Shown here: one piece after another, positions 1 through 64,000 of the stretch
Position numbering within the stretch: the stretch's first letter is position 1
Layout of the letters: the number at the start of each line of letters is the position of its first letter
DNA from: Effusibacillus dendaii
GTDB lineage: Bacteria > Bacillota > Bacilli > Tumebacillales > Effusibacillaceae
Assembly: GCF_015097055.1 (NCBI RefSeq)
Contig: NZ_AP023366.1
Span: forward strand, 3,313,001 to 3,377,000
Length of the DNA: 64,000 nt
Direction of reading: 5' to 3'
Translations under genes and position numbers: made by a program
Notes under the pieces: model-generated
What the model saw: only the letters and a program-made list of their open reading frames with translations
What the model was told of the DNA's origin: nothing
Database searches by the model: none

Positions 1-36
1 GACTGGATATTGAAGTTTTTTCTCATAAATCCACAT
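1..36 (-). CDS. cotJC: Spore coat protein CotJC, 5' end only
   Basis: Only the first 12 codons lie in the window; the gene runs off the left edge. The visible N-terminus reads MWIYEKKLQYPV, which is the usual start of CotJC, a manganese-catalase-like protein of the inner spore coat. An AAGGAGG ribosome site (complement of 47-53) sits 10 bases upstream of the ATG. It is the third gene of a cotJA-cotJB-cotJC operon, 18 bases after cotJB. Family assignment rests on this short peptide plus the operon order. Confidence 0.8.
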   Translation of the reverse strand, partial: MWIYEKKLQYPV

Positions 37-54
37 GGATGGGTTGCCTCCTTG

Positions 55-315
55 TTAGACTTGCCAAGGCCAGGGTGTATTGTCCCATTGCCATGGCGCA
101 CTGGAGTAGCTGTGTCCGAAATGCTGCAGAGGTCCATAGCATGCCTCAAACTCTTGCGCAATTTTCCATCGTTCCTGCACGCACTGATTGTATTGCTGGA
201 TGGCATTCACATCTTCCGGGTGAGTGTCCAGATATAGATTCAGCTCCACCAGCACGAAGTCGATTGCCTGCAACTCCTGCAACAGTTGGTAATATCGTTC
301 ATCCATTTGATGCAT
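55..315 (-). CDS. cotJB: Spore coat protein CotJB
   Basis: An 86-residue protein of the CotJB family (usual length about 87), made in the mother cell and needed with CotJA and CotJC for the CotJ layer of the coat. It has the family's acidic start MDERYYQLLQELQAIDF, a DTHPEDVNAI segment near residue 33 and a Trp/Pro-rich tail. The start chosen is the ATG at 315, which overlaps the cotJA stop as TGATG and has GGGAG five bases upstream, implying translational coupling. An in-frame TTG one codon earlier and an ATG three codons later are less likely starts. Confidence 0.92.
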   Translation of the reverse strand: MHQMDERYYQLLQELQAIDFVLVELNLYLDTHPEDVNAIQQYNQCVQERWKIAQEFEACYGPLQHFGHSYSSAPWQWDNTPWPWQV

Positions 316-521
316 CAAAACTCCCGCCTTTCATACGGACTGTACAAAATAGGCCACAACGTTCCGTGTTTCAATGCATCCATCGGGGAAAACTGCGGCA
401 GGTTTGGCGGTTGATAGCCGATAAAAAGATTCGGCGGCACCGAATAATGTTTGACAGTTTGCGGCCGACACGGATCAAACGGACTGACATACGGATGCCA
501 AAAACGGTAATGAGGATTCAC
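315..521 (-). CDS. cotJA: Spore coat associated protein CotJA
   Basis: A 68-residue Pro/Tyr-rich protein of the CotJA family, first gene of the cotJABC operon. Visible family features are the YVSPFDPC segment near residue 11, the central PPNLFIGYQPPNLPQFSP stretch and the ending around LKHGTLWPILYSPY. Start is GTG at 521 with GAGGAGG seven bases upstream. Its stop overlaps the cotJB start. In B. subtilis this operon is sigma-E dependent; I could not define a convincing sigma-E promoter in the 170 bases upstream. Confidence 0.92.
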   Translation of the reverse strand: MNPHYRFWHPYVSPFDPCRPQTVKHYSVPPNLFIGYQPPNLPQFSPMDALKHGTLWPILYSPYERREF

Positions 522-688
522 CTCGAAACCTCCTCGCAGTCAAAGATATAGACATTTCACCATATGTCAAATACCCAGTGGGTGTGATGGGCGAGTGCCT
601 ATTGGAATCTCCAATCTGGAATACTGTCATAAATAATCCAACAAAAGCACAAAATACCGATAATGAATTGATAAAAGGAGCGACGTGC

Positions 689-2386
689 ATGTTTCGCAAG
701 AAGGCGGGGGAAGTGCTGATTGACTTGTTGATCGAATGGGGCGTTGACCATATTTATGGAATGCCCGGCGATTCGATCAACTCGATTATTGAGCCGTTAC
801 GAAAGGTACAGGACAAAATCAAATTTATTCAAGTCAGGCATGAGGAAGCCGGGGCTTTGGCGGCAGCGTCGTACGCGAAACTCACTGGGAAAATCGGGGT
901 ATGCATGGCAATCGCGGGGCCCGGTGCAATTCACCTGCTGAATGGGCTTTATGACGCGAAACTGGACCGGGTTCCTGTTTTGGCGATTACTGGACAGGTC
1001 GAATCGGATTTGCTTGGAACCGATTTTTTTCAGGAAGTGAACTTGGAGCGGATGTTTGATGATGTTGCTGTTTACAATCAACGCATCATGTCCGCCGAAC
1101 AGTTACCTGCTGTTGTGAATCAGGCGATTCGTACGGCTTACACAAAAGAAGGCGTATCCGTATTAACGATTCCAGACGATATTCCCAGGTTTGAAGTCGA
1201 ATCGGAAGCGCGCGGCACAAGCTCCTTTTTTGTCAGGTCGGAAATCTTTGCTCGTGAGTTTGATCTGGAGAAAGCCAGACAATTGTTGGAGCGGGCCGAG
1301 AAGCCGGTTATTCTTGCCGGGAAGGGAGCCAAGGGGGCGAGGGAATCCTTGCTGTCTTTTGCCGATCAAATAGGAGCTCCGATTGTGATTACATTGCCGG
1401 GAAAAGGAGTGATCCCGGATGAGCATCCGTTTTGTTTGGGAGGACTGGGGCTGATAGGAACCAAACCTGCGTATGAGGCGATGAGAGAAGCAGATACGCT
1501 GGTGATGGTGGGTACTTCCTATCCCTTCACAGGCTTTCTGCCGAACTCCGCGAAAACCATTCAAATCGATACGGACCCCTCACAGATTGGAAAACGGTAT
1601 CCGGTGGATGTCGGTCTTGCAGGAGATGCGGATAAAACTCTTAAATGGCTGACAACGCACGTAACCAGGCATCATGACCGTTCATTTTTGGAGCGCTGTC
1701 AACAGCACATGAAGCAATGGTGGGCCAGAATGGAACGACAAGCAGAGAATTCGTCGACTCCCATCAAACCGCAACGGGTGATACAAGCGTTACAGCAGGT
1801 TGCACATGAGGATGCCGTCCTGTCTGTGGATGTCGGGAATGTAACCGTTTGGATGGCGCGTCATTTTCGGATGACGGAGCAACAATTTATTATTTCCAGT
1901 TGGTTAGCGACGCTTGGGTGTGGACTGCCTGGTGCGATTGCCGGTAAAATCGCCTATCCGGACAAGCAGGTGTTTGCCGTCTGCGGAGATGGCGGGTTTG
2001 GGATGACCATGAATGATTTTGTGACAGCCGTAAAATATGATCTTCCGATTGTGGTCGTGGTCCTTAACAATCATAAGATTGCGATGATCAAATTTGAACA
2101 GGAAGTAATGGGAAACGTGGAGTTTGGCACGAATCTGGTAAACCCGAACTTTGCCCAATATGCGGAAGCTTGCGGAGGAATCGGTTATCGGGTGGAACAG
2201 CCTGGCGATCTCCTGCCGGCGTTCCAGCAAGCGGTTTCACAAACGAAACCTTGTATTATCGATGTGCTGGTGGATGCAAATGAAGCGCCTATGCCGGCAA
2301 AAATCACTTTCGGTCAGGCTGCCGGATATGCCAAACATATGGTCAAAGAACTGTTTGCAGAAAGGAGAATCGATTTGCCGATATAA
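689..2386 (+). CDS. poxB: Thiamine-diphosphate-dependent pyruvate oxidase
   Basis: A 565-residue ThDP enzyme of the pyruvate oxidase group (B. subtilis YdaP, E. coli PoxB), expected to convert pyruvate to acetate and CO2 (or acetyl phosphate in the oxygen-using type) with FAD. Three domains are visible: Pyr domain with the cofactor-activating Glu in RHEEAGA (about residue 52), a central FAD-binding domain, and a PP domain with the ThDP motif starting GDGGFGM at 433 and closing with NN at 460-461. The ATG at 689 is chosen over an upstream GTG because AAAGGAG lies nine bases before it. Whether it feeds quinone or oxygen cannot be told from sequence. Acetate formed could be recycled by AcsA at 15.9 kb. 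Confidence 0.9.
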   Translation: MFRKKAGEVLIDLLIEWGVDHIYGMPGDSINSIIEPLRKVQDKIKFIQVRHEEAGALAAASYAKLTGKIGVCMAIAGPGAIHLLNGLYDAKLDRVPVLAITGQVESDLLGTDFFQEVNLERMFDDVAVYNQRIMSAEQLPAVVNQAIRTAYTKEGVSVLTIPDDIPRFEVESEARGTSSFFVRSEIFAREFDLEKARQLLERAEKPVILAGKGAKGARESLLSFADQIGAPIVITLPGKGVIPDEHPFCLGGLGLIGTKPAYEAMREADTLVMVGTSYPFTGFLPNSAKTIQIDTDPSQIGKRYPVDVGLAGDADKTLKWLTTHVTRHHDRSFLERCQQHMKQWWARMERQAENSSTPIKPQRVIQALQQVAHEDAVLSVDVGNVTVWMARHFRMTEQQFIISSWLATLGCGLPGAIAGKIAYPDKQVFAVCGDGGFGMTMNDFVTAVKYDLPIVVVVLNNHKIAMIKFEQEVMGNVEFGTNLVNPNFAQYAEACGGIGYRVEQPGDLLPAFQQAVSQTKPCIIDVLVDANEAPMPAKITFGQAAGYAKHMVKELFAERRIDLPI

Positions 2387-2387
2387 A

Positions 2388-2428
2388 CAGCCGGTCCAAA
2401 CGGATCGGCTGGCATGGAGTGTTTTTTT
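2388..2428. terminator. Hairpin between convergent poxB and the FtsA-like gene
   Basis: Arms CAGCCGGTCC (2388-2397) and GGATCGGCTG (2402-2411) pair with one mismatch around AAAC. On the minus strand the hairpin is followed directly by TTTATAT, on the plus strand by a T7 run ten bases later, so it may serve both genes. Confidence 0.55.
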
Positions 2429-4583
2429 AAGAAAGGTTTTGGTCTTTCAACACCCATTCAATCAGGATTTCGTCGCCGTCTTTCAGGCGGGTGGTGAATT
2501 CCGCCCTCTCGCCGTTGAGTTCCATACGCAAATTTACCGCGTTCGCAGGACGTTCCCGGTCGACATGGACATACTGGAAAATGTGCGAGAAGACGGGAGT
2601 CCATTCCTCCGTAACCAGGTTGATCGTTGCAAACTCAGGTAAAACGGTGTCGAGATCAACCGATTTTCCGTTTAGTTCATAAACGGGTTTGGGGGCAAAC
2701 AATTGGACTCGGTTTCCGTTTACAATCACCTGTATGCTTTGCCGCTCGTATTCCTCTTCGTGCAGAATGTCCCGCAATGTGGCCCGTTTGCGTTCTGCTG
2801 TCCGCACTTCGATTCGGTCGCCGGGTTTGACCGTTTTATGGATCGGAGCCGGAGTGCCGTTTACCAGGAGTGTTGCCGCATCCTGCCGCACGGTTCTAGT
2901 TTCGCCGTTGACAACAGCCGACAGGGTGGCAGACTGAAATAATTCTGGCCGATATCCGAGAATCGGCAGCACGTCAAGCAGGGCTTCCGGTACATGGATG
3001 GTGATTTCGGCACGATCCACAAGCGGTGTATCGGCAGACACTACCTCTCCATTCATGCGGACAATCGGATGAATCAACCGCTCCTGCCCATTTACGATAA
3101 GGGAATATGGTTCACATTCAGTCAATATATCGGCGATTGTCGCCTGTGCATCAATGCCGGGCGTACCTTCCAGAATTTCGATTTCGTCCCCATGTTGAAT
3201 AATATCGTCGAGCCGGGCGGGTTGTTGGTTCAAGAGCAGGGTGGCGGGGGTACCGATCGACCCTTTCAGCACTTTCACCATTCCATGAATGTTTACAGTC
3301 AGCGCCATCCCGGGACGGCCGTGCAGTTTGCGGATATCGATATCAGCTGACAGCAGCGCATCGCCGACTGTTACCTGACGAAACTCAAATAACCGGATAG
3401 CTTGTCCATTGACCCGGATGGAAACGGATGAAATCGGCGCATGGATGGCAGCCAGCGCAATGCCAACCGGTGTAACGGCATCCGGTCCGGCCAATATTTC
3501 ATGTTTGGTGATCAGTTTGCCGATCGCGTCCGCTCCACGGATGGCCACCCGTTCTTTTGGCAGCCCGAGAATGTCAGCAAGCCGCTCCGGCAAGAGCGGC
3601 GTCTGGGAACCGCCTCCTACCAGCATGACTGCCTGTGGTGACTGGCCGTTCAAGTTGCGGATTTCATTGGCGATTCGCTGCGCCAAATCGGTGACTTCCG
3701 GCAAAATGGAGGCAATTACATCGCGTGACGGCTTTTCGGTTATGACACCCAGCACATCGCTAAACGTAACGGTGTCGCTTGTAAGCAGCTCCCGTTTGAG
3801 AGATTCCGCCACCGGGAAATCCAACAGAAATTTATGGGACAGCGCTTCCGTGATTTCATCGCCGGCAAATGGCACCATTCCATATGCAGTAACCGTGCCT
3901 TCGGATGTAATGGCAATATCGGACGTTCCGGCACCGATATCGACGAGCGCCAAATTTAATTTTCGCATGGAGGGAGGAATTAAGGCGTTGATGGCAGCGA
4001 TCGGTTCTAGCGTAAGGGCGGCCATTTCAAGTCCTGCCCGTTCCAGCGCAAACTGCAGCGAGTCGATAACCACCCGCGGCAGGAAGGTAGCGATAATTTC
4101 CACACTGGCTTGCAGACCCAACTGATCTACCAGTGAGCCGATCGGCGAGTCGTCCAACCGGTAATGCATGACCGTATAGCCGACACAATGGTAACGGGAA
4201 GCGTCCGGTGTTGTAGCTTGCAATTCCCGTTCTGCCTGTTGGACGGCTGACAGTTCCATCGCCAGCACATCGTCTTTTGTCAACCGCTGGTTGTTTGTGT
4301 CCCGTTCGATTTTGGTGCGGATGGTTTTCAAGGCGCGCCCGGCGGCTGCCACCGCTACTTTGTGCAGGGGACCGACCTTTGCTTCCAATGCGTTCTTGAC
4401 CTTTGAAATGACAGACGCGACCTGCACCACGTCATGGATTTGTCCGTCAAGCATCGCACGGTTGGCATGCTCACTCTGTTCGGTAGCGATGATTTGCAAA
4501 CCGTCTTCTTCGTATTTGCCCACAAGTCCCACCACAGATCGGGTTCCGATGTCCAGCGCGAAAATCAGGTCTGTGCCTGCCAT
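2427..4583 (-). CDS. FtsA-domain ATPase with long C-terminal extension
   Basis: A 718-residue protein whose first ~350 residues form an actin-fold ATPase of the FtsA/PilM/EutJ type: phosphate-1 motif DIGTRS at 11-16, phosphate-2 VDIGAGTSD at 214-222, adenosine motif LVGGGSQ at 321-327. The remaining ~360 residues are a chain of beta-rich repeats with recurring patterns such as GDEIEI, GDRIEV and GDEILI, resembling beta-grasp or ubiquitin-like segments. Classical FtsA is about 420 residues and sits beside ftsZ, so this is a distinct family of unknown role found in some Bacillales. It lies 23 bases downstream of ilvA on the same strand and may be co-transcribed. ATG at 4583 has GAGGAG eight bases upstream; a GTG nine bases earlier overlaps that site. 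Confidence 0.8.
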   Translation of the reverse strand: MAGTDLIFALDIGTRSVVGLVGKYEEDGLQIIATEQSEHANRAMLDGQIHDVVQVASVISKVKNALEAKVGPLHKVAVAAAGRALKTIRTKIERDTNNQRLTKDDVLAMELSAVQQAERELQATTPDASRYHCVGYTVMHYRLDDSPIGSLVDQLGLQASVEIIATFLPRVVIDSLQFALERAGLEMAALTLEPIAAINALIPPSMRKLNLALVDIGAGTSDIAITSEGTVTAYGMVPFAGDEITEALSHKFLLDFPVAESLKRELLTSDTVTFSDVLGVITEKPSRDVIASILPEVTDLAQRIANEIRNLNGQSPQAVMLVGGGSQTPLLPERLADILGLPKERVAIRGADAIGKLITKHEILAGPDAVTPVGIALAAIHAPISSVSIRVNGQAIRLFEFRQVTVGDALLSADIDIRKLHGRPGMALTVNIHGMVKVLKGSIGTPATLLLNQQPARLDDIIQHGDEIEILEGTPGIDAQATIADILTECEPYSLIVNGQERLIHPIVRMNGEVVSADTPLVDRAEITIHVPEALLDVLPILGYRPELFQSATLSAVVNGETRTVRQDAATLLVNGTPAPIHKTVKPGDRIEVRTAERKRATLRDILHEEEYERQSIQVIVNGNRVQLFAPKPVYELNGKSVDLDTVLPEFATINLVTEEWTPVFSHIFQYVHVDRERPANAVNLRMELNGERAEFTTRLKDGDEILIEWVLKDQNLS

Positions 4584-4606
4584 ATTTGCCACTCCTCTGC
4601 CGGTCC

Positions 4607-5812
4607 TTAGTGCACCGTGTAAATAAAGCCTTCTTCACTCAGTCTTCTAAGAATTCGTTCGATGTGGCTGCGATCCCTTGTTTCCAAATTGATTTCCACT
4701 TCCGCCTGGCCCAGGACGATTCGCTCACCGTGGCGGTGATGATGAATGGAGATCACATTCGATTTTTCTTCCGCAAATATTTTTGCCATTGTCAAAAGAA
4801 TACCCGGGCGATCCGGAACAATTGTTACGAGCCGCAGATAACGTCCTGCTTCTACCAAACCGCGTTCGATAATTTTCGAGAGAAGATTGACGTCAACATT
4901 GCCGCCGGACAGCAGCACGACGATTTTTTTGCCGATGCAGTGGATCTTTGAGTCGAGCATGGCGGCTAACCCGACCGCCCCGGCCCCCTCCACGATCAGT
5001 TTGCTTCGTTCCATCAACAAAAGCATCGCTTTCATGATTTGTTCGTCACCCACAGTAACCACTTGATCAACGTATTTCCGAACCAATTCGAATGGCAAAT
5101 CACCAGGTCGTTTCACCTGGATTCCGTCCGCAATTGTTTCCACATGATCCAGTGTTTCGACGCGTCCGGATTTGAGGGATGTTAGCATATTGGCGGCTCC
5201 TTCCGCCTCGACGCCGATGACTTGAATGTTCGGCTTGACCAGTTTTGCGGCCAGCGCCACTCCGGCTGCCAAGCCGCCGCCGCCGATTGGTGTGACGATG
5301 ATATCCGCATCCGGCAGCTGTTCCAAAATTTCCAAAGAAATCGTTCCCTGCCCGGCGATCACTGCCTCGTCGTCAAACGCATGTACGAATGTCATGCCGT
5401 TTGCCTGCTGCAGTTGCAAAGCATACTGGTAGGACGCATCGTAATTGGCGCCATGCAGCACAATTTTCGCTCCGTAACTGGACGTAGCCTCTACTTTAGT
5501 CAGGGGAGCTCCTTCTGGCATCACAATGGTACAGGGGATGCCGAGACGGCTCGCCGCATAAGCGACACCTTGCGCATGGTTGCCGGCAGACGCGGCAATC
5601 ACGCCCCGTTTTCGTTCCTCTTCTGTCAATGACAGAATTTTATTGGTGGCGCCACGGATTTTGAATGCGCCTGTGCGCTGCAGGTTCTCCATTTTTAAAT
5701 AGATGTCGTTATGGGTCATCTTACTGTAGGTGTGTGAGTGTTCGAGCGGTGTAAGATGTATGATATCGGAAAGTTTTTGGCGAGCGGCTTGAAAGTCATC
5801 CAATTGCAACAT
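4607..5812 (-). CDS. ilvA: Threonine ammonia-lyase (threonine deaminase)
   Basis: A 401-residue PLP enzyme that deaminates L-threonine to 2-oxobutyrate, the first step to isoleucine. The PLP lysine is K51 in the motif GAFKIRGA; the phosphate-binding glycine loop GGGGLAAG lies near residue 182; an ACT domain occupies the last ~75 residues (VTIVPDRPGILL onward), suggesting feedback control. Length fits the single-ACT form. It is preceded by an unusual leader containing a direct repeat that overlaps the ribosome site (see 5813-5906), and it is followed after 23 bases by the FtsA-domain gene. The start ATG at 5812 is itself preceded in frame by ATG-TAA. Confidence 0.92.
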   Translation of the reverse strand: MLQLDDFQAARQKLSDIIHLTPLEHSHTYSKMTHNDIYLKMENLQRTGAFKIRGATNKILSLTEEERKRGVIAASAGNHAQGVAYAASRLGIPCTIVMPEGAPLTKVEATSSYGAKIVLHGANYDASYQYALQLQQANGMTFVHAFDDEAVIAGQGTISLEILEQLPDADIIVTPIGGGGLAAGVALAAKLVKPNIQVIGVEAEGAANMLTSLKSGRVETLDHVETIADGIQVKRPGDLPFELVRKYVDQVVTVGDEQIMKAMLLLMERSKLIVEGAGAVGLAAMLDSKIHCIGKKIVVLLSGGNVDVNLLSKIIERGLVEAGRYLRLVTIVPDRPGILLTMAKIFAEEKSNVISIHHHRHGERIVLGQAEVEINLETRDRSHIERILRRLSEEGFIYTVH

Positions 5813-5906
5813 TTACATTTTATCCTCCTTAGCGAGACCTGGTGGCTATGCCACCAAGGGGAGACTTGTGCCCGTTGGGTGCTTAGCGACCTGGCGGTTT
5901 TCCGCC
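5813..5906 (-). promoter_or_regulatory. Candidate structured leader of ilvA
   Basis: Read on the minus strand, two GC-rich hairpins, GGCGG-AAAA-CCGCC (5906-5893) and GGTGGC-ATA-GCCACC (5855-5841), are each followed by a near-identical single-stranded element: CCAGGTCGCTAAG (5894-5882) and CCAGGTCTCGCTAAG (5842-5828). The second copy runs straight into the ilvA Shine-Dalgarno AAGGAGG (5830-5824). A pyrimidine-rich segment, GTCTCCCC, between them could pair with the ribosome site. No T-box (no AGGGTGGTACCGCG-type motif) and no intrinsic terminator is seen, so control of translation is more likely. I do not recognise it as a known riboswitch class. Confidence 0.45.
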
Positions 5907-5939
5907 GCAACAAGCTGTCAAATTGCGAATGATACCCCA

Positions 5940-5969
5940 TTGTCTGAAAACACAATATTGTGGTACGAT
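5940..5969 (+). promoter_or_regulatory. Possible sigma-A promoter for hisC
   Basis: TTGTCT at 5940-5945 and TACGAT at 5964-5969 are separated by 18 bases, leaving a leader of about 40 bases before the hisC start. Match to consensus is moderate. Confidence 0.4.
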
Positions 5970-6017
5970 ACGTTCTAATATACCAAAAAGTTTCGGACTA
6001 CGGGAGTGTGGATTCAA

Positions 6018-7139
6018 ATGTCAAAAGATGTTTTAAAATTTGTTCGCCCTTCTTTGCATGGATTAAAACCTTACATTCCCGGCAAGCCGATTGCGGAAGT
6101 GCAAAAAGAGTTTGGATTGACAGAGGTTGTGAAACTGGCATCCAATGAAAATCCGATTGGTCCCTCAAAACATGCACAACAGGCCATTCAAGCGGCACTT
6201 GGCGATCTGCATCGCTATCCGGATGGCGGCCAATTGGAATTGAAACACGAACTGGCCAAATTTTACAATATATCGGAAGACATGATTATTGTCGGCAACG
6301 GTTCGGATGAGGTAATTACACTTTTTTGTACGACGTTCCTGGAGCCAGGCGATGAAATCATTGTGCCGAGCCCTACTTTTTCAGAGTACATGTTTGGTTC
6401 CACATTGATGGCAGGGAAAACGGTGGAAGTCCCGTTGCGGGAAGGATTTGCCTATGACCTGGCCGATTTTGCAAAGGCGATTACCGACCGGACTCGCATG
6501 ATTTTCCTGTGTGTGCCGAACAACCCAACCGGTACCTATATCAAACACGCGGAACTGGAATCGTTCCTGCAAAACATTTCTCCAGATATTCTGGTTGTGC
6601 TTGACGAAGCGTACAATGAGTATGTGGAATCGGAAGACTGTGCGCAGGGATTGGAATTTTTGCGGAAAGGGTACAACGTGGCGGTGATGCGTACGTTTTC
6701 CAAACTGTATGCGTTGGCGGCGCTGCGAATTGGATACACGATGGCAAAGCCGGAAGTAATCGGGTTTGTAAACCGCGTACGGGAACCGTTCAATGTCAAC
6801 CATCTGGCACAGGTGGGGGCCATTGCGGCACTGCATGACAAAGAACATACGGAAAGCAGCCGTCGTGTCAATTCGCAAGGAAAACGCGTTTTGTACGAAG
6901 GGTTCACAAAACTCGGGCTGCGCTACATTCCTACAGAAGCCAATTTTATTTTAGTGAATGCCGGTGTGGATTCGATGCAACTGTTTCAGTCGTTATTGAA
7001 AGAAGGTGTGATTGTTCGTGCAGGCAGCTTTTTCGGATTGCCGAGTTGGATTCGGGTGTCAATTGGGCTGCCGGAAGAAAATGAACGCCTTTTGCAGGCA
7101 TTGGCCGTATCGTTGCAGGAATTGAAGGCAACCGTTTAG
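6018..7139 (+). CDS. hisC: Histidinol-phosphate aminotransferase
   Basis: A 373-residue class II-type PLP aminotransferase that converts imidazole-acetol phosphate to L-histidinol phosphate; in Bacillales HisC also serves in tyrosine and phenylalanine synthesis. Visible motifs: LASNENPIGPS near residue 41, the PNNPTG signature near 167, LDEAY near 195, and the PLP lysine K229 in RTFSKLYALAALRIGY. ATG at 6018 has GGGAG eleven bases upstream; a GTG at 6006 would overlap that site. It stands outside a his operon and directly before the DAHP synthase gene, which fits the aromatic role. Convergent/divergent neighbour ilvA shares the 200-base upstream region. Confidence 0.92.
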   Translation: MSKDVLKFVRPSLHGLKPYIPGKPIAEVQKEFGLTEVVKLASNENPIGPSKHAQQAIQAALGDLHRYPDGGQLELKHELAKFYNISEDMIIVGNGSDEVITLFCTTFLEPGDEIIVPSPTFSEYMFGSTLMAGKTVEVPLREGFAYDLADFAKAITDRTRMIFLCVPNNPTGTYIKHAELESFLQNISPDILVVLDEAYNEYVESEDCAQGLEFLRKGYNVAVMRTFSKLYALAALRIGYTMAKPEVIGFVNRVREPFNVNHLAQVGAIAALHDKEHTESSRRVNSQGKRVLYEGFTKLGLRYIPTEANFILVNAGVDSMQLFQSLLKEGVIVRAGSFFGLPSWIRVSIGLPEENERLLQALAVSLQELKATV

Positions 7140-7295
7140 GAATATAAAACCAATCTAAATTTTTCGTAAAAAAAAGGCCAATTGCGACAATTTTGTGTTA
7201 TTATTCTATGTAATTCTGTTTGAGCAGAGATTAGTTTAGCGGAGCGTCCGTTCACCCAAAAGGTGCCGTGACGGAGCACAAGGAGGAGAAACCGA

Positions 7296-8393
7296 ATGAA
7301 AACAAGTGAAAGAATGGAAGAAATCCGGTTGCAACTGGATGAAATCAATTTGGAAATTCTTGGTTTGTTATCTCGCCGAGCGGAGCTGGTGCAGGAAATC
7401 GGCGAATTGAAAAAACAAAAAGGAACCGAACGGTTTGATCCGATTCGTGAAAAGGAAATGTTGGATAACTTGGTGGAAGCCAATCCAGGACCGTTTGACG
7501 ACAATACAGTACGTCATTTGTTCAAGCAAATTTTCCAAGCGTCGCTTGGTTTAATGGAAGAGGAAAAGAAAGCGCTGCTGGTTTCCCGAAAGAAACAGGC
7601 GCAAGACACGGTCATTGAGATTAACGGAGTCCGCATCGGCGGCGGCCAACCGGTAATCATTGCGGGGCCTTGCTCGGTTGAAACACGGGAGCAGATGGAT
7701 ACAGTCGGGGCAGGTTTGCAGATGCAGGGGATTAAACTGCTGCGCGGCGGCGCTTATAAGCCGCGCACATCCCCGTATGATTTTCAGGGACTTGGCAAAA
7801 AAGGCCTGGAACTGATTCGACAAACGGCTGACAAATACGGAATGGCTGTGATTTCCGAGATTGTATCGCCATCTGATATTGAAATGTCGCTGGACTATGT
7901 GGACGTGATTCAAATCGGCGCACGCAACATGCAGAATTTTGAGCTTTTGAAAGAAGCGGGCAATGTGCGCAAACCGGTTTTGCTGAAGCGAGGCATGTCT
8001 GCCACGATCGAAGAGCTTCTGTTTGCGGCCGAATATATTGTTTCCCGCGGCAATGAACGGGTAATCCTCTGTGAACGGGGCATTCGCACCTACGAAAAAG
8101 CGACCCGCAACACGCTTGATATTTCGGCGGTGCCGATTCTCAAACAGGAAAGCCACTTGCCTGTAATCGTTGATATTACTCATTCGACCGGACGCAAAGA
8201 CATCATGTTCCCCATTGCAAAAGCCGCATTGGCAGTTGGAGCGGATGGACTGATTGTGGAAGTCCATCCGGAACCGAGCGTCGCGCTGTCTGATGCAAAA
8301 CAACAAATGGACATTCCGGAATTCAATCGCTTTATGAAAGGATTGCAGGAAAGCGGTTATTTGCAAGGGGTTAGTCCGATTGCAGTGAAATAA
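7296..8393 (+). CDS. aroA: Bifunctional chorismate mutase / DAHP synthase
   Basis: A 365-residue fusion (symbol as in B. subtilis AroA(G), not the E. coli EPSP synthase). Residues 1-90 form an AroQ chorismate mutase helix bundle ([22 protein letters not shown]). From about residue 105 a class I-beta DAHP synthase barrel follows, with [22 protein letters not shown], and [11 protein letters not shown]. It condenses phosphoenolpyruvate and erythrose 4-phosphate; the mutase domain senses chorismate/prephenate for feedback control. AGGAGGAG precedes the ATG by seven bases. A 155-base upstream region with no hairpin separates it from hisC. A strong terminator follows. Confidence 0.95.
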
Positions 8394-8421
8394 GTTATGC
8401 CTATTGTGATAACAACAAGGA

Positions 8422-8451
8422 GGAGCCGGGATTTGCACCGGCTCCTTTTTT
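8422..8451 (+). terminator. Intrinsic terminator of aroA
   Basis: GGAGCCGG (8422-8429) pairs perfectly with CCGGCTCC (8438-8445) and is followed by T6. Confidence 0.9.
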
Positions 8452-8469
8452 CCAAATGGAGGAATGTTG

Positions 8470-8847
8470 GTGAACTGGAAGCATTGGGTATTTGCATTGG
8501 CTGCGGCAGCGGTTTTGGCTGCGGAAACGTTTTTGCCGATTCAATCCGTAAGTCCGAGCCGGTACATACAGATTCGCTATGGATTGGAAATCGCTTATTT
8601 CGTCCTGTTGTTGATGCTGGGAGTGGCTGTTGGGCAGACAGTGCAGGAGCGGTTCCTGAACCGTGCCGGTGAACAGGAATATCGTAAAAATATCAAAATC
8701 TACCAGCTGTTTGCTGTTCTGTTCGTGATTGCATCCGGTTTGTATCTGTTTGCGGGCTGGCTGCCCGCTTGGGTCGGTCGCCATATTATTTTTTTTGCCG
8801 GGTATTATTACAGGCTGTCAAGGCTGAAAGTTCACAAAAAAGAATAG
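8470..8847 (+). CDS. Small membrane protein, unknown function
   Basis: A 125-residue protein with three likely membrane segments: residues 5-22 (alanine-rich), about 38-58 (FVLLLMLGVAVG) and about 78-100 (LFAVLFVIASGLYLFAGWL), and a basic C-terminus (RLKVHKKE). The GTG at 8470 is chosen because GGAGG at 8458-8462 lies seven bases before it; an ATG at 8464 is only one base from that site. It overlaps no other gene and is transcribed alone. I do not recognise the family. Confidence 0.6.
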   Translation: MNWKHWVFALAAAAVLAAETFLPIQSVSPSRYIQIRYGLEIAYFVLLLMLGVAVGQTVQERFLNRAGEQEYRKNIKIYQLFAVLFVIASGLYLFAGWLPAWVGRHIIFFAGYYYRLSRLKVHKKE

Positions 8848-8869
8848 CCCAACCGATTTTGCTGGGCTA
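8836..8869 (-). terminator. Terminator facing the small minus-strand ORF
   Basis: TAGCCCA (8845-8851) pairs with TGGGCTA (8863-8869); read on the minus strand it is followed by an ATTCTTTTTT tract. It overlaps the stop of the upstream plus-strand gene. Confidence 0.6.
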
Positions 8870-8971
8870 ATCAGGACTCCTCAAAGCGAACATCATATCG
8901 CCGCTGGCCATCGCGCCAACTGCTTTTTGAATCATGTTAGGATCAATGGAAAAATTGGCATCACTCATCAT
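8867..8971 (-). CDS. Possible 34-residue protein
   Basis: A short reading frame, start MMSDANFSIDP and end MMFALRSPD, hydrophilic then amphipathic, too small for most gene finders. Support is indirect: AAGGGG six bases before the first ATG, and an intrinsic terminator overlapping its stop on the same strand. A longer in-frame version starting at 9034 lacks a ribosome site. No family recognised; could be chance. Confidence 0.35.
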   Translation of the reverse strand: MMSDANFSIDPNMIQKAVGAMASGDMMFALRSPD

Positions 8972-9079
8972 GAAAACCCCTTCATCAAGCAGGATCGGTT
9001 GTATACACTCCCCCATTAAAATTGTTTTTGCCATAGATATCCATACGCCCGGGCTGCCGCGACACGAGCTGAAAAAAGC

Positions 9080-9107
9080 AAAAAGGCGGACCGTGGTCCA
9101 CCTTTTT
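9080..9107. terminator. Terminator of the SleB-like gene
   Basis: GGCGGACC (9085-9092) and GGTCCACC (9095-9102) form an eight-pair stem flanked by A and T runs, so it works on both strands; it directly follows the minus-strand hydrolase stop. Confidence 0.85.
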
Positions 9108-9777
9108 ACCGGGCGGCAAACGCGTGATTCCCGATTCGCGCCACCACGCGGAGATTTCGAATCCAGGGATCGGTTGCCGTATTCGGGTTATAAAAATAGA
9201 GAGCGTCCGGTACGGGGTTTTCTCCTGCTAGCACTCGTTTTGCTGCTTCGACCGCAGAGGAAGACGGTTCGTTGTAAATCGTTTCCTCGCGGACAGGATC
9301 GAACTGCCCCTTTGCGAAAATCACGTCTTTGATGGTCTTCGGAAAGTGCGGATCGCGCACCCGGTTCACAACGACGGCTCCTACTGCAATTTGGCCTTCT
9401 AAACTTTCCCCTTTGGCTTCCGATGAAATCACATGCGCCAGCCAATAAAGATCTTCTTCTGTATACGCAGGCTGTTGATTTTGTAATAGACCGCTGCGGG
9501 AAGACAAAACACCTGCATTCGCAGGATTTTGCTCCTTTTGCTCGGCAGTTTCCGCAGTGGATTGCTCCACAGCTTGTCCTACAGGAGTTGCTGCAGGACT
9601 TCCTTCCACCGGGTTCCTGTTATCTGCCGCTACGGCAACAGCGACCGGTGAAGAGGCATGGATGGCGCCAGCCGGCTGAATCCCTGTCTGATTAGACATC
9701 AAATCGGGACCCAGTCTGACGGTGAGGGCTACCACCACCGTCATGACCAGCGTCATCATAGCAGTTTGTTCCCTCAT
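9106..9777 (-). CDS. SleB/CwlJ-type cell wall hydrolase
   Basis: A 223-residue secreted or membrane-anchored protein: hydrophobic N-terminus (residues 7-22, MTLVMTVVVALTV), a low-complexity Ala/Glu/Gln linker (about 35-105), then the Hydrolase_2 domain (about 108-223) with HVISSEAKGESLEGQIAVGA, where the glutamate in SSEAKGES is the likely catalytic residue of these lytic transglycosylases. SleB and CwlJ degrade spore cortex, but the same domain occurs in vegetative hydrolases. No PG_binding_1 domain is present, unlike B. subtilis SleB, so I do not use that symbol. AAAGGGG precedes the ATG. Confidence 0.82.
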   Translation of the reverse strand: MREQTAMMTLVMTVVVALTVRLGPDLMSNQTGIQPAGAIHASSPVAVAVAADNRNPVEGSPAATPVGQAVEQSTAETAEQKEQNPANAGVLSSRSGLLQNQQPAYTEEDLYWLAHVISSEAKGESLEGQIAVGAVVVNRVRDPHFPKTIKDVIFAKGQFDPVREETIYNEPSSSAVEAAKRVLAGENPVPDALYFYNPNTATDPWIRNLRVVARIGNHAFAAR

Positions 9778-9914
9778 TGATTTCCCCTTTCTTCATCTCC
9801 CCGCGATAAAGCGGAAAGATGCACCTTCCGGTTTCCCCCCAGAAAACGAAAGGCATTAGGTAAAAAATGGTTCCGCGTGGCCATGTCCAATTGGACACTT
9901 TAACCAAAATATAC

Positions 9915-9947
9915 TAAAAAAATCCTGCTGTCAAATTGACAACAGGA
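9915..9947 (-). terminator. Terminator downstream of the 157-residue stress-type gene
   Basis: Minus-strand stem CCTGTTGTCAA / TTGACAGCAGG (9946-9924, one mismatch) followed by a run of seven T. Confidence 0.85.
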
Positions 9948-10004
9948 AAAGTTAAATTATATGCATAAAGTTAAGCTTCCGGCAGGTTAATATTAATTGG
10001 AATA

Positions 10005-10478
10005 TTAATCCTGAACCGCGATATGATCGGCTCCGAACTCTGCAAAAATTTTTTTCATCTCGTTTACATCCGGCTCTGAAATTTCGGCAGACACCAAAAC
10101 ACTCCCCGACTCCACTGCTTCAGTCAGTGTTTTGGCGGATGTCGGATTGATTCCCAGATCAACTAATCCGCCTACGATACCGCCTGACATACCGCCGTAG
10201 AGTGCGCCGAACAAAGGACCAAAACCTGTAATCAAGGGAGAGCCGCCTGGTAATAAAGCGGATCCGGCGGCAAACGCGATTCCGATCGCACCTCCAATGG
10301 CGGCACCAAGTAGGCCTCCATCAATCGGCAAGTCCGCTTTTGGGTGTGTTTCAGTGTCCGGCATCTGTTCCGATTTTGTGATCAGGGATATCTTATCTTT
10401 TGGAATTCGTCTGGAAAGTTCCTGAATCAGACTTTCTGCCGTTTCCCTTCGATCGAACGAACCTATCAAATGTTTCAA
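10005..10478 (-). CDS. General stress-type protein with glycine-zipper
   Basis: A 157-residue protein related to the YflT/GsiB-neighbour 'general stress protein 17M' or low-temperature-induced families. Residues 1-35 look like the conserved N-terminal fold (IGSFDRRETAESLIQELS), then a Gly/Ala-rich double hydrophobic stretch (about 55-110, GGLLGAAIGGAIGIAF and GALYGGMSGGIVGGLVDLG) able to insert into or coat a membrane, and an acidic C-terminal strand-helix (VLVSAEISEPDVNEMKKIF). Exact biochemical role unknown. It lies between the cbb3 operon and the SleB-like gene with its own terminator. Confidence 0.65.
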   Translation of the reverse strand: MKHLIGSFDRRETAESLIQELSRRIPKDKISLITKSEQMPDTETHPKADLPIDGGLLGAAIGGAIGIAFAAGSALLPGGSPLITGFGPLFGALYGGMSGGIVGGLVDLGINPTSAKTLTEAVESGSVLVSAEISEPDVNEMKKIFAEFGADHIAVQD

Positions 10479-10517
10479 AACGGATCCCCCCCGTCGTGAT
10501 TGCCAGCGTACAAGATT

Positions 10518-10967
10518 TTACTTAAGTGTCTGCAGATACAGTTTAACTGCTTGAATTTGATCTTCATTCAAACCGAGCGAAGTGGGGTTGGGCATCCCTT
10601 TTTCCGGGCGGCCGTTATGTAGCACCGTATCCAGCCCTTGATCTCCCAATCGCTGTTCGACACCCAACAGACCGGGCCCTACAATTCGTTGTGAAGTGAC
10701 GGCGTGACAACCTGTACATGTCGTGTTGAAAATTTCTTTGCCTGCTTCCGCTGTGACTTGCACGGGAGTAGTCGCTTTCGACCTGTCATCAATGGTGGTG
10801 GCGGTGAGGGCATAGTAAGCCGCCCAACCTGCCAATATGACATAAGTCGCTTTCAGAAACTTGGGAACCCTCGTTTCTTTGACTGGAATGTCGTTTATCT
10901 CTTCCGTGTCCCCATAGTATTTGAATACATCTTCTTCATTGCGGGTTTGATTTTTTTCCTGCTCCAT
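10518..10967 (-). CDS. ccoP: cbb3 oxidase CcoP-like monohaem cytochrome c subunit
   Basis: A 149-residue membrane-anchored cytochrome c, last gene of the ccoNOQP operon. Residues 1-35 are hydrophilic, one membrane helix follows (about 38-55, ATYVILAGWAAYYALTA), then a c-type haem domain with CTGCH near residue 83 and the axial methionine probably in the GMPNP segment. Proteobacterial CcoP is about 300 residues with two haems; this one has a single haem. The ATG at 10967 overlaps the previous stop (TGATG), so a TTG one codon upstream is not needed. Confidence 0.85.
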   Translation of the reverse strand: MEQEKNQTRNEEDVFKYYGDTEEINDIPVKETRVPKFLKATYVILAGWAAYYALTATTIDDRSKATTPVQVTAEAGKEIFNTTCTGCHAVTSQRIVGPGLLGVEQRLGDQGLDTVLHNGRPEKGMPNPTSLGLNEDQIQAVKLYLQTLK

Positions 10968-11122
10968 CAATAGCCCTCCCGCTCGTGATCTTTAAGCATG
11001 CGATATTTGATCGATTCTGTATCTTTAAACTGGCCGCCCTTTTTGGCCCAATAGAACATGGCCCCGGCGCTGAACGACATCGACAGCATTACGATTAACA
11101 GTATCCACGCCTGTATCGTCAT
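10967..11122 (-). CDS. ccoQ: Small cbb3 oxidase subunit, CcoQ/CcoS-like
   Basis: A 51-residue protein missed by longer ORF cut-offs. It begins MTIQAWILLIVMLSM, giving one membrane helix (residues 5-25), then a positively charged tail (YWAKKGGQFKDTESIKYRM). Size, topology and position between ccoO and ccoP match CcoQ. GGGAGGAACTC precedes the ATG, and its stop overlaps the ccoP start. The family is too short for certainty. Confidence 0.7.
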   Translation of the reverse strand: MTIQAWILLIVMLSMSFSAGAMFYWAKKGGQFKDTESIKYRMLKDHEREGY

Positions 11123-11133
11123 GAGTTCCTCCC

Positions 11134-11661
11134 TTAGTGACTGGCCGTTCTTGCCTTTTCAGCGGGTGCCGGTTTTAAACTCATCAGGTATGCCACAAGA
11201 TCCTTTTTATCCTGTTCCGACAGGTAATTGAATTTTGGCATGATCGAACCGGAATAAAATTTTTGCGGATTGTTCAGATGCTGATATTGCCATTCCGGAC
11301 TGTAACGGCTGCCTACCCAGGTCAAGTCAGGGCCTGTCCGCTGTGTCATAATGAGAGGTGGCCTGTCGTAGTAATAGTCACCCGGCACCGATACAGGACC
11401 TAATTTTGAATCCGCCTGGACCGGTCGGACAGCCTGTGAATGACACCAGATGCATCCTTCCCGGATGTAGACATCCCGTCCCCTTGCTTCTGCTGAATTG
11501 ACCGGATAATGCCTCATTTTTGCGTTGGCGGTGGGGGTGCTGACAGATGCATCAAAGAATGGCAATACGCATGTACCGATCACCCCGATTAAAAAGAGGG
11601 AAACGGCTCCCCCCAGCAAAACACCGATATGTTTTTCCGATTGACTGGACAAAACATTCAC
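11134..11661 (-). CDS. ccoO: cbb3-type cytochrome c oxidase subunit II
   Basis: A 175-residue monohaem membrane cytochrome c. One N-terminal helix (residues 14-34, LLGGAVSLFLIGVIGTCVL), then the haem motif CIWCH near residue 70 in the family context REGCIWCHSQAVRPV, the YYYDRPPLIMTQRTGPDLTWVG block, and the axial methionine in SIMPKF. CcoO passes electrons from cytochrome c to the CcoN active site. It follows ccoN by 21 bases. Length is slightly short against proteobacterial CcoO (about 200). Confidence 0.93.
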   Translation of the reverse strand: MNVLSSQSEKHIGVLLGGAVSLFLIGVIGTCVLPFFDASVSTPTANAKMRHYPVNSAEARGRDVYIREGCIWCHSQAVRPVQADSKLGPVSVPGDYYYDRPPLIMTQRTGPDLTWVGSRYSPEWQYQHLNNPQKFYSGSIMPKFNYLSEQDKKDLVAYLMSLKPAPAEKARTASH

Positions 11662-11682
11662 CTCTTTCCCAAAATCTGTTGG

Positions 11683-13083
11683 TTATCGCAATGCGGGCAT
11701 GGGTTCTTCGGCTCCTGCCCGTTTTCCGGCTGTTGCCGTTTTGTAGATATTCCATGCGAAAACGATTGCACCCATGAACATCATGCTGCCGCCAATCGCC
11801 CGTGCGAACAGATATATGTGGAGCGATTCCACCAGTTTGACGAAACCGGCTCCGATCTGATTGCCGTCTATCCAGCCAAACCCTTGCAGCGCCCCTGCCA
11901 GCCACATCGAAAAAGCAAAAATCAGGAATCCGATGACCGATAGCCAATAATGCCAATTCATCAGAACCGTACTGTATATTTTCCGCCCGACGATTCGCGG
12001 CAAAGCGTAATAGTAACCGGAGAATGCCACAAGCGTAAATGCCCCGAACAAAGGCAAATGTGCGTGACCGACCGTCCAATAGGTAAAATGCAGGATGGCG
12101 TTGGGCGCCATTAATGCCTGAAATGGCCCTTGAATACAGGCCAGGAAATAGAACAGCCCTCCGGTCAGCAAAAATTTCAGCTCAATATTCTCCGCTACTT
12201 TATACCAAGCGCCTTTCATTGTCCCGAGAAAATTGGCCAGAACGGTCCACACGGGTATGATCATCAATAAACTGGGTACGATGCCCGCTTTCATCAACCA
12301 CAGTGGAAGCGGTCCGTTTACCAGATGGTGAGGCCCATTCCAGATGTAAAACGTGGCGATCGTCCAGAACCCGATCAATGACAGTTTGTGGCTGTAAAGC
12401 GGTTTGCCGCTTAATTTGGGCAGCAGGAAATACATGGTGCCGACACCGACAGGTGTAAACCAGACTCCGATAATGTTGTGTACCCACGTATAGGCCATGG
12501 AAAACTCGCCGATACCGGGAAGCGAAGCATATTCGGGAATGAATCCGACAATCCAGATCATGGGCAGCCAAATACTGGTTCCCAAATAGTACCACAAAGT
12601 AACGTACATCACTTTTTCTTTCCGGTTTAATATCGTGCGAAGCAGGTTATAACCTGCCAGCGCCGCCAGGAAAATGACAATAATGTCGATCAAAAGAGGA
12701 GATTCATGGTATTCAACCGGCGTTTGTTTGCCCATGAACAGTAACAGAATCCAGACGATCAGCACGAAATTCCACAGCCAAACGGACATTATTCCCAACC
12801 GTTCACTGTATAAGGGGGATTTTGTCAATACAGGTGTGATGTAATACCACATCGCAAAAAAAGCGGGTGTGAGCCAACCGTACAGCACGATATTCGTATG
12901 AATGGGGCGTATTCTTCCATACGTAAAATATTGTTGAAAGAAATGGTTAAACGTCAAAAAATCGGGGTGCACCGATTTGATGGCAACCAAAAGCGCCATG
13001 ATCATGCCAAGCAGTAACCAGACGATCGAAGAATACATAAACATTTTGGAAGTCGTATACGGACGTACCGCAGTAGTCGACAT
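11683..13083 (-). CDS. ccoN: cbb3-type cytochrome c oxidase subunit I
   Basis: A 466-residue, twelve-helix haem-copper oxidase core subunit of the C family. Visible landmarks are the low-spin haem region RIRPIHTNIVLYGW (about residue 55), AYTWVHNIIGVWFTPVGVG (CuB His and the cross-linked Tyr region), WNGPHHLVNGPLPLW (CuB histidines) and TVGHAHLPLFGAF (haem His). It reduces oxygen with high affinity. GGGAGGGATTTG precedes the ATG. It heads ccoNOQP; no ccoGHIS maturation genes are present in the window. Confidence 0.95.
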   Translation of the reverse strand: MSTTAVRPYTTSKMFMYSSIVWLLLGMIMALLVAIKSVHPDFLTFNHFFQQYFTYGRIRPIHTNIVLYGWLTPAFFAMWYYITPVLTKSPLYSERLGIMSVWLWNFVLIVWILLLFMGKQTPVEYHESPLLIDIIVIFLAALAGYNLLRTILNRKEKVMYVTLWYYLGTSIWLPMIWIVGFIPEYASLPGIGEFSMAYTWVHNIIGVWFTPVGVGTMYFLLPKLSGKPLYSHKLSLIGFWTIATFYIWNGPHHLVNGPLPLWLMKAGIVPSLLMIIPVWTVLANFLGTMKGAWYKVAENIELKFLLTGGLFYFLACIQGPFQALMAPNAILHFTYWTVGHAHLPLFGAFTLVAFSGYYYALPRIVGRKIYSTVLMNWHYWLSVIGFLIFAFSMWLAGALQGFGWIDGNQIGAGFVKLVESLHIYLFARAIGGSMMFMGAIVFAWNIYKTATAGKRAGAEEPMPALR

Positions 13084-13117
13084 CGATTCAAATCCCTCCC
13101 GGTATTCGTCGCAATGT

Positions 13118-13132
13118 TTGGATTTCCATCAA
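13118..13132 (-). promoter_or_regulatory. FNR-box-like site upstream of ccoN
   Basis: The minus strand reads TTGATGGAAATCCAA, one mismatch from the FNR/CRP-like palindrome TTGAT-N4-ATCAA, 35 bases before the ccoN start. A possible -10 (TACATAAT) lies further upstream, so the role (activation or repression) is unclear. Confidence 0.35.
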
Positions 13133-13167
13133 AGTTTTTCCTTGTCGCCCGGAATTATGTATGCAAA

Positions 13168-13229
13168 CAGAAAAAAGCACTGCAGACAGGATCGTTTCCC
13201 AACAATCCTGTCTGCAGTGCTTTTTTCTG
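13168..13229. terminator. Very strong bidirectional terminator between acuC and ccoN
   Basis: A perfect 25-base inverted repeat (13168-13192 and 13205-13229, core GCACTGCAGACAGGAT) with an 11-12 base loop and A6/T6 flanks. On the minus strand it ends the acu operon before the cco promoter region. Confidence 0.9.
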
Positions 13230-13294
13230 CGGGCGTGCCTTTTCGATTTGGTGTCTTCCCTCGTCAGGGAGCGGAGACAAGGTTACCGTCCGTC

Positions 13295-14452
13295 CTACAA
13301 CAAAAACGGTGCACCGAACAGGGAGCGCCTGACGGTGATGCGATTTTTTTCCTCAATTTCGGCCCGACGAGGAATGGGTGGAAACAGGTCGGGCGGATCA
13401 AGGAACGAAGTGGGAAGTGTGACAGGCGCTTGCGGCTGCCATTTGTCGATCCATGTTTGGGGGATTTCGTCCGGCAGTGTCTGTTCGGACAACTCTGCCC
13501 AGAGCATTGTCCACGCGCGCGGTACAACGCGCCAAATATCATAACCTCCACCGCCTACGGCAATCCACCGTCCTTCACATACTTCGTGTGCCAACTGATG
13601 GACCATTTTTGGAATATCCCGATAAATGCGGGTAGTCGCCGACAGATGTGTTAAAGGATCGAAATGGTGCGCGTCACAGCCATTTTGTGAAATGACGACA
13701 TCGGGTCTGAATTTATGAAACAGGTGGGGAATGATCGATTCGAACGTCGTCAACCAGGATTCGTCTTCTGTAAACGGTTCCAAAGGAATGTTTAACGAAT
13801 ACCCGTAGCCGCGTCCTGTTCCGCGTTCTTCGATATCTCCCGTGCCCGGATACAAATATTTTCCGGTTTCGTGAAAAGAGACGGTCAGCACATCCGGGTC
13901 ATCGTAGAACATCCATTGTACCCCGTCACCGTGATGGGCATCTGTATCGATATAAAGCACACGCGCATGATAGCGGTCTTTTATGTAAGCGATGGCCGCA
14001 CCGATGTCGTTATACACACAGAAGCCGGATGCCTCACTGCGACGGGCATGGTGCAGGCCGCCTGCCAGGTTTAACGCATGGTTGACTTTGCCGGACATGA
14101 CCAAATCGGCCGCCACAACGGTGCCGCCGACTACCAGGCTGGTCGCTTCATGCATGTTCGGAAAAATAGGCGTATCTTCCGTCCCCAGTCCGAACCCGAT
14201 ATCGGACCCATCCTGCCCGGGTGGAAGCTTTCCCGCTTTTTGCACGGCATGCACAAAATTCGGGTCGTGCACCCGAAACAGTTCCTCCAAAGTGGCGGGT
14301 CTTGGCTGAAAGATATGCTTTTGCTGCAACAAACCCAGTTCCCGAATCAGATCAACCGTCAACTCCACGCGTTTCGGATTAAACGGATGTTCTTCCCCAA
14401 ATTTGTAAGCAAGAAACGCATCGCTGTAAATAAACGCTGTGCGGTCCATCAT
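13295..14452 (-). CDS. acuC: Acetoin utilization protein AcuC, class I-type lysine deacetylase
   Basis: A 385-residue zinc deacetylase of the histone deacetylase superfamily; in B. subtilis it removes the acetyl group from AcsA, restoring acetyl-CoA synthetase activity. Catalytic features: ASGFCVYNDI, the metal ligands in YIDTDAHHGDG (about residue 172), VSFHETGKYLYPGTG, and the second aspartate in SQNGCDAHHFDPL with AVGGGGYD near the C-terminus. The start ATG overlaps the acuB stop by four bases. Third gene of acuABC. Confidence 0.94.
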   Translation of the reverse strand: MMDRTAFIYSDAFLAYKFGEEHPFNPKRVELTVDLIRELGLLQQKHIFQPRPATLEELFRVHDPNFVHAVQKAGKLPPGQDGSDIGFGLGTEDTPIFPNMHEATSLVVGGTVVAADLVMSGKVNHALNLAGGLHHARRSEASGFCVYNDIGAAIAYIKDRYHARVLYIDTDAHHGDGVQWMFYDDPDVLTVSFHETGKYLYPGTGDIEERGTGRGYGYSLNIPLEPFTEDESWLTTFESIIPHLFHKFRPDVVISQNGCDAHHFDPLTHLSATTRIYRDIPKMVHQLAHEVCEGRWIAVGGGGYDIWRVVPRAWTMLWAELSEQTLPDEIPQTWIDKWQPQAPVTLPTSFLDPPDLFPPIPRRAEIEEKNRITVRRSLFGAPFLL

Positions 14453-15096
14453 GCATGCTCCGCATTGGATACAGGAGGTTCCACAACGGTATATCCTGCA
14501 TTCTGGACGTCGGCAATAAACCCACGCGGATCCATTGTTTTTAGGCGCAGGACGATCGACTTTTGATTTTTACTGGTGAGGCTGGGGAACACCATCACGC
14601 TGGTAACGTTAATGTTTCGGGCACGTAAAAAATCGGTCACGGCGGCCAGCATTCCAGGTTTGTCAGGCACTTCAACCTCCACGCGGGAGGAGGGAGACGA
14701 TACGCCCATCATCTCAACTAACGTGTGTAAAATGTCTCGTTCTGTGATAATTCCGACTAATTTTCCGCAGCCAACAACAGGCAGGCAGCCAATCCGCTTT
14801 TGATAAAGGATATTTGCCGCATCCTCCACAAAATCAAGCGGATGTACAGTGATGACTTCCGTTTGCATAATGGAGCGGATCGGGGTGTCCTTCAGACAGG
14901 CGATCTGCTCCTCACCCAGCGTGGAGGGCATAGCATTGCGGATATCGCGGTCAGATACGATGCCAACCAGCGTTTCGCCTTCTACTACAGGCAGGTGGCG
15001 GATGCGGTTGACAGTGGTAATGGCCAACGCTTCCTCAATCGGTGTATTGGGGGTCACGCAGAGAACTTTATCGGTCATTACTTTTTCGACTAGCAT
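14449..15096 (-). CDS. acuB: AcuB, CBS-pair plus ACT domain protein
   Basis: A 215-residue protein with two CBS motifs (residues 1-60 and about 75-130; VMTDKVLCVTPNTPIEEAL and GIITERDIL) followed by an ACT domain (about 138-205, VEVPDKPGMLAAVTDFLR). It probably senses adenosine nucleotides and a small ligand and adjusts the AcuA/AcuC acetylation cycle; its exact function is not established. It sits 11 bases after acuA and overlaps acuC. Confidence 0.92.
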   Translation of the reverse strand: MLVEKVMTDKVLCVTPNTPIEEALAITTVNRIRHLPVVEGETLVGIVSDRDIRNAMPSTLGEEQIACLKDTPIRSIMQTEVITVHPLDFVEDAANILYQKRIGCLPVVGCGKLVGIITERDILHTLVEMMGVSSPSSRVEVEVPDKPGMLAAVTDFLRARNINVTSVMVFPSLTSKNQKSIVLRLKTMDPRGFIADVQNAGYTVVEPPVSNAEHA

Positions 15097-15107
15097 AATG
15101 CACCGTC

Positions 15108-15749
15108 CTAAAACAGATTTTTATTTTTAAAACGGATCTTGTTAAAACGATCGATTGATGTTTGCGGAACTCGACTGCCAATGCGCGCCATCAGCATGTT
15201 TGCCGGATGGCAGGTGATTTCCGGATCGTCTGTCGAAAATACTTCCATTCCAACGGAACCCATTACTTTTCGCATCACTTCTTTATATTCCCAGACGGTG
15301 AGCCCTGTATCTTTCAGATCCCAATGCCAGTAATACTCAGTCGAGATCACAATGTAATCATTCATTGCGTCGTCCATAAACGAAATTTCCAACAATGCTT
15401 TCGCCACGCCGTGGGAACGGAATTCGGAAACCACTTCAATCGCTCCCAGTTCCAACAAATCATCCAACCGCGCTTCCGACCATCGTTCTAACGGATCAGG
15501 ATATACGTATGTGACATAACCAACAACCGTTTTTCCCTGGCGGGCGATAATGATGCGGCCTTCAGGCAGTCCGGCAATTTCTACCATCGCCTGATGTTGT
15601 TGGGGTGCCGGTCGGAATGCTTTCAGACCTTCGTGAAATTCAAGAGAGGCAAGCACCTCGGGACTTATGGGACCTTCAATCAATAACGTTCCATTCGCTG
15701 TAGACAGTTCTTTTGCATAGTATGTTTTTTTATGTTCAAGGCTGGTCAT
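15108..15749 (-). CDS. acuA: Protein lysine acetyltransferase AcuA
   Basis: A 213-residue GNAT-fold enzyme that in B. subtilis acetylates the catalytic lysine of AcsA and switches it off. Visible GNAT core: GRIIIARQGKTVVGYVTYVYPDP (about residues 68-90) and the acetyl-CoA pyrophosphate region SEFRSHGVAKALLEISF (about 112-128). ATG at 15749 is chosen because GGAGGTGG lies just upstream; a GTG nine bases earlier overlaps that site. First gene of acuABC, divergent from its target acsA. Confidence 0.92.
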   Translation of the reverse strand: MTSLEHKKTYYAKELSTANGTLLIEGPISPEVLASLEFHEGLKAFRPAPQQHQAMVEIAGLPEGRIIIARQGKTVVGYVTYVYPDPLERWSEARLDDLLELGAIEVVSEFRSHGVAKALLEISFMDDAMNDYIVISTEYYWHWDLKDTGLTVWEYKEVMRKVMGSVGMEVFSTDDPEITCHPANMLMARIGSRVPQTSIDRFNKIRFKNKNLF

Positions 15750-15833
15750 TCCAACCACCTCCGTTTCCTAGTGTTATTATACATGAGCCAATACGAACTT
15801 GATGTTTCAGTTTGATGAAGTCTGTGAAAATAT

Positions 15834-15849
15834 CGTGAAAAGTTTCACG
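15834..15849. promoter_or_regulatory. Inverted repeat in the acuA-acsA divergent region
   Basis: CGTGAAA-AG-TTTCACG forms a 16-base near-perfect dyad 85 bases from acuA and 96 bases from acsA. It does not match the 14-base CcpA cre consensus (centre CG, different spacing), so the regulator is unknown. Confidence 0.4.
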
Positions 15850-15944
15850 TGTGTAGGCTCGGATTGTCGACGATATGTCAGTATGATAAAATAAACGAAG
15901 TAATGCTAATAGTCAAAAACATTCGAGAAAAAGGGGGCGGAGAT

Positions 15945-17675
15945 ATGACAGAACAGGCGAAAGAACAAGAATTGATTCCCGTACTGACTACAAACAACAA
16001 TTTGCAAGATTATGAGGAAGCGTATAAAAATTTCAAATGGGAAGACGTAGAGAAAGAATTTAGCTGGTCGAAGACCGGTAAGGTGAACATAGCTTACGAA
16101 GCGGTAGACCGCCATGTGGATGAAGGACGGGGCGACAAGATTGCGCTCCTGTTTAACGATGCTACCCGTGATGAATCTTATACATTCGCTCAGATGAAAG
16201 CCCTTTCAAACAAATTCGGCAATGTGCTGCGTTCCCTGGGAATTAGCAAGGGGGATCGTGTGTTCATATTTATGCCGCGTTCCCCTGAACTGTATTCCTC
16301 TTACGTAGGGGCAGTAAAAATCGGTGCGATTGTAGGGCCGCTTTTTGAAGCATTTATGGAGGGGGCTGTCAAAGATCGTCTGCAGGACTCGGAAGCGGTC
16401 GCGATTGTAACAACCCCGCAATTAAAAAGCCGGATTCCGGTTGCCGAACTGCCCGCCTTAAAACATGTAATCGTGGTTGGGGCAGAAGGGGAACTTGGCG
16501 AACGGGAACTGAGTTATGAAAAGTTAATGGAGTCTGCGTCGGACGAATTGCAGATCCAGTGGGTGGACCGGGAAGACGGTATGCAGCTTCATTATACGTC
16601 CGGTTCCACAGGGAAACCGAAAGGCGTATTGCACGTTCACAACGCGATGATCCAGCATTTGCAGACAGGTAAATGGGTGTTAGACCTGAAACCGGATGAT
16701 ATTTACTGGTGTACGGCAGACCCCGGCTGGGTGACGGGAACCGTCTATGGCATGTGGTCCCCCTGGTTGAACGGGGTAACGAGTGTGGTGCGAGGCGGTC
16801 GCTTTTTGCCGGAAAACTGGTACAAAACAATTGAAAAATACAAGGTGACGGTCTGGTACTCCGCTCCTACCTCGTTCCGCATGTTGATGGCGGCTGGCGA
16901 TGAGTTGATGAAACAATTCGATCTGTCCTCGTTGCGGCACATTTTGTCCGTTGGGGAACCGCTAAATGCGGAAGTGGTGCGTTGGGGGATGAAAGTGTAC
17001 GGTAAACGAATCCACGATAACTGGTGGATGACTGAAACCGGCGGTCAATTGATCAGCAACTATCCCTGCATGCCAATGAAACCGGGCTCGATGGGCAAAC
17101 CGTTTCCTGGCATCTATGCGACGATCGTTGACAATCAAGGTAACGAATTGCCGCCTTATCAAATGGGCAACTTGGCGATTCGCGCTCCCTGGCCGTCGAT
17201 AATGCGGCAAATTTGGAACAATCCGGCCAAATACGAAGAATACTTCCGCCTTCAGCCGTGGTATATTTCCGGTGACTCAGCCTATAAAGACGAAGATGGC
17301 TATTTCTGGTTCCAGGGCCGGGTTGACGATGTGATCAATACGGCTGGTGAACGGGTGGGTCCGTTTGAGGTGGAAAGCAAACTGGTCGAGCACCCGGCTG
17401 TCGCCGAAGCGGGTGTAATCGGAAAACCGGATCCGGTGCGCGGGGAAATCATCAAGGCTTTCATTTCCTTGCGGGAAGGGTATCAGCCTTCCGATGAGTT
17501 GATTAAAGAAATTCAAGAATTCGTCAAAAAAGGATTGGCAGCTCATGCGGCGCCCCGCGAAATAGAGTTCCGCGACAAACTGCCGAAAACTCGCTCCGGA
17601 AAAATTATGCGCCGCGTCTTGAAATCATGGGAATTGGGATTGCCAACAGGCGATCTGTCAACGCTGGAAGACTGA
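15945..17675 (+). CDS. acsA: Acetyl-CoA synthetase
   Basis: A 576-residue AMP-forming ligase that activates acetate to acetyl-CoA. Adenylate-forming motifs: A3 loop YTSGSTGKPKGVLH (about residues 213-226), A5 DNWWMTETGG, A8 hinge VDDVINTAGERVGPFEVES, and A10 PKTRSGKIMRR with catalytic lysine K553, the residue expected to be acetylated by AcuA. The ATG at 15945 has AAGGGGGCGGAG upstream; an earlier in-frame ATG (15849) has no site. Regulated by acetylation and perhaps by the dyad at 15834. A terminator follows. Confidence 0.95.
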   Translation: MTEQAKEQELIPVLTTNNNLQDYEEAYKNFKWEDVEKEFSWSKTGKVNIAYEAVDRHVDEGRGDKIALLFNDATRDESYTFAQMKALSNKFGNVLRSLGISKGDRVFIFMPRSPELYSSYVGAVKIGAIVGPLFEAFMEGAVKDRLQDSEAVAIVTTPQLKSRIPVAELPALKHVIVVGAEGELGERELSYEKLMESASDELQIQWVDREDGMQLHYTSGSTGKPKGVLHVHNAMIQHLQTGKWVLDLKPDDIYWCTADPGWVTGTVYGMWSPWLNGVTSVVRGGRFLPENWYKTIEKYKVTVWYSAPTSFRMLMAAGDELMKQFDLSSLRHILSVGEPLNAEVVRWGMKVYGKRIHDNWWMTETGGQLISNYPCMPMKPGSMGKPFPGIYATIVDNQGNELPPYQMGNLAIRAPWPSIMRQIWNNPAKYEEYFRLQPWYISGDSAYKDEDGYFWFQGRVDDVINTAGERVGPFEVESKLVEHPAVAEAGVIGKPDPVRGEIIKAFISLREGYQPSDELIKEIQEFVKKGLAAHAAPREIEFRDKLPKTRSGKIMRRVLKSWELGLPTGDLSTLED

Positions 17676-17696
17676 TTGTTTATAATCTGCAAAATT

Positions 17697-17730
17697 CGCC
17701 GCAACCAATAGTGATTGGTTGCGGCGTTTT
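17697..17730 (+). terminator. Terminator of acsA
   Basis: CGCCGCAACCAAT (17697-17709) and ATTGGTTGCGGCG (17714-17726) pair perfectly, loop AGTG, then T4. Confidence 0.92.
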
Positions 17731-17872
17731 AAATTGGGTCTTTCAGCCAACTTGTTTTGGGGCGCTATAAGCCTATTTTTACTAGGACTTACAACCATAG
17801 ACGGATTCCTCAATATAGTGAATTGACTAAAAAATAAGCACATAAAGCGAACCTCACTAAGGAGGAATGGGA

Positions 17873-18124
17873 ATGTATCCGATGCCGTATTATGTCCCTG
17901 TCCGTGACACGGTTAGCAGCAGTGGTCACCTCGCCCCGCATGAAACGCTTGAGTTGCATGAAATTCTTGCATTTAAAACGAACGGTTTGATGAGACAGAA
18001 AATGGCGTTGCCGCACATCCATGATCCGGAGTTGCGCCGGTTGTACATGGAAAGTATGACAGCCACCGAACGTCATATTCGAGAGATTGTCGAGCTGCTG
18101 CAGCATCGTCCGATGATTTCGTAA
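17873..18124 (+). CDS. Small CotF-related spore coat protein
   Basis: An 83-residue protein starting MYPMPYYVPVRDTV, with a helix-rich core LAPHETLELHEILAFKTNGLMRQKMALPHI and a second helix around TATERHIREIVELLQ. This corresponds to the N-terminal helices of CotF-family coat proteins. AAGGAGG seven bases before the ATG at 17873; the ATG six bases earlier is too close to that site. It is followed 29 bases later by a gene for the complementary CotF half, so the pair may act as a split CotF. Confidence 0.7.
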   Translation: MYPMPYYVPVRDTVSSSGHLAPHETLELHEILAFKTNGLMRQKMALPHIHDPELRRLYMESMTATERHIREIVELLQHRPMIS

Positions 18125-18153
18125 TCCGATTTCACAAGCAGGAGGAAATCAAT

Positions 18154-18429
18154 ATGAATCAACATGACGCACATATGGCGGGAGAGTTGCTTGGCTTTGC
18201 AAAGACGGGAGTTCGCAATCTGGCTGCTGCCATTACCGAAACGGCCACTCCGCGGGTACGGGAAGTATTGAACAGGCAGCTGCATGACAGTATCCGATCA
18301 CATGCGCATATTTTCAACTATATGTATGAGCGGGGATTATATCCGGCCTACTCATTGGAACAGATCATTCAAGGGGATTTGCGTAGGGCGAATATGGCGC
18401 TGCAAATGGCAGTCGACGAGAGATATTAG
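18154..18429 (+). CDS. CotF-family spore coat protein
   Basis: A 91-residue all-helical protein with the CotF core: ELLGFAKTGVRNLAAAITETATPRVREVLNRQL then IRSHAHIFNYMYERGLYPAY, the latter being the typical CotF C-terminal motif. AGGAGG precedes the ATG by eight bases. It forms a two-gene operon with the upstream coat gene and ends at a terminator. Expected to be made in the mother cell and deposited in the coat. Confidence 0.82.
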   Translation: MNQHDAHMAGELLGFAKTGVRNLAAAITETATPRVREVLNRQLHDSIRSHAHIFNYMYERGLYPAYSLEQIIQGDLRRANMALQMAVDERY

Positions 18430-18444
18430 TAGTGTAAAGTTCCG

Positions 18445-18477
18445 GAAGGGGAGGGCTGATTGCCTTCTCCTTCTTTA
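18445..18477 (+). terminator. Terminator of the CotF-family operon
   Basis: GAAGGGGAGGGC (18445-18456) pairs with GCCTTCTCCTTC (18462-18473), allowing one G-T pair, followed by TTTAGTT. Confidence 0.7.
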
Positions 18478-18666
18478 GTTGATGACGCTGTCAGAAGAGC
18501 GTAAAAGTCACAGAGTTGTTACATGTTTTTGTATATTTATTACACATTATCTTATGCGGTTAAATTTATAATTTACACTTAGACTAAGTGTTTAATTTCT
18601 CTAGAACCAGCCAGCGGGGGTTGACTTCATACTCTTACATGGATTTAATGATGCCACATTCGGATA

Positions 18667-18726
18667 TTGACAAAAGAATTATTCGCTCCGTATAATACCT
18701 ATGTGGGTATATACCTGCATAGGTAT
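18667..18726 (+). promoter_or_regulatory. Sigma-A promoter with twin CsoR/CstR-type operators
   Basis: Perfect TTGACA (18667-18672), 18-base spacer, perfect TATAAT (18691-18696). Overlapping the -10 are two adjacent 16-base sites, ATACCTATGTGGGTAT (18695-18710) and ATACCTGCATAGGTAT (18711-18726), each of the form ATACC-N6-GGTAT; together they form a larger dyad. This layout fits the GC-centred ATACC/GGTAT operators of the CsoR/CstR/FrmR repressor family, so the promoter is probably repressed until a copper, persulfide or aldehyde signal is present. Confidence 0.75.
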
Positions 18727-18732
18727 TTACGT

Positions 18733-18769
18733 AAGGTGATGTTGCTGACCACTTGGAGTCACCTTTTAT
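18733..18769 (+). promoter_or_regulatory. Leader hairpin before the DUF2892 gene
   Basis: AAGGTGA (18733-18739) pairs with TCACCTT (18759-18765), followed by TTATTTAAG. It could be a weak attenuator or an mRNA 5' stabiliser. Confidence 0.4.
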
Positions 18770-18790
18770 TTAAGTAAAGAGGTGGAACAT

Positions 18791-19027
18791 ATGTATGTTA
18801 TAAATGGAAAAGGGAATTTAATTCGACTAATCGCCGGAATATTTATTCTTTTAAGTCTGCTTTTAGGTCTTTACGTTAGTCCATATTGGTTATTGTTCAC
18901 AGCTTTTGTCGGTGTAAATTTAATTATTTCATCCCTCACCGGTTTTTGTTTATTAGAAAAAATATTGGTCAGGTTTGGAGTTGAGAAAATTTACATATCT
19001 GAATCAAATGATCAAACATTCTCTTGA
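18791..19027 (+). CDS. DUF2892 (YgaP-type) inner membrane protein
   Basis: A 78-residue protein with two membrane helices (about residues 10-28, LIRLIAGIFILLSLLLGLYV, and 32-52, WLLFTAFVGVNLIISSLTGF) and a central Cys in GFCLLEKIL, typical of DUF2892, the membrane domain fused to rhodanese in YgaP and common in sulfur-detoxification operons. The ATG at 18791 has AGAGGTGG six bases upstream; the GTG at 18782 lies inside that site. Control by a CsoR/CstR-like operator supports a role in reactive sulfur or metal response, though no rhodanese or repressor gene is in the window. Base composition is AT-richer than its neighbours. Confidence 0.75.
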   Translation: MYVINGKGNLIRLIAGIFILLSLLLGLYVSPYWLLFTAFVGVNLIISSLTGFCLLEKILVRFGVEKIYISESNDQTFS

Positions 19028-19081
19028 TCAAAAACCTGCCGTAAAGTGTTTGAAAATATTTTTTTTAGAGAGAAATTATTA

Positions 19082-19137
19082 AGGGGAGCGGCAGATGGCA
19101 AGATAATGAAACTGTTTCCGGTTCACTTGCCGCTCCC
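19082..19137. repeat. Isolated inverted repeat
   Basis: GGGGAGCGGCA (19082-19092) and TGCCGCTCCCC (19127-19137) pair perfectly around a 34-base loop, downstream of the DUF2892 gene. No T run follows. It may terminate weakly or mark an old element end. The rest of 19028-19305 shows no supportable gene. Confidence 0.45.
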
Positions 19138-19305
19138 CCTTCGGTTCCGATCATGCGGGTTCAGCATTTTGGGACGCTTTCGGCGCGGCAGAACGAACAA
19201 GGAACGTTTTATATCACTTAAATTTAATGGCGCGAGCGGAGCCAGAAAAGGCACTCCGAAGGATCGTATGTTCGCCATATAGGTAAGAATGGCAAAAAAC
19301 AGAGA

Positions 19306-20183
19306 TCAAGAAACCAAACACTCAAAAAAGGCAGACACAAGCAGCACCACAATCCGCAAGACACTGACAATTCCGGTTAAAGATTGATTAACTAGATTGA
19401 AGGTTGCCACTGCGGTGCTTCCTGCGATAACCAGCATGGCGGGACTGGTCAACCCGGCGCGAATGGCTGATTCTCCAATGATTAACCCCCCCGACCACAG
19501 CCAATGTTTGTCCGACTGCACTCGGCAACCGTAAACCGGCTTCGCGAAATATTTCAAACACGACATCATAATAATTGTTTCCAGCGGCGTCGGAAACGGA
19601 ACCCGCTGCCGGCATACACCATTCCTTTTAAAACAGGGTCAAACCCATGTTCAAAAACGGGAAGTAACAGCGAGTAATCTTTATTGGGAATATTCGAGAG
19701 AGCGACAAACCAGCCGAATATAACTACAAATGGCAATAATATACCGTTCGTAATCGCCATTGTACGGATTCCTGAATAAGCGGAGTATAAGCAAATTGAG
19801 CCGAATAAGAGTACAAGTATAAGATTCGGGGTTTTAGGCAAATACGAAATATTGGTCCAAACGGTTGTGTCGCGGAGTGTGAACGCGCCCGTAAAAAACA
19901 GCAGTACGTTCACCATTGCAATAATTGTCCAGGCAATTGCCGCTCCGGTACGTTGTTTGAGCCAATCCAGAATGTGTTGTTTTTCCATCCGTTTGATTAT
20001 AAAGTAAATCCATAGGATCCATCCTGCAAAAATCACGCCAGCAAATAAAATGGAAAGCCATGAGTCGCGGCCCGCAGATTGGAGTAGCATAGGGATCACA
20101 ATTACGTGGTCAATAATACCCGCCGATGACATCAGTATCATGGAAACTTGTAGAACGCTGACGGTTTCGGTTCTTTTGTCCAT
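19306..20183 (-). pseudogene. Fused remnant of germinant-receptor genes gerAB and gerAA
   Basis: From 20183 an intact start (AAAGGAT before ATG) encodes about 195 residues of a GerAB-type amino acid permease with six hydrophobic segments. At about 19622 the reading switches to the C-terminal part of a GerAA-type protein: VPFPTPLETII in one frame, then FEIFREAGLRLPSAVGQTLAVVGG in a second, then GLIIGESAIRAGLTSPAML back in the first, ending around 19306 before the family's own end. So a deletion joined gerAB to gerAA and two frameshifts followed. The receptor is non-functional; no gerAC is seen. Confidence 0.8.
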
Positions 20184-20284
20184 ACGAAGGATCCTTTCGG
20201 GATAACTGGAAGGATTTGCACATTATCCTTTAACATTCAAGATTTCCCAGTACGGATAAATTATGTATAACCTTCAAGACACGG

Positions 20285-20321
20285 AAAAAAAAGTTCATCC
20301 CTGACTGAACAGGAATGAACT
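20285..20321 (-). terminator. Terminator of the EamA gene
   Basis: Minus-strand stem AGTTCAT (20321-20315) / ATGAACT (20298-20292) with additional internal pairing, followed by T8. Confidence 0.82.
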
Positions 20322-20362
20322 GAGAATATGTAATATCAAGTACTATTAACAGTTTTAAAAGA

Positions 20363-21265
20363 CTATGCCGTCTCGCGGTTTTGTTTCATGCTTACGCTAG
20401 GTTTTCGGTTTACCAAATAAATGCTGACAGCGATTAAAAGAAGTCCAATCAAAAGAGAAACCGTGAACGGTTCGCCCAAGAACAATGTTCCGCTAAAGAC
20501 AGAGATGAGCGGAACGAGAAACGTATATGAGGCTACCTTGCTTGCGTCACCGGCCTTAACCAGTGTGAAATAGACTACCCAGGCCGTTGAGATTCCCAAC
20601 ACGACCCCAAAGACGAGACCGAATACATAAGGAACATTCCAAATGATCTCTGACCAGTTTTCATAGACGAAACCGCTGCCGGTGAGGATGATTCCTCCAA
20701 TGATACATTGAAATGCTGAAAGCCACATAGCGTCCACTCGGTGGCCCACTTTCTTTGAGTATATCGTCCCAACTGCCCAACCAACTGCTGTCACGAGAGC
20801 CAATACGATACCAAGACCGGAAATATGACCTGTGAATCCCTCTGAACTGACCGCCGCCACACCAAAGAATCCTAAAATCAACCCGATCACCTTTAATGCG
20901 GTCATTGATTCTCCCAACCAGAGCCAGGCGAAAATACCGATGAGAATCGGTTGCAGATAAACGATCACCGAAAACAATCCTGCCGGTATATATCGAAGCC
21001 CAATCGACTGTACACCATAAAATATTACAACATTGAATATGGACGAAATCAGATAGATCGACCGGTTTTCTTTCCAGCGGAGCAGTTTCCGTTTCGGCAA
21101 TAATAGTACGGCTAGAAAAAGACCTCCTAACAACGTACGCATCCCTGCGAATAGAAGAGGAGGGGTGTAAGCCAATGCGATTTTGTATATAGGCCAGGCT
21201 ACTCCCCATACAACAACGAGAAAGGTAATGAGAACGGTAGTTTTCGTACGTGAAAGTTGTCCCAT
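20363..21265 (-). CDS. EamA/DMT-family transporter
   Basis: A 300-residue ten-helix membrane protein made of two EamA repeats (about residues 8-140 and 155-290), the drug/metabolite exporter superfamily. First repeat: VVVWGVAWPIYKIALAYTPPLLFAGMRTLLGG; second: VGWAVGTIYSKKVGHRVDAMWLSAFQCIIGG and the terminal LGEPFTVSLLIGLLLIAVSIYLV. The ATG at 21265 is chosen because AAAGGAG lies nine bases upstream; an ORF extension to 21331 lacks a site. Substrate unknown. Single-gene unit. Confidence 0.85.
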   Translation of the reverse strand: MGQLSRTKTTVLITFLVVVWGVAWPIYKIALAYTPPLLFAGMRTLLGGLFLAVLLLPKRKLLRWKENRSIYLISSIFNVVIFYGVQSIGLRYIPAGLFSVIVYLQPILIGIFAWLWLGESMTALKVIGLILGFFGVAAVSSEGFTGHISGLGIVLALVTAVGWAVGTIYSKKVGHRVDAMWLSAFQCIIGGIILTGSGFVYENWSEIIWNVPYVFGLVFGVVLGISTAWVVYFTLVKAGDASKVASYTFLVPLISVFSGTLFLGEPFTVSLLIGLLLIAVSIYLVNRKPSVSMKQNRETA

Positions 21266-21439
21266 GATGGCTGTCTCCTTTATTTCATTCCTCTTCCGAC
21301 TCATGACAAAAACGAAATCATTATATTCCATAATTACTTTCCCTGTATGTATGATAGACTACATTGTTATGATTTCCACAGGAAGCCTCGCATCACGAGA
21401 TAGACAAACTTTCAGGCGAAAATGGATTTTTTGAGGAAC

Positions 21440-21472
21440 AAAAAAGGCACGGAGCATCGTGTCCATGCCTTA
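21440..21472 (-). terminator. Terminator of the 90-residue hypothetical gene
   Basis: On the minus strand AAGGCATGGA and TCCGTGCCTT form a stem with one mismatch, followed by TTTTTTG. Confidence 0.75.
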
Positions 21473-21513
21473 CCAGTTTTACAAATCTGGATCGTTTTAC
21501 AACACGGCCGGTT

Positions 21514-21786
21514 TTACAATCCCGGCAGTTCGTTGCTGTCCGGTACTTTAAAATCGCTGGTCGTCGGGTTCTCATCCTGAAACCGGCTCACCACATGTTG
21601 ACCCGCTTTCCAATCGGTTGCTTTGCCGATCGGTTGATCCACGTACATCGTGGATCCGTAGGCGCCTTCCGGAAATTCTTCTGGCAAAATATCTTTCTGC
21701 CACGCTTGCACAATTTCCAACTCCTGATTTCCCTGCATTCGGCGTGAACGGTCTGCCGGATTTTCGGAAAGCTTGTAATAGCCCAT
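21514..21786 (-). CDS. Hypothetical small hydrophilic protein
   Basis: A 90-residue soluble protein, acidic, with no membrane segment and no cysteine. It starts MGYYKLSENPADRSRRM, and has an aromatic-containing middle (IVQAWQKDILPEEFPEGAYGSTMYVDQP) and a Pro-rich end. AAAGGAGGATGAAGGG precedes the ATG. A clear terminator follows, so it is a real transcription unit. Small proteins of this style are common among spore-associated proteins, but I do not recognise the family. Confidence 0.6.
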   Translation of the reverse strand: MGYYKLSENPADRSRRMQGNQELEIVQAWQKDILPEEFPEGAYGSTMYVDQPIGKATDWKAGQHVVSRFQDENPTTSDFKVPDSNELPGL

Positions 21787-22024
21787 CCCTTCATCCTCCT
21801 TTCCATTGGATGCAAAGCGTTACGTTTCCTCTAGTATTTGCCATCCTGACAAAAACATTCCGATATGAGAAAAGACGTTTTAATTTTGGTTCTTTTTGCC
21901 ATACTAAAGACTTGAAACCGGAGGTGTACCGTATCTGGGGCTGCTGCTTCCTTTAATGGCCGTGCGTTTGTTCCTGTTGTGATCCTGATTTGATTAACGT
22001 GTAGGGGGGCGAAGAGGCAAGCGT

Positions 22025-23269
22025 ATGACGAAGAGTGAATATGTATTGGCCAAGTATGAGTCGTTTGTTAACCCGGGGCTGGCGAAACTGTTGCGGTTTA
22101 TGGGATTGTCGGCTGTGGAGCGGGAGGCGCAGGGCTCAATTGTCACCGACTGGGAAGGCAAGCGGATGATCGATTGCGTGGGCGGGTATGGCACGTTTGC
22201 GTTCGGCCACCGACATCCGCGCATTGTGCAGGCGGTAGAGGAGCAACTGCACAAAATGCCGCTTTCCAGCAAAGTCATGCTGTGTGAACCGATGGCCGAT
22301 TTATGCGAAAAATTGGCGCAGATCACACCCGGCGATTTGCGCTATACGTTCGTTTGCAACTCGGGAACGGAGGCGGTCGAAGGAGCGATCAAACTGGCCC
22401 GTATCGCGACGGGAAAAACGAAAATCATTTCGATGTTCAATTCGTTTCACGGCAAAACGTACGGTTCTCTGTCGGCCTCGGGCAAAGAGCTGTACCGGGC
22501 GCCGTTTGAACCGCTTTTACCAGGGTTTGTGCATGTTCCGTTTGGAGACTTGGAAAAATTGGAAATGGCGATCGACAAACAAACGGCTGCCGTACTGCTG
22601 GAACCGATCCAAGGGGAAGCGGGCGTGATCGTTCCGCCTGCAGGGTACTTGCGGGCGGTGAGAGAAATGTGCGACCGTAAAGGCGTTTTGTTGATTGCCG
22701 ATGAGGTGCAGACGGGCATGGGGCGGACCGGTCGGATTTTTGCGTGTGAAGAAGAGGAGGTGACGCCTGACATTCTCTGTTTGGCGAAAGCGCTCGGCGG
22801 CGGTGTCATGCCGATTGGGGCTTACATCGCACGCAGTTGTCTGTACGAAGCTTACCTGCAGGCGCCTTTGTTGCATACCTCTACATTTGGCGGAAATCCT
22901 CTCGCATGCGCTGCGGCAAATGCGGCAATAGACGCATTGCGGGAGGAAAAATTGGCGGAACAGGCTGCCGTAAAAGGGGACTATCTGATCAAACGACTGC
23001 AATCGACGGCAGACCGTTATCCAGGAACTGTAAAGGAAATTCGCGGTCGAGGCTTGCTGATCGGAATCGAATTTACTTCCCCGGAAATTGGCGGGCTGGT
23101 AATGGCCGAACTGATCGAAAACGGCGTGTTGACCGCATTCGCCTTGAACAAACTGCAGGTCACCCGGATGGAACCGCCATTAACGATCGAGAAAAGGGAA
23201 CTCGAGCAGGTGGCGGATGCATTTGATGATGCGCTGCAGCAGGGATGTGAACTGTTGGAGATTTCCTGA
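22025..23269 (+). CDS. Class III (omega) aminotransferase
   Basis: A 414-residue fold-type I PLP enzyme of the acetylornithine/putrescine aminotransferase group. Motifs: VGGYGTFAFGHRHP, CNSGTEAVEGAIKLAR (phosphate site, about 111-126), LLIADEVQTGMGRTG with D226 contacting the PLP nitrogen, and PLP lysine K255 in LCLAKALGGG. It transfers amino groups to or from a terminal amine/aldehyde. It is not near arginine genes; instead it is followed by an SRPBCC gene and an acyl-ACP-reductase-like gene, all same strand with gaps of 50 and 22 bases, which suggests an aldehyde substrate. AAGAGG precedes the ATG. Confidence 0.82.
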   Translation: MTKSEYVLAKYESFVNPGLAKLLRFMGLSAVEREAQGSIVTDWEGKRMIDCVGGYGTFAFGHRHPRIVQAVEEQLHKMPLSSKVMLCEPMADLCEKLAQITPGDLRYTFVCNSGTEAVEGAIKLARIATGKTKIISMFNSFHGKTYGSLSASGKELYRAPFEPLLPGFVHVPFGDLEKLEMAIDKQTAAVLLEPIQGEAGVIVPPAGYLRAVREMCDRKGVLLIADEVQTGMGRTGRIFACEEEEVTPDILCLAKALGGGVMPIGAYIARSCLYEAYLQAPLLHTSTFGGNPLACAAANAAIDALREEKLAEQAAVKGDYLIKRLQSTADRYPGTVKEIRGRGLLIGIEFTSPEIGGLVMAELIENGVLTAFALNKLQVTRMEPPLTIEKRELEQVADAFDDALQQGCELLEIS

Positions 23270-23319
23270 TCAGGCGACGGATGTAAGACGGATTCTCATA
23301 TGCGACGGAGGGATGTAAA

Positions 23320-23766
23320 TTGCCGCTGGTGGAAGTGCAGGAAACGATTGAAGGCCGGCCGGACGAAATTTATAACTTGTTAAAAGATATGGAATCCTAT
23401 CCGAAGTTTATGCCATCCCTGAATGACGTGCGGGTCGTCGAACAGGGAGACGGATGGACCATCACCGCCTGGGATGCGGTGTTAAACGGGCAGTCATTCA
23501 AGTGGCAGGAACGGGACGAGTTTATGGAAGACGATTATCGAATCCGTTATACGCAAACGGAAGGCGATTTGAAAAAATTCGAAGGCGAGTGGCGATTGGA
23601 ACAAAACGGCGAGCAGACGGTCGTGCGGCTGACGGTCGATTTTGATTTTGGCGTTCCCATGTTGTCGGGACTGCTCAATCCGGTAGCGAAACTGAAGTTG
23701 AAACAGAACAGCGAGTCGATGCTGAAAGCGGTCAAACAGCGTTTCGAAGGAAGAGGAAGAACCTAA
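23320..23766 (+). CDS. SRPBCC (START-fold) lipid-binding-like protein
   Basis: A 148-residue protein of the SRPBCC / polyketide cyclase-aromatase / Coq10-type fold: VEVQETIEGRPDEIYNLLKDMESYPKFMPSL at the N-terminus, central beta strands, and the long C-terminal helix SGLLNPVAKLKLKQNSESMLKAVKQRFEG lining a hydrophobic cavity. Such proteins bind lipids, quinones or polyketides. Start is TTG with GGAGGGATG seven bases upstream. It lies between the aminotransferase and the reductase-like gene and may carry their hydrophobic substrate. Confidence 0.78.
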   Translation: MPLVEVQETIEGRPDEIYNLLKDMESYPKFMPSLNDVRVVEQGDGWTITAWDAVLNGQSFKWQERDEFMEDDYRIRYTQTEGDLKKFEGEWRLEQNGEQTVVRLTVDFDFGVPMLSGLLNPVAKLKLKQNSESMLKAVKQRFEGRGRT

Positions 23767-23788
23767 CTGCTAACTAGGAGATGACCGA

Positions 23789-24892
23789 ATGGATACGTTT
23801 GGATTTGTGGTGCACCCGCAAGATGTATCAGATGTGGCGAAAAAGTTCCCCGCTTTGCAAAACTGGCCGCCGTCCCTTTTGGAAAACATGATGCGGTACA
23901 GCCCTCCCATTCTGGTCGATCATTTACGGTATATTGAGTCGGAACACAATCGGGCGGAAGGCTGGTTTGTGGCGACAACGTTGACAGCCAGACAGATATT
24001 GGAACTGCCGCTGCAGACGGTGCTGCAAAAAATCATCCGGGCCGGCAGACGGGCGGAACGGGCAGGCGCTAAAATTTTGGGGCTGGGAGCGTTTACTTCC
24101 GTTGTCGGTGATGCCGGAATCACGATTGCCAAACATCTGCGAATCCCTGTCACAACAGGTAACAGTTACACGGTAGCGACCGCTATTCAGGCCACCAGGC
24201 AGGCAGCGGTTCTGATGGATATGGAACCGGAAAAATCGGAATTGGTCGTTGTAGGGGCTACCGGTTCGATCGGTTCAATATGTGCCCGCATGCTGGCTCC
24301 GCATGTAGGAAAATTAACGCTGGTTGCCCGCGATCAGAAGAAACTGGAACATCTGGCAGGCCTCATCATGAGTGAATCGGGTAAATCAGTGGATATTTCA
24401 ACAAATCCCCGGCAGACTGTCCGCCGTGCCCACATCATCGTGACTGTAACCGGGAGTCCGAATGAAGTGATTTTTCCGGGCGATTTACGCCCCGGAGCGT
24501 TGGTTTGCGATGTGGCCAGGCCGCGTGATGTGGCAAAAGCAGTGGCGGAGCAACGGTCGGATGTACTGGTGATCGAGGGAGGGCTGGTGGAAGTTCCGTC
24601 CGATTACGCTTCCAAATTGCGTTTTGGCCTGCCAAAGGGGGTTGTATATGCTTGCATGGCGGAAACGATGCTGCTTGCATTGGAAAGAAGGTATGAGTGC
24701 TTCACACTGGGTCGTAATATTTCAATCGAGCAAGTAAGAGAAATCGATTCAATGGCGAGAAAGCACGGATTTAAGCTGGCCGGTTTCCGCTCATTCGAAA
24801 GACAGCTGACACCAGAGATGGTACGAGCGATTCGGCAGCAAACAACGCTGCAAGCCGGTGTCGGTTCAGGCCAACCGGAGAGTCGTCAGTAA
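23789..24892 (+). CDS. Long-chain acyl-ACP reductase-like (AAR) enzyme
   Basis: A 367-residue protein resembling cyanobacterial fatty aldehyde-forming acyl-ACP reductase. Matching landmarks: N-terminal FGFVVHPQDVSDVAKKFP, GLGAFTSVVGDAG (about 98-110), TTGNSYTVATAI (122-132), a Rossmann NADPH loop VVGATGSIGS (154-163), and YACMAETMLLALE with Cys289 where cyanobacterial AAR has its catalytic acyl-cysteine, then FTLGRNISIEQVREI. NAD-binding-domain similarity to shikimate dehydrogenase often leads to mislabelling. Expected reaction: acyl-ACP or acyl-CoA to aldehyde. No aldehyde deformylating oxygenase is adjacent; the neighbouring aminotransferase could consume the aldehyde. Substrate is not proven. 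Confidence 0.72.
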   Translation: MDTFGFVVHPQDVSDVAKKFPALQNWPPSLLENMMRYSPPILVDHLRYIESEHNRAEGWFVATTLTARQILELPLQTVLQKIIRAGRRAERAGAKILGLGAFTSVVGDAGITIAKHLRIPVTTGNSYTVATAIQATRQAAVLMDMEPEKSELVVVGATGSIGSICARMLAPHVGKLTLVARDQKKLEHLAGLIMSESGKSVDISTNPRQTVRRAHIIVTVTGSPNEVIFPGDLRPGALVCDVARPRDVAKAVAEQRSDVLVIEGGLVEVPSDYASKLRFGLPKGVVYACMAETMLLALERRYECFTLGRNISIEQVREIDSMARKHGFKLAGFRSFERQLTPEMVRAIRQQTTLQAGVGSGQPESRQ

Positions 24893-24910
24893 GATTTTTA
24901 CAAAAAATAA

Positions 24911-24940
24911 TTGACAAATAATTGTATAGTTTGGTATATT
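24911..24940 (+). promoter_or_regulatory. Sigma-A promoter after the AAR-like gene
   Basis: TTGACA (24911-24916), 18-base spacer, TATATT (24935-24940). It fires into the long region 24941-25470 that contains no recognised gene. Confidence 0.65.
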
Positions 24941-25470
24941 AATCGACGCGTGAACATCGCTTCGCGCTGAACGGGGTTTTGATCTGGTTTAGGGGATTTC
25001 ATACGGACGAATCAACTGAGGAAACTGGATGGGGACGAATCCCATTTTTTATTCATGGCGAAGCGAATTCGTCATGCACAGGCAGGACAGCAAGGGTGGC
25101 TGTCAAATTCGACAGCGCAGGTGGGGCTGTCGAACTGGCCGGTCGTTTGCTCTGCTGAATACAGCGGGTGAATGGCTGGCCCTTTTGTTAACTAAAAAGC
25201 TTTGTGCTGAGGAGACAGGGTTGCCGTCTGCACGGTATATGCATTAAACGGCTCTCTTACCGTGTGACCGAAGCCGGACACGGAACGGTGTATCACATAC
25301 GCTGCAAATCACTTGTTCCGAAACGGTTCGTTTTCGATCTACACTATGAGAGCCATGCATGCGAGCCGAAGGTTACGGTCTCCTTTCTTGTGGCCGTGGT
25401 GGAGCATTCTTTGTATTGACAACTGTACAATTCATAAAGTAATCTTAGACATATAATCTATTTGAATAGT
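24941..25470. other. Long intergenic region without a recognised gene
   Basis: No reading frame here has a convincing ribosome site, length and family match. Short frames exist on the plus strand (25029-25247 and 25204-25419) whose peptides look partly protein-like, for example VEHSLY-ending 43 codons after a GTG at 25290, and could be remnants of a frameshifted gene. There is no terminator between the 24911 promoter and the S-box leader. It could be a non-coding transcript, an eroded gene, or a long upstream leader of metF. Confidence 0.4.
25416..25457 (+). promoter_or_regulatory. Promoter for the S-box-metF transcript
   Basis: TTGACA at 25416-25421 with TAATCT at 25440-25445 (18-base spacer); an alternative -10 TATAAT is at 25452-25457. 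Either places the start just before the riboswitch. Confidence 0.65.
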
Positions 25471-25479
25471 GTGGAACCG

Positions 25480-25629
25480 CTCTTATCAAGAGTTCGGCTG
25501 AGGGACTGGCCCGATGAAGCCGCAGCAACCGACTTTACGGGAAAGCAGGCAGCCAGGGCTGCTGCTGCAAATGACCGTATGTAGCACGGTGCCAATTCCG
25601 ACGAGAATCTGATTCTCGAAAGATGAGAG
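25480..25629 (+). promoter_or_regulatory. SAM-I (S-box) riboswitch of metF
   Basis: Contains the conserved S-box core: CTCTTATC starting P1 (25480-25487) pairing with GATGAGAG (25622-25629), then GAGGGACTGGCCC, GATGAAGCC and GCAACC, and a GGTGCCAATTCC element before the closing helix. High S-adenosylmethionine should favour the terminator that follows and shut off metF. Confidence 0.95.
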
Positions 25630-25651
25630 AGGGTTGCTGGCGATACATAGC

Positions 25652-25685
25652 AAACCTCTTTCTCCAGAATGAGAAAGAGGTTTTT
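25652..25685 (+). terminator. SAM-responsive terminator in the metF leader
   Basis: AAACCTCTTTCTC (25652-25664) pairs perfectly with GAGAAAGAGGTTT (25671-25683) followed by TT; it is the expression platform of the S-box. Confidence 0.92.
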
Positions 25686-25730
25686 GTATGTGGACCCTCG
25701 CAGAGAGAGGTTTCAGGGAGGAGCGTAAAG

Positions 25731-26627
25731 ATGTACCAAATTCACGGATTAAGAGAGAAACTGCAGCTTGGCAAAAGTGTTGTGACAGTCGAATTGGAGC
25801 CGCCGAAAGGGGCCGATCCGATGCCGACGATGCTCACTGCGAAACATCTGCGGGGGTATGTGGATGCTGTCAATATTGCGGATTCGCCGATGGCGACGCT
25901 GCGAATGAGTCCGATTGCACTGTCTCATATTGTACAGCAGGATCTTGGGTTAGAGGCGATTTTTCATCTGACCTGCCGCGACCGAAATATTCTGGGCCTG
26001 CAGTCGGAGCTTTTGGGGGCCGCCGCATTGGGCGTGCGGAACATTCTGACATTGACGGGCGACCAACCAAGCCGGGGCGATCATCCGGATGCACAGGGTG
26101 TATTTGAAGTCGATGCGATCGGGCTTGTGAATATCGCCAAGACTTTGAATGAAGGACAGGATTTGGCGGGTAAATCGTTGAATGCGAAAACCGATTTTTT
26201 TATTGGAGGAGCAGCGAATCCGGGTGCGGAAGATCAGGAAGTGGAATTTTCCAAGCTGCGGGCCAAGACCTCAGCTGGTGTCCGGTTTGTGCAGACACAG
26301 CCGGTGTTTGACGTAGAGACGGCGCTTCGTTATCAGGAACGGGTCGAAAAAGAGGGACTGCCTGTTTATGTGCTGTTCGGGATTCTGCCGTTAAAGAGCG
26401 GTAAGCAGGCGCGATTCCTGAATGAAAAAGTGCCGGGAATCAGTATTTCTCAGGAAATTATTGATCGCGTGGAAGCATTTGGACGTGAAGCAGGCGTGGA
26501 AATCGCACAGGAACTTTATCATGCGCTGAAACCGCATGTGGCGGGGGTCCATCTGTATCCATTGAACAATTTGCAGACCGTTTATGACGTGCTGGACATC
26601 CGGGTGGATCAGTCGGTAGCGCTGTAA
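25731..26627 (+). CDS. metF: Methylenetetrahydrofolate reductase
   Basis: A 298-residue TIM-barrel flavoenzyme reducing 5,10-methylene-THF to 5-methyl-THF for methionine synthesis. Family signs: VTVELEPPKGADP at the N-terminus with the catalytic glutamate (VELEPP), HLTCRDRN, NILTLTGDQP, FFIGGAANP and RFVQTQPVFD. It is a stand-alone reductase, not fused to the homocysteine methyltransferase domain as in B. subtilis YitJ. The ATG at 25731 has GGGAGGAG upstream; the longer frame begins inside the riboswitch and is rejected. Controlled by the S-box. Confidence 0.92.
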   Translation: MYQIHGLREKLQLGKSVVTVELEPPKGADPMPTMLTAKHLRGYVDAVNIADSPMATLRMSPIALSHIVQQDLGLEAIFHLTCRDRNILGLQSELLGAAALGVRNILTLTGDQPSRGDHPDAQGVFEVDAIGLVNIAKTLNEGQDLAGKSLNAKTDFFIGGAANPGAEDQEVEFSKLRAKTSAGVRFVQTQPVFDVETALRYQERVEKEGLPVYVLFGILPLKSGKQARFLNEKVPGISISQEIIDRVEAFGREAGVEIAQELYHALKPHVAGVHLYPLNNLQTVYDVLDIRVDQSVAL

Positions 26628-26705
26628 GCCGGAGGCTTCTTATCAGGAAACATATCCTTTCCCGCATCACAGGAGTGGTGCGTTGAAACACATAAATGAG
26701 GTGAA

Positions 26706-26747
26706 GTAAAACGCCCTGGAACGACTGGTCATTCCAAGGCGTTTTAC
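26706..26747. terminator. Terminator of metF
   Basis: GTAAAACGCC (26706-26715) and GGCGTTTTAC (26738-26747) are perfect inverted arms with further GGA/TCC pairing inside, U-rich on both strands. Confidence 0.8.
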
Positions 26748-26909
26748 TATCTTAGCCGATAGAAATTTATATATTTTATCCTATTGACATAAGATACTTT
26801 GCCTCGCCTGCGCTTGGGCCTGGCGAACCAAGTTTTCTTTAGGGCAAAATTGTGTATGATATAATTTAATATAGAAGAAAGAGTTTGCACAAAGCGAAGG
26901 GTGATAATC

Positions 26910-27402
26910 GTGAGTTCGCCTATAAATCATCCAAAGCGGAAGTATAGTTATCAGGACTACATGAACTGTCCAAATGAAGAACGCTGTGGAAGGTAAGACA
27001 GACGAACAGATTACGAATGTCGTACAGCCTGATATCACTGTGGTTTGTGATCCGAAGAAATTGGACGACAAAGGATGTAAAGGAAGTCCTGACCTGATCA
27101 TTGAAATTCGCTCCCCATCAACAGGAAAGATTGACCGTTGGATCAAGTATAAGTTGTATGAGTCTGCAGGAGTTAAAGAATACTGGATTGTTGAGCCAGC
27201 CAACAGTACAATCGAAGTTTTTACCTTGAATTTGAAGGGTTGCTATGAATTGAATGCAGTTTATGGGAAAGAGGACAAGGCAAAAGCTGGTATTTTCGAT
27301 GATCTGCTGATTGACTTGCAATTGTTTTCAAAGAATAATAATTTACTACGTCCTAGCGGGCTTAGAAGAGCTTTTTGGGACGTTTTGCCGTTATTGGGAT
27401 AA
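26910..27402 (+). pseudogene. Uma2-family endonuclease, internally deleted
   Basis: A GTG start at 26910 reads INHPKRKYSYQDYMNCPNEERC, the N-terminus of Uma2/DUF820 proteins, then stops at 26996. In another frame from 26974 the text continues EGKTDEQITNVVQPDITVVCDPKKLDDKGCKGSPDLIIEIRSPST, the catalytic core of the PD-(D/E)XK fold, and runs to a C-terminus at 27402. About 60 residues between the two parts are missing. The family is abundant in cyanobacteria and some Bacillales, function uncertain. Non-functional unless the second part starts internally, which would lack key N-terminal elements. Confidence 0.75.
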
Positions 27403-27484
27403 ACTTTAATTTGTATCGTGCGGGTCCAGGCATTATTTAAATTGATGAGGAAGTCAAACTGGCGGACACCCGGTGGGGAAAAGA

Positions 27485-27510
27485 AAATTCGCGTTTAATA
27501 ACGCGAATTT
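27485..27510 (-). terminator. Terminator of alaR-alaT
   Basis: AAATTCGCG / CGCGAATTT (27485-27493 and 27502-27510) is a perfect nine-pair stem; on the minus strand it is followed by TCTTTTC. Confidence 0.75.
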
Positions 27511-27534
27511 CCGGAGTAGAGATAATGATTCACT

Positions 27535-28740
27535 TTATTTGGCCGCTTTGCTCGGAGCCGGAACCGGTTGACTGCTGTTCTGTTTCAAGTGCTGCACAAA
27601 CTGTCCGATTCGGCCAAGCGCTTTTTGAATGTTTTCGGTAGAAGTTGCGTAAGAACAGCGAACAAATCCTTCGCCGCCTTCGCCAAAAACGTTGCCTGGC
27701 ACGACGGCGACACCGTAGTGTAAAAGCTGTTCCGCAAACTGTTCCGAAGTCAAGCCGGTGGATCGAATGTCAGGAAACGCATAAAAAGCGCCTTTTGGCT
27801 CGTGACAAGCCAAACCGATATCACGAAATCCTTTGACAATCAAACGGCGTCGCTGGTCGTATCGTTCGACCATGTGGCGCTTTTCCGATTCGCCGTGCAA
27901 AAGCGCTTCCAGTGCGGCTTTTTGTCCCATGATGGGAGCGCACATGATGGTGTATTGATGAATCTTCAGCATTAAATTCAAAATTTCGGGCGGTGCGGCA
28001 GCATAGCCGATTCTCCACCCGGTCATCGCGAACGCTTTCGACATCCCGCTGATCACAACGGTTCGTTCTTTCATGCCAGGCAGTGATGCGATGCTGACAT
28101 GCTCTCCTTCGTAAGTCAACTCTGCGTAAATTTCATCTGAAACCACGAACAGGTCATGTTCGATCACTACGTCGGCAATCGCCTGCAAATCCTGCCGGGT
28201 CATGATGGCTCCCGTCGGATTGCTGGGGAAGCAGAGAATCAGCACTTTTGACTGAGGCGTAATTCTCGCCCTTAGATGTTCCGGCATCAGACGAAAGTCA
28301 TCTGCCGCGAATGTGGGTATGCCAACCGCACGACCGCCCGCCAACACCGCGCAGGGACGGTAGGACACGTAGGCAGGTTCCGGAATCAGAACTTCATCTC
28401 CGGGGCAGATCAGCGTGCGCAGGGCGATATCGATCGCTTCGCTGCCGCCGACGGTGACCACCAATTCCTCCGGGTCGTACTGCAGATCGAATTTTTGCAG
28501 GTAATCGGCGATTGCCTTTCGTAATTCGGGCAATCCTTTATTGGATGTATACGTGGTAAATCCGCGTTCCAACGAGTAAAAACAGGCCTCCCGCACATGC
28601 CACGGAGTTACGAAGTCAGGTTCTCCCACCCCCAGCGAGATCACATCTTCCATTTGGTTGGCCAGATCAAAAAAACGGCGAATGCCCGATGGGGGCAACG
28701 TTTGGACAACGGGAGACAGTCGATCATAGAGGGAACTCAC
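27535..28740 (-). CDS. alaT: Class I aminotransferase, AlaT/YugH-like
   Basis: A 401-residue fold-type I PLP aminotransferase. Motifs: VTVGGSEAID (phosphate/cofactor site), CFPSNPTGA near residue 178, VVSDEIYAELTYEG, and the PLP lysine in SGMSKAFAMTGWRIGYAA (about residue 239). B. subtilis YugH (AlaT) is an alanine transaminase next to the Lrp-type regulator AlaR, and the same pair is present here, so alanine-pyruvate exchange is likely; aromatic or other substrates are possible. The GTG start overlaps the alaR stop by four bases (GTGA), indicating coupling. Confidence 0.85.
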   Translation of the reverse strand: MSSLYDRLSPVVQTLPPSGIRRFFDLANQMEDVISLGVGEPDFVTPWHVREACFYSLERGFTTYTSNKGLPELRKAIADYLQKFDLQYDPEELVVTVGGSEAIDIALRTLICPGDEVLIPEPAYVSYRPCAVLAGGRAVGIPTFAADDFRLMPEHLRARITPQSKVLILCFPSNPTGAIMTRQDLQAIADVVIEHDLFVVSDEIYAELTYEGEHVSIASLPGMKERTVVISGMSKAFAMTGWRIGYAAAPPEILNLMLKIHQYTIMCAPIMGQKAALEALLHGESEKRHMVERYDQRRRLIVKGFRDIGLACHEPKGAFYAFPDIRSTGLTSEQFAEQLLHYGVAVVPGNVFGEGGEGFVRCSYATSTENIQKALGRIGQFVQHLKQNSSQPVPAPSKAAK

Positions 28741-29234
28741 GGCGCGATCACCAGCCGTTGATCATCTTCGTGATCGTCAAAAATGACGCCGTCCGATTTA
28801 TATGTTTTTAAAAGAAAATGGGTAGTCGTCGAATTGACGTGTTCGACAGTTGACAGCTTCTGGGCAACAAACCGGGCCACGTCTTGCAAATGATTTTCTT
28901 CTACGATCACTTGAAGATCATAGGCGCCTGACATAAGGGAGACAGACTTGACTTCCGGGAACCGGTAAATTCGCTCTGCGATCGCGTCAAAACCGACCTC
29001 GCGCTGCGGTGTCACTTTCACGTCGATGACGGCGGTTACTTTTTGTTTTTCTACTTTGTCCCAGTTGATGACAGCCGAATAGCGGAGAATCACTCTTTCT
29101 TTTTCAAGCTGTTGAATGATGGAAGTTACTTCAGCCGTTTCGATGCCTAGCATCGTCGCGATCGTTTCATGCGAAAGCTGCGAATTTTCATGAAGCAGGT
29201 GAAGAATTTGGTTGCTCGTGCTGTTTATGTCCAT
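28737..29234 (-). CDS. alaR: Lrp/AsnC-family regulator, AlaR-like
   Basis: A 165-residue transcription factor: winged helix-turn-helix at residues 5-60 (QILHLLHENSQLSHETIATMLGIETAEVTSIIQQLEKERVI) and an Lrp-type RAM ligand domain at about 70-150 (VTAVIDVKVTPQREVGFDAIAERIYRFPEVKSVSLMSGAYDLQVIV). It precedes and overlaps alaT, and in B. subtilis the equivalent regulator activates it in response to alanine. Autoregulation is plausible. GCGAGGT precedes the ATG. Confidence 0.88.
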   Translation of the reverse strand: MDINSTSNQILHLLHENSQLSHETIATMLGIETAEVTSIIQQLEKERVILRYSAVINWDKVEKQKVTAVIDVKVTPQREVGFDAIAERIYRFPEVKSVSLMSGAYDLQVIVEENHLQDVARFVAQKLSTVEHVNSTTTHFLLKTYKSDGVIFDDHEDDQRLVIAP

Positions 29235-29249
29235 TTCAGTACCTCGCGT

Positions 29250-29279
29250 ATCCTAATTGTCTTTTATCTATTATGTCAA
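29250..29279 (-). promoter_or_regulatory. Promoter of alaR-alaT
   Basis: Minus strand: TTGACA (29279-29274), 18 bases, TAGGAT (29255-29250), 16 bases before the alaR start. Confidence 0.6.
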
Positions 29280-29414
29280 AACTTCTCGAAAGGAGAAAGA
29301 GATTTTGGGAAATTTTTCGTTTTTTTTGCGGGGAGGCCGTCTCGTTATTTCTGTTATAATAGGGAACTGCAAGGTAAAACGGGATAACGTCCGCGTGCGG
29401 AGAGTGGGGTCTGG

Positions 29415-30080
29415 ATGAGTTCAGTTCGAAAACCTTTACCGAAGATAAGCGGGCTGCTGGTCGGCGGCTTTATCGCAGCTATTGCCTGTCTCGCTGTATT
29501 TGCCAATTTGGCGGAAGATGTGATAGAGCCGGGAACCATCTCATTTGACCAAACGGCCGGCGATTTGCTGCGAGGAGTTGCTGCCCCTTGGTTGACCAGA
29601 GGGATGATCGCGGTAACCGAATTGGGCTCGTTATATGTGCTGCTTCCGCTGTTTGTCATAGTGGTCGGGTATCTCTGGTTCCGATTGCACCGCTTCTGGG
29701 AAGCGATGATGTTTGTGATCAGCGGTATCGGATCGCTCGCCCTGAATGTGATTTTAAAGCAGCTGTTTCAGCGTTCCCGGCCCGACCTGCAGCATTTGGT
29801 GGAAGCGGGCGGATACAGTTTCCCGAGCGGTCATGCGATGGTGGCGGCCGGATCTTATGGGATGCTCGGCTATTTGATCTGGTATTTCCTGCGAAAACAA
29901 GGCAGGCCCAATTGGTATGTGCCGATTTTAACGGTGGCGTGGGTACTGCTGATCGGAGTAAGCCGGGTGTATCTGGGTGTTCATTACGCAAGCGACGTAT
30001 TGGCGGGCTTTGCAGCGGGCGGTTTCTGGCTTTTGGCCTGCATTTTTGCGCTGCATTTGATTCGTTACTATAAATCGTAG
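29415..30080 (+). CDS. PAP2-family membrane phosphatase
   Basis: A 221-residue protein with six likely membrane helices and the three PAP2 signature motifs in order: KQLFQRSRP (about residue 115), PSGH in YSFPSGHAM (about 136) and SRVYLGVHYASD (about 186-197). Such enzymes dephosphorylate phosphatidate, undecaprenyl pyrophosphate or phosphatidylglycerol phosphate at the outer membrane face. Which substrate applies cannot be told. Ends 48 bases before uvrC and could be co-transcribed with it. Confidence 0.9.
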   Translation: MSSVRKPLPKISGLLVGGFIAAIACLAVFANLAEDVIEPGTISFDQTAGDLLRGVAAPWLTRGMIAVTELGSLYVLLPLFVIVVGYLWFRLHRFWEAMMFVISGIGSLALNVILKQLFQRSRPDLQHLVEAGGYSFPSGHAMVAAGSYGMLGYLIWYFLRKQGRPNWYVPILTVAWVLLIGVSRVYLGVHYASDVLAGFAAGGFWLLACIFALHLIRYYKS

Positions 30081-30127
30081 GGTGAATGTAAGTTCAGTAA
30101 CAGGAATCTACCGGATTGGTGATGGGA

Positions 30128-31906
30128 ATGACAACACGCGAAAATATCAAGGGAAAATTGGCGCTGCTGCCCGCCAAACCGGGCGTCTATCTAATGAAAG
30201 ACAAGCATGGCGAGATCATTTACGTCGGCAAGGCAAAAGCGTTAAAAAACCGTGTGCGCTCTTATTTTGCAGGATCGCATGACGGCAAGACACAACTGCT
30301 TGTTTCAAACATTGCCGATTTTGAATATATTGTGACCGATACGGTCGTGGAAGCGTTGATTCTGGAAAACAACCTGATCAAAAAGCACACACCGCATTTC
30401 AACATTGCGCTGAAAGACGACAAGACGTATCCGTACATTAAAATTACGAACGAAGAGCATCCTAGGCTGGAGATCGTGCGGCGGGTCAAAAAAGACGGCG
30501 GGCGCTATTTCGGGCCTTATCCAAACGCAGGCGCCGCGGCTGAGACAAAGAAACTGCTTGACCGGTTGTACCCGCTTCGCAAATGCGTGAAGTTAAAACC
30601 GAAAGTCTGTCTGTACTATCATATCAACCAATGTGTCGCGCCTTGCGAATTTCCGGTGGATCCGAATGAGTATGACCGGATGGTCAAGGAAATCAGCCAA
30701 TTTTTGAATGGCGGGCACAACGTGATCAAACAGCAGTTGACAGAAAAGATGCAAACAGAAGCGGAAGCGCTCCATTTTGAGCGGGCGAAGGAACTGCGTG
30801 ACCTGATTCAGCATATTGACAAAGTAATGGAGAAGCAAAAGATCGACCTTGGCGACACGGTCCACCGCGATGTGTTTGGCTACTATGCGAACAAGGGCAT
30901 GATGTGCGTCCAGGTGTTTTACGTTCGCTCCGGCAAGCTGATTGAGCGTGACGTAGCGATTTTTCAGCATCACGGCGAGGAAAAAGAAGATTTTCTGTCA
31001 TACGTCACCCAGTTTTATTTTGAAAATGCGGATCTGCCGAAAGAGATTTTGCTGCCGATCGGCCTTGATACCGATGTGATCGAAGAGTGGCTGTCGGTTA
31101 AAATCAGAGTGCCGATGCGGGGCGACAAGAAGCAGTTGGTCGACATGGCCTGTGAAAATGCAAGAATCGCCCTGGAAGAGCGCTTTAAAATGATGGACCG
31201 CGACATGGACCGGACGGTCCGCGCGGTACAGCAGTTGGGTGAAATTCTTGCGATTCCAACGCCGGTCCGGATCGAATCGTTTGACAACTCGAACATTCAG
31301 GGAGCCGACCCGGTGGCGGCGATGGTGGTGTTTATCAACGGCCAACCGGCGAAAAAAGAATACCGAAAATACAAAATCCGTACCGTGCAAGGTCCGGATG
31401 ATTACGAGTCGATGCGGGAAGTAATCCGCCGCCGGTTTATCCGCGCTTTGAAAGAAAAGCAGCCGCTGCCCGATCTTATTGTCATAGACGGCGGCAAGGG
31501 GCAGATTCATGCGGCGCTTGACGTGTTGGAAAATGAGCTGGATCTCGAAGTGCCCGTATGCGGATTGGCGAAAGACGACCGTCACCGCACCAGTCAGCTT
31601 TTTTTCGGGCATGAACCGGACCCGCTGCCGATTGATCGTTCGTCACAGGCATTTTATCTGCTGACGCGTATTCAGGATGAAGTGCATCGCTTTGCGATTG
31701 CGTTTCATCGCAATACGCATGGGAAAGAGGCGATTCGCTCGGTGTTGGACGACATACCGGGCGTAGGGGAAAAGCGCCGCAAGCAGCTTCTGAAACACTT
31801 CGGGTCGCTTGATGCGATAAAAGGAGCGCCTGTCGAAGAATTCCGCAAGATCGGGATCGGCGACAAACTGGCTCGGGAGATTTTGCAATTTTTGCGGCAG
31901 ACGTGA
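30128..31906 (+). CDS. uvrC: UvrABC excinuclease subunit C
   Basis: A 592-residue DNA repair nuclease. Domain order: GIY-YIG endonuclease (residues 10-95, [32 protein letters not shown] as its core), UVR motif around residue 200 ([24 protein letters not shown]), RNase H-like second nuclease ([22 protein letters not shown] ... [10 protein letters not shown]), and a C-terminal double helix-hairpin-helix ([27 protein letters not shown]). Start is uncertain among ATG 30122, ATG 30128 and upstream TTG/GTG; 30128 best matches the family N-terminus. Confidence 0.95.
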
Positions 31907-32012
31907 AGAATTTCGGAAACCAAACATGAAAATATAAATTGTGGACAAAAATATAGAAAAGCTAAAAACTTCCCAATAGCGCCAGAAAACCAGAAGACGG
32001 GAAGTGACCTGC

Positions 32013-32480
32013 TTGTCCACGGAACGATTGATTTCATTGGTTGCTTGGTTGATTATGGCGTACTTGCTGTGGAAATTTGTGCCGCGCAATAAAATCCGGG
32101 AAGCGCACGTTATTTTTCTGTTTAAACAGGCGATGACGTGGGTTTTTGGCCTGATGGTGGCCCATTGGGAGCTGATTGAATATCCTGTGCGAATCTTCGC
32201 GGGGGGAACCCAAAGCAGTTTTACGTATGACTATTTTATCGATCCGTCGATCGCTGTGTTATTTAACCTGCGCTACCCGGAAAACGGAGGGAGATGGCGA
32301 AAATTTCTGCATTACGTCATTTACTGCTCCGCTGTCGTTTTTCCTGAATGGATATTGGAAGATTATACTGACTTGATTGAATATAAAAAATGGGCCTGGT
32401 ATTGGTCCTGGATTACCCTGTTTGCAACGCTTTTTATTTCGCGCCAGTATTACCTCTGGTTTTTTAAAATTAAAAGGTAG
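32013..32480 (+). CDS. CBO0543-family membrane protein
   Basis: A 155-residue membrane protein with four likely helices and conserved aromatic residues (VFGLMVAHWELIEYPVR, FTYDYFIDPSIAVLFNLRYP, EWILEDYTDLIEYKKWAWYW), as in the CBO0543 family of unknown function widespread in Bacillales. TTG at 32013 lies eight bases after GGGAAG; a GTG at 32004 overlaps that site. It follows uvrC by about 100 bases. Confidence 0.75.
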   Translation: MSTERLISLVAWLIMAYLLWKFVPRNKIREAHVIFLFKQAMTWVFGLMVAHWELIEYPVRIFAGGTQSSFTYDYFIDPSIAVLFNLRYPENGGRWRKFLHYVIYCSAVVFPEWILEDYTDLIEYKKWAWYWSWITLFATLFISRQYYLWFFKIKR

Positions 32481-32539
32481 ACCGATTGGAAAGCGAATGA
32501 TATAATACGTTTAAAATTGAACATGAATTATAGATTGCC

Positions 32540-32743
32540 TCATCTCTGAAGGGGTGAGGTAGAGGCGCGAACGATCATGAGTAGCTTTGACGAGAGACGG
32601 GTTCTTGACGACTCATCGCGAAAGGGATGTTCGCCGAAGCGGACATTTACCCGGAATGTCTGGCTGGGTCTGCACCGAACAGGTGCAGGACTGTCACTGC
32701 AGATTCCCCTGATCTGCCGTGGAGCACTATCTCACTGAGATGA
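32540..32743 (+). promoter_or_regulatory. Lysine (L-box) riboswitch of lysC
   Basis: Shows the conserved L-box sequence blocks in order: GAGGTAGAGGCGCGAAC, ATGAGTAG, AAAGGGATGTTCGCCGAAG, CTGGGTCTGCACCGAACAGG and GGACTGTCACTGCAG. It sits in a 486-base gap before aspartokinase. A terminator at 32845 provides the off state when lysine is bound. A TATAAT-containing promoter is likely near 32500. Confidence 0.95.
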
Positions 32744-32844
32744 CAAAGGGGAGTGGAATGGGTCTGTGGTTAGCGGTGCCTGTGGGCGCGGCAGCGGGCC
32801 GATTTTGCCAAGAGGAGGCACTATGACGCCAGTATGTACACAAG

Positions 32845-32893
32845 GCGGCAGTAGACAGGTGACTCTGAATCAACCTTCTATTGCCGCTTTTAT
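32845..32893 (+). terminator. Lysine-responsive terminator
   Basis: GCGGCAGTAGA (32845-32855) pairs with TCTATTGCCGC (32877-32887, one G-T) followed by TTTTATTG. Confidence 0.8.
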
Positions 32894-32966
32894 TGTTTGG
32901 AGGGATTATCCCTATTACCAAACGGGATTCTGTAAAATTTGAGAATAGATGCAAGGAGTGGGGAGT

Positions 32967-34205
32967 GTGGCTTTAATCGTTCAGAAGTTTGGGGGAAGTT
33001 CCGTAGCGAGCCCCGAACACATCAAACGGGTGGCGAAACGCGTGGCCTCGACAGCTGATCAGGGACATTCGGTGGTTGTTGTTGTATCTGCGATGGGAGA
33101 TACGACTGACGATCTGATTGAACTGGCGGAAAAAGTATCCAGCAAACGGTCCGCTCGTGAAATGGATATGCTGTTGACAACCGGCGAGCAGATTTCGATC
33201 GCTCTTTTGGCGATGGCGCTGCAGGATATCGGCAAGGACAGCATTTCCCTGACGGGCGGTCAGGCAGGCATCCGGACAGAGGCGGTTCACAGCAAAGCTC
33301 GCATTACCGATATGAACCCGTCCCGGATTCATAGTGAACTGGCGAAAGGGAAAATCGTTGTGGTGGCCGGCTTTCAGGGCGTAACGGAAGCAGGCGACAT
33401 CAGCACATTGGGACGCGGCGGCTCCGATACGACCGCAGTTGCTTTGGCGGCCGGACTGAAAGCGAATCTTTGCGAAATTTATACAGACGTGGAAGGCGTG
33501 TACTCGACCGATCCGCGTGTTGTAAAATTTGCCCGCAAGATTCCGGAAATCTCGTATGACGAGATGCTGGAACTGGCCAATCTGGGGGCGGCCGTGCTGC
33601 ATCCGCGCGCCGTCGAATACGCGAAACAGTACAATGTGCCGTTGATGGTTCGTTCGAGCTTTACTACAAATCCGGGAACATTGGTGAAAGAGGAGGCCGT
33701 TATGGAAAAAGGGATTGCAGTGCGCGGCATCGCGCATGATCTGAATGTAGCAAAAGTGGCATTGGTATGCGTGCCAAATCGTCTGGAAAATCTGCAGACC
33801 GTTTTTGAAACGTTGGGCCAGGAAAGCGTCAATGTCGATATTATCGTGCAAAGCGTTGTGCAAAACGACTGTACGGACATTTCCTTTACCGTAGCCAAAA
33901 ACGATCTGGACCGCGCGTTGGAAGTGTTGAACGATTTGCAATCCAGGCTGGGGGCGCAGGAAGTCATTAGCGAACAGGGTGTGGCGAAAGTGTCGATCGT
34001 TGGAGCCGGCATGATCAGCAATCCGGGTGTGGCGGCTCAGATGTTCAGAACGCTGACGGAAAACAACATTGAGATCAAGATGGTCAGCACATCGGAAATC
34101 AAGGTTTCCTGTGTGATCGATGCCAACGAAGTGCACAAAGCGGTGCAGGTGCTGCACACCGCGTTCAACTTGGACTCGGTGGAAGTGGCCACGGTGGCGA
34201 AGTAA
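32967..34205 (+). CDS. lysC: Aspartate kinase
   Basis: A 412-residue class II aspartokinase phosphorylating L-aspartate, the entry to lysine, threonine, methionine and diaminopimelate. Kinase domain begins ALIVQKFGGSSVASPEHI; catalytic and binding parts include TTGEQIS, LGRGGSDTTAVALAAGL and EIYTDVEGVYSTDPR. Two ACT domains (about 268-340 and 345-412) carry the feedback site. GTG at 32967 has AAGGAG eight bases upstream; an ATG at 32949 precedes that site. Lysine riboswitch control indicates the lysine-sensitive isozyme. Confidence 0.95.
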   Translation: MALIVQKFGGSSVASPEHIKRVAKRVASTADQGHSVVVVVSAMGDTTDDLIELAEKVSSKRSAREMDMLLTTGEQISIALLAMALQDIGKDSISLTGGQAGIRTEAVHSKARITDMNPSRIHSELAKGKIVVVAGFQGVTEAGDISTLGRGGSDTTAVALAAGLKANLCEIYTDVEGVYSTDPRVVKFARKIPEISYDEMLELANLGAAVLHPRAVEYAKQYNVPLMVRSSFTTNPGTLVKEEAVMEKGIAVRGIAHDLNVAKVALVCVPNRLENLQTVFETLGQESVNVDIIVQSVVQNDCTDISFTVAKNDLDRALEVLNDLQSRLGAQEVISEQGVAKVSIVGAGMISNPGVAAQMFRTLTENNIEIKMVSTSEIKVSCVIDANEVHKAVQVLHTAFNLDSVEVATVAK

Positions 34206-34237
34206 GCAAGATAAAATCAATAGTGACAATATCGCGG

Positions 34238-34274
34238 AAACCGGCTATGGAATCTTTTCCAAGCCGGTTTTCCT
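34238..34274 (+). terminator. Terminator of lysC
   Basis: AAACCGGCT (34238-34246) pairs with AGCCGGTTT (34262-34270), followed by TCCTTG. Confidence 0.7.
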
Positions 34275-34382
34275 TGCCTGTAAACAATTTAACTGTTTTT
34301 TAATCATCCTGTTGTAAAAAATGATATACAACTGATTTTTTGCTGTTTGACTAAAAATTACGAAGAAAGCAAAGGTGAAAAA

Positions 34383-34922
34383 ATGTCTCAAGCGATACAT
34401 AAGCCTTGGATTCAAAATATAAAGGAACGCAGAAGGGGATTTTTAGCGATTGTTTTAGCGGTGGTAATCATTTTGATGGGCATCTGGAAAATGTATCATA
34501 TCCTGCCGAATGACTTTCATACGCGTCAGTTTAAATTTTTATTTAAAAATTACGGTTCGTTGGCTCGAATTGCCCTTTTCTTTGTTCTGGCAAACTATAT
34601 ATTTGCGTTGATTGTTCAAAAGCGGCTGGCAAATCGTTGGGATATCCTCAAGAAATGGATGATTTCTTTGTCCCGGTTTACTCGTGCGTACCATACTCCG
34701 ATTGCTATCCTGGCCATCGGGCTGATCGTTCTTCATGTGGCTGGGGCTTTTCTTTACGGTTTTACGTTTGATTTCTATTACCTTAGCGGATTTCTTGCTT
34801 TATTGGTTCTTCTGCCTGTTCCAATATCCGGGTTGTTCAGATATCGAAGAATGGACCGAAAATGGCATTTGCGATTCGGATTGGCTTTTGCAGTTCTATT
34901 TCTGATTCATGCGTTTCTGTAA
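34383..34922 (+). CDS. Four-helix membrane protein, unknown
   Basis: A 179-residue membrane protein. A basic N-terminus (IKERRRG) precedes a helix at about 20-38; further helices at about 63-82 (SLARIALFFVLANYIFALIV), 108-133 (IAILAIGLIVLHVAGAFLYGFTF), 137-155 and 165-179. Paired histidines in helices (YHTPIAI, VLHVAGA, IHAFL) resemble the haem-binding ferric-reductase-like or cytochrome b561-type domains, but this is inference. AAAGGTGA precedes the ATG at 34383; a longer frame from 34347 has no site. Confidence 0.6.
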   Translation: MSQAIHKPWIQNIKERRRGFLAIVLAVVIILMGIWKMYHILPNDFHTRQFKFLFKNYGSLARIALFFVLANYIFALIVQKRLANRWDILKKWMISLSRFTRAYHTPIAILAIGLIVLHVAGAFLYGFTFDFYYLSGFLALLVLLPVPISGLFRYRRMDRKWHLRFGLAFAVLFLIHAFL

Positions 34923-34951
34923 CTTCAGTTTCCCGAAACTGAAGTTGATGT
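34921..34951. terminator. Terminator between the membrane gene and mscL
   Basis: AACTTCAGTTTC (34921-34932) and GAAACTGAAGTT (34935-34946) pair perfectly with a two-base gap; weak T-rich tract follows on the plus strand (GATGTTTT). Confidence 0.65.
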
Positions 34952-34984
34952 TTTCCTCGTTAATGACTTCATATATTCAATTAC

Positions 34985-35416
34985 TTACTCACTCAGATTG
35001 GAAGTACAATTCGGACAACGCGTCGCTTTCAAAGGAATCTCACTGATGCAAAACTGACATTGTTTGGTGGTAGGGGCCTCTTCCTCTCTGCGGTGAAAAC
35101 GGTTGATCTGGCGAACCGCCAGAAAGATGATGAACGAAACAATCAGAAAATCAAGCACGTTATTGAGGAACTGTCCATAGTTGAGGGTCGGGGCACCAGC
35201 TGCTTTGGCCTCTGCCAAACTAGCATAATGCCTGTCAGATAAATTGATATACAGATTGCCGAAATCGACTTTTGCCAGCAGTAAGCCGATCGGCGGCATG
35301 ATGATGTCGTTGACCAGCGATGTGACGATTTTTCCGAAAGCGCCGCCAATGATGACCCCGATCGCCAGATCCAACACGTTTCCCTGTACGGCGAACTTCT
35401 TGAATTCTCTGAACAT
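34985..35416 (-). CDS. mscL: Large-conductance mechanosensitive channel with C-terminal zinc ribbon
   Basis: A 143-residue channel subunit. MscL core: [45 protein letters not shown] (first helix and gate) and [21 protein letters not shown] (second helix). The C-terminus has [18 protein letters not shown], two CxxC knuckles forming a small zinc ribbon not present in E. coli MscL but found in some Gram-positive and cyanobacterial homologues. The ATG at 35416 has GGGAG nine bases upstream; an ATG at 35425 is adjacent to that site. Confidence 0.92.
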
Positions 35417-35595
35417 CGCAATCATCTCCCAAGATTTCTTTGCAGTGGATTTTCATCAAAAGTAGCATATGCATGCGAAATGGACAACCACGGTGAGCGG
35501 TGCATGCAGAATGTCTGGGGCTTCCGATCTGTCTTGACGTTTTGTGCGGCAGCGTGTTACACTCGTTTCAAGATTTTCTGAACGAAATAGGTGAA

Positions 35596-35719
35596 CTCTT
35601 ATCTAGAGTGGCGGAGGGACTGGCCCGATGAAGCCCGGCAACCGGAATCGTACGGAACGGATCGTTTCGATTCTTGGTGCCAATTCCTGCAGAATCATTG
35701 GTATTCTGGCAGATAAGAG
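35596..35719 (+). promoter_or_regulatory. SAM-I (S-box) riboswitch of metX
   Basis: CTCTTATC (35596-35603) pairs with GATAAGAG (35712-35719) as P1; the core has GAGGGACTGGCCC, GATGAAGCCCGGCAACC and GGTGCCAATTCC. A promoter is likely near 35534 (TTGACG) to 35557. Confidence 0.95.
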
Positions 35720-35732
35720 GTGGTGCGACAAT

Positions 35733-35763
35733 AAAGCCCCCTCTTGCGGAGGGCTTTTTTTAT
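35733..35763 (+). terminator. SAM-responsive terminator in the metX leader
   Basis: AAAGCCC (35733-35739) pairs with GGGCTTT (35752-35758), extended inside by CT/AG, followed by T5. Confidence 0.85.
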
Positions 35764-35827
35764 TGTTAATTGTTTTTTTATTACGGACTATGACAGTTGC
35801 ATTCTAGAGGGAAGGCGAGGTGATCGC

Positions 35828-36925
35828 ATGGCCGTTCAACTTGAAGAAGTCGCCCGAAGGGAATTCCAGTTGCCGGATATGATGTTGCAAAGCGGACAAT
35901 GGTTGCGCAATGCTGTTCTGGTTTACGAAACATTCGGAACGCTGAATGAGCAAAAGGATAACGCGATTCTGGTTTGTCATGCGCTGACAGGGGATTCTCA
36001 TGCGGGCAGCACGAGCGGCAACCCTGGCTGGTGGGATGGTTTGATTGGTCCTGGCAAAGCGCTTGATACAGACCGTTACTTCATGATTTGCGCTAACGTG
36101 CTGGGGGGGTGTTCCGGTTCCAGCGGACCCGCCTCAGTGAATCCGGCAGACGGGAAGCCTTATGGCATGCGATTTCCCGTTGTTACCATACGGGATATGG
36201 TGCAGGCACAGTATTATCTCGTCAAAAGTTTTGGCATCGACCGCTTGTTTTCAGTAATTGGCGGTTCCATGGGCGGCATGCAGGTTTACGAATGGGCGGT
36301 CAGTTATCCGCAGATGATGGAAACCTATATTCCGATTGCGACATGCACCCGTTTTTCCTCGATGGGCATTGCCTTCAACAATGTGATGAAGCAGGCAATT
36401 CTAAACGATCCGGATTGGCATAACGGCGATTATTACGGTCGCTCGTTTCCCGAAAAAGGGTTGAATTTGGCCCGCCGTTTAGGCATGATTACGTACCGCA
36501 GCTTCGAGTTATATGAGGAACGGTTTGGGTTGTCGATGGTGTCGAGCGACGATCCGTATGCGATGGAGTCTCAGTTTCAAGTGGAACAATATTTGAGTTA
36601 TCAGGGGTCGAAGCTGGTCAAACGGTTTGATGCCAATTCGTACTTGTATCTGCTCAAGTCGATGGATCTGCATGATATTTCACGTGGCCGCGCTCCCTAC
36701 GAATCGGTTTTGGAACAGATCGAAGCGAAATCTTTAATGATAGGCATTGATTCGGACTTTTTGTTTCCGGCTAGCGAGATGGTTGGAACATACGAATTGC
36801 TGAAAGCAAAAGAGAAATCGGTCGAATACCGGGAAATCCGTTCTGTATACGGACATGATGGATTTTTAATTGAATTTGAGATTATGAATGAATGGGTCGG
36901 AGGGTTTTTGGAAAAAAACAGATAA
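35828..36925 (+). CDS. metX: Homoserine O-acetyltransferase
   Basis: A 365-residue alpha/beta-hydrolase acyltransferase giving O-acetylhomoserine for methionine synthesis. Family signs: NAILVCHALTGDSHAG, NVLGGCSGSSGPAS, nucleophile serine in VIGGSMGGMQVYEWA (about residue 145), acid in GIDSDFLFP, and histidine in YGHDGFLIE. The related MetX-type succinyltransferases look alike, so acyl donor is inferred. ATG at 35828 has GAGGTGAT upstream; a longer frame starts inside the riboswitch terminator. Controlled by an S-box. Confidence 0.93.
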   Translation: MAVQLEEVARREFQLPDMMLQSGQWLRNAVLVYETFGTLNEQKDNAILVCHALTGDSHAGSTSGNPGWWDGLIGPGKALDTDRYFMICANVLGGCSGSSGPASVNPADGKPYGMRFPVVTIRDMVQAQYYLVKSFGIDRLFSVIGGSMGGMQVYEWAVSYPQMMETYIPIATCTRFSSMGIAFNNVMKQAILNDPDWHNGDYYGRSFPEKGLNLARRLGMITYRSFELYEERFGLSMVSSDDPYAMESQFQVEQYLSYQGSKLVKRFDANSYLYLLKSMDLHDISRGRAPYESVLEQIEAKSLMIGIDSDFLFPASEMVGTYELLKAKEKSVEYREIRSVYGHDGFLIEFEIMNEWVGGFLEKNR

Positions 36926-36932
36926 CAAACGA

Positions 36933-36960
36933 TGCGGGCGATAAGCCCGCATATATTTTT
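36933..36960 (+). terminator. Terminator of metX
   Basis: TGCGGGC (36933-36939) pairs with GCCCGCA (36945-36951), followed by TATATTTTT. Confidence 0.8.
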
Positions 36961-37039
36961 GCTATTTTGCCCAATTTAGGAAAGACCGCTGAATATGTCT
37001 GTGAAGGCTGTTTTTTGCTGAAAAACAATTGTTACATTC

Positions 37040-37069
37040 TTGACACATCTGTAAATAAGTGCGAATATT
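37040..37069 (+). promoter_or_regulatory. Promoter of sdhCAB
   Basis: TTGACA (37040-37045), 18 bases, AATATT (37064-37069), leaving a leader of about 135 bases. Confidence 0.6.
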
Positions 37070-37210
37070 TTCTTGTGTATTTGATTGGTAAGGATTGTTT
37101 ATAGATAAAAGGGGGCACATGTTAGCAGAGAAGAACAGTCTTGTCAGCATGGTGAAAATTTTAAGGAAAGCAGATTACAAGTGGAATTTCGGAGGGAGGA
37201 CCAGAACTCA

Positions 37211-37825
37211 GTGGTACAACAACAAAAAGATTTTTGGTTCCGAAGGTTGCATTCGTTATTGGGCGTGTTGCCAGTAGGCCTTTTTTTGCTTTTTCACTTA
37301 TTTACGAACGCAAAAGCCAGAGGCGGGGCGGATCATTATAACCAAGCGGTGGCAGATATTGCCGGGATCCCGTTTCTGCCTGTGGTAGAAACGATCTTTA
37401 TTTTTCTGCCGCTCCTGTATCATGGCGTTTATGGGATGTTTATCGCGTTTACTTCCGGATACAATGTCGGTCAGTTTTCTTGGTTCCGCAACCAGATGTT
37501 TGTTTGGCAGCGTATTACAGGCGTTATCACGTTTATTTTTGTTGTTTATCATTTGTGGACAACCCGTTTCAGCGGAAATGCTCCCAGCTTCGATATGGTG
37601 GCAACGCTTGTCAACAGTCCGTTCACATTCTGGTTTATGATCATTGGGGTTGTAGCGGCCGCTTTCCATTTTGCAAACGGCCTCTGGAGTTTCCTGATTC
37701 ACTGGGGTTTGACAGTAGGTCCCCGCTCGCAGCGCGTATCGGCGTATGTTATGAGCGGTATTTGGGTGGTAATTTCATTCCTTGGAGTTAGCGCTTTGGT
37801 TGCGTTTAAATATCCTGGAGCGTAA
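37211..37825 (+). CDS. sdhC: Succinate dehydrogenase cytochrome b558 subunit
   Basis: A 204-residue membrane anchor with five helices and two haem b, as in Bacillales. Conserved histidines appear in FRRLHSLLGVLPVGLFLLFHLF (helix I, 9-30), LLYHGVYGMF (helix II), FVVYHLW (helix III) and AFHFANGLWSFLIHWGL (helix IV). It receives electrons from SdhB and reduces menaquinone. The GTG at 37211 has GGAGGGAGGA ten bases upstream; a GTG at 37181 lies before that site. First gene of sdhCAB. Confidence 0.92.
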   Translation: MVQQQKDFWFRRLHSLLGVLPVGLFLLFHLFTNAKARGGADHYNQAVADIAGIPFLPVVETIFIFLPLLYHGVYGMFIAFTSGYNVGQFSWFRNQMFVWQRITGVITFIFVVYHLWTTRFSGNAPSFDMVATLVNSPFTFWFMIIGVVAAAFHFANGLWSFLIHWGLTVGPRSQRVSAYVMSGIWVVISFLGVSALVAFKYPGA

Positions 37826-37840
37826 AGGAGGGGCAGAACA

Positions 37841-39598
37841 ATGAGTCAACGAGTTATAGTTGTGGGCGGCGGCTTGTCCGGTTTGATGACAACCATCAAA
37901 ATTGCGGAAGAAGGCGTGCCTGTTGATCTTTTTTCACTAGTTCCCGTTAAACGTTCGCACTCCGCTTGCGCGCAAGGCGGTATTAACGGAGCGGTCAATA
38001 CAAAAGGGGAAGGAGACTCCCCGTGGGAACATTTTGACGACACGGTTTACGGCGGTGACTTTTTGGCAAACCAGCCGCCTGTTCTGGCAATGTGTGAAGC
38101 GGCTCCCGGCATTATTCACCTGTTGGACCGGATGGGCGTTATGTTTAACCGTACACCGGAAGGATTGTTGGACTTCCGCCGCTTTGGGGGCACAAAACAC
38201 CACAGAACGGCGTTTGCCGGTGCGACAACTGGCCAGCAATTGCTGTACGCGCTGGATGAGCAGGTTCGTCGCTTTGAGGCGGCCGGACTGGTTCAAAAAT
38301 ATGAGGGCTGGGAATTCCTGTCGATGGTACAGGACGAGGAAGGAACTTGTCGAGGTATTGTAGCGCAGGATTTGCGTTCAATGGAAATTCACAGTTTTGT
38401 CGGTGATGCGGTGGTTTTGGCAACGGGTGGACCTGGTTTGATTTTTGGTCGTACCACAAACTCGATCATCAACACCGGTACGGCTGCCAGCGCTGTGTAT
38501 CAGCAGGGCGTCAAGTACGCAAACGGAGAGTTTATTCAAATCCATCCGACTGCCATTCCGGGCGACGACAAGCTGCGTTTGATGTCCGAATCCGCTCGTG
38601 GCGAAGGCGGACGCGTATGGACGTATAAAGACGGTAAACCATGGTACTTCTTGGAAGAAAAATATCCGGCTTACGGAAACCTGGTTCCGCGGGATATTGC
38701 GACTCGTGAAATTTTCCACGTTTGTGTGGACATGGGACTTGGCATAAATGGCGAGAACATGGTGTATCTGGACGTTTCTCATATTCCGAAAGAAGTGTTG
38801 AACGTCAAATTGGGCGGTATCCTTGAAATTTATGAAAAATTTGTCGGGGAAGATCCGCGCAAAGTTCCGATGCGCATATTCCCGGCCGTTCACTATTCGA
38901 TGGGCGGTTTGTGGGTTGACTACGATCAGCACACGAATGTGGAAGGATTGTTTGCAGTCGGCGAATGCGATTATTCGCAGCACGGAGCAAACCGTCTGGG
39001 TGCAAACTCGCTATTGTCCGCCATCTATAGCGGCATGGTGGCTGGACCGAATGTAGTTCATTATATTAAGGGCATGAAAAAAGCTTCCGGCGACGTAGCG
39101 CAGCACCTGTTTGAAACAGAGCGCAAGAAACGCGAAGAACAGTATGAAAACATTCTCAAAATGGACGGCAATGAAAACCCGTACCAGATTCACCGCGAAT
39201 TGGGCCAATGGATGACTGACAACGTTACGGTGGTCCGCCACAACGACCGGTTGAAAAAGACGGACGAAAAGATTCTCGAGTTGATGGAGCGCTACAAGCG
39301 GATCGGCATGGCAGACACGTCCCGTTGGGAAAACCAGATGGCGCCGTTTACCCGCCAATTGTGGAACATGCTTCAGTTGGCCCGCGTGATCACGATTGGC
39401 GCATTGAACCGTAATGAGTCCCGCGGTGCTCATTACAAGCCGGAATTCCCGAAGCGGGATGATGCAAACTGGCTGAAAACGACAATTGCGAAATATAGTC
39501 CGGACGGCCCGGTTTTTGAATATGAAGATGTTGATGTTTCTCTGATTCCACCGCGGGAGCGCAACTACAGCGTGGATAAGGAGGAGAGCAAATCATGA
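37841..39598 (+). CDS. sdhA: Succinate dehydrogenase flavoprotein subunit
   Basis: A 585-residue FAD protein oxidising succinate to fumarate. FAD-binding N-terminus VIVVGGGLSGLMTTIKIAEEG; covalent FAD histidine in SHSACAQGGINGAVN (about residue 44); substrate region HPTAIPGDDKLRLMSESARGEGGRVW; and GLFAVGECDYSQHGANRLGANSLLSA near 370. It follows sdhC by 15 bases with AAGGAGGGG before the ATG, and its stop overlaps the sdhB start by four bases. Confidence 0.97.
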   Translation: MSQRVIVVGGGLSGLMTTIKIAEEGVPVDLFSLVPVKRSHSACAQGGINGAVNTKGEGDSPWEHFDDTVYGGDFLANQPPVLAMCEAAPGIIHLLDRMGVMFNRTPEGLLDFRRFGGTKHHRTAFAGATTGQQLLYALDEQVRRFEAAGLVQKYEGWEFLSMVQDEEGTCRGIVAQDLRSMEIHSFVGDAVVLATGGPGLIFGRTTNSIINTGTAASAVYQQGVKYANGEFIQIHPTAIPGDDKLRLMSESARGEGGRVWTYKDGKPWYFLEEKYPAYGNLVPRDIATREIFHVCVDMGLGINGENMVYLDVSHIPKEVLNVKLGGILEIYEKFVGEDPRKVPMRIFPAVHYSMGGLWVDYDQHTNVEGLFAVGECDYSQHGANRLGANSLLSAIYSGMVAGPNVVHYIKGMKKASGDVAQHLFETERKKREEQYENILKMDGNENPYQIHRELGQWMTDNVTVVRHNDRLKKTDEKILELMERYKRIGMADTSRWENQMAPFTRQLWNMLQLARVITIGALNRNESRGAHYKPEFPKRDDANWLKTTIAKYSPDGPVFEYEDVDVSLIPPRERNYSVDKEESKS

Positions 39599-40347
39599 GC
39601 GAACAAAAAATGGTTCACGTTATTATTGAGCGGCAAGACTCGAATGATTCCGTTTCTTATACGGAAGAGTTTAAAATTCCGCAGCGTCCCGGCATGAACG
39701 TGATTGCCCTGTTGATGGAAATTCAACGGAATCCGGTCAACGCGCAAGGCAAAAAGACCGCCCCGGTTGCATGGGAATGCAACTGCTTAGAAGAAATTTG
39801 CGGCGCTTGCATGATGGTCATCAACGGCAAACCGCGCCAGGCTTGCTCCGCGTTGGTTGACCAGTTGGAGCAGCCGATTCGTTTAAAACCGGCTCGCACG
39901 TTCCCGGTCGTTCGTGACTTGGTAATTGACCGGTCCCGCATGTTCGAGGCGTTAAAACGTGTCAAGGCTTGGGTTCCGATCGACGGAACGTATGATCTGG
40001 GGCCTGGTCCCCGCATGGCGGAACGGGATCGTCAATGGGCGTATGAACTGTCCAAATGCTTTACTTGCGGTGCATGTGTTGAGGCGTGTCCGAACGTAAA
40101 CGACAGAACTTCGTTTATTGGCCCGTTTGCGATCTCGCAAGCCCGTCTTTTCAACGAGCATCCGACCGGTGCCATGCATTCGCATGAGCGTCTGGAAGCG
40201 CTGATGGGAGAAGGCGGCATTCATGAGTGCGGCAACTCGCAAAACTGTGTGCAGGTTTGTCCGAAAAATATCCCGCTGACTACCTCAATCGCGGCGATGA
40301 ACGGACAGGTTAACCGTTATGCACTGACCAGTTGGCTGCGGAAATAG
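39595..40347 (+). CDS. sdhB: Succinate dehydrogenase iron-sulfur subunit
   Basis: A 250-residue electron-transfer protein with three clusters: [2Fe-2S] ligands in CNCLEEICGACMMVINGKPRQAC (about residues 62-84, here named only by its ends), [4Fe-4S] in CFTCGACVEACPN and [3Fe-4S]/[4Fe-4S] closure in CVQVCPKNIP. It connects SdhA to SdhC. ATGA overlap with sdhA. A long terminator hairpin follows at 40386. Confidence 0.97.
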   Translation: MSEQKMVHVIIERQDSNDSVSYTEEFKIPQRPGMNVIALLMEIQRNPVNAQGKKTAPVAWECNCLEEICGACMMVINGKPRQACSALVDQLEQPIRLKPARTFPVVRDLVIDRSRMFEALKRVKAWVPIDGTYDLGPGPRMAERDRQWAYELSKCFTCGACVEACPNVNDRTSFIGPFAISQARLFNEHPTGAMHSHERLEALMGEGGIHECGNSQNCVQVCPKNIPLTTSIAAMNGQVNRYALTSWLRK

Positions 40348-40385
40348 CTTTACACGTGCGAAAATAAACTTTACACCTTCTGTTT

Positions 40386-40441
40386 AGACCTTCTGCTTCG
40401 TGAACGGGTGCTGCCCGGTTCACTCCGGCAGAAGGTCTTTT
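40386..40441 (+). terminator. Terminator of sdhCAB
   Basis: AGACCTTCTGC (40386-40396) pairs with GCAGAAGGTCT (40428-40438), with an inner GTGAAC/GTTCAC stem, then TTTT. Confidence 0.85.
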
Positions 40442-40507
40442 ACAGTTGGATTTGATTCAAATAAAGCGATGAATGAGATTTTCTTAAAATTGTTGATGCC
40501 TGACTGC

Positions 40508-40535
40508 ACCAACAAATGCAACTTGACATAGTATA
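40508..40535 (+). promoter_or_regulatory. Sigma-K-type promoter of gerE
   Basis: CATAGTATA at 40527-40535 is an exact CATA-N3-TA match to the sigma-K -10 element, and ACC at 40508-40510 lies 16 bases upstream as the -35. gerE is a known sigma-K gene. The leader is about 50 bases. Confidence 0.65.
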
Positions 40536-40593
40536 ATTTGACTGTATCCCTTGACCTTGTCAATCATGACCCGAGCAAGGAGGGATCGAAGAA

Positions 40594-40821
40594 GTGTCTG
40601 TGGGAAAGGACGCACGTGGCAAATCACTTCTCACCAACCGTGAACGAGAGGTATTCGAGTTGTTGGTACAAGACAAGACGACCAAAGAAATTGCGGAAGT
40701 CCTTTTTATCAGCGAGAAGACCGTTCGAAATCATATCAGCAATGTTATGAAAAAGCTAAATGTAAAAGGACGGTCGCAGGCCGTGGTGGAATTGGTGCGG
40801 CTGGAGGAAATAAAGATTTAA
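40594..40821 (+). CDS. gerE: Spore-maturation transcription factor GerE
   Basis: A 75-residue LuxR/FixJ-type helix-turn-helix protein (B. subtilis GerE is 74). The whole protein is the DNA-binding domain: SLLTNREREVFELLVQDKTTKEIAEVLFISEKTVRNHISNV as helices 1-3, then MKKLNVKGRSQAVVELVRL. It activates late coat genes and represses others in the mother cell after sigma-K appears. Start is GTG with AAGGAGGG upstream. Its place right after sdhCAB and before racE is conserved in Bacillales. Confidence 0.95.
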   Translation: MSVGKDARGKSLLTNREREVFELLVQDKTTKEIAEVLFISEKTVRNHISNVMKKLNVKGRSQAVVELVRLEEIKI

Positions 40822-40834
40822 CTACCTGGTTATG

Positions 40835-40860
40835 CCCTACTGACGAGTAGGGTCTTTTAC
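40835..40860 (+). terminator. Terminator of gerE
   Basis: CCCTACT (40835-40841) and AGTAGGG (40846-40852) form the stem, followed by TCTTTTACTTTTTT. Confidence 0.75.
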
Positions 40861-40934
40861 TTTTTTCAGCCAGTTTGTCTATTCAGGTGTATACTAGAAG
40901 CGACCGATTCCCTCGGTCAGAAAGGATGATTTCG

Positions 40935-41735
40935 GTGTCAAGCTACAAGCCGATCGGTTTGTTCGATTCGGGGGTCGGGGGACTCACGGTGGTGAAGGAA
41001 ATGTTTCGGCAATTGCCGCAGGAAAATTTGGTGTATGTGGGCGATAATGCCCGCTGTCCATACGGAAATCGCCCGCCCGAACAAGTGCGGCAATTTACGT
41101 TTCAAATTATGGATTTTCTTATGCAACAGGATGTCAAAATGATCATCATTGCCTGCAATACAGCAACCGCTGCCGCTCTTACACAGGCCTCACAACACTA
41201 TCCAATCCCCGTGCTGGGCGTCATAACACCGGGCAGCCGGGCTGCCATCAGCGCGACGCGAACGGGCCGGATTGGGGTTATTGGTACGGAAGTCACCGTT
41301 CAAACCGGAGCGTATGCCAGAGAGATTCACCGCATCAATCCGCGCTTGCAGGTGATCAGCCAAGCCTGTGGTCCGTTCGTACAGCTTGTGGAAGACAACG
41401 ATCTGGATTCGCCGCAGGCGGAACAAATTGTGGAGCAATATTTGGCGCCTCTTAAGGAAGAAATGATGGACGTGCTGATTCTCGGATGTACACACTATCC
41501 GATTTTAAGTAAATTGATTCAAAAAGTGGCTGGGAAGGATGTGCAGCTCATTTCATCTGCCGAAGAAACGGCGCGGGAAGCTTCCTTGCTATTGGCCGAC
41601 CGCAATCTGTTAAATGACAATAACTTATCGCCCGTTCACAAATTCTACACTACGGGAGATCAGCAGCATTTTACGGAAGTGGCGGAAAAATGGTTACAGC
41701 AGCCGATCGCCCTGCAGCATTTAACCTTGCCGTAA
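40935..41735 (+). CDS. racE: Glutamate racemase
   Basis: A 266-residue cofactor-independent racemase (MurI family) making D-glutamate for peptidoglycan. The two catalytic cysteines sit in IIACNTATAAAL (about residue 74) and LGCTHYP (about 185); the N-terminus IGLFDSGVGGLTVVKE is diagnostic. The GTG at 40935 is nine bases after AAAGG; the in-frame ATG at 40926 overlaps that site. Confidence 0.94.
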   Translation: MSSYKPIGLFDSGVGGLTVVKEMFRQLPQENLVYVGDNARCPYGNRPPEQVRQFTFQIMDFLMQQDVKMIIIACNTATAAALTQASQHYPIPVLGVITPGSRAAISATRTGRIGVIGTEVTVQTGAYAREIHRINPRLQVISQACGPFVQLVEDNDLDSPQAEQIVEQYLAPLKEEMMDVLILGCTHYPILSKLIQKVAGKDVQLISSAEETAREASLLLADRNLLNDNNLSPVHKFYTTGDQQHFTEVAEKWLQQPIALQHLTLP

Positions 41736-41778
41736 TTTGTCCATGAAAACAAGCATACTTCGTCCACCCCGCCGTATA

Positions 41779-41787
41779 CATAGAGTA
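41779..41787 (+). promoter_or_regulatory. Possible mother-cell sigma -10 element for gerM
   Basis: CATAGAGTA fits CATA-N3-TA, 27 bases before the gerM start. No good -35 is evident, so sigma-E or sigma-K assignment is open. Confidence 0.35.
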
Positions 41788-41813
41788 GAAAACAGGTGGA
41801 GGAGGACGTAGTC

Positions 41814-42815
41814 ATGCGCCATCATAAAAAATTGTTGGCTGGTGTTTTAGTGCTTGGTCTGGCCGGAACGACGGGATGTGGAATGTTGAACAAAACGTCA
41901 AGTCCGGTCTCCCCCCGGCCGCCGAAAGGAGATCAAGCGGCGCAACCTGCAACAGAGATGTATGCGGTCAATCTCTATTTTGCGGATGAAAAAGGATTTG
42001 TTGTGCCTTTGCGGGTAAACATTCCGAAGGTGGAGGGGATTGCTAACCAAGCCCTGACATATTTGACGCCTGAAAAATCGGGCGGATTGCTAACCGGAAC
42101 TGGCCTGCATGCCTTGATCCCCTCAGGTGCCAAAATGTCGGTCAACATCAAAGATAATCTGGCGGTGGTCGATTTCAGCCAAGAAGTGCTGAAGATGAAA
42201 GATGCCAAAGCGGAACAGCAGCTTGTCGATTCGGTCGTCTGGACATTGACTGAATTCCCCAGCATCAAACAGGTGCAGATTAAAGTAAATGGCAATGTGA
42301 TCCCGGCTCTGCCGACCAGCGGGACTCCGATTGGTCAACCGTTAAGCCGCGCAAATGGAATTAACCTGCAAGTGGCGCCAAACATCAATCCGGCGGAAAC
42401 CACAAAACTCACCCTCTATTATCAAGGAACCAACAGCGCGGGGAATTTCAATTATCTGGTGCCCGTCACCCGCATAATTGGCAAAACCAATGAAGATTTG
42501 ATTAAAACTACGATTGCGGAGCTGGCTGCCGGTCCAAAGGTTCAAGGGTTATCACCGACCGTTTCGCCTGCTCTGAAATTGTTGAGCGAAAGTCAGTCGG
42601 GTGACACGGTGTCGCTTGATTTGGATAACTTGCTGACAGAGGGGGCCAGTACGGAACAAAGCAAGGTCCTCAATTCGATCGTATTGTCCGTTCTGGAAAA
42701 CACGCCTGCCCGGAAAGTCAAAATAACCGTCAAGGGCCAACCGCCGACGCTTGCCGGTGTCGACCTGAGCAAACCGGTCAGTCGTCCGCAGGTAGTCAAT
42801 CAGAAACAGTTGTAA
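41814..42815 (+). CDS. gerM: Sporulation/germination lipoprotein GerM
   Basis: A 333-residue lipoprotein: signal peptide LLAGVLVLGLAGTTGCG with lipobox cysteine near residue 22, a Pro/Ser linker, then two GerMN domains (about 50-175 and 190-320; VNLYFADEKGFVVPLRVNIP and LTLYYQGTNSAGNFNYLVPVTRIIG). GerM forms ring-like assemblies in the SpoIIIA-SpoIIQ transenvelope complex and affects cortex formation and germination. GGAGGAGG precedes the ATG. The order racE-gerM-rph-rdgB is as in B. subtilis. Confidence 0.92.
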   Translation: MRHHKKLLAGVLVLGLAGTTGCGMLNKTSSPVSPRPPKGDQAAQPATEMYAVNLYFADEKGFVVPLRVNIPKVEGIANQALTYLTPEKSGGLLTGTGLHALIPSGAKMSVNIKDNLAVVDFSQEVLKMKDAKAEQQLVDSVVWTLTEFPSIKQVQIKVNGNVIPALPTSGTPIGQPLSRANGINLQVAPNINPAETTKLTLYYQGTNSAGNFNYLVPVTRIIGKTNEDLIKTTIAELAAGPKVQGLSPTVSPALKLLSESQSGDTVSLDLDNLLTEGASTEQSKVLNSIVLSVLENTPARKVKITVKGQPPTLAGVDLSKPVSRPQVVNQKQL

Positions 42816-42846
42816 TCAATGATTTCGTTCCGTGCGAAACGGGTAC

Positions 42847-42888
42847 ACTGACAGACAGTGGTGGGAGGTCTGTCAGTTCATTTTTTTC
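42847..42888 (+). terminator. Terminator of gerM
   Basis: ACTGACAGAC (42847-42856) pairs perfectly with GTCTGTCAGT (42868-42877), followed by TCATTTTTTT. Confidence 0.85.
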
Positions 42889-42969
42889 CTGTTGGATTTT
42901 ACTGGAATGGGTATGCTACTATAGTTCTGAGAATCGGTCGGGCACAGAGCATGAACGGGGGGGCACAGA

Positions 42970-43725
42970 ATGAGAGCAGACGGGCGCAGGGAAAACGAAA
43001 CACGTGACATCCGGATCGAACGAGGATATGTAAAGCATCCGGAAGGGTCCGTTCTTATAACGTTTGGCGAGACGAAAGTGATATGCACGGCGACGATTGA
43101 GGAGAAAGTGCCGCCCTTTTTACGGGGCAGCGGACAAGGCTGGATTACAGCGGAATATTCAATGCTGCCGCGTGCTACGCCCACGCGCAACCAAAGAGAA
43201 GCAACAAAAGGCAAAGTCGGCGGTCGGACAATGGAGATTCAACGGCTGATTGGACGTGCGCTGCGATCGGTCGTCGATCTGAAAAAAATGGGAGAACGCA
43301 CACTATGGATCGATTGCGATGTCATTCAGGCGGACGGTGGAACCCGTACCGCGTCCATTACCGGAGGGTTTGTCGCGATGGCAGAGGCGATGCATAAACT
43401 GATGGAAAAAGGCGTTTATGAAAAAATTCCGCTTACCGATTATCTGGCGGCTGTCAGTGTCGGCATTGTGAGCGGAGCGGCTGTACTGGATCTGAACTAT
43501 GCGGAGGATTCCACCGCGCAAGTGGACATGAACGTTGTGATGACCGGTAAAGGGGAATATGTGGAAATTCAGGGAACCGGTGAAGAACGGCCTTTTTCCG
43601 CACCGGAACTGACCAATATGCTGTCTTTGGCAAAGGAAGGCATAGATTATATAATGGGGAAGCAGCGCGAATCGTTAGGTGAAATTGCAAGTCAAATCGG
43701 CGATCTCGTAGGACAGCAATCGTAG
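42970..43725 (+). CDS. rph: Ribonuclease PH
   Basis: A 251-residue phosphorolytic 3' exoribonuclease trimming tRNA precursors. Family signs: [30 protein letters not shown] at the N-terminus, [37 protein letters not shown] (phosphate/tRNA-binding arginines), and [21 protein letters not shown] follows GGGGGGGCACAG. It ends nine bases before rdgB and both belong to one operon. Confidence 0.96.
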
Positions 43726-43734
43726 GTGAGCGGA

Positions 43735-44313
43735 ATGAAACTGGTTTTGGCAAGTCGCAACAAAGGGAAACTGCGTGAATTTCAGGAAGCTCTGGTCAAA
43801 TTCGGATATACGGTTGAACCGATGCCGGAAAACCTGCCAGAAGTCGTCGAAGATGGCTTGACATTTGAGGAAAATGCAGCCAAAAAGGCGGAGTCGGTCG
43901 CCGCTTGGCTGAACGTTCCGGTATTGGCGGATGATTCCGGCTTGGAAGTAGATGCAATTGGCGGGCGACCGGGTGTTTTTTCAGCCCGTTATTCCGGTTT
44001 GCATGCAACCGATCAAGAAAATAACAGCAAATTGTTGAAAGAGTTGTCAGGTATCGCGAAAGACCGGCGCACTGCCCGATTTGTCTGCGTGCTGGCGTTT
44101 GCAAGGCCTGGCGAAAATACGATCTTGGCGCGTGGCGAATGTGAGGGGCTGATCCTGGAAGCTCCGCAGGGGGATGCGGGATTTGGTTACGACCCGTTGT
44201 TTTTGGTTCCACAGTTTGGGAAAACATTTGGCGAACTTTCCCTGTCAGAGAAAAATCAGGTGAGCCACCGCGCCAACGCCATTCGGATGCTGACCGAACA
44301 GATGCACCCTTGA
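43735..44313 (+). CDS. rdgB: dITP/XTP pyrophosphatase
   Basis: A 192-residue Ham1-family nucleotide-house-cleaning enzyme (B. subtilis YsnA) hydrolysing dITP, ITP and XTP to the monophosphate. Motifs: LVLASRNKGKLREF (start), TFEENAAKKAESV, VLADDSGLEVDAIGGRPGVFSARY, and GFGYDPLFLVPQFGKTFGEL with SHRANAIR at the end. The ATG at 43735 has AGGTGA five bases upstream overlapping the rph stop; a GTG at 43726 is less likely. Confidence 0.93.
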   Translation: MKLVLASRNKGKLREFQEALVKFGYTVEPMPENLPEVVEDGLTFEENAAKKAESVAAWLNVPVLADDSGLEVDAIGGRPGVFSARYSGLHATDQENNSKLLKELSGIAKDRRTARFVCVLAFARPGENTILARGECEGLILEAPQGDAGFGYDPLFLVPQFGKTFGELSLSEKNQVSHRANAIRMLTEQMHP

Positions 44314-44340
44314 TTTTCCGCATTTTCCTGTCGATTTCAC

Positions 44341-44370
44341 TTGACGTGGAGAAGCAGATTTTCATATACT
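44341..44370 (+). promoter_or_regulatory. Promoter of the tRNA-Arg gene
   Basis: TTGACG (44341-44346), 18 bases, TATACT (44365-44370), 29 bases before the tRNA. Confidence 0.7.
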
Positions 44371-44398
44371 TAGTTTTGTTCGGGATTTTCTTCAGTTT

Positions 44399-44475
44399 GT
44401 GTCTATAGCTCAGCTGGATAGAGCATTCGCCTTCTAAGCGAAGGGTCGCAGGTTCGAATCCTGCTAGGCACACCA
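44399..44475 (+). tRNA. tRNA-Arg (anticodon TCT)
   Basis: A 77-base cloverleaf with encoded CCA. Acceptor GTGTCTA (44399-44405) pairs with TAGGCAC (44465-44471); D-loop AGCTCAGCTGGATAGAGC; anticodon stem-loop TCGCCTTCTAAGCGA with anticodon TCT; T-arm GCAGGTTCGAATCCTGC. It reads AGA/AGG codons. It has its own promoter and terminator. Confidence 0.97.
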
Positions 44476-44482
44476 AATCGAC

Positions 44483-44510
44483 AAGAGCGGCGTAAACCGC
44501 TCTTTTTTCT
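44483..44510 (+). terminator. Terminator of tRNA-Arg
   Basis: AAGAGCGG (44483-44490) pairs with CCGCTCTT (44497-44504), followed by TTTTCT. Confidence 0.9.
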
Positions 44511-44648
44511 TTGTTTTTCCAATGGGCGAATATCTATTTGAAACCCAAATCAGTTATGCTATAATGAGGAAGTTCATCCGTATAGACATAATGTCAACAA
44601 TGCCATACATATTCTGCGTTGGGGATTTACAAGGAGGAAAAATTTGCA

Positions 44649-45944
44649 ATGTCTGTAAAATGGGAAAAGAAAGAAAGCAACATTGGAATATTGGAAGTGG
44701 AAGTGGAAAGCGCAAAGGTCGATCAGGCGATCGATCAGGCTTTCAAAAAAGTTGTCAAACAGGTGAACCTTCCGGGCTTCCGTAAAGGGAAAGTACCGCG
44801 CCCGATTTTTGAGCAGCGTTTCGGAACGGCCGTATTATATCAGGACGCGTTGGACATCCTGCTACCAGAAGCGTATACCAATGCAGTCAAGGAAACCGAC
44901 ATTCAACCGGTTTCCCGCCCGGAAATTGATGTCGTACAGATTGAAAAAGGCAAGCCGCTGATTTTCAAGGCGACTGTTACCGTTCGACCGGAAGTGCAGC
45001 TCGGCGAGTACAAGAACACTACGATTGAACCGAAAGAATTTGCGGTAACGGAGGAAGATGTCCAGAAGGAACTGGAAAACCTCCGGAAATCCCATGCGGA
45101 AATCGTCGTTGTGGAAGATGACGGTTCGATTCAGGAAGGAGACACCGTTCTGATCGACTTTAAAGGGTTTGTCGATGACGAACCGTTTGAAGGCGGCGAA
45201 GCGGAAAAATATCAGTTGGAAATCGGATCGGGCACATTCATCCCCGGTTTTGAAGAACAGCTGATTGGTATGAAAAAAGGGGAAGACCGCGATGTGAACG
45301 TGACTTTCCCGGAAAACTATCATGTTGTTGCGTTGGCGGGCAAGCCAGCCGTGTTCAAAGTGCATCTGCATGAAATCAAGCGCAAACAGTTGCCCGTATT
45401 GGATGACGAGTTCGCGAAGGACATTTCCGAATTTGACACGCTGGATGAGCTGAAGGCTGATGTCGAGAAAAGGCTGAAGGAAAAAGCGGAGACAGACAAA
45501 AAGAACTACATCGAAGAACAAGTGATTGATAAAGCGGTTGCAAACGCGACAATCGATTTGCCGCCAGTCATGATCGAAAACGAGACAGACGTCATGCTGG
45601 AGGATTTCAAACAACGTTTGCAAATGCAGGGAATTCCGTATGATGCTTACCTGCAGTTTACGGGCGTTTCAGAAGACAACCTGCGTAATGACATGAAAGA
45701 AAATGCGGAAAAGCGGGTTCGCACACGACTTGTTTTGGAGGAAATCGGCAAAGCGGAAAATATCGAAGTCACACAAGATGATATTCAGGAAGAAATTGCA
45801 AAAGTGGCGGATATGGCAAAAATGGATTTTGATCAGGTGAAAACGATTCTGGAATCGCGCGATCCGAATTTTGAAGGATTGCGGTCAGACATTCTCAGCC
45901 GCAAGACGATTTCTTTCTTGACAGACCATAGCAAACTGGCGTAA
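44649..45944 (+). CDS. tig: Trigger factor chaperone
   Basis: A 431-residue ribosome-associated chaperone and peptidyl-prolyl isomerase. N-terminal ribosome-binding domain with signature NLPGFRKGKVPRP (about residues 31-43), FKBP-type PPIase domain (about 150-245, GDTVLIDFKGFVDDEPFEGGEAE), and helical C-terminal arms. AAGGAGG lies ten bases before the ATG at 44649. It opens the tig-clpP-clpX-lonB-lonA-ysxC protein-quality cluster; a terminator follows. Confidence 0.96.
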   Translation: MSVKWEKKESNIGILEVEVESAKVDQAIDQAFKKVVKQVNLPGFRKGKVPRPIFEQRFGTAVLYQDALDILLPEAYTNAVKETDIQPVSRPEIDVVQIEKGKPLIFKATVTVRPEVQLGEYKNTTIEPKEFAVTEEDVQKELENLRKSHAEIVVVEDDGSIQEGDTVLIDFKGFVDDEPFEGGEAEKYQLEIGSGTFIPGFEEQLIGMKKGEDRDVNVTFPENYHVVALAGKPAVFKVHLHEIKRKQLPVLDDEFAKDISEFDTLDELKADVEKRLKEKAETDKKNYIEEQVIDKAVANATIDLPPVMIENETDVMLEDFKQRLQMQGIPYDAYLQFTGVSEDNLRNDMKENAEKRVRTRLVLEEIGKAENIEVTQDDIQEEIAKVADMAKMDFDQVKTILESRDPNFEGLRSDILSRKTISFLTDHSKLA

Positions 45945-45989
45945 GATCGTGTATCATTATAGATAAGCATGCGAAAAATAAGCACGCGG

Positions 45990-46019
45990 CAAGGCACTTT
46001 TTATAAAGTGCCTTGTTTT
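45990..46019 (+). terminator. Terminator of tig
   Basis: CAAGGCACTTT (45990-46000) pairs with AAAGTGCCTTG (46005-46015), then T4. It separates tig from clpP. Confidence 0.88.
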
Positions 46020-46049
46020 CCACTATGCGTCATGGGGAGGGAATCATTT

Positions 46050-46640
46050 TTGAATCTGGTACCGATTGTGGTGGAACAAACGAGCAGGGGCGAACGTTCC
46101 TATGACATATATTCGCGCTTGTTGAAAGACCGAATCATTTTTATTGGTACGCCGATCAACGATGATGTGGCCAATTTGGTAGTCGCGCAATTGCTGTTCT
46201 TGGCCGCTGAAGACCCGGAAAAAGACATACATATCTACATCAACAGTCCTGGTGGTTCGATTACGGCGGGTATGGCGATTTACGATACGATGCAGTTTAT
46301 TAAACCGGATGTGTCTACCATTTGCATTGGAATGGCCGCGTCAATGGGATCCTTTTTGCTGATGGCGGGGGCCAAAGGTAAACGGTATGCGCTTCCCCAC
46401 AGTGAAGTTATGATTCACCAACCGCTGGGCGGTGTACAGGGGCAGGCGGCCGATATCAAAATTCATGCTGACTGGATTCTTCGCACCAAACAAAAAATCA
46501 ATCGGATCTATGCGGAACGTACCGGACAACCGATTGAAAAAATCGAACAGGACACGGACCGAGACAATTTTATGTCAGCTGAAGAGGCCAAACGGTATGG
46601 CCTGATTGACGAGGTTCTCTCCCGTAATGATTTGAAATAA
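46050..46640 (+). CDS. clpP: ATP-dependent Clp protease proteolytic subunit
   Basis: A 196-residue serine protease forming the double-heptamer chamber. Catalytic triad visible: S98 (GMAASMGSF), H123 (SEVMIHQP) and D172 (DTDRDNF). Start is TTG at 46050 with GGGGAGG nine bases upstream; longer in-frame starts (45969, 46032) precede that site or fall in the tig terminator. Here clpP sits directly before clpX (11 bases), unlike B. subtilis where clpP is elsewhere. Confidence 0.96.
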
Positions 46641-46651
46641 GGGGTGAAGAG

Positions 46652-47923
46652 ATGTTTAAGTTTAACGACGAAAAAGGTCAACTGAAATGTTCATTCTGTG
46701 GCAAAACGCAGGATCAGGTCCGTAAACTGGTGGCAGGTCCAGGTGTATATATTTGTGACGAATGTATTGAGCTCTGTAACGAGATCGTCGAGGAAGAACT
46801 TGGCGAAGAGCAAGAATTCGAATTGAAAGATATTCCGAAACCGAGTGAAATCCGGGATATTCTGGATCAGTATGTGATCGGCCAGGAAACAGCCAAGAAA
46901 TCTTTGTCGGTAGCCGTCTACAACCACTATAAGCGAATTAATACGGCACAAAAGAGCAACGATGATGTAGAACTTTCGAAAAGCAATATTCTGCTGATCG
47001 GACCGACTGGCAGCGGGAAAACATTGCTGGCGCAGACATTGGCGCGCATTCTGAATGTGCCGTTTGCGATCGCAGATGCCACTTCCTTGACGGAAGCGGG
47101 ATACGTAGGGGAAGACGTTGAAAATATCCTGTTGAAGATTATTCAGGCGGCCGATTACGATGTGGAAAAAGCGGAAAAAGGCATTATCTACATCGACGAA
47201 ATCGATAAAATTGCCCGCAAATCGGAAAATCCGTCGATTACACGCGATGTTTCCGGGGAAGGCGTACAGCAGGCCCTTTTGAAAATTCTGGAGGGCACGG
47301 TTGCCAGCGTTCCGCCGCAAGGTGGCCGCAAGCACCCGCATCAGGAGTTTATCCAGATTGATACCAGCAACATCCTGTTTATCTGCGGGGGTGCGTTCGA
47401 CGGGCTCGAGCAGATTATCAAGCGCCGACTGGGCAAAAAGGTGATCGGCTTTGGAACGAATGAGGAACAGGTGGCAAACGAAAACAAACCGGGTTCCTAC
47501 TTGCAGAAAGTGCTGCCGGAAGATCTTTTAAAATTCGGTTTGATTCCGGAGTTTGTCGGTCGTCTGCCGGTGCTCACCACGTTGGAAGCGTTGGACGAGG
47601 CGGCTCTGATCCAAATTTTGACGGAACCGAAAAACGCTCTTGTCAAACAGTACCAGAAATTGATGGAAATGGACGATGTGCAGCTTGAGTTTTCCGAGGA
47701 GGCGCTGGCTGAAATCGCCAAAGAAGCGATCAAACGGAATACCGGTGCGCGCGGCCTGCGGGCGATTATCGAAAGCATCATGCTCGATGTGATGTATGAA
47801 GTCCCGTCCCGTCTCGATATATCAAAATGCGTTGTGACAAAAGAGACGGTCATATCCAAAGAGCCGCCCGTGCTGCTCACATCTGACAACCGCAAGAAGA
47901 AAAAGAAAGAAGAAACTGCATAA
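46652..47923 (+). CDS. clpX: Clp protease ATP-binding subunit ClpX
   Basis: A 423-residue AAA+ unfoldase. N-terminal zinc domain ([13 protein letters not shown], then [11 protein letters not shown]) binds adaptors and substrates; Walker A GPTGSGKT near residue 115; Walker [12 protein letters not shown]; the IGF loop VIGFG that docks on ClpP; sensor 2 in [10 protein letters not shown]. It follows clpP, giving a clpPX operon. AGGGGTGAAGAG precedes the ATG. Confidence 0.97.
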
Positions 47924-47935
47924 AGAGATCGTACC

Positions 47936-47970
47936 AAGGCAGGAGAACAACTCCTGCCTTCGTTTATTTT
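47936..47970 (+). terminator. Terminator of clpPX
   Basis: AAGGCAGGAG (47936-47945) pairs with CTCCTGCCTT (47951-47960), followed by CGTTTATTTTT. Confidence 0.82.
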
Positions 47971-48027
47971 TACCTCCTCTGGGCATACTGGTTTCTAGAC
48001 ATAACTGGCGCCGAGGGGGGTTATCTG

Positions 48028-49725
48028 GTGAACGTGATGACAATTGTAAGTCTGGTTCAGGTATTTTTTGCCGTTGTGATCGGGCTTTATTTTTGGAATC
48101 TGTTGAAGTCGCAGCAAAATAATCGGTTTGCAGTGGAACGCGAATCGAAAAAGGAGCTGGAGAAACTCCGAAAACTTCGGGCTATTTCACTAACGGAGCC
48201 ATTGGCGGAAAAAACGCGTCCAGCTACGATGGATGATATTGTGGGTCAACAGGAAGGATTGCGTGCTTTGCGGGCAGCCATTTGCGGCCCGAATCCGCAG
48301 CATGTGATTATTTATGGACCACCTGGGGTGGGAAAAACGGCGGCTGCCAGAGTAGTTTTGGAAGAAGCGAAAAAAAATCCGCTGTCTCCATTCAATGCGG
48401 ATGCAAAATTTGTCGAATTGGATGCCACAACGGCTCGGTTTGACGAACGGGGAATTGCCGATCCGCTGATTGGTTCGGTGCATGATCCGATCTATCAAGG
48501 GGCGGGCGCTATGGGAATGGCGGGAATCCCGCAGCCGAAAGCAGGCGCCGTAACAAAAGCGCATGGCGGCATGCTGTTTATCGACGAAATCGGTGAACTC
48601 CATTCGATCCAGATGAACAAGCTGCTGAAAGTGCTGGAAGATCGTAAAGTGTTTCTGGAAAGTGCGTATTACAGTTCGGAAGACAACAACATTCCAAACC
48701 ATATTCACGATATATTCCAAAATGGGCTGCCGGCCGATTTTCGACTGGTGGGTGCCACGACCCGGACTGCCAACGAAATTCCACCGGCGATCCGCTCCCG
48801 TTGTGTGGAGATTTTCTTTCGATTGCTGACACCGGATGAAATCGGTACCATTGTCCGGAAGGCGGCTGAAAAAATCCAGTTCCCGATTGAGGAACGGGCG
48901 GTCGAGGTTGTCAAGCGGTATGCGACAAACGGGCGTGAAGCCGTCAATGTAGTACAGATTTCGGCCGGTATCGCGTTATCGGAAAACCGCCACTCGATCG
49001 AGTCGGAGGATGTCGAATGGGTGATTCATTCCTCCCAGATCTCTCCACGTCCGGAAAAATCGGTGCCTGCACACCCGCAAGTCGGATTCGTCAACGGGTT
49101 GGCCGTTTACGGACCGAACATGGGAATGCTGCTGGAGCTGGAAGTAACGGCACAGGAAGCGAAGGAATCGGGTCGTGGCAGATTGACGATTACCGGCGTT
49201 GTGGAAGAAGAGGAAATGGGTGGCGGTCAGCGCGTGATGAAACGCAAAAGCATGGCGCGCGGCTCCATTGAAAACGTCATGACGGCGCTGCAGCGCACAA
49301 TGAATGTCAATCCGTTTGACTATGATATACATGTCAACTTTCCTGGCGGCACACCGATTGACGGACCGTCCGCCGGTATTACGATGGCAACTGCGATCTA
49401 TTCAGCCATTAAAGGAATTCCGGTCGATAATTACACTGCCATGACGGGCGAGGTTTCGATTCGCGGCTTTGTCAAACCGGTCGGAGGAGTTGTCGCCAAA
49501 GTGGAAGCGGCGCGTGAAGCGGGCGTCAAGCGAGTGTTCATTCCCCGTGATAATTGGCAGGAAATTTTTCGCAACATGCAAGACATTCAGGTACTTCCGG
49601 TCGACCGGATTGAGCAGGTGATCGATCAGGCGCTGGTGAAGGAAGAGAACGTGGAGAGAGTGCCGATTGTCTCTCCATCAACAGGGGTTTTGAGTGCTTC
49701 TCCGTCCGTACAATCTTTGCCGTAA
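48028..49725 (+). CDS. lonB: ATP-dependent protease LonB
   Basis: A 565-residue Lon-type protease of the Bacillales LonB group, expressed in the forespore in B. subtilis. A single N-terminal membrane helix (residues 4-24, MTIVSLVQVFFAVVIGLYFW), AAA+ module with Walker [13 protein letters not shown] and Walker B LFIDEIGEL, and a C-terminal protease domain with the catalytic serine in GGTPIDGPSAGITMA and lysine in KPVGGVVAKVEAA. GTG at 48028 has GGGGG nine bases upstream. A terminator separates it from lonA. Confidence 0.93.
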   Translation: MNVMTIVSLVQVFFAVVIGLYFWNLLKSQQNNRFAVERESKKELEKLRKLRAISLTEPLAEKTRPATMDDIVGQQEGLRALRAAICGPNPQHVIIYGPPGVGKTAAARVVLEEAKKNPLSPFNADAKFVELDATTARFDERGIADPLIGSVHDPIYQGAGAMGMAGIPQPKAGAVTKAHGGMLFIDEIGELHSIQMNKLLKVLEDRKVFLESAYYSSEDNNIPNHIHDIFQNGLPADFRLVGATTRTANEIPPAIRSRCVEIFFRLLTPDEIGTIVRKAAEKIQFPIEERAVEVVKRYATNGREAVNVVQISAGIALSENRHSIESEDVEWVIHSSQISPRPEKSVPAHPQVGFVNGLAVYGPNMGMLLELEVTAQEAKESGRGRLTITGVVEEEEMGGGQRVMKRKSMARGSIENVMTALQRTMNVNPFDYDIHVNFPGGTPIDGPSAGITMATAIYSAIKGIPVDNYTAMTGEVSIRGFVKPVGGVVAKVEAAREAGVKRVFIPRDNWQEIFRNMQDIQVLPVDRIEQVIDQALVKEENVERVPIVSPSTGVLSASPSVQSLP

Positions 49726-49764
49726 GCAAAATTACATCCGGCGGAAGAGGCCGTCTGTTAGACT

Positions 49765-49792
49765 AGCAGGGGGATTGCTCCCTGCTTTTTGT
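49765..49792 (+). terminator. Terminator of lonB
   Basis: AGCAGGG (49765-49771) pairs with CCCTGCT (49780-49786), followed by TTTTTG. Confidence 0.8.
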
Positions 49793-49888
49793 GTGTATGC
49801 CGATTGCATGAAGAGAGACGGATAGGGTACAATGTATTCCATACTTTTCTAATTCGGATTTTGGAATGAACCTGTGGAGGTGGCCCGA

Positions 49889-52213
49889 TTGAATATCAAC
49901 CCTTCTTCCAAAAAGAATTTGCCTCTTTTACCGCTTCGCGGGTTATTGGTATATCCCACAATGGTGCTGCATCTTGACGTGGGTCGGGAAAAATCTGTCC
50001 GAGCATTGGAAAAAGCAATGGTCGGTGAAAACTTGATCGTGCTTGCCTCCCAAACGGAAACGAATATAGATGATCCGGAACCGAACGATATTTTTGACAT
50101 GGGAACCGTCGCGCGCGTGAAACAGATGTTGAAACTGCCGAACGGGACAATCCGCGTTTTGGTAGAGGGAGTCTCCCGTGCCAAAGTGCTTGAATATACC
50201 GAGACGGATGACCATTATGAAGTCGAAGTGTTTGAAATCCATGAAACGGAAGAGACGGACCCGGAAGTGGAAGCCCTGATGCGGGCGGTTTTGCAGCAGT
50301 TCGAACAATACGTAAAAGTATCGAAAAAAACCAATCATGAGATGATTGCGGCTGTAACCGATATTGAGGAACCGGGCCGTTTGGCGGATGCGATCGCCTC
50401 CCATTTGACGCTGAAAATCAAAGACAAGCAGTCCATCCTGGAAGCGGTTGATGTCAAGGCGCGGCTGGAAACTTTAATGCGGATTTTGTCGGACGAGCGG
50501 GAAGTGCTGGAACTGGAACGGAAAATCCATCAGCGCGTCCGCAAGCAGATGGAAAAAACGCAGAAAGAATACTACCTGCGCGAACAGATGAAAGCGATCC
50601 AGAAAGAACTGGGGGAAAAAGAAGGCCGCCAGGCGGAAGTGGATGAACTGCGCGACAAAATCGCGAAAATGACGCTGCCGGAAGCAGTTGTGGAAAAAGT
50701 TGAGAAAGAGATTGACCGGCTGGAAAAAATGCCTGCCACATCGGCGGAAGGCACTGTAGTCCGGACTTATATCGATTGGATTCTATCGCTGCCTTGGTCG
50801 GATAAAACAACAGACGAGATTGACATTGACAAAGCGGAGAAAATATTGAACGACGAGCATGCCGGATTGGAGAAGGTAAAAGAACGCATCCTCGAATATT
50901 TGGCGGTACAGAAGCTGGTCAAGCATATGCGGGGACCGATCCTCTGTCTTGTCGGGCCGCCTGGTGTAGGGAAGACATCATTGGCCAAATCAATCGCCAA
51001 CTCGCTGGGGCGTAAATTCGTACGGGTTTCGCTTGGCGGTGTGCGGGATGAAGCGGAGATTCGCGGCCATCGCCGCACCTATATCGGCGCGATGCCAGGC
51101 CGGATTTTGCAGGGAATGAAAACGGCGGGGTCGATAAACCCTGTGTTCCTGCTGGATGAAATCGACAAGATGTCGAACGATTTCCGTGGCGATCCCTCTT
51201 CGGCCATGCTGGAAGTACTGGACCCGGAGCAAAACAACTCGTTCAGCGACCATTACATCGAGCTGCCCTATGACCTGTCGAACGTGCTGTTCATCTGTAC
51301 GGCGAACGTGGCGCAAAACATTCCAAGGCCGCTTCTGGACCGGATGGAAATGATTTATATTCCAGGCTATACGGAGCTGGAGAAGCTCGCGATTGTGAAA
51401 AAACACCTGCTGCCGAAGCAGTTAAAGGCACACGGGTTAACGAAAGAAAAAATGAGCTTGTCCGATGAAACGATTTTGCAGATCATTCGCGATTACACAA
51501 GGGAATCGGGCGTGCGGAACCTGGAAAGGCAAATCGGTGCGCTCTGCCGGAAAGCAGCCAAGCAAATCGTATCCGACGAGAAAAAGCGGGTTTCCATTAC
51601 GCCGAAGAATCTCAGTAAATATTTAGGCGCAGCCCGATTCCGCTTTGGATTGGCAGAAACGGAGGATCAGGTCGGCGTAGTGACAGGTCTGGCTTGGACG
51701 GAGATGGGGGGCGATACGCTTTCGATTGAAGTATCGGTCGTACCCGGCAAAGGAAAGCTGCAGTTGACCGGTCAACTGGGTGATGTCATGAAAGAGAGCG
51801 CGCAGGCGGCTTTCAGCTATATCCGTTCACGCGCGGAGGATCTCAAGATTCAAGCCGATTTTTATGAAAAATTTGATATACACATTCACGTTCCGGAAGG
51901 GGCAATTCCCAAAGACGGTCCGTCCGCCGGAATTTCAATGGCTACTGCGTTGATGTCCGCACTGACCAGGATTCCGGTATCGCGGGAAGTGGCAATGACC
52001 GGCGAGATTACGCTGCGCGGTCGGGTACTGCCTATCGGCGGTGTCAAGGAAAAATGTCTGGCTGCCCACCGGGCGGGCGTCAAGAAAGTTCTGCTGCCAA
52101 AGGACAATGGCAAGGATGTCGATGATATACCGGAAAGTGTCCGGAAAGAATTGAAAATCGTATTGGTCGACCATCTCGACCAGGTACTGGAACAGGCGTT
52201 GGTACGGCAATGA
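49889..52213 (+). CDS. lonA: ATP-dependent protease LonA
   Basis: A 774-residue heat-shock protease. N-terminal substrate domain (residues 5-200, [26 protein letters not shown]), coiled helices about 205-300, AAA+ module with Walker [14 protein letters not shown] and Walker [11 protein letters not shown], and the Lon protease domain with catalytic serine in [10 protein letters not shown] and lysine in [14 protein letters not shown]. Start is TTG at 49889, six bases after GGAGGTG; a GTG at 49874 precedes that site. Its stop overlaps the ysxC start. Confidence 0.96.
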
Positions 52214-52830
52214 TTATTCGTTCTGCTGAATTTATCATATCGGCGGTCGGTCCGAAACAGTATCCGGAAGGCAATCAGCCGGAAATTGCGCTGGCTGGCC
52301 GTTCCAACGTGGGCAAATCCTCCTTGATCAATAAGATGATCAACCGGAAAAATTTGGCCCGCACGTCGTCTACACCGGGGAAGACGCAAACATTGAATTT
52401 CTATCATATTAACGAATCGTTTTATTTTGTCGATCTGCCGGGATACGGATTTGCGAAAGTGCCAAAACCGGTTCAGGCGCAATGGTCCAAATTTATTGAA
52501 CAATACTTGTCCAAACGGGATTGTTTGAAAGCGGTGCTGCAGTTGGTCGATCTGCGCCATCCGCCGAGCAAAGAGGATATACATATGTTTGAGTGGCTGG
52601 GCCATTTTGGTATCCCGCGGATTGTAGTGACCACCAAAGCGGACAAGATTTCGCGCGGGCATTGGCCGAAGCATCAGAAAGTCATCCGGCAAGCATTACA
52701 ACTTCCGAAAAATGTGCCAATGGTGCTGTTCTCATCTGAAACCGGACAAGGCAAGGATGAGTTGTGGGGTCTGCTGGCTCCTTATCTGGTGGGTGAGGAT
52801 ACGGAGACGGAAAGCATGCCGCAGGCATAA
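52210..52830 (+). CDS. ysxC: Ribosome biogenesis GTPase YsxC (EngB)
   Basis: A 206-residue essential TRAFAC GTPase that assists 50S ribosome assembly. G1 GRSNVGKSS (about residues 31-39), G3 DLPGYG in [16 protein letters not shown]4 TKAD in [10 protein letters not shown], and family insert [19 protein letters not shown]. It overlaps lonA by four bases (ATGA). In B. subtilis ysxC is followed by hem genes; here a terminator and gene debris follow, so the conserved block ends. Confidence 0.95.
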
Positions 52831-52832
52831 GG

Positions 52833-52873
52833 AAAGCGGGACGAGTGTCGCGAGACGTGTGTCCCGCTTTTTT
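52833..52873 (+). terminator. Terminator of lonA-ysxC
   Basis: AAAGCGGGAC (52833-52842) pairs with GTCCCGCTTT (52861-52870), then TTT. Confidence 0.85.
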
Positions 52874-53470
52874 CATGTCTTGCGACCTCCTTGTTCGCTA
52901 CTCCCGTATACAATCATTTTCTTTCGGGTGAACCGTGTAGCCATCAGCCACCCAACCGCCAGAAGGGCGGGAGGGTACAAACATGCCCGGCCGCTAAACG
53001 GATACAGGACGACGCATACAACCAGTGAAACCAACGCCATCCACCATCCGTAGTCCCTGGTCGGCAGCAGTTTAAGTGCGGAGGCCATCGCCACCGTGTA
53101 AAGGACCCAAAATATGATACTCGGCCACTGAATCATGGCTCCAAGGTTTGGGTGAAATAACCCGTAGATAGTTAAAATCACAGTGAACACTACTGCCAAG
53201 CCCGATAATGCCGCCAACGGGGTCTTGTAGACAGGGTGCAAATCAGCAAAAATTCTCGGAAAGTCGCCGACCTTTGCCTGTGCATACACCATTCGTGAGA
53301 ACCCGGCAATGTTCATGTGAAGCCCTCCAAAAGTCCAGCAGGATCGCTGCCAAACCGGTCATTGTCCAGTTTGGCAGATGAAAGACAGCACCAACGTAAT
53401 TGGCGCCAACCAGTGCGATGATGGGAACCCCGATCGGAATCCGGACGGAAATGAAGTTTCCCTGCAAATC
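52873..53470 (-). pseudogene. Amino acid permease remnant (APC family)
   Basis: The C-terminal third of an APC-superfamily transporter: GFSRMVYAQAKVGDFPRIFADLHPVYKTPLAALSGLAVVF and four further helices (53316-52873). Upstream, the hydrophobic text VGVPIIALVGANYVGAVFHLPNW belongs to the preceding helices but lies in a different frame, so at least one frameshift near 53320 separates them, and everything N-terminal of about 53470 is gone. Not expected to make a functional transporter. Confidence 0.65.
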
Positions 53471-54070
53471 GTGGAACGGCCCGATCCGGCAAACAACCGC
53501 ACAGATTGGACATTCAGTCCGGGTACGGCTTCTTCATTGAGTGCTGACTCGACAGTACAATGGAACGAGTTGTATGCCAACAAAAATCATACATCGATAG
53601 GGATTGCCGGGCCGGATATGGACAAACAATTTCTTTTACAGATCGGGAATTCGATGAATGTTTATACTCCTGTTGACGGGCAAGCGGTAAAAATTCCGTT
53701 ACAGTTGGAAGAAGCGCTGTTCCTGCCAGAACAAATTGAACATTACACCGGAATTCCGATGAAGTTTCAGTCGTACAAAATCGAAGATGTACAAAATGGA
53801 GTTTATCTAAACGGTGTCATTACTCACTCGGGCTATCAGTTCTTTACCCTGTATTCGAAGGTGGACTGGGATAATGCGCAAACGATACAAGCGCAATTGG
53901 ACGCTGAAACAATAAAAGTATATGTAAACGAGCAGAAAGCCGGTTCGCAAGATCCGGCAAAAGAACATGTCGTTTACACAATCAAAACGGTGGAACGCTC
54001 GATTCGATATGAGGTATATCGGAACAACGTTTTGGAAAAAACGGCTCCGATTGTGTATGGAATTGAATAA
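53378..54070 (+). CDS. Hypothetical protein, probably N-terminally truncated
   Basis: An open frame of 230 codons. Its first ~45 codons are antisense to the permease remnant and lack a ribosome site, so they are likely spurious. From about 53550 the text reads like real beta-rich protein (VQWNELYANKNHTSIGIAGPDM, VNEQKAGSQDPAKEHVVYTIK, YEVYRNNVLEKTAPIVYGIE). Family not recognised. It is best seen as the C-terminal part of a gene whose beginning was lost where it joins the permease remnant. Confidence 0.4.
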   Translation: MKDSTNVIGANQCDDGNPDRNPDGNEVSLQIVERPDPANNRTDWTFSPGTASSLSADSTVQWNELYANKNHTSIGIAGPDMDKQFLLQIGNSMNVYTPVDGQAVKIPLQLEEALFLPEQIEHYTGIPMKFQSYKIEDVQNGVYLNGVITHSGYQFFTLYSKVDWDNAQTIQAQLDAETIKVYVNEQKAGSQDPAKEHVVYTIKTVERSIRYEVYRNNVLEKTAPIVYGIE

Positions 54071-54275
54071 GATTATTGCAATTTTATAAGGGTAATCGGT
54101 TCGCTCAATCAAGAAGGCGTATACGACAGCTGCAATTCCTATACCTGTCAAAACGGCTGCCCAGACGACGGTGTTTCGCAAATCCATTCGGACCAGTTCC
54201 TCCACTTGTTCGGTTACTCCCATTGCAGATATTGGAAATCGCGTAATGGCCGGAAAATCCTATGCAGTACAAGGA

Positions 54276-55208
54276 TTAGGGAACAGGTCTCGTATCCGGC
54301 ATCCGCTCCGTTTTTTCCTGGCTGCCGCCCAGTTCGGCCAGGATCATGCCGACCAAAATCAGCAGACAGCCCACCACCGCCTGCAGGGTTAACCGCTCGT
54401 CCGCCCAGAGATATCCGGCCAATGCGGCAAATACCGGTTCCATTGAGAAAATCAGGGCGGTGCGGGTAGCGGTCGTGAATTTTTGCACAACCGCCTGTGT
54501 CACATAAGCGAATACGGTCGCGAATAAGGCACAGATGATAATCGCGGCGATGACAGTCGAGTTCAACAGCACATGTGGCCGCAGAGCAGATTGCCACGGT
54601 TCAAACAAAACCGCTCCGAGCGCATTGAGAATGGTAATGACAATAATCTGCACCAATACAAACGGCAGCGCAGGAAACAGTGGAGCATATTTGCCAACCA
54701 GAAGAATCTGCATGGCGTATGAAAAGGCGCCAAAAAAAACCAACAGGTCGCCAAAATTGGCCGCTTCCACCCGATTCAAAGAAAGCATTGCGAGTCCGAC
54801 AGAGGCCATTCCAGCTCCCGCAATCGTCCAACGGGTGGGCATCATACGCAGCATCCAAATCGCCAACAGAGGCACCAAAATCACAGATAACCCGGTGATA
54901 AAACCGGCCTTTGAGGCGGTCGTATATTGCAAACCGAAAGTTTGGAAGGCGTACCCGGCAAACAGCCAGAAACCGGCGATGGCGCCAGCCGACCAGATTT
55001 TTTTGCGGAAACGGAGTTGATCCGGTTTCCAAATCAACAAAATCAGGTACAATAGCACAGCGGCAACGGCAAACCGAACAGCCAGAAAGCTGAACGGCGG
55101 CATCGATTCGGTCGCATCCTGCACTAATACAAATGTGGCTCCCCAAATAAATGTGACAAGTAATAATGTCAGATCGGCTAGCAGTGTTTTACGGTTCAGC
55201 AGGAGCAC
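54276..55208 (-). CDS. EamA/DMT-family transporter
   Basis: A 310-residue ten-helix exporter of the drug/metabolite superfamily with two EamA repeats (about 10-145 and 155-288). Landmarks: LLLVTFIWGATFVLVQDATESMPPFSFLAVRFAVAA, LQYTTASKAGFITGLSVILVPLLA, and the second-repeat end TRTALIFSMEPVFAALAGYLWADERLTLQAVVG. Upstream lie repeated dyads (55216-55279) that look like operators. Substrate unknown. It is more conserved in length and motif than the surrounding debris, so it is probably functional. Confidence 0.86.
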   Translation of the reverse strand: MLLLNRKTLLADLTLLLVTFIWGATFVLVQDATESMPPFSFLAVRFAVAAVLLYLILLIWKPDQLRFRKKIWSAGAIAGFWLFAGYAFQTFGLQYTTASKAGFITGLSVILVPLLAIWMLRMMPTRWTIAGAGMASVGLAMLSLNRVEAANFGDLLVFFGAFSYAMQILLVGKYAPLFPALPFVLVQIIVITILNALGAVLFEPWQSALRPHVLLNSTVIAAIIICALFATVFAYVTQAVVQKFTTATRTALIFSMEPVFAALAGYLWADERLTLQAVVGCLLILVGMILAELGGSQEKTERMPDTRPVP

Positions 55209-55215
55209 CTTCTTT

Positions 55216-55279
55216 ACGTGATAAATACTGTGCCTTTTACGCGATAAAATACAGTATTTCGTGATAAAATACAGTATTT
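55216..55279. promoter_or_regulatory. Tandem operator-like repeats upstream of the EamA gene
   Basis: GATAAAATACAGTATTT occurs at 55243-55259 and 55263-55279, a 20-base period (two helical turns); a third, altered copy GTGATAAATACTGTG is at 55219-55233. The core AAATACTGTATTT is a perfect dyad. They lie 8-70 bases before the EamA start on the minus strand, so they probably bind a repressor or activator; no regulator gene is adjacent. Confidence 0.55.
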
Positions 55280-55286
55280 ATTGTAC

Positions 55287-55317
55287 AAAAAAAACAGGAT
55301 TGCGAGAACCCTGTTTT
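55287..55317 (-). terminator. Terminator of the ABC transporter operon
   Basis: Minus strand AAAACAGG (55317-55310) pairs with CCTGTTTT (55298-55291), followed by TTTTG. Confidence 0.8.
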
Positions 55318-55374
55318 GCGATCGCAAACAGTTCCCTCCCATTCATTCGGTTAGCTGGCTGTTGAATCCACCAG

Positions 55375-56166
55375 CTAATCGCGCCAGGTTTGCCAGTGTT
55401 TTTCCAGCAGAGAAACGGCTTGATACATCAAAGTGGCCAGTAAAGAGACGAACAGTAAGCTCATCATCACCAACGTCAGATTGAAAACCTGGAATCCGTA
55501 AATCATTAGATAACCAAGTCCCGCTTTGGCGGTCAGGAACTCGCCAACAATGACTCCAATCCAAGAGAGGCCGACGTTTACTTTCAGCGACGACAGAATC
55601 GTCGGACGGGCAGCGGGAAATACTACCTTTCGGAAAATATGCCAGCGATTGGCTCCGAATGTCCGGACCATCTTGATCATGTTGGCGTCCACTTCCTGAA
55701 ACGCCGTGTACACCACAATGGTTGTAATGATAACCGTTATGGCGAGCGCCATCATTATGATGGAGAGGTATCCCTGACCGAACGCCACAATAAAAATCGG
55801 CCCGAGCGCCACTTTCGGCATGGCGTTGAATACGACGATATAGGGATCGAGCACTCGGCTGAGAAACGGAGACCACCAGATCAAGACGGCCAATATCGTG
55901 CCGGCCAGGGTGCCGATTACAAATCCGACGACAGTTTCGGTGATGGTGATCGCCGAATGGTGGAGCAGGCTGCCGTCCTGTAGCTTGCTGACAAACAGAT
56001 CCCAGATTTTACTCGGGTATGAGAAAATAAACGGATTGATCCAGTTGTTGCGCGCGGCCATTTCCCACAACACGAGCAGAACGACCAGCAGCCCCCATTG
56101 GGAAAATATCACTTTTAACTTCAGGCGCCGCTGTTGCCGGATATATTCCAGGTGTTCATTGCTCAT
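55375..56166 (-). CDS. ABC transporter permease, SsuC/TauC type
   Basis: A 263-residue permease with about six helices and the binding-protein-dependent transport signature in the EAA region ([43 protein letters not shown] is the family's EAA-to-helix block, visible as [20 protein letters not shown]). It belongs to the nitrate/sulfonate/taurine or thiamine-precursor (ThiX) group. Start is ATG 56166, not 56220, because GGGAGG lies just upstream; it overlaps the ATPase gene by 11 bases. No substrate-binding protein is adjacent. Confidence 0.85.
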   Translation of the reverse strand: [263 protein letters not shown]

Positions 56167-56923
56167 TTTGCAAATCCTCCCATAACTGCCGGAACAACGG
56201 GTGAAAATCAGGGTGTTCACGCGCCTCCATAGGTGCTAAACGGCGGATTTCCTGCGGCACATCGACGACGTTTTTTAAACGGCCGGGGCGGCTCGCCATG
56301 ACCAGCACACGATCACACATGGCAATCGCTTCGCCCAAATCGTGCGTTACCAGAACGGATGTCATCCGGTATTTTTGCAGTGTTTTCGCAATCAGTTCTT
56401 CGAGCTGCAGTTTGATCTGATAATCCAGGGCGGAGAATGGTTCATCCAGCAGCAATACTTTCGGTTTTACGGCCAAGGTGCGGACCAGCGCGGCCCGTTG
56501 CCGCATACCGCCCGACAATTGATGCGGGTATTTGTTTTCCGTGCCGGAAAGCCCCATTTCGATAAGCAGTTCGCGCGCGTAATCAATCGTTTCTTTATTT
56601 TTCAGTCCACGGATTTCAAGTCCAATGCAGACGTTGTCGAGAATGGTGCGCCAGGGCAGCAAATAGTCCTGCTGCAGCATATACCCGATGGCTGGCGAAG
56701 GTTGGGTGACCGATTCGCCAAACAGTCGCACGTCGCCAACGGTGGGGCGAAAGAGGCCGGCCAGCAGAGAAAGCAGAGTGCTTTTGCCGCATCCGCTCGG
56801 TCCTACAATGCCGATAAACTCACCTTCCTCAATCTTACAGTCGAACTGTTCGACCGCCGTTGTTTCGCCTGACAACGACAAATACTTTTGTGTGATGTGT
56901 TGAAACGCGATGGCAGCTGTCAA
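56156..56923 (-). CDS. ABC transporter ATP-binding protein, SsuB/TauB type
   Basis: A 255-residue ATPase: Walker A GPSGCGKST (about residues 41-49), Q-loop YMLQQDYLLPW, signature LSGGMRQRAALVRTL (about 140), Walker B VLLLDEPFSALD, H-loop VTHDLGEA. It pairs with the overlapping permease. The nearest relatives are nitrate/sulfonate/bicarbonate importers, but the substrate is open because the binding-protein gene is missing; it would be expected upstream, where an IS1182-type element now lies. Confidence 0.9.
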   Translation of the reverse strand: MTAAIAFQHITQKYLSLSGETTAVEQFDCKIEEGEFIGIVGPSGCGKSTLLSLLAGLFRPTVGDVRLFGESVTQPSPAIGYMLQQDYLLPWRTILDNVCIGLEIRGLKNKETIDYARELLIEMGLSGTENKYPHQLSGGMRQRAALVRTLAVKPKVLLLDEPFSALDYQIKLQLEELIAKTLQKYRMTSVLVTHDLGEAIAMCDRVLVMASRPGRLKNVVDVPQEIRRLAPMEAREHPDFHPLFRQLWEDLQNEQ

Positions 56924-57040
56924 TTGTCATCCCTCCTGTCTAGGCTTTTATCACCATATGAAAAAAATGGGCAATCGGTGTATAAACAAGCCCGAATCAG
57001 GAAAAGATGATCATGAAACCCATATTTCTCCTCTCCTTTT

Positions 57041-57863
57041 AGAGGGTGTCCCGAAAGCCTGGCTTAGGGACACCCTCTTTTTTGGAAAAAATAACAAGAA
57101 AACCGTTCTCTTTGGTATAATTTAGTCACCACAACCAACTAACCAAAGAAAGGAACGGTTTTCTTATGTATGTTCAGTATAACATGGATCCATTAATTCT
57201 TCCAATGGATCTTGAAATCCTCATTCCCAATCAACATCTTAGCCGCATTGTCCATACCGCTGTGGAAAAGATGGTCCCCAATATCCTGAACCAACTCTTT
57301 CCCGGTGGGGGCCGTCCTTCTTTTCATCCTAAAATGATGTTAAAAGTTATTCTTTACGCCTACACCAACCGAATCTACTCTTCTCGCCAAATTGCTAAAC
57401 AACTGGGCGAAAATATTTATTTCATGTCTATCGAGGCCGTTGACAAGGAACAGACGGAGGCATGGAAGGAACAGGTCGGTCGTGTGGAAAACATGACCTA
57501 TGACGAAGAGCTAGATGAGTGGATTTGTGCCAACCAAAAACGACTCACGTTCCAATATGAAAAATACAAGCAAAGAAAGATAGACGTGGAACCTGTCTTT
57601 GGCCAAATCAAATACAATCGCGGGTTTGACCGTTTTTCCCTAAGAGGCCTATCCAAAAACACCACGGATTGGGGTCTTATTTGCATTGCCCATAATCTGA
57701 AAAAATGGGAAGGACATACCCAAAAGAAACTCAAAAAGTGTAAAGAATAGAGTCAAAAACCTTCATAACATCTACTTAACCCCATTTTTATCCAACGAAT
57801 TAAGAAAAAGAAAAAGGCTGCTCCCAAGAAATCCGTTTTTACCGACCTTTTGGGACAGCCTCC
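57041..57863 (+). mobile_element. Internally deleted IS1182-type insertion sequence
   Basis: An 823-base element bounded by imperfect terminal inverted repeats: left AGAGGGTGTCCCGAAAG (57041-57057) and right, read inward, GGAGGCTGTCCCAAAAG (57863-57847), differing at four positions. Each end also contains an internal hairpin; the left one (GGGTGTCCC / GGGACACCC then CTCTTTTTT) can terminate transcription. It encodes a shortened transposase. No clear target duplication is seen. Complete members are about 1.6-1.8 kb. Confidence 0.8.
57166..57750 (+). pseudogene. IS1182-family transposase, internally deleted
   Basis: A 194-codon frame that stays open but joins separated parts of an IS1182/DDE transposase: the N-terminal domain (LIPNQHLSRIVHTAVEKMVPNIL, FHPKMMLKVILYAYTNRIYSSRQIAKQL, to residue ~88), a fragment of the middle, and the C-terminal end (DVEPVFGQIKYNRGFDRFSLRGLSKNTTDWGLICIAHNLKKW). 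The segments holding at least the first DDE aspartates are missing. The family is usually about 450-550 residues. It cannot catalyse transposition, but its ends could be moved by a complete copy. Confidence 0.8.
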
Positions 57864-57873
57864 TACTCGATTA

Positions 57874-58173
57874 ACAGGCACAACTGCCCAGAAGGGCACA
57901 TATAGTAGACCACAGGTGAATTGTCGAATGGATGGGGACGACTTGCTTACATACTTTCTGGAGGTGACAGACATCATGCCTGGACTCTTGGCGACAGTCG
58001 CATGGTTGATTCGGGAAGTGGCGCTGTTTGTCTCGTACATTAAAAACAACGCATTTCCCCAACCGCTCTCCGAATCGGATGAAGAGAAACACCTGACACT
58101 GATGGCTGCCGGCGACGAAAACTCCCGTAATGTGCTGATCGAACACAACCTGCGGCTGGTGGTGCACATTGTC
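57874..58173 (+). repeat. Direct repeat copy 1 of the sigK 5' region
   Basis: About 300 bases nearly identical to 58678-58977 (offset 804), covering the sigK promoter, ribosome site and first ~66 codons; the few differences cluster near the right end. Identity stops abruptly within codons for VVHIV. The left edge lies 10 bases after the IS1182-type element. Confidence 0.92.
57880..57907 (+). promoter_or_regulatory. Sigma-K/E-type promoter, copy 1
   Basis: AC at 57880-57881, 17 bases, CATATAGTA (57899-57907), matching AC-N16/17-CATA-N3-TA. Same as the promoter of intact sigK. Confidence 0.55.
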
Positions 58174-58185
58174 AACACGTTGTGA
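57976..58185 (+). pseudogene. Truncated sigK copy (N-terminal 69 codons)
   Basis: Reads the sigma-K pro-sequence and start of the factor ([19 protein letters not shown] ... [11 protein letters not shown]) up to LVVHIV, then NTL and stop. It carries the same GGAGGTGA ribosome site and promoter as the intact gene, so it may be transcribed in the mother cell and give a 69-residue peptide with the membrane-associated pro-domain. It lacks the core of region 2 and all of region 4, so it cannot act as a sigma factor. Confidence 0.85.
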
Positions 58186-58343
58186 AAACGAACCAATGTA
58201 AGGAAGCGGTGCGTTTGTATGCAGCGGGAGGTTTGTGCGGTTAGGGTGAACGAGGCGATTCATCCACTGGATGGCTCCTTCTTTATCCGTTGTCGGCAGG
58301 TTATAATGTTGTCAAATCGCAACTGGAAGGAGGCTGTTTCGCT

Positions 58344-58430
58344 ATGTCCACACCGAAAAAGTTGGATCGACAAACGGCCAATGAACTTCGTTCCATTTTG
58401 ACCAGCCGTTTTACCCCCTTAACCCGTTGA
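58344..58430 (+). CDS. Possible 28-residue peptide between sigK copies
   Basis: MSTPKKLDRQTANEL start, basic, ending TSRFTPLTR. Support is a very good ribosome site (GGAAGGAGG) ten bases before the ATG and a TATAAT box near 58302. It may be the truncated 5' end of a gene from whatever DNA once lay between the two sigK parts. No family recognised. Confidence 0.35.
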   Translation: MSTPKKLDRQTANELRSILTSRFTPLTR

Positions 58431-58481
58431 TCCACTACAAAAGTTCTCGAATAAAGCAGGAATTGTAACATTATATGACGG

Positions 58482-58631
58482 GTGCATGTAAAACTTGTAG
58501 AGGGTGATTCACTGACAAGTCCGCAGATTGACAAAGAAGTATTCATTTCTGAGCGTTTCAAGCAGCAATGCAACAGAATTTCTGACGTTTTTGTTACGGT
58601 AAAAAAGTGGTTCATGGGACGAAATATTTAA
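58482..58631 (+). CDS. Possible 49-residue ORF between sigK copies
   Basis: GTG-start frame reading VHVKLVEGDSLTSPQ at the start and VTVKKWFMGRNI at the end, charged, single Cys. No clear ribosome site. It is followed 16 bases later by an intrinsic terminator, which suggests it is the 3' end of a once longer transcript. Unknown family. Confidence 0.3.
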   Translation: MHVKLVEGDSLTSPQIDKEVFISERFKQQCNRISDVFVTVKKWFMGRNI

Positions 58632-58647
58632 GAAACAACAGGATCGA

Positions 58648-58671
58648 GGACGTGGCGACACGTCCTTTTTT
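58648..58671 (+). terminator. Terminator just upstream of intact sigK
   Basis: GGACGTG (58648-58654) pairs with CACGTCC (58659-58665), followed by T6. It insulates sigK from upstream transcripts. Confidence 0.85.
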
Positions 58672-58677
58672 CTATAG

Positions 58678-58977
58678 ACAGGCACAACTGCCCAGAAGGG
58701 CACATATAGTAGACCACAGGCGAATTGTCGAATGGATGGGGACGACTTGCTTACATACTTTCTGGAGGTGACAGACATCATGCCTGGACTCTTGGCGACA
58801 GTCGCATGGTTGATTCGGGAAGTGGCGCTGTTTGTCTCGTACATTAAAAACAACGCATTTCCCCAACCGCTCTCCGAATCGGATGAAGAGAAACACCTGA
58901 CACTGATGGCTGCCGGCGACGAAAACTCCCGTAATGTTCTGATCGAACACAACCTGCGGCTGGTCGTGCACATCGTA
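58678..58977 (+). repeat. Direct repeat copy 2 (intact sigK 5' region)
   Basis: Partner of 57874-58173; begins at the bases ACAGGCACAACTG and continues into the intact gene. Confidence 0.92.
58684..58711 (+). promoter_or_regulatory. Sigma-K/E-type promoter of sigK
   Basis: AC (58684-58685), 17 bases, CATATAGTA (58703-58711). Fits mother-cell expression and sigma-K autoregulation. The start codon is about 65 bases downstream. Confidence 0.6.
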
Positions 58978-59481
58978 AAGAAGTTTGAGAACACGGGCGA
59001 AGATAACGAAGATTTAATCTCCATCGGCACGATTGGTCTGATCAAGGCAATTGAAAGTTTTCAACCGAATAAGGGAACCAAACTGGCCACCTATGCTGCC
59101 AGGTGTATTGAAAACGAAATCCTTATGCATCTTCGTTCCTTGAAGAAAACACGCAAGGATGTGTCACTGCATGATCCGATTGGAACGGATAAGGAAGGGA
59201 ATGAAATCACATTAATCGACGTGCTGGGAACCGAATCGGACGATGTGATCGATAAAGTCCAGTTAAAACTGGAGAAAGCAAAAATTTACTCCCATCTGTC
59301 GCTTTTGGACGAGCGAGAACAGGAAGTGATACGCGGGCGATTTGGGCTGCCGGACGGGGAAGAGAAAACCCAGCGAGAAATTGCGGAAGAACTGGGAATC
59401 TCGCGCTCTTATGTATCTCGTATTGAAAAGAGAGCACTAACGAAATTGCTTCATGAGTTCCGGCCGAAAAATCGGGCATAA
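58780..59481 (+). CDS. sigK: RNA polymerase sigma-K factor
   Basis: A 233-residue late mother-cell sigma factor, uninterrupted. A hydrophobic pro-sequence (about residues 1-20, [20 protein letters not shown]) precedes [12 protein letters not shown], the position where SpoIVFB cleaves pro-sigma-K. Region 2 spans [14 protein letters not shown] through [17 protein letters not shown]; region 4 has [24 protein letters not shown]. The ATG at 58780 has GGAGGTGA upstream; an earlier in-frame ATG at 58732 lacks one. In B. subtilis the gene is split by the skin element; here it is whole but has a partial duplicate 804 bases upstream. Confidence 0.95.
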
Positions 59482-59487
59482 AGTTGC

Positions 59488-59513
59488 GGGCACCTTTTCC
59501 GGGTGCCTTTCAT
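59488..59513 (+). terminator. Terminator of sigK
   Basis: GGCACC (59489-59494) pairs with GGTGCC (59502-59507), followed by TTTCATTT. Confidence 0.7.
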
Positions 59514-59541
59514 TTATTGCATACGGTGAAAAGGGGGTACG

Positions 59542-59667
59542 TTGTACGGACAATTTGGTGGTTTCACCCGTTGGGCTGTTGTGTTTCTGATCATCTTTGT
59601 GTTGTTCATGCCCAGTAGGTCTCATATTTTGCATCTTTTTCGGATGAACCAGGTAACTTTTACATAG
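59542..59667 (+). CDS. YjcZ-like small membrane protein
   Basis: A 41-residue peptide, MYGQFGGFTRWAVVFLIIFV then a polar tail. The Gly-rich tip followed by one membrane helix is the layout of YjcZ-family sporulation proteins in Bacillales, but the usual IIVG end is replaced by about 15 unrelated residues, so it may be altered. Start TTG with AAAAGGGGG five bases upstream. Confidence 0.4.
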   Translation: MYGQFGGFTRWAVVFLIIFVLFMPSRSHILHLFRMNQVTFT

Positions 59668-59771
59668 TCTAATCAGTGTTACGGATAACCGCAGCAACAA
59701 ATTCAGCCCGCACAACAACAGGTGGAACGTTACATCTCTTAATGAAGGTCTTCATAAAGGAGGGAACCATC

Positions 59772-59936
59772 ATGGCGCAAACCATTAAACGCCTGATTAC
59801 GAAACACTTGTTGAGAAAGAAACCAAACCTGTTGTCTTAGAGTTTGGCGCAGACTGGTGACTAGCCTGTAGGACTTTGAGACCGGTCCGTCGGAGCGATT
59901 CCGGCAGAACAGGTGAAAAAGTTTGCACATTCTTAA
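59772..59936 (+). pseudogene. Thioredoxin-like gene remnant
   Basis: AAAGGAGGG and ATG at 59772 give MAQTIKRLIT, then a frameshift leads to ETLVEKETKPVVLEFGADW, the beta strand and aromatic residue before the thioredoxin active site; the first active-site cysteine codon is now TGA followed by LACRTL. A deletion then brings in IPAEQVKKFAHS and stop at 59936, the thioredoxin C-terminal helix. Roughly half the protein is missing. Non-functional. Confidence 0.65.
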
Positions 59937-59977
59937 CAAAGCGGATTAATCGCCTTTAGGGAAATATCGATTCAGAT

Positions 59978-60010
59978 AAGCCTGCTATACCGGGCAGGCT
60001 TATATTTTTT
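59978..60010 (+). terminator. Terminator after the thioredoxin remnant
   Basis: AAGCCTGC (59978-59985) pairs with GCAGGCTT (59994-60001), followed by ATATTTTTT. Confidence 0.85.
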
Positions 60011-60054
60011 CCGCCGTCCTTTTTGAGACGCGTGTGGTATGCAACATGTGTATT

Positions 60055-61059
60055 TTATTGCTGCTTCAAGTATCTCCTGTCTTTCATAAACATTCTCCAG
60101 AAATAGATAAATCCAGGAGCCAGGATCAGAAAACCGACAATATAGGACGCAAATAATGCGCGGAATGTCTCGGGATGAGTAAAACCGGACTGGATGGTGA
60201 CGGTCGGGTAAACGATATATGGCATATGAGAGGCGCCGTATGCGTAACTGGCGAGCAGATATTGAACTATGGCACTAACTACCGAAAGGCGCGGTTTGCC
60301 GATTAACAGGGTGATATAACCCACGGTAAACGCTGCAATCGATGCGATCAACCAGGCGGAGTGACGGATAAGATTTGTATACAGCCAGGGCGAACTGAAC
60401 TTCATGGCAACCAGAATCAGAATCGCTGATAATAAGCTGATGGGACCTGCAGCCAAAGCACCTTTTCTGTAGATCGAATAAGCGGCTGATTTTTCGGACA
60501 CTTTCGAGTAATCGGCAAGCAGCAAGGAAGAGAGAAACAGTGTACTTCCAAGTGCGAACGCAATATAAGTGTATGTGGAAGGGCTTGCAAACAACTTGCG
60601 CATCAGCAGCCTTTCGGCTCCATTGACCGTTTGGATAAATCCCCCCTGGGAAATGGGCAAAACAGCAATTATTAAAGCAGGGATAAACAGGCCGGTGATC
60701 CCGGAAACGATCGAAAGCAGCTTCCTGAATCCCTCAAGCGAATGGGAAAATACCATGAAAGCACTCCGAAACATGAGAAGCAATAAAACCAGACTGCCCG
60801 GCAGGAGCAAAACCGTACCCAAGGTATAGGTTGCACCGGGGAAAAAACTCACTAAAGCAACAACAATCAGAACAATAAACACATTGGTCACCTCCCAGGA
60901 AGGGGAGAGATACCGATTGGCAATATTGGTGACTTCGGTTTGCGGACGGGATATGTAAATCATGGACCAAAAACCCGCGCCAAAATCGATTGAGGCAGCC
61001 ACCGCATAAATAAATACAAATATCCACAGCAGTGTGATCGCTATAACTGTATCTGTCAC
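60055..61059 (-). CDS. cydB: Cytochrome bd-type quinol oxidase subunit II
   Basis: A 334-residue protein with eight or nine membrane helices, stabilising the haems of CydA. CydB family features: WIFVFIYAVAASIDFGAGFWSM at the N-terminus and LSPSWEVTNVFIVLIVVALVSFFPGATYTLGTVLLLPG as the conserved second helix block. It follows cydA by 18 bases. No cydCD or cydX-like gene is seen next to it. Sequence is closer to the B. subtilis YthB-type than to E. coli CydB, judged by eye. Confidence 0.86.
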   Translation of the reverse strand: MTDTVIAITLLWIFVFIYAVAASIDFGAGFWSMIYISRPQTEVTNIANRYLSPSWEVTNVFIVLIVVALVSFFPGATYTLGTVLLLPGSLVLLLLMFRSAFMVFSHSLEGFRKLLSIVSGITGLFIPALIIAVLPISQGGFIQTVNGAERLLMRKLFASPSTYTYIAFALGSTLFLSSLLLADYSKVSEKSAAYSIYRKGALAAGPISLLSAILILVAMKFSSPWLYTNLIRHSAWLIASIAAFTVGYITLLIGKPRLSVVSAIVQYLLASYAYGASHMPYIVYPTVTIQSGFTHPETFRALFASYIVGFLILAPGFIYFWRMFMKDRRYLKQQ

Positions 61060-61077
61060 TCAAATCTTCCTTTCCGG

Positions 61078-62415
61078 TCAAATACTCAGATTGTCCTGTT
61101 CCAGCTCACTTGACAGAGGATGCCGCCTAAAGTAAAAGTACATAACTAATCCTGTTACAACGGCGAAAAACACGTACATTCCAAAAAACAGGGTAAACAG
61201 GATTCCGAGATTTCCGGATTTTGTTGCGGAATCTGCCGTCTTCATGATGTGGTATAGAACCCAGGGCTGGCGACCCGTACAGGCGAAGATCCATCCGAAC
61301 TCGATCCCGAGCATGGCTAGCGGCCCGCTCGCGATAAATCCCCACATCATCCAGCGGGGGAAACCCTCTCTTTTCAGGATTTTATTCCATGAAAAACCAA
61401 TAATCGAAAGCAGAATAAGCAGTATGCCGACGCCAACCATGCTATCGAAAAGAAGGTGGATGAATAAGGGAGGCCAATTTTCTTCCGGAAATTCGTTCAG
61501 ACCTCTGACCACTTCATCAAAGCGGTTGCCCGCCAGGAAACTGAGAGCGCCGGGAAGCTCGATTGCATATTTCACTTGCTTGTTTTCCCGGTCAACAATA
61601 CCGCCTATGGCAAGGGGGGCATGGGATTGTGTGACGAACAGCCCTTCTGCAGCAGCCAATTTTTCCGGTTGGTGCCGGTGCAAAAATTGTGCGTTGCCAT
61701 GACCATTAACCGCGCTGGCCAACGAGAAAATTCCGCCGATCGCGAGCGAAAGCAGAAGAGCCTTTTGATGCAGCGCAAACTGTTTTTGTTGGAGCCTGTG
61801 TCTTATCATTTTGAAAGCAGCGATTGACGCGATGGCAAAAGCTCCCGTCATATAGGCTGTTAAAGCAACATGTCCGGCGGTAACATAAAAACCGGGATTA
61901 AAGAAAGCGGCCCACGGGTCAACCGCCACCACATCCCCGTTTTCGATCCGAAAACCGGTTGGGGTTCCTTCAAATGCGTGAACGTTTGTAATCAGAACCG
62001 CAGATGCGACGGCTCCCAAAGCAACCAGGCTGACGCTCAGGATTCTCATGGAGGAAGACAAGCGGTCATAGGCATAAACATAAATCGACATGAAAAGCGC
62101 TTCCAATAAGAAAGCGAAGATCTCGATTTGGAAGGGCAAAGCGATTACCTTTCCCACAACTTCCATGAAACCAGGCCAAAGCAAGGAGAGCTGAACACCT
62201 GCGATTGTGCCGGAGGGAATTGCCACACCCAAAAGAATTGCAATCGCTTTTGTCCATCTTTTTGCCATGATGGAATAGTCCGTGTCTTTCGTTCGCTGGT
62301 ACAATACCTCCGCTGCCAAAATCATCAGGGGGATGCCCACTCCCAAGGTCGCAAATATGATGTGAAATCCCATAGTCGTTCCGAATAGCGCTCTGGCAAG
62401 CAATACATCATCCAC
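61078..62415 (-). CDS. cydA: Cytochrome bd-type quinol oxidase subunit I
   Basis: A 445-residue integral membrane oxidase carrying haems b558, b595 and d. H18 in GTTMGFHIIFATLG is the conserved N-terminal haem ligand; EIFAFLLEALFMSIYVYAYDRL holds the glutamates of the proton path; the quinol loop is short; GWIFACTGRQPW is the GRQPW signature. The short Q-loop and this form match the YthA or cyanide-insensitive group. Start GTG at 62415 with GAAAGGATG upstream. It allows oxygen reduction in parallel to the cbb3 enzyme at 11-13 kb. Confidence 0.9.
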   Translation of the reverse strand: MDDVLLARALFGTTMGFHIIFATLGVGIPLMILAAEVLYQRTKDTDYSIMAKRWTKAIAILLGVAIPSGTIAGVQLSLLWPGFMEVVGKVIALPFQIEIFAFLLEALFMSIYVYAYDRLSSSMRILSVSLVALGAVASAVLITNVHAFEGTPTGFRIENGDVVAVDPWAAFFNPGFYVTAGHVALTAYMTGAFAIASIAAFKMIRHRLQQKQFALHQKALLLSLAIGGIFSLASAVNGHGNAQFLHRHQPEKLAAAEGLFVTQSHAPLAIGGIVDRENKQVKYAIELPGALSFLAGNRFDEVVRGLNEFPEENWPPLFIHLLFDSMVGVGILLILLSIIGFSWNKILKREGFPRWMMWGFIASGPLAMLGIEFGWIFACTGRQPWVLYHIMKTADSATKSGNLGILFTLFFGMYVFFAVVTGLVMYFYFRRHPLSSELEQDNLSI

Positions 62416-62560
62416 TGGAAAAACATCCTTTCACCGTTAACGAAATTTTCCAGTATAGTTTGCTTTAGCGGCGTCCATAATATCCATCTTTTACAAAAAA
62501 TACAGCCGTGCACAAAAATTTTTCTTTATTCATAGGCTGGGGTTAGAAGGGAGGTATATC

Positions 62561-63501
62561 ATGTTTGTTTATACCGTCAAACCTGGCGATTCTTTATTTT
62601 TAATCAGTCAGAAGTATGACATACCGATAGATACCATTCGAGCTGTAAATGGACTAACAGAAAACAATGTGGTTCCCGGACTAGCCTTATTGATCACCAA
62701 TCGATATTATACCGTCCAGCCCGGGGATACTTTGTATAGCATCTGACGGAAACAGGGTTTGATCCACAACTCATTCGAACGATACTAAATAATCCTTCCA
62801 CTCAACAAAGGCTCATTGAAAACATTGCGAATTTGATATCTACAAGAGGATATGCAGGTGTAAACATTGATTTTGAAGGGGGGTTGCCTGAGGATCGCGA
62901 CTTATATTCCGATTTCTTGCGTTTTTTAAGGGATCGGATTCGACCGCGTGGCTTGGTTTTAACTGTGGCGGTTCCTGCAAAAACGGGTGAGGATATTCCG
63001 TGGTGGCGAGGATATGATTTTGGTGCAATCGGTTCTGTAGTGGACTATATGTTCCTCATGGCTTACGATTGGCACCATCTGGCCAGTGAACCTGGACCGG
63101 TAGCGCCAATAAATGGAGTCAGACAAACGATTGAGTTCTCCTTAGAGCATGTTGCACGAAATAAAATCTTATTGGGAATCCCTTTTCATAGCTACGACTG
63201 GACGCTCCCTTATCGACCCGGATCTCCGGTTCGAGCTATTTCAAGCCAACAGGCGGTTCGTCTTGCGATAAGGCATCAGGTTCCTATTGAATATTCTGAG
63301 GAATATAAATCACCGTTCTTTTACTATACGGATGAACAAGGGCAGCGGCATGTGGTCTGGTTTGAAGATGTGAGAAGCTTGATGGAAAAGGGGCTGCTCA
63401 TACGTCAATACCAGTTGGGAGGCCTGGGAACGTGGCAATTGGCTCTCAGTATAGCGCAAGCCACGTCGATGCTAAGAAGCAATGTGATTAAGGTCACTTG
63501 A
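62561..63501 (+). pseudogene. sleL: SleL/YaaH spore peptidoglycan glucosaminidase, internally deleted
   Basis: Good ribosome site (GGGAGG) and ATG at 62561 give one LysM domain (YTVKPGDSLFLISQKYDIPIDTIRAVNGL) and the start of a second (YYTVQPGDTLYSI), then a stop at 62744. In another frame from about 62755 the GH18 catalytic domain resumes: GYAGVNIDFEGGLPEDR (a DxxDxE-type active-site strand reading NIDFEG), then DYMFLMAYDWHH, FHSYDWTLPYRPG and the C-terminal GLGTWQL, to 63501. About 110 residues (rest of LysM2, first half of the barrel) are absent. SleL normally hydrolyses cortex muropeptides in germination; this copy is inactive. Confidence 0.82.
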
Positions 63502-63531
63502 AAAAGCGGGAAACGAATACGGTTCCACACA

Positions 63532-63556
63532 AAATCCCCCGAATTGGGGGATTTAC
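63532..63556. terminator. Bidirectional terminator after the sleL remnant
   Basis: AAATCCCCC (63532-63540) pairs perfectly with GGGGGATTT (63546-63554); A/T flanks on both sides. It lies between convergent units. Confidence 0.7.
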
Positions 63557-63568
63557 CATAAGCATCGA

Positions 63569-63676
63569 TTATTCTTTGCACCATACAAGATCCAGTACGA
63601 CAGCGAATAAGGAAGATATAACAACGGCCAAGCTTGCAAATACCCAACCCACCCCCACGTTATCTTTGCCGGCCAA
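63569..63676 (-). CDS. Possible 35-residue single-helix membrane peptide
   Basis: TTG-start frame: LAGKDNVGVGWVFASLAVV then ISSLFAVVLDLVWCKE, one membrane helix with a charged end. It follows the 84-residue gene by 13 bases on the same strand and is followed by the terminator at 63532. GGATGGGA upstream is a fair ribosome site. Unknown family; may be real but unproven. Confidence 0.35.
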   Translation of the reverse strand: MAGKDNVGVGWVFASLAVVISSLFAVVLDLVWCKE

Positions 63677-63689
63677 ATCCCATCCGCGC

Positions 63690-63944
63690 TTACGAATGAA
63701 AGAAATTTTCAAGCCCGTTATCGGAGCGGCGGTTGGGAACCAGTTCCTCCCATTCGCATCTTACGATATCCTGGCATTTTACACGGTGAACCATCATCTC
63801 GAATTGTTCGCTGTAAAATGTATTGAGAATTCTGTAAGGGGTCAATTTGGGCAAACAATGGGGGCAAAAACCTTTCATAATCGCGTCCTTTTGTTCTTCT
63901 GTGTAATTGGCACATGTTTTTTCCAGTAATGTGGCGTCAAGCAT
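63690..63944 (-). CDS. Hypothetical cysteine-containing small protein
   Basis: An 84-residue soluble protein with CANYTEEQKDAIMKGFCPHCLPKLTPYR; the CPHC pair plus C11 and later Cys in KCQDIVRCEW could bind zinc. AAAGGAG precedes the ATG at 63944 near the right edge of the window. No family recognised. Confidence 0.55.
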   Translation of the reverse strand: MLDATLLEKTCANYTEEQKDAIMKGFCPHCLPKLTPYRILNTFYSEQFEMMVHRVKCQDIVRCEWEELVPNRRSDNGLENFFHS

Positions 63945-64000
63945 ACTCTTTTTCTCCTTTCTGCTCCGGTTGAGAATTGTTATAAAGAGACTACAAAACG

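What the first reader, a model, noticed from the sequence alone, without database searches (positions are those of the whole stretch)
57874..59481. Partial tandem duplication of sigK flanking about 500 bp: possible scar of a skin-like element
Seen: the promoter and first ~66 codons of sigK occur twice (57874-58173 and 58678-58977), copy 1 breaks off within the VVHIV codons, and the two are separated by about 500 bases of unrelated sequence with small ORFs and a terminator. Known: in several spore formers sigK is split by a prophage-like skin element excised by a recombinase during sporulation. Inference: this may be the outcome of an aberrant excision or of insertion next to sigK; a simple duplication driven by the adjacent IS1182-type element is the main alternative.
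Basis: partly seen in the sequence, partly recalled or inferred. Interest (0 to 1): 0.75.

Follow-up and report, generated by a model that had tools for sequence, protein, structure and literature searches.

The report
Scar of a sigK-targeting mobile element
Next to an intact copy of the sporulation gene sigK lies the left edge of a mobile DNA element that inserts inside this gene in other spore-forming bacteria, together with the half-gene it cut off, so the odd half duplication is best read as an integration scar.

Summary
The duplication is real: 57874-58169 repeats 58678-58973 (296 nt, 3 mismatches). Copy 1 stops after codon 66 of sigK (ATG 57976), where a family of large serine recombinase (LSR) elements inserts. 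The 24 nt after the break match the half-site of an intact attP in Paenibacillus naphthalenovorans at 22 positions (next best place in the window 17). Most of 58174-58402 is the left end of elements that split sigK in Brevibacillus (85% over 82 nt, 75% over 126 nt), including the start of their presumed antitoxin gene. The LSR and right end were not found in this genome. So copy 1 is an attL scar (displaced 5' half plus element end) and copy 2 is the complete gene. The skin-like scar is supported; an IS1182-driven duplication is not. The site itself is probably known (B. cereus biovar anthracis island IV, PMC10745906). The unusual part is a whole gene beside a displaced half. That layout recurs in G032 and Paenibacillus, where most halves differ from the intact gene mainly at synonymous sites, as if elements bring replacement halves when they integrate. 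How G000 regained its 5' half is inferred.

The parts
57043..57862 (+). IS1182-type element, transposase (57166-57750) shortened; abuts copy 1 with 11 bases between
   Evidence: NF033551 match in two stretches, 194 aa; end placed by the other genome copy, query 1-820
57874..58175 (+). Copy 1: sigK promoter region and codons 1-66 (ATG 57976), displaced 5' half
   Evidence: 293 of 296 identical to copy 2
58145..58199 (+). attL junction: sigK half-site joined to element half-site
   Evidence: 50 of 55 agree with the attL predicted from the L148 attP and copy 2
58176..58199 (+). Element half-site (P' arm)
   Evidence: 22 of 24; next best place in the window 17 of 24
58174..58402 (+). Left end of a sigK-inserting element (58174-58254 and 58278-58402 align)
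   Evidence: 85% over 82 nt and 75% over 126 nt to L105/L148, partly L101/L106; shuffles and other segments much weaker
58344..58430 (+). Start of a presumed antitoxin gene, cut short
   Evidence: MSTPKKLDRQTANELRSILT aligns with MSLPKKMDQQTANELRSILT in L105, which precedes a PIN-domain gene
58403..58677 (+). Unassigned stretch ending in a terminator-like hairpin (about 58648-58671)
   Evidence: no convincing relative; last bases resemble the congeners' sigK upstream region
58678..59481 (+). Copy 2: complete sigK with promoter region (likely ATG 58780)
   Evidence: TIGR02846 above cut-off

Best explanation
Copy 1 plus 58174-58402 is the left attachment junction (attL) and the first ~230 bases of an integrative element whose large serine recombinase inserts it into sigK after codon 66. 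The insertion cut off the 5' half of sigK (copy 1). A second promoter plus 5' half (copy 2) now makes sigK whole, so sporulation no longer needs excision. The LSR, right end and cargo were later lost, and an IS1182 copy sits at the left edge. Shown by sequence: attachment junction, element left end, intact sigK, the same layout in other genera. Inferred: recombinase action; that the second 5' half came in with the element (about 0.5) rather than from a tandem sigK copy (about 0.35); the order of the losses.
For: Predicted attL agrees at 50 of 55 positions, element half 22 of 24. Left-end homology beyond the half-site, E 1e-17 and 4e-19, against 0.006 for the best of 200 shuffles and 7e-4 for the best of 384 other window segments. 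21 of 31 LSR loci of the family lie directly at a sigK half and 4 more just upstream of an intact sigK (my reading). In G126, G266, G257 and G274 no full-length sigK was found, only pieces. A second decayed junction lies at C1:1185748-1185899 of the same genome. The 5' halves of G000 differ at 4 nt of 66 codons, all synonymous.
Against: No LSR of this family and no right-hand junction were found in this genome: its three LSRs are 22-32% identical to the family and the motif search gave only two left-type junctions. The bases just before copy 2 resemble the congeners' sigK upstream region, which fits a tandem copy better than an element-borne half. A circle with a sigK half in place of one attP arm is not the usual LSR substrate (recalled), so gene-restoring integration by LSR is unproven; homologous recombination could do it.
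Confidence: 0.88

Rival explanations
1. The sigK region was first duplicated in tandem; the element then entered one copy, and a deletion from inside the element to just upstream of the second copy left today's layout. The element never carried sigK DNA.
For: Copies 99% identical; the bases before copy 2 look like the congeners' upstream region.
Against: Homology starts at the same promoter position, within 2 nt, in 4 of 4 genomes aligned, and in G071 and G366 the two 5' halves are only 87.7% and 77.4% identical, so there the second half is not a local copy. All 4 differences in the 66 codons of G000 are synonymous, though 4 is few.
Confidence: 0.35
2. A simple duplication driven by the adjacent IS1182 element, with no element in sigK.
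For: The IS lies 11 bases from copy 1 and has two other places in the genome.
Against: Does not explain the attachment half-site, the element left end or the same break codon in other genera.
Confidence: 0.03
3. Aberrant excision of a skin-like element from sigK.
For: Only the left end remains and sigK is whole.
Against: Precise excision would leave one sigK; excision alone does not make a second promoter plus 5' half.
Confidence: 0.05

Closest known systems
Island IV in sigK of Bacillus cereus biovar anthracis (PMC10745906; passages seen)
   Same: Inserted at nt 195 of sigK, next to the codon-66 site here; 545-aa recombinase beside a sigK half
   Different: There sigK is split and the 22-kb island is excised in sporulation; here sigK is whole and the element is a remnant. 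Same site judged from the position only, sequences not aligned
skin elements of Bacillus subtilis and Clostridium difficile (PMC5025042; passages seen)
   Same: LSR element at a fixed site in sigK
   Different: Other sites (the two differ from each other); gene restored by excision, not beside a displaced half
sigK-integrated Alicyclobacillus prophage MMB025 (PMC13141910; passages seen)
   Same: Prophage in sigK with a SpoIVCA-type integrase
   Different: Active phage; which codon it uses was not compared here
Staphylococcal cassette chromosome (SCC; recalled)
   Same: LSR-borne cassettes that regenerate the target gene's end and form arrays
   Different: Target rlmH; the sigK LSRs score far below the Ccr cut-offs (CcrB 140 of 900 bits)

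Membership tests
Codon-66 sigK LSR element family (as defined here) | sigK joined to the family half-site after codon 66 | tested here: met
   50 of 55, element half 22 of 24
Codon-66 sigK LSR element family (as defined here) | Element end homologous beyond the half-site | tested here: met
   58174-58254 and 58278-58402
Codon-66 sigK LSR element family (as defined here) | LSR of the family encoded in the element | tested here: not met
   none in G000; its three LSRs are 22-32% identical. Hence a relic, not a working member
skin-type sporulation-gene intervening element | Interrupts the gene | tested here: not met
   copy 2 is a complete sigK
skin-type sporulation-gene intervening element | Excised in the mother cell during sporulation | not testable with these tools
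   needs an experiment
SCC / Ccr | Recombinase above the Ccr model cut-offs | tested here: not met
   two family LSRs, best CcrB 140.2 bits against 900
IS1182-mediated duplication | Junctions explained by IS ends | tested here: not met
   IS only left of copy 1; the junction after codon 66 is an attachment site

The most novel reading that the evidence does not exclude
sigK is the home of an SCC-like cassette system: LSR elements integrate after codon 66 and at the same time replace the 5' or the 3' part of this sporulation sigma-factor gene with their own functional copy, so the gene is rebuilt on each integration, halves from other lineages pile up beside it as scars, and anti-phage genes ride along. 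G000 carries a decayed 5' version.
Probability: 0.5. Interest if true: 0.8.

Novelty: new variant of a known kind. Interest (0 to 1): 0.6.

Why it matters
Skin elements are the textbook case of a mobile element that sits in a sporulation gene and must leave it. Here the gene is whole next to a displaced half. In four Paenibacillus-type genomes displaced 3' halves within one genome differ by dS up to 1.6 with dN/dS mostly 0.05 or less, which suggests another way to live in sigK: bring a spare half. If true, sigK in these species is a patchwork of parts from different lineages, and the LSR/att pairs have a conserved target in spore formers.

Tried and rejected
Searching 58150-58677 in the 14 genomes of the order gave little beyond the own genome; the relatives came through the junction motif and the LSR. 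The small ORFs of the interval had no Pfam match. Phage carriers: 547 phage records match the LSR, all below 60% and the 15 listed at 28% or less; 5 of 14 viral-contig loci are 45-67% identical and were not examined. A transposon target-site duplication was dropped once the attP was seen. Literature searches for sigK elements listed no report of displaced sigK halves or arrays, in an open-access library only and mostly from titles and abstract starts; passages were seen for three papers, no paper was read whole. Controls and dropped rows: the first set of other window segments included sigK 3' sequence, which matched the sigK halves in the database (best E 4e-41), so it was repeated without it. 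One search kept only 3' halves in one piece of more than about 140 codons, starting near codon 67; shorter or frameshifted halves were dropped, and G177 left one copy and no pair. The motif does not find copy 1 within its 2 mismatches (it has 3); nine of its 25 genomes have a single 2-mismatch hit that I did not trace to sigK and may be chance. (notes) state two things loosely: the motif controls total 5, and the 31 family loci are my cut.

Full report
Observation. The duplication is as described: 57874-58169 equals 58678-58973 over 296 nt with 3 mismatches. Copy 2 continues into a complete sigK (likely ATG 58780, stop 59481; SigK equivalog above cut-off). Copy 1 leaves the frame after codon 66 (to 58173) and meets a stop at 58183-58185. 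Left of copy 1 lies an IS1182-type element with a shortened transposase.

The break is an attachment junction. The own genome has a second, decayed sigK 5' fragment at C1:1185748-1185899 that runs into nearly the same junction sequence. In G032, of another family, a 5' half of sigK 6.4 kb upstream of the intact gene ends at the same codon in a similar sequence. In G016, 5 of 10 further sigK matches start near codon 67 and are preceded by its reverse complement. A motif search with up to 2 mismatches found 45 places in 25 of 398 genomes of the class, against 5 for the backward control; nine of the 25 genomes have a lone weak hit not traced to sigK.

The recombinase. PF07508 genes lie at the sigK locus in G126, G266, G257, G274, G071 and G366; all 16 genomes searched have such genes somewhere. 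The six proteins are 47-99% identical to each other; the two scanned have resolvase, recombinase and zinc-ribbon domains. In G126, G266, G257 and G274 no full-length sigK was found, only pieces cut at this codon, and in G274 three pieces. In G126 the element is 9.3 kb with the LSR next to the 3' half. A scan of named genomes gave 40 loci; I count 31 as the family (46% identity or more, L139-L169; the other nine have 34% or less), in Brevibacillus, Paenibacillus, Cohnella, Peribacillus, Cytobacillus, Heyndrickxia and others. By my reading, of these 31, 21 lie directly at a sigK half, 4 just upstream of an intact sigK, 1 has a half 1.5 kb away, 1 has a free attP, 1 shows no sigK and 3 end at a contig edge.

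The scar in the window. The attP of L148 is a 50-bp inverted repeat, arms 19 of 21 alike. Its right half joined to the copy 2 half-site predicts an attL that agrees with 58145-58199 at 50 of 55 positions; the element half agrees at 22 of 24, while the next best place in the window has 17. Beyond it, 58174-58254 is 85% identical (E 1e-17) and 58278-58402 75% identical (E 4e-19) to the left ends in L105 and L148, with weaker matches in L101 and L106. Against a database of four element loci the real segment reaches E 7e-21 and the best of 200 shuffles 0.006; the best of 384 other window segments reaches 7e-4. The open frame at 58344 matches the start of a gene that precedes a PIN-domain toxin gene in L148 and L105; as an antitoxin it is supported by position and a sub-threshold VapB match. 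58403-58677 found no convincing relative.

How the gene became whole. In 4 of 4 genomes with a 5' half plus intact sigK that I aligned, homology starts at the same promoter position within 2 nt and ends at codon 66, with identities of 99% (G000), 98.5% (G032), 87.7% (G071) and 77.4% (G366). Over 66 codons G071 differs at 31 nt with no amino-acid change, G000 at 4 and G032 at 3, also with none, and G366 at 52 nt with 10 amino-acid changes. In G071 and G366 the displaced half keeps an upstream sequence like that before the intact gene of G016, while the intact gene follows the LSR. This is what an element carrying its own promoter and 5' half would leave. For 3' halves, 18 displaced halves plus the intact genes of G016, G366, G286 and G071 give pairwise dS 0.10-1.60 and dN/dS 0.00-0.05, except pairs with one shorter half in G286 (0.07-0.14) (decayed halves dropped). 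In G000 one result points the other way: the bases just before copy 2 resemble the congeners' sigK upstream region, so a tandem sigK copy followed by deletion is a serious rival.

What is known. Island IV of B. cereus biovar anthracis sits at nt 195 of sigK with a 545-aa recombinase and is excised during sporulation (PMC10745906, passages); I take it as the same site from the position alone. Skin elements of B. subtilis and C. difficile sit at different sites from each other (PMC5025042, passages); a sigK prophage is known in Alicyclobacillus (PMC13141910, passages). The displaced-half layout appeared in none of the listings.

Verdict. G000 carries a relic: an attL scar and element left end beside a complete sigK. 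Recombinase activity, excision and the order of events are not shown.

Noticed in passing
L055-L059 (G016), L108-L109 (G071), L110-L113 (G366), L116-L117 (G286): Arrays of displaced sigK 3' halves downstream of an intact sigK, diverged almost only at synonymous sites. 38 ORFs of the G016 array include matches to Wadjet JetA-D, Septu PtuA and Lamassu LmuB models.
   Followed up: partly
L153, L154, L156, L157: In four Paenibacillus genomes the LSR gene and a small ORF lie directly upstream of an intact sigK.
   Followed up: partly
G274:C1:306853-390902 (L114 holds one end): sigK in three pieces on one strand, apparently cut by two elements of about 65 kb and 18 kb at two sites.
   Followed up: no
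L103 7186-7698 and L105 1765-1956 (G266): The two sigK halves of G266 lie on opposite strands 34 kb apart, so recombination between them would invert rather than excise.
   Followed up: no
L101 12733-15021, L109 8984-12209: Runs of three tyrosine-recombinase genes inside the sigK elements; the L101 genes match Phage_integrase, the L109 ones are judged by eye.
   Followed up: no
G000:C1:1185748-1185899 (L002 1501-1652): A second decayed sigK 5' fragment joined to the same kind of half-site, far from sigK; beyond the half-site it does not match the Brevibacillus-type left end.
   Followed up: partly
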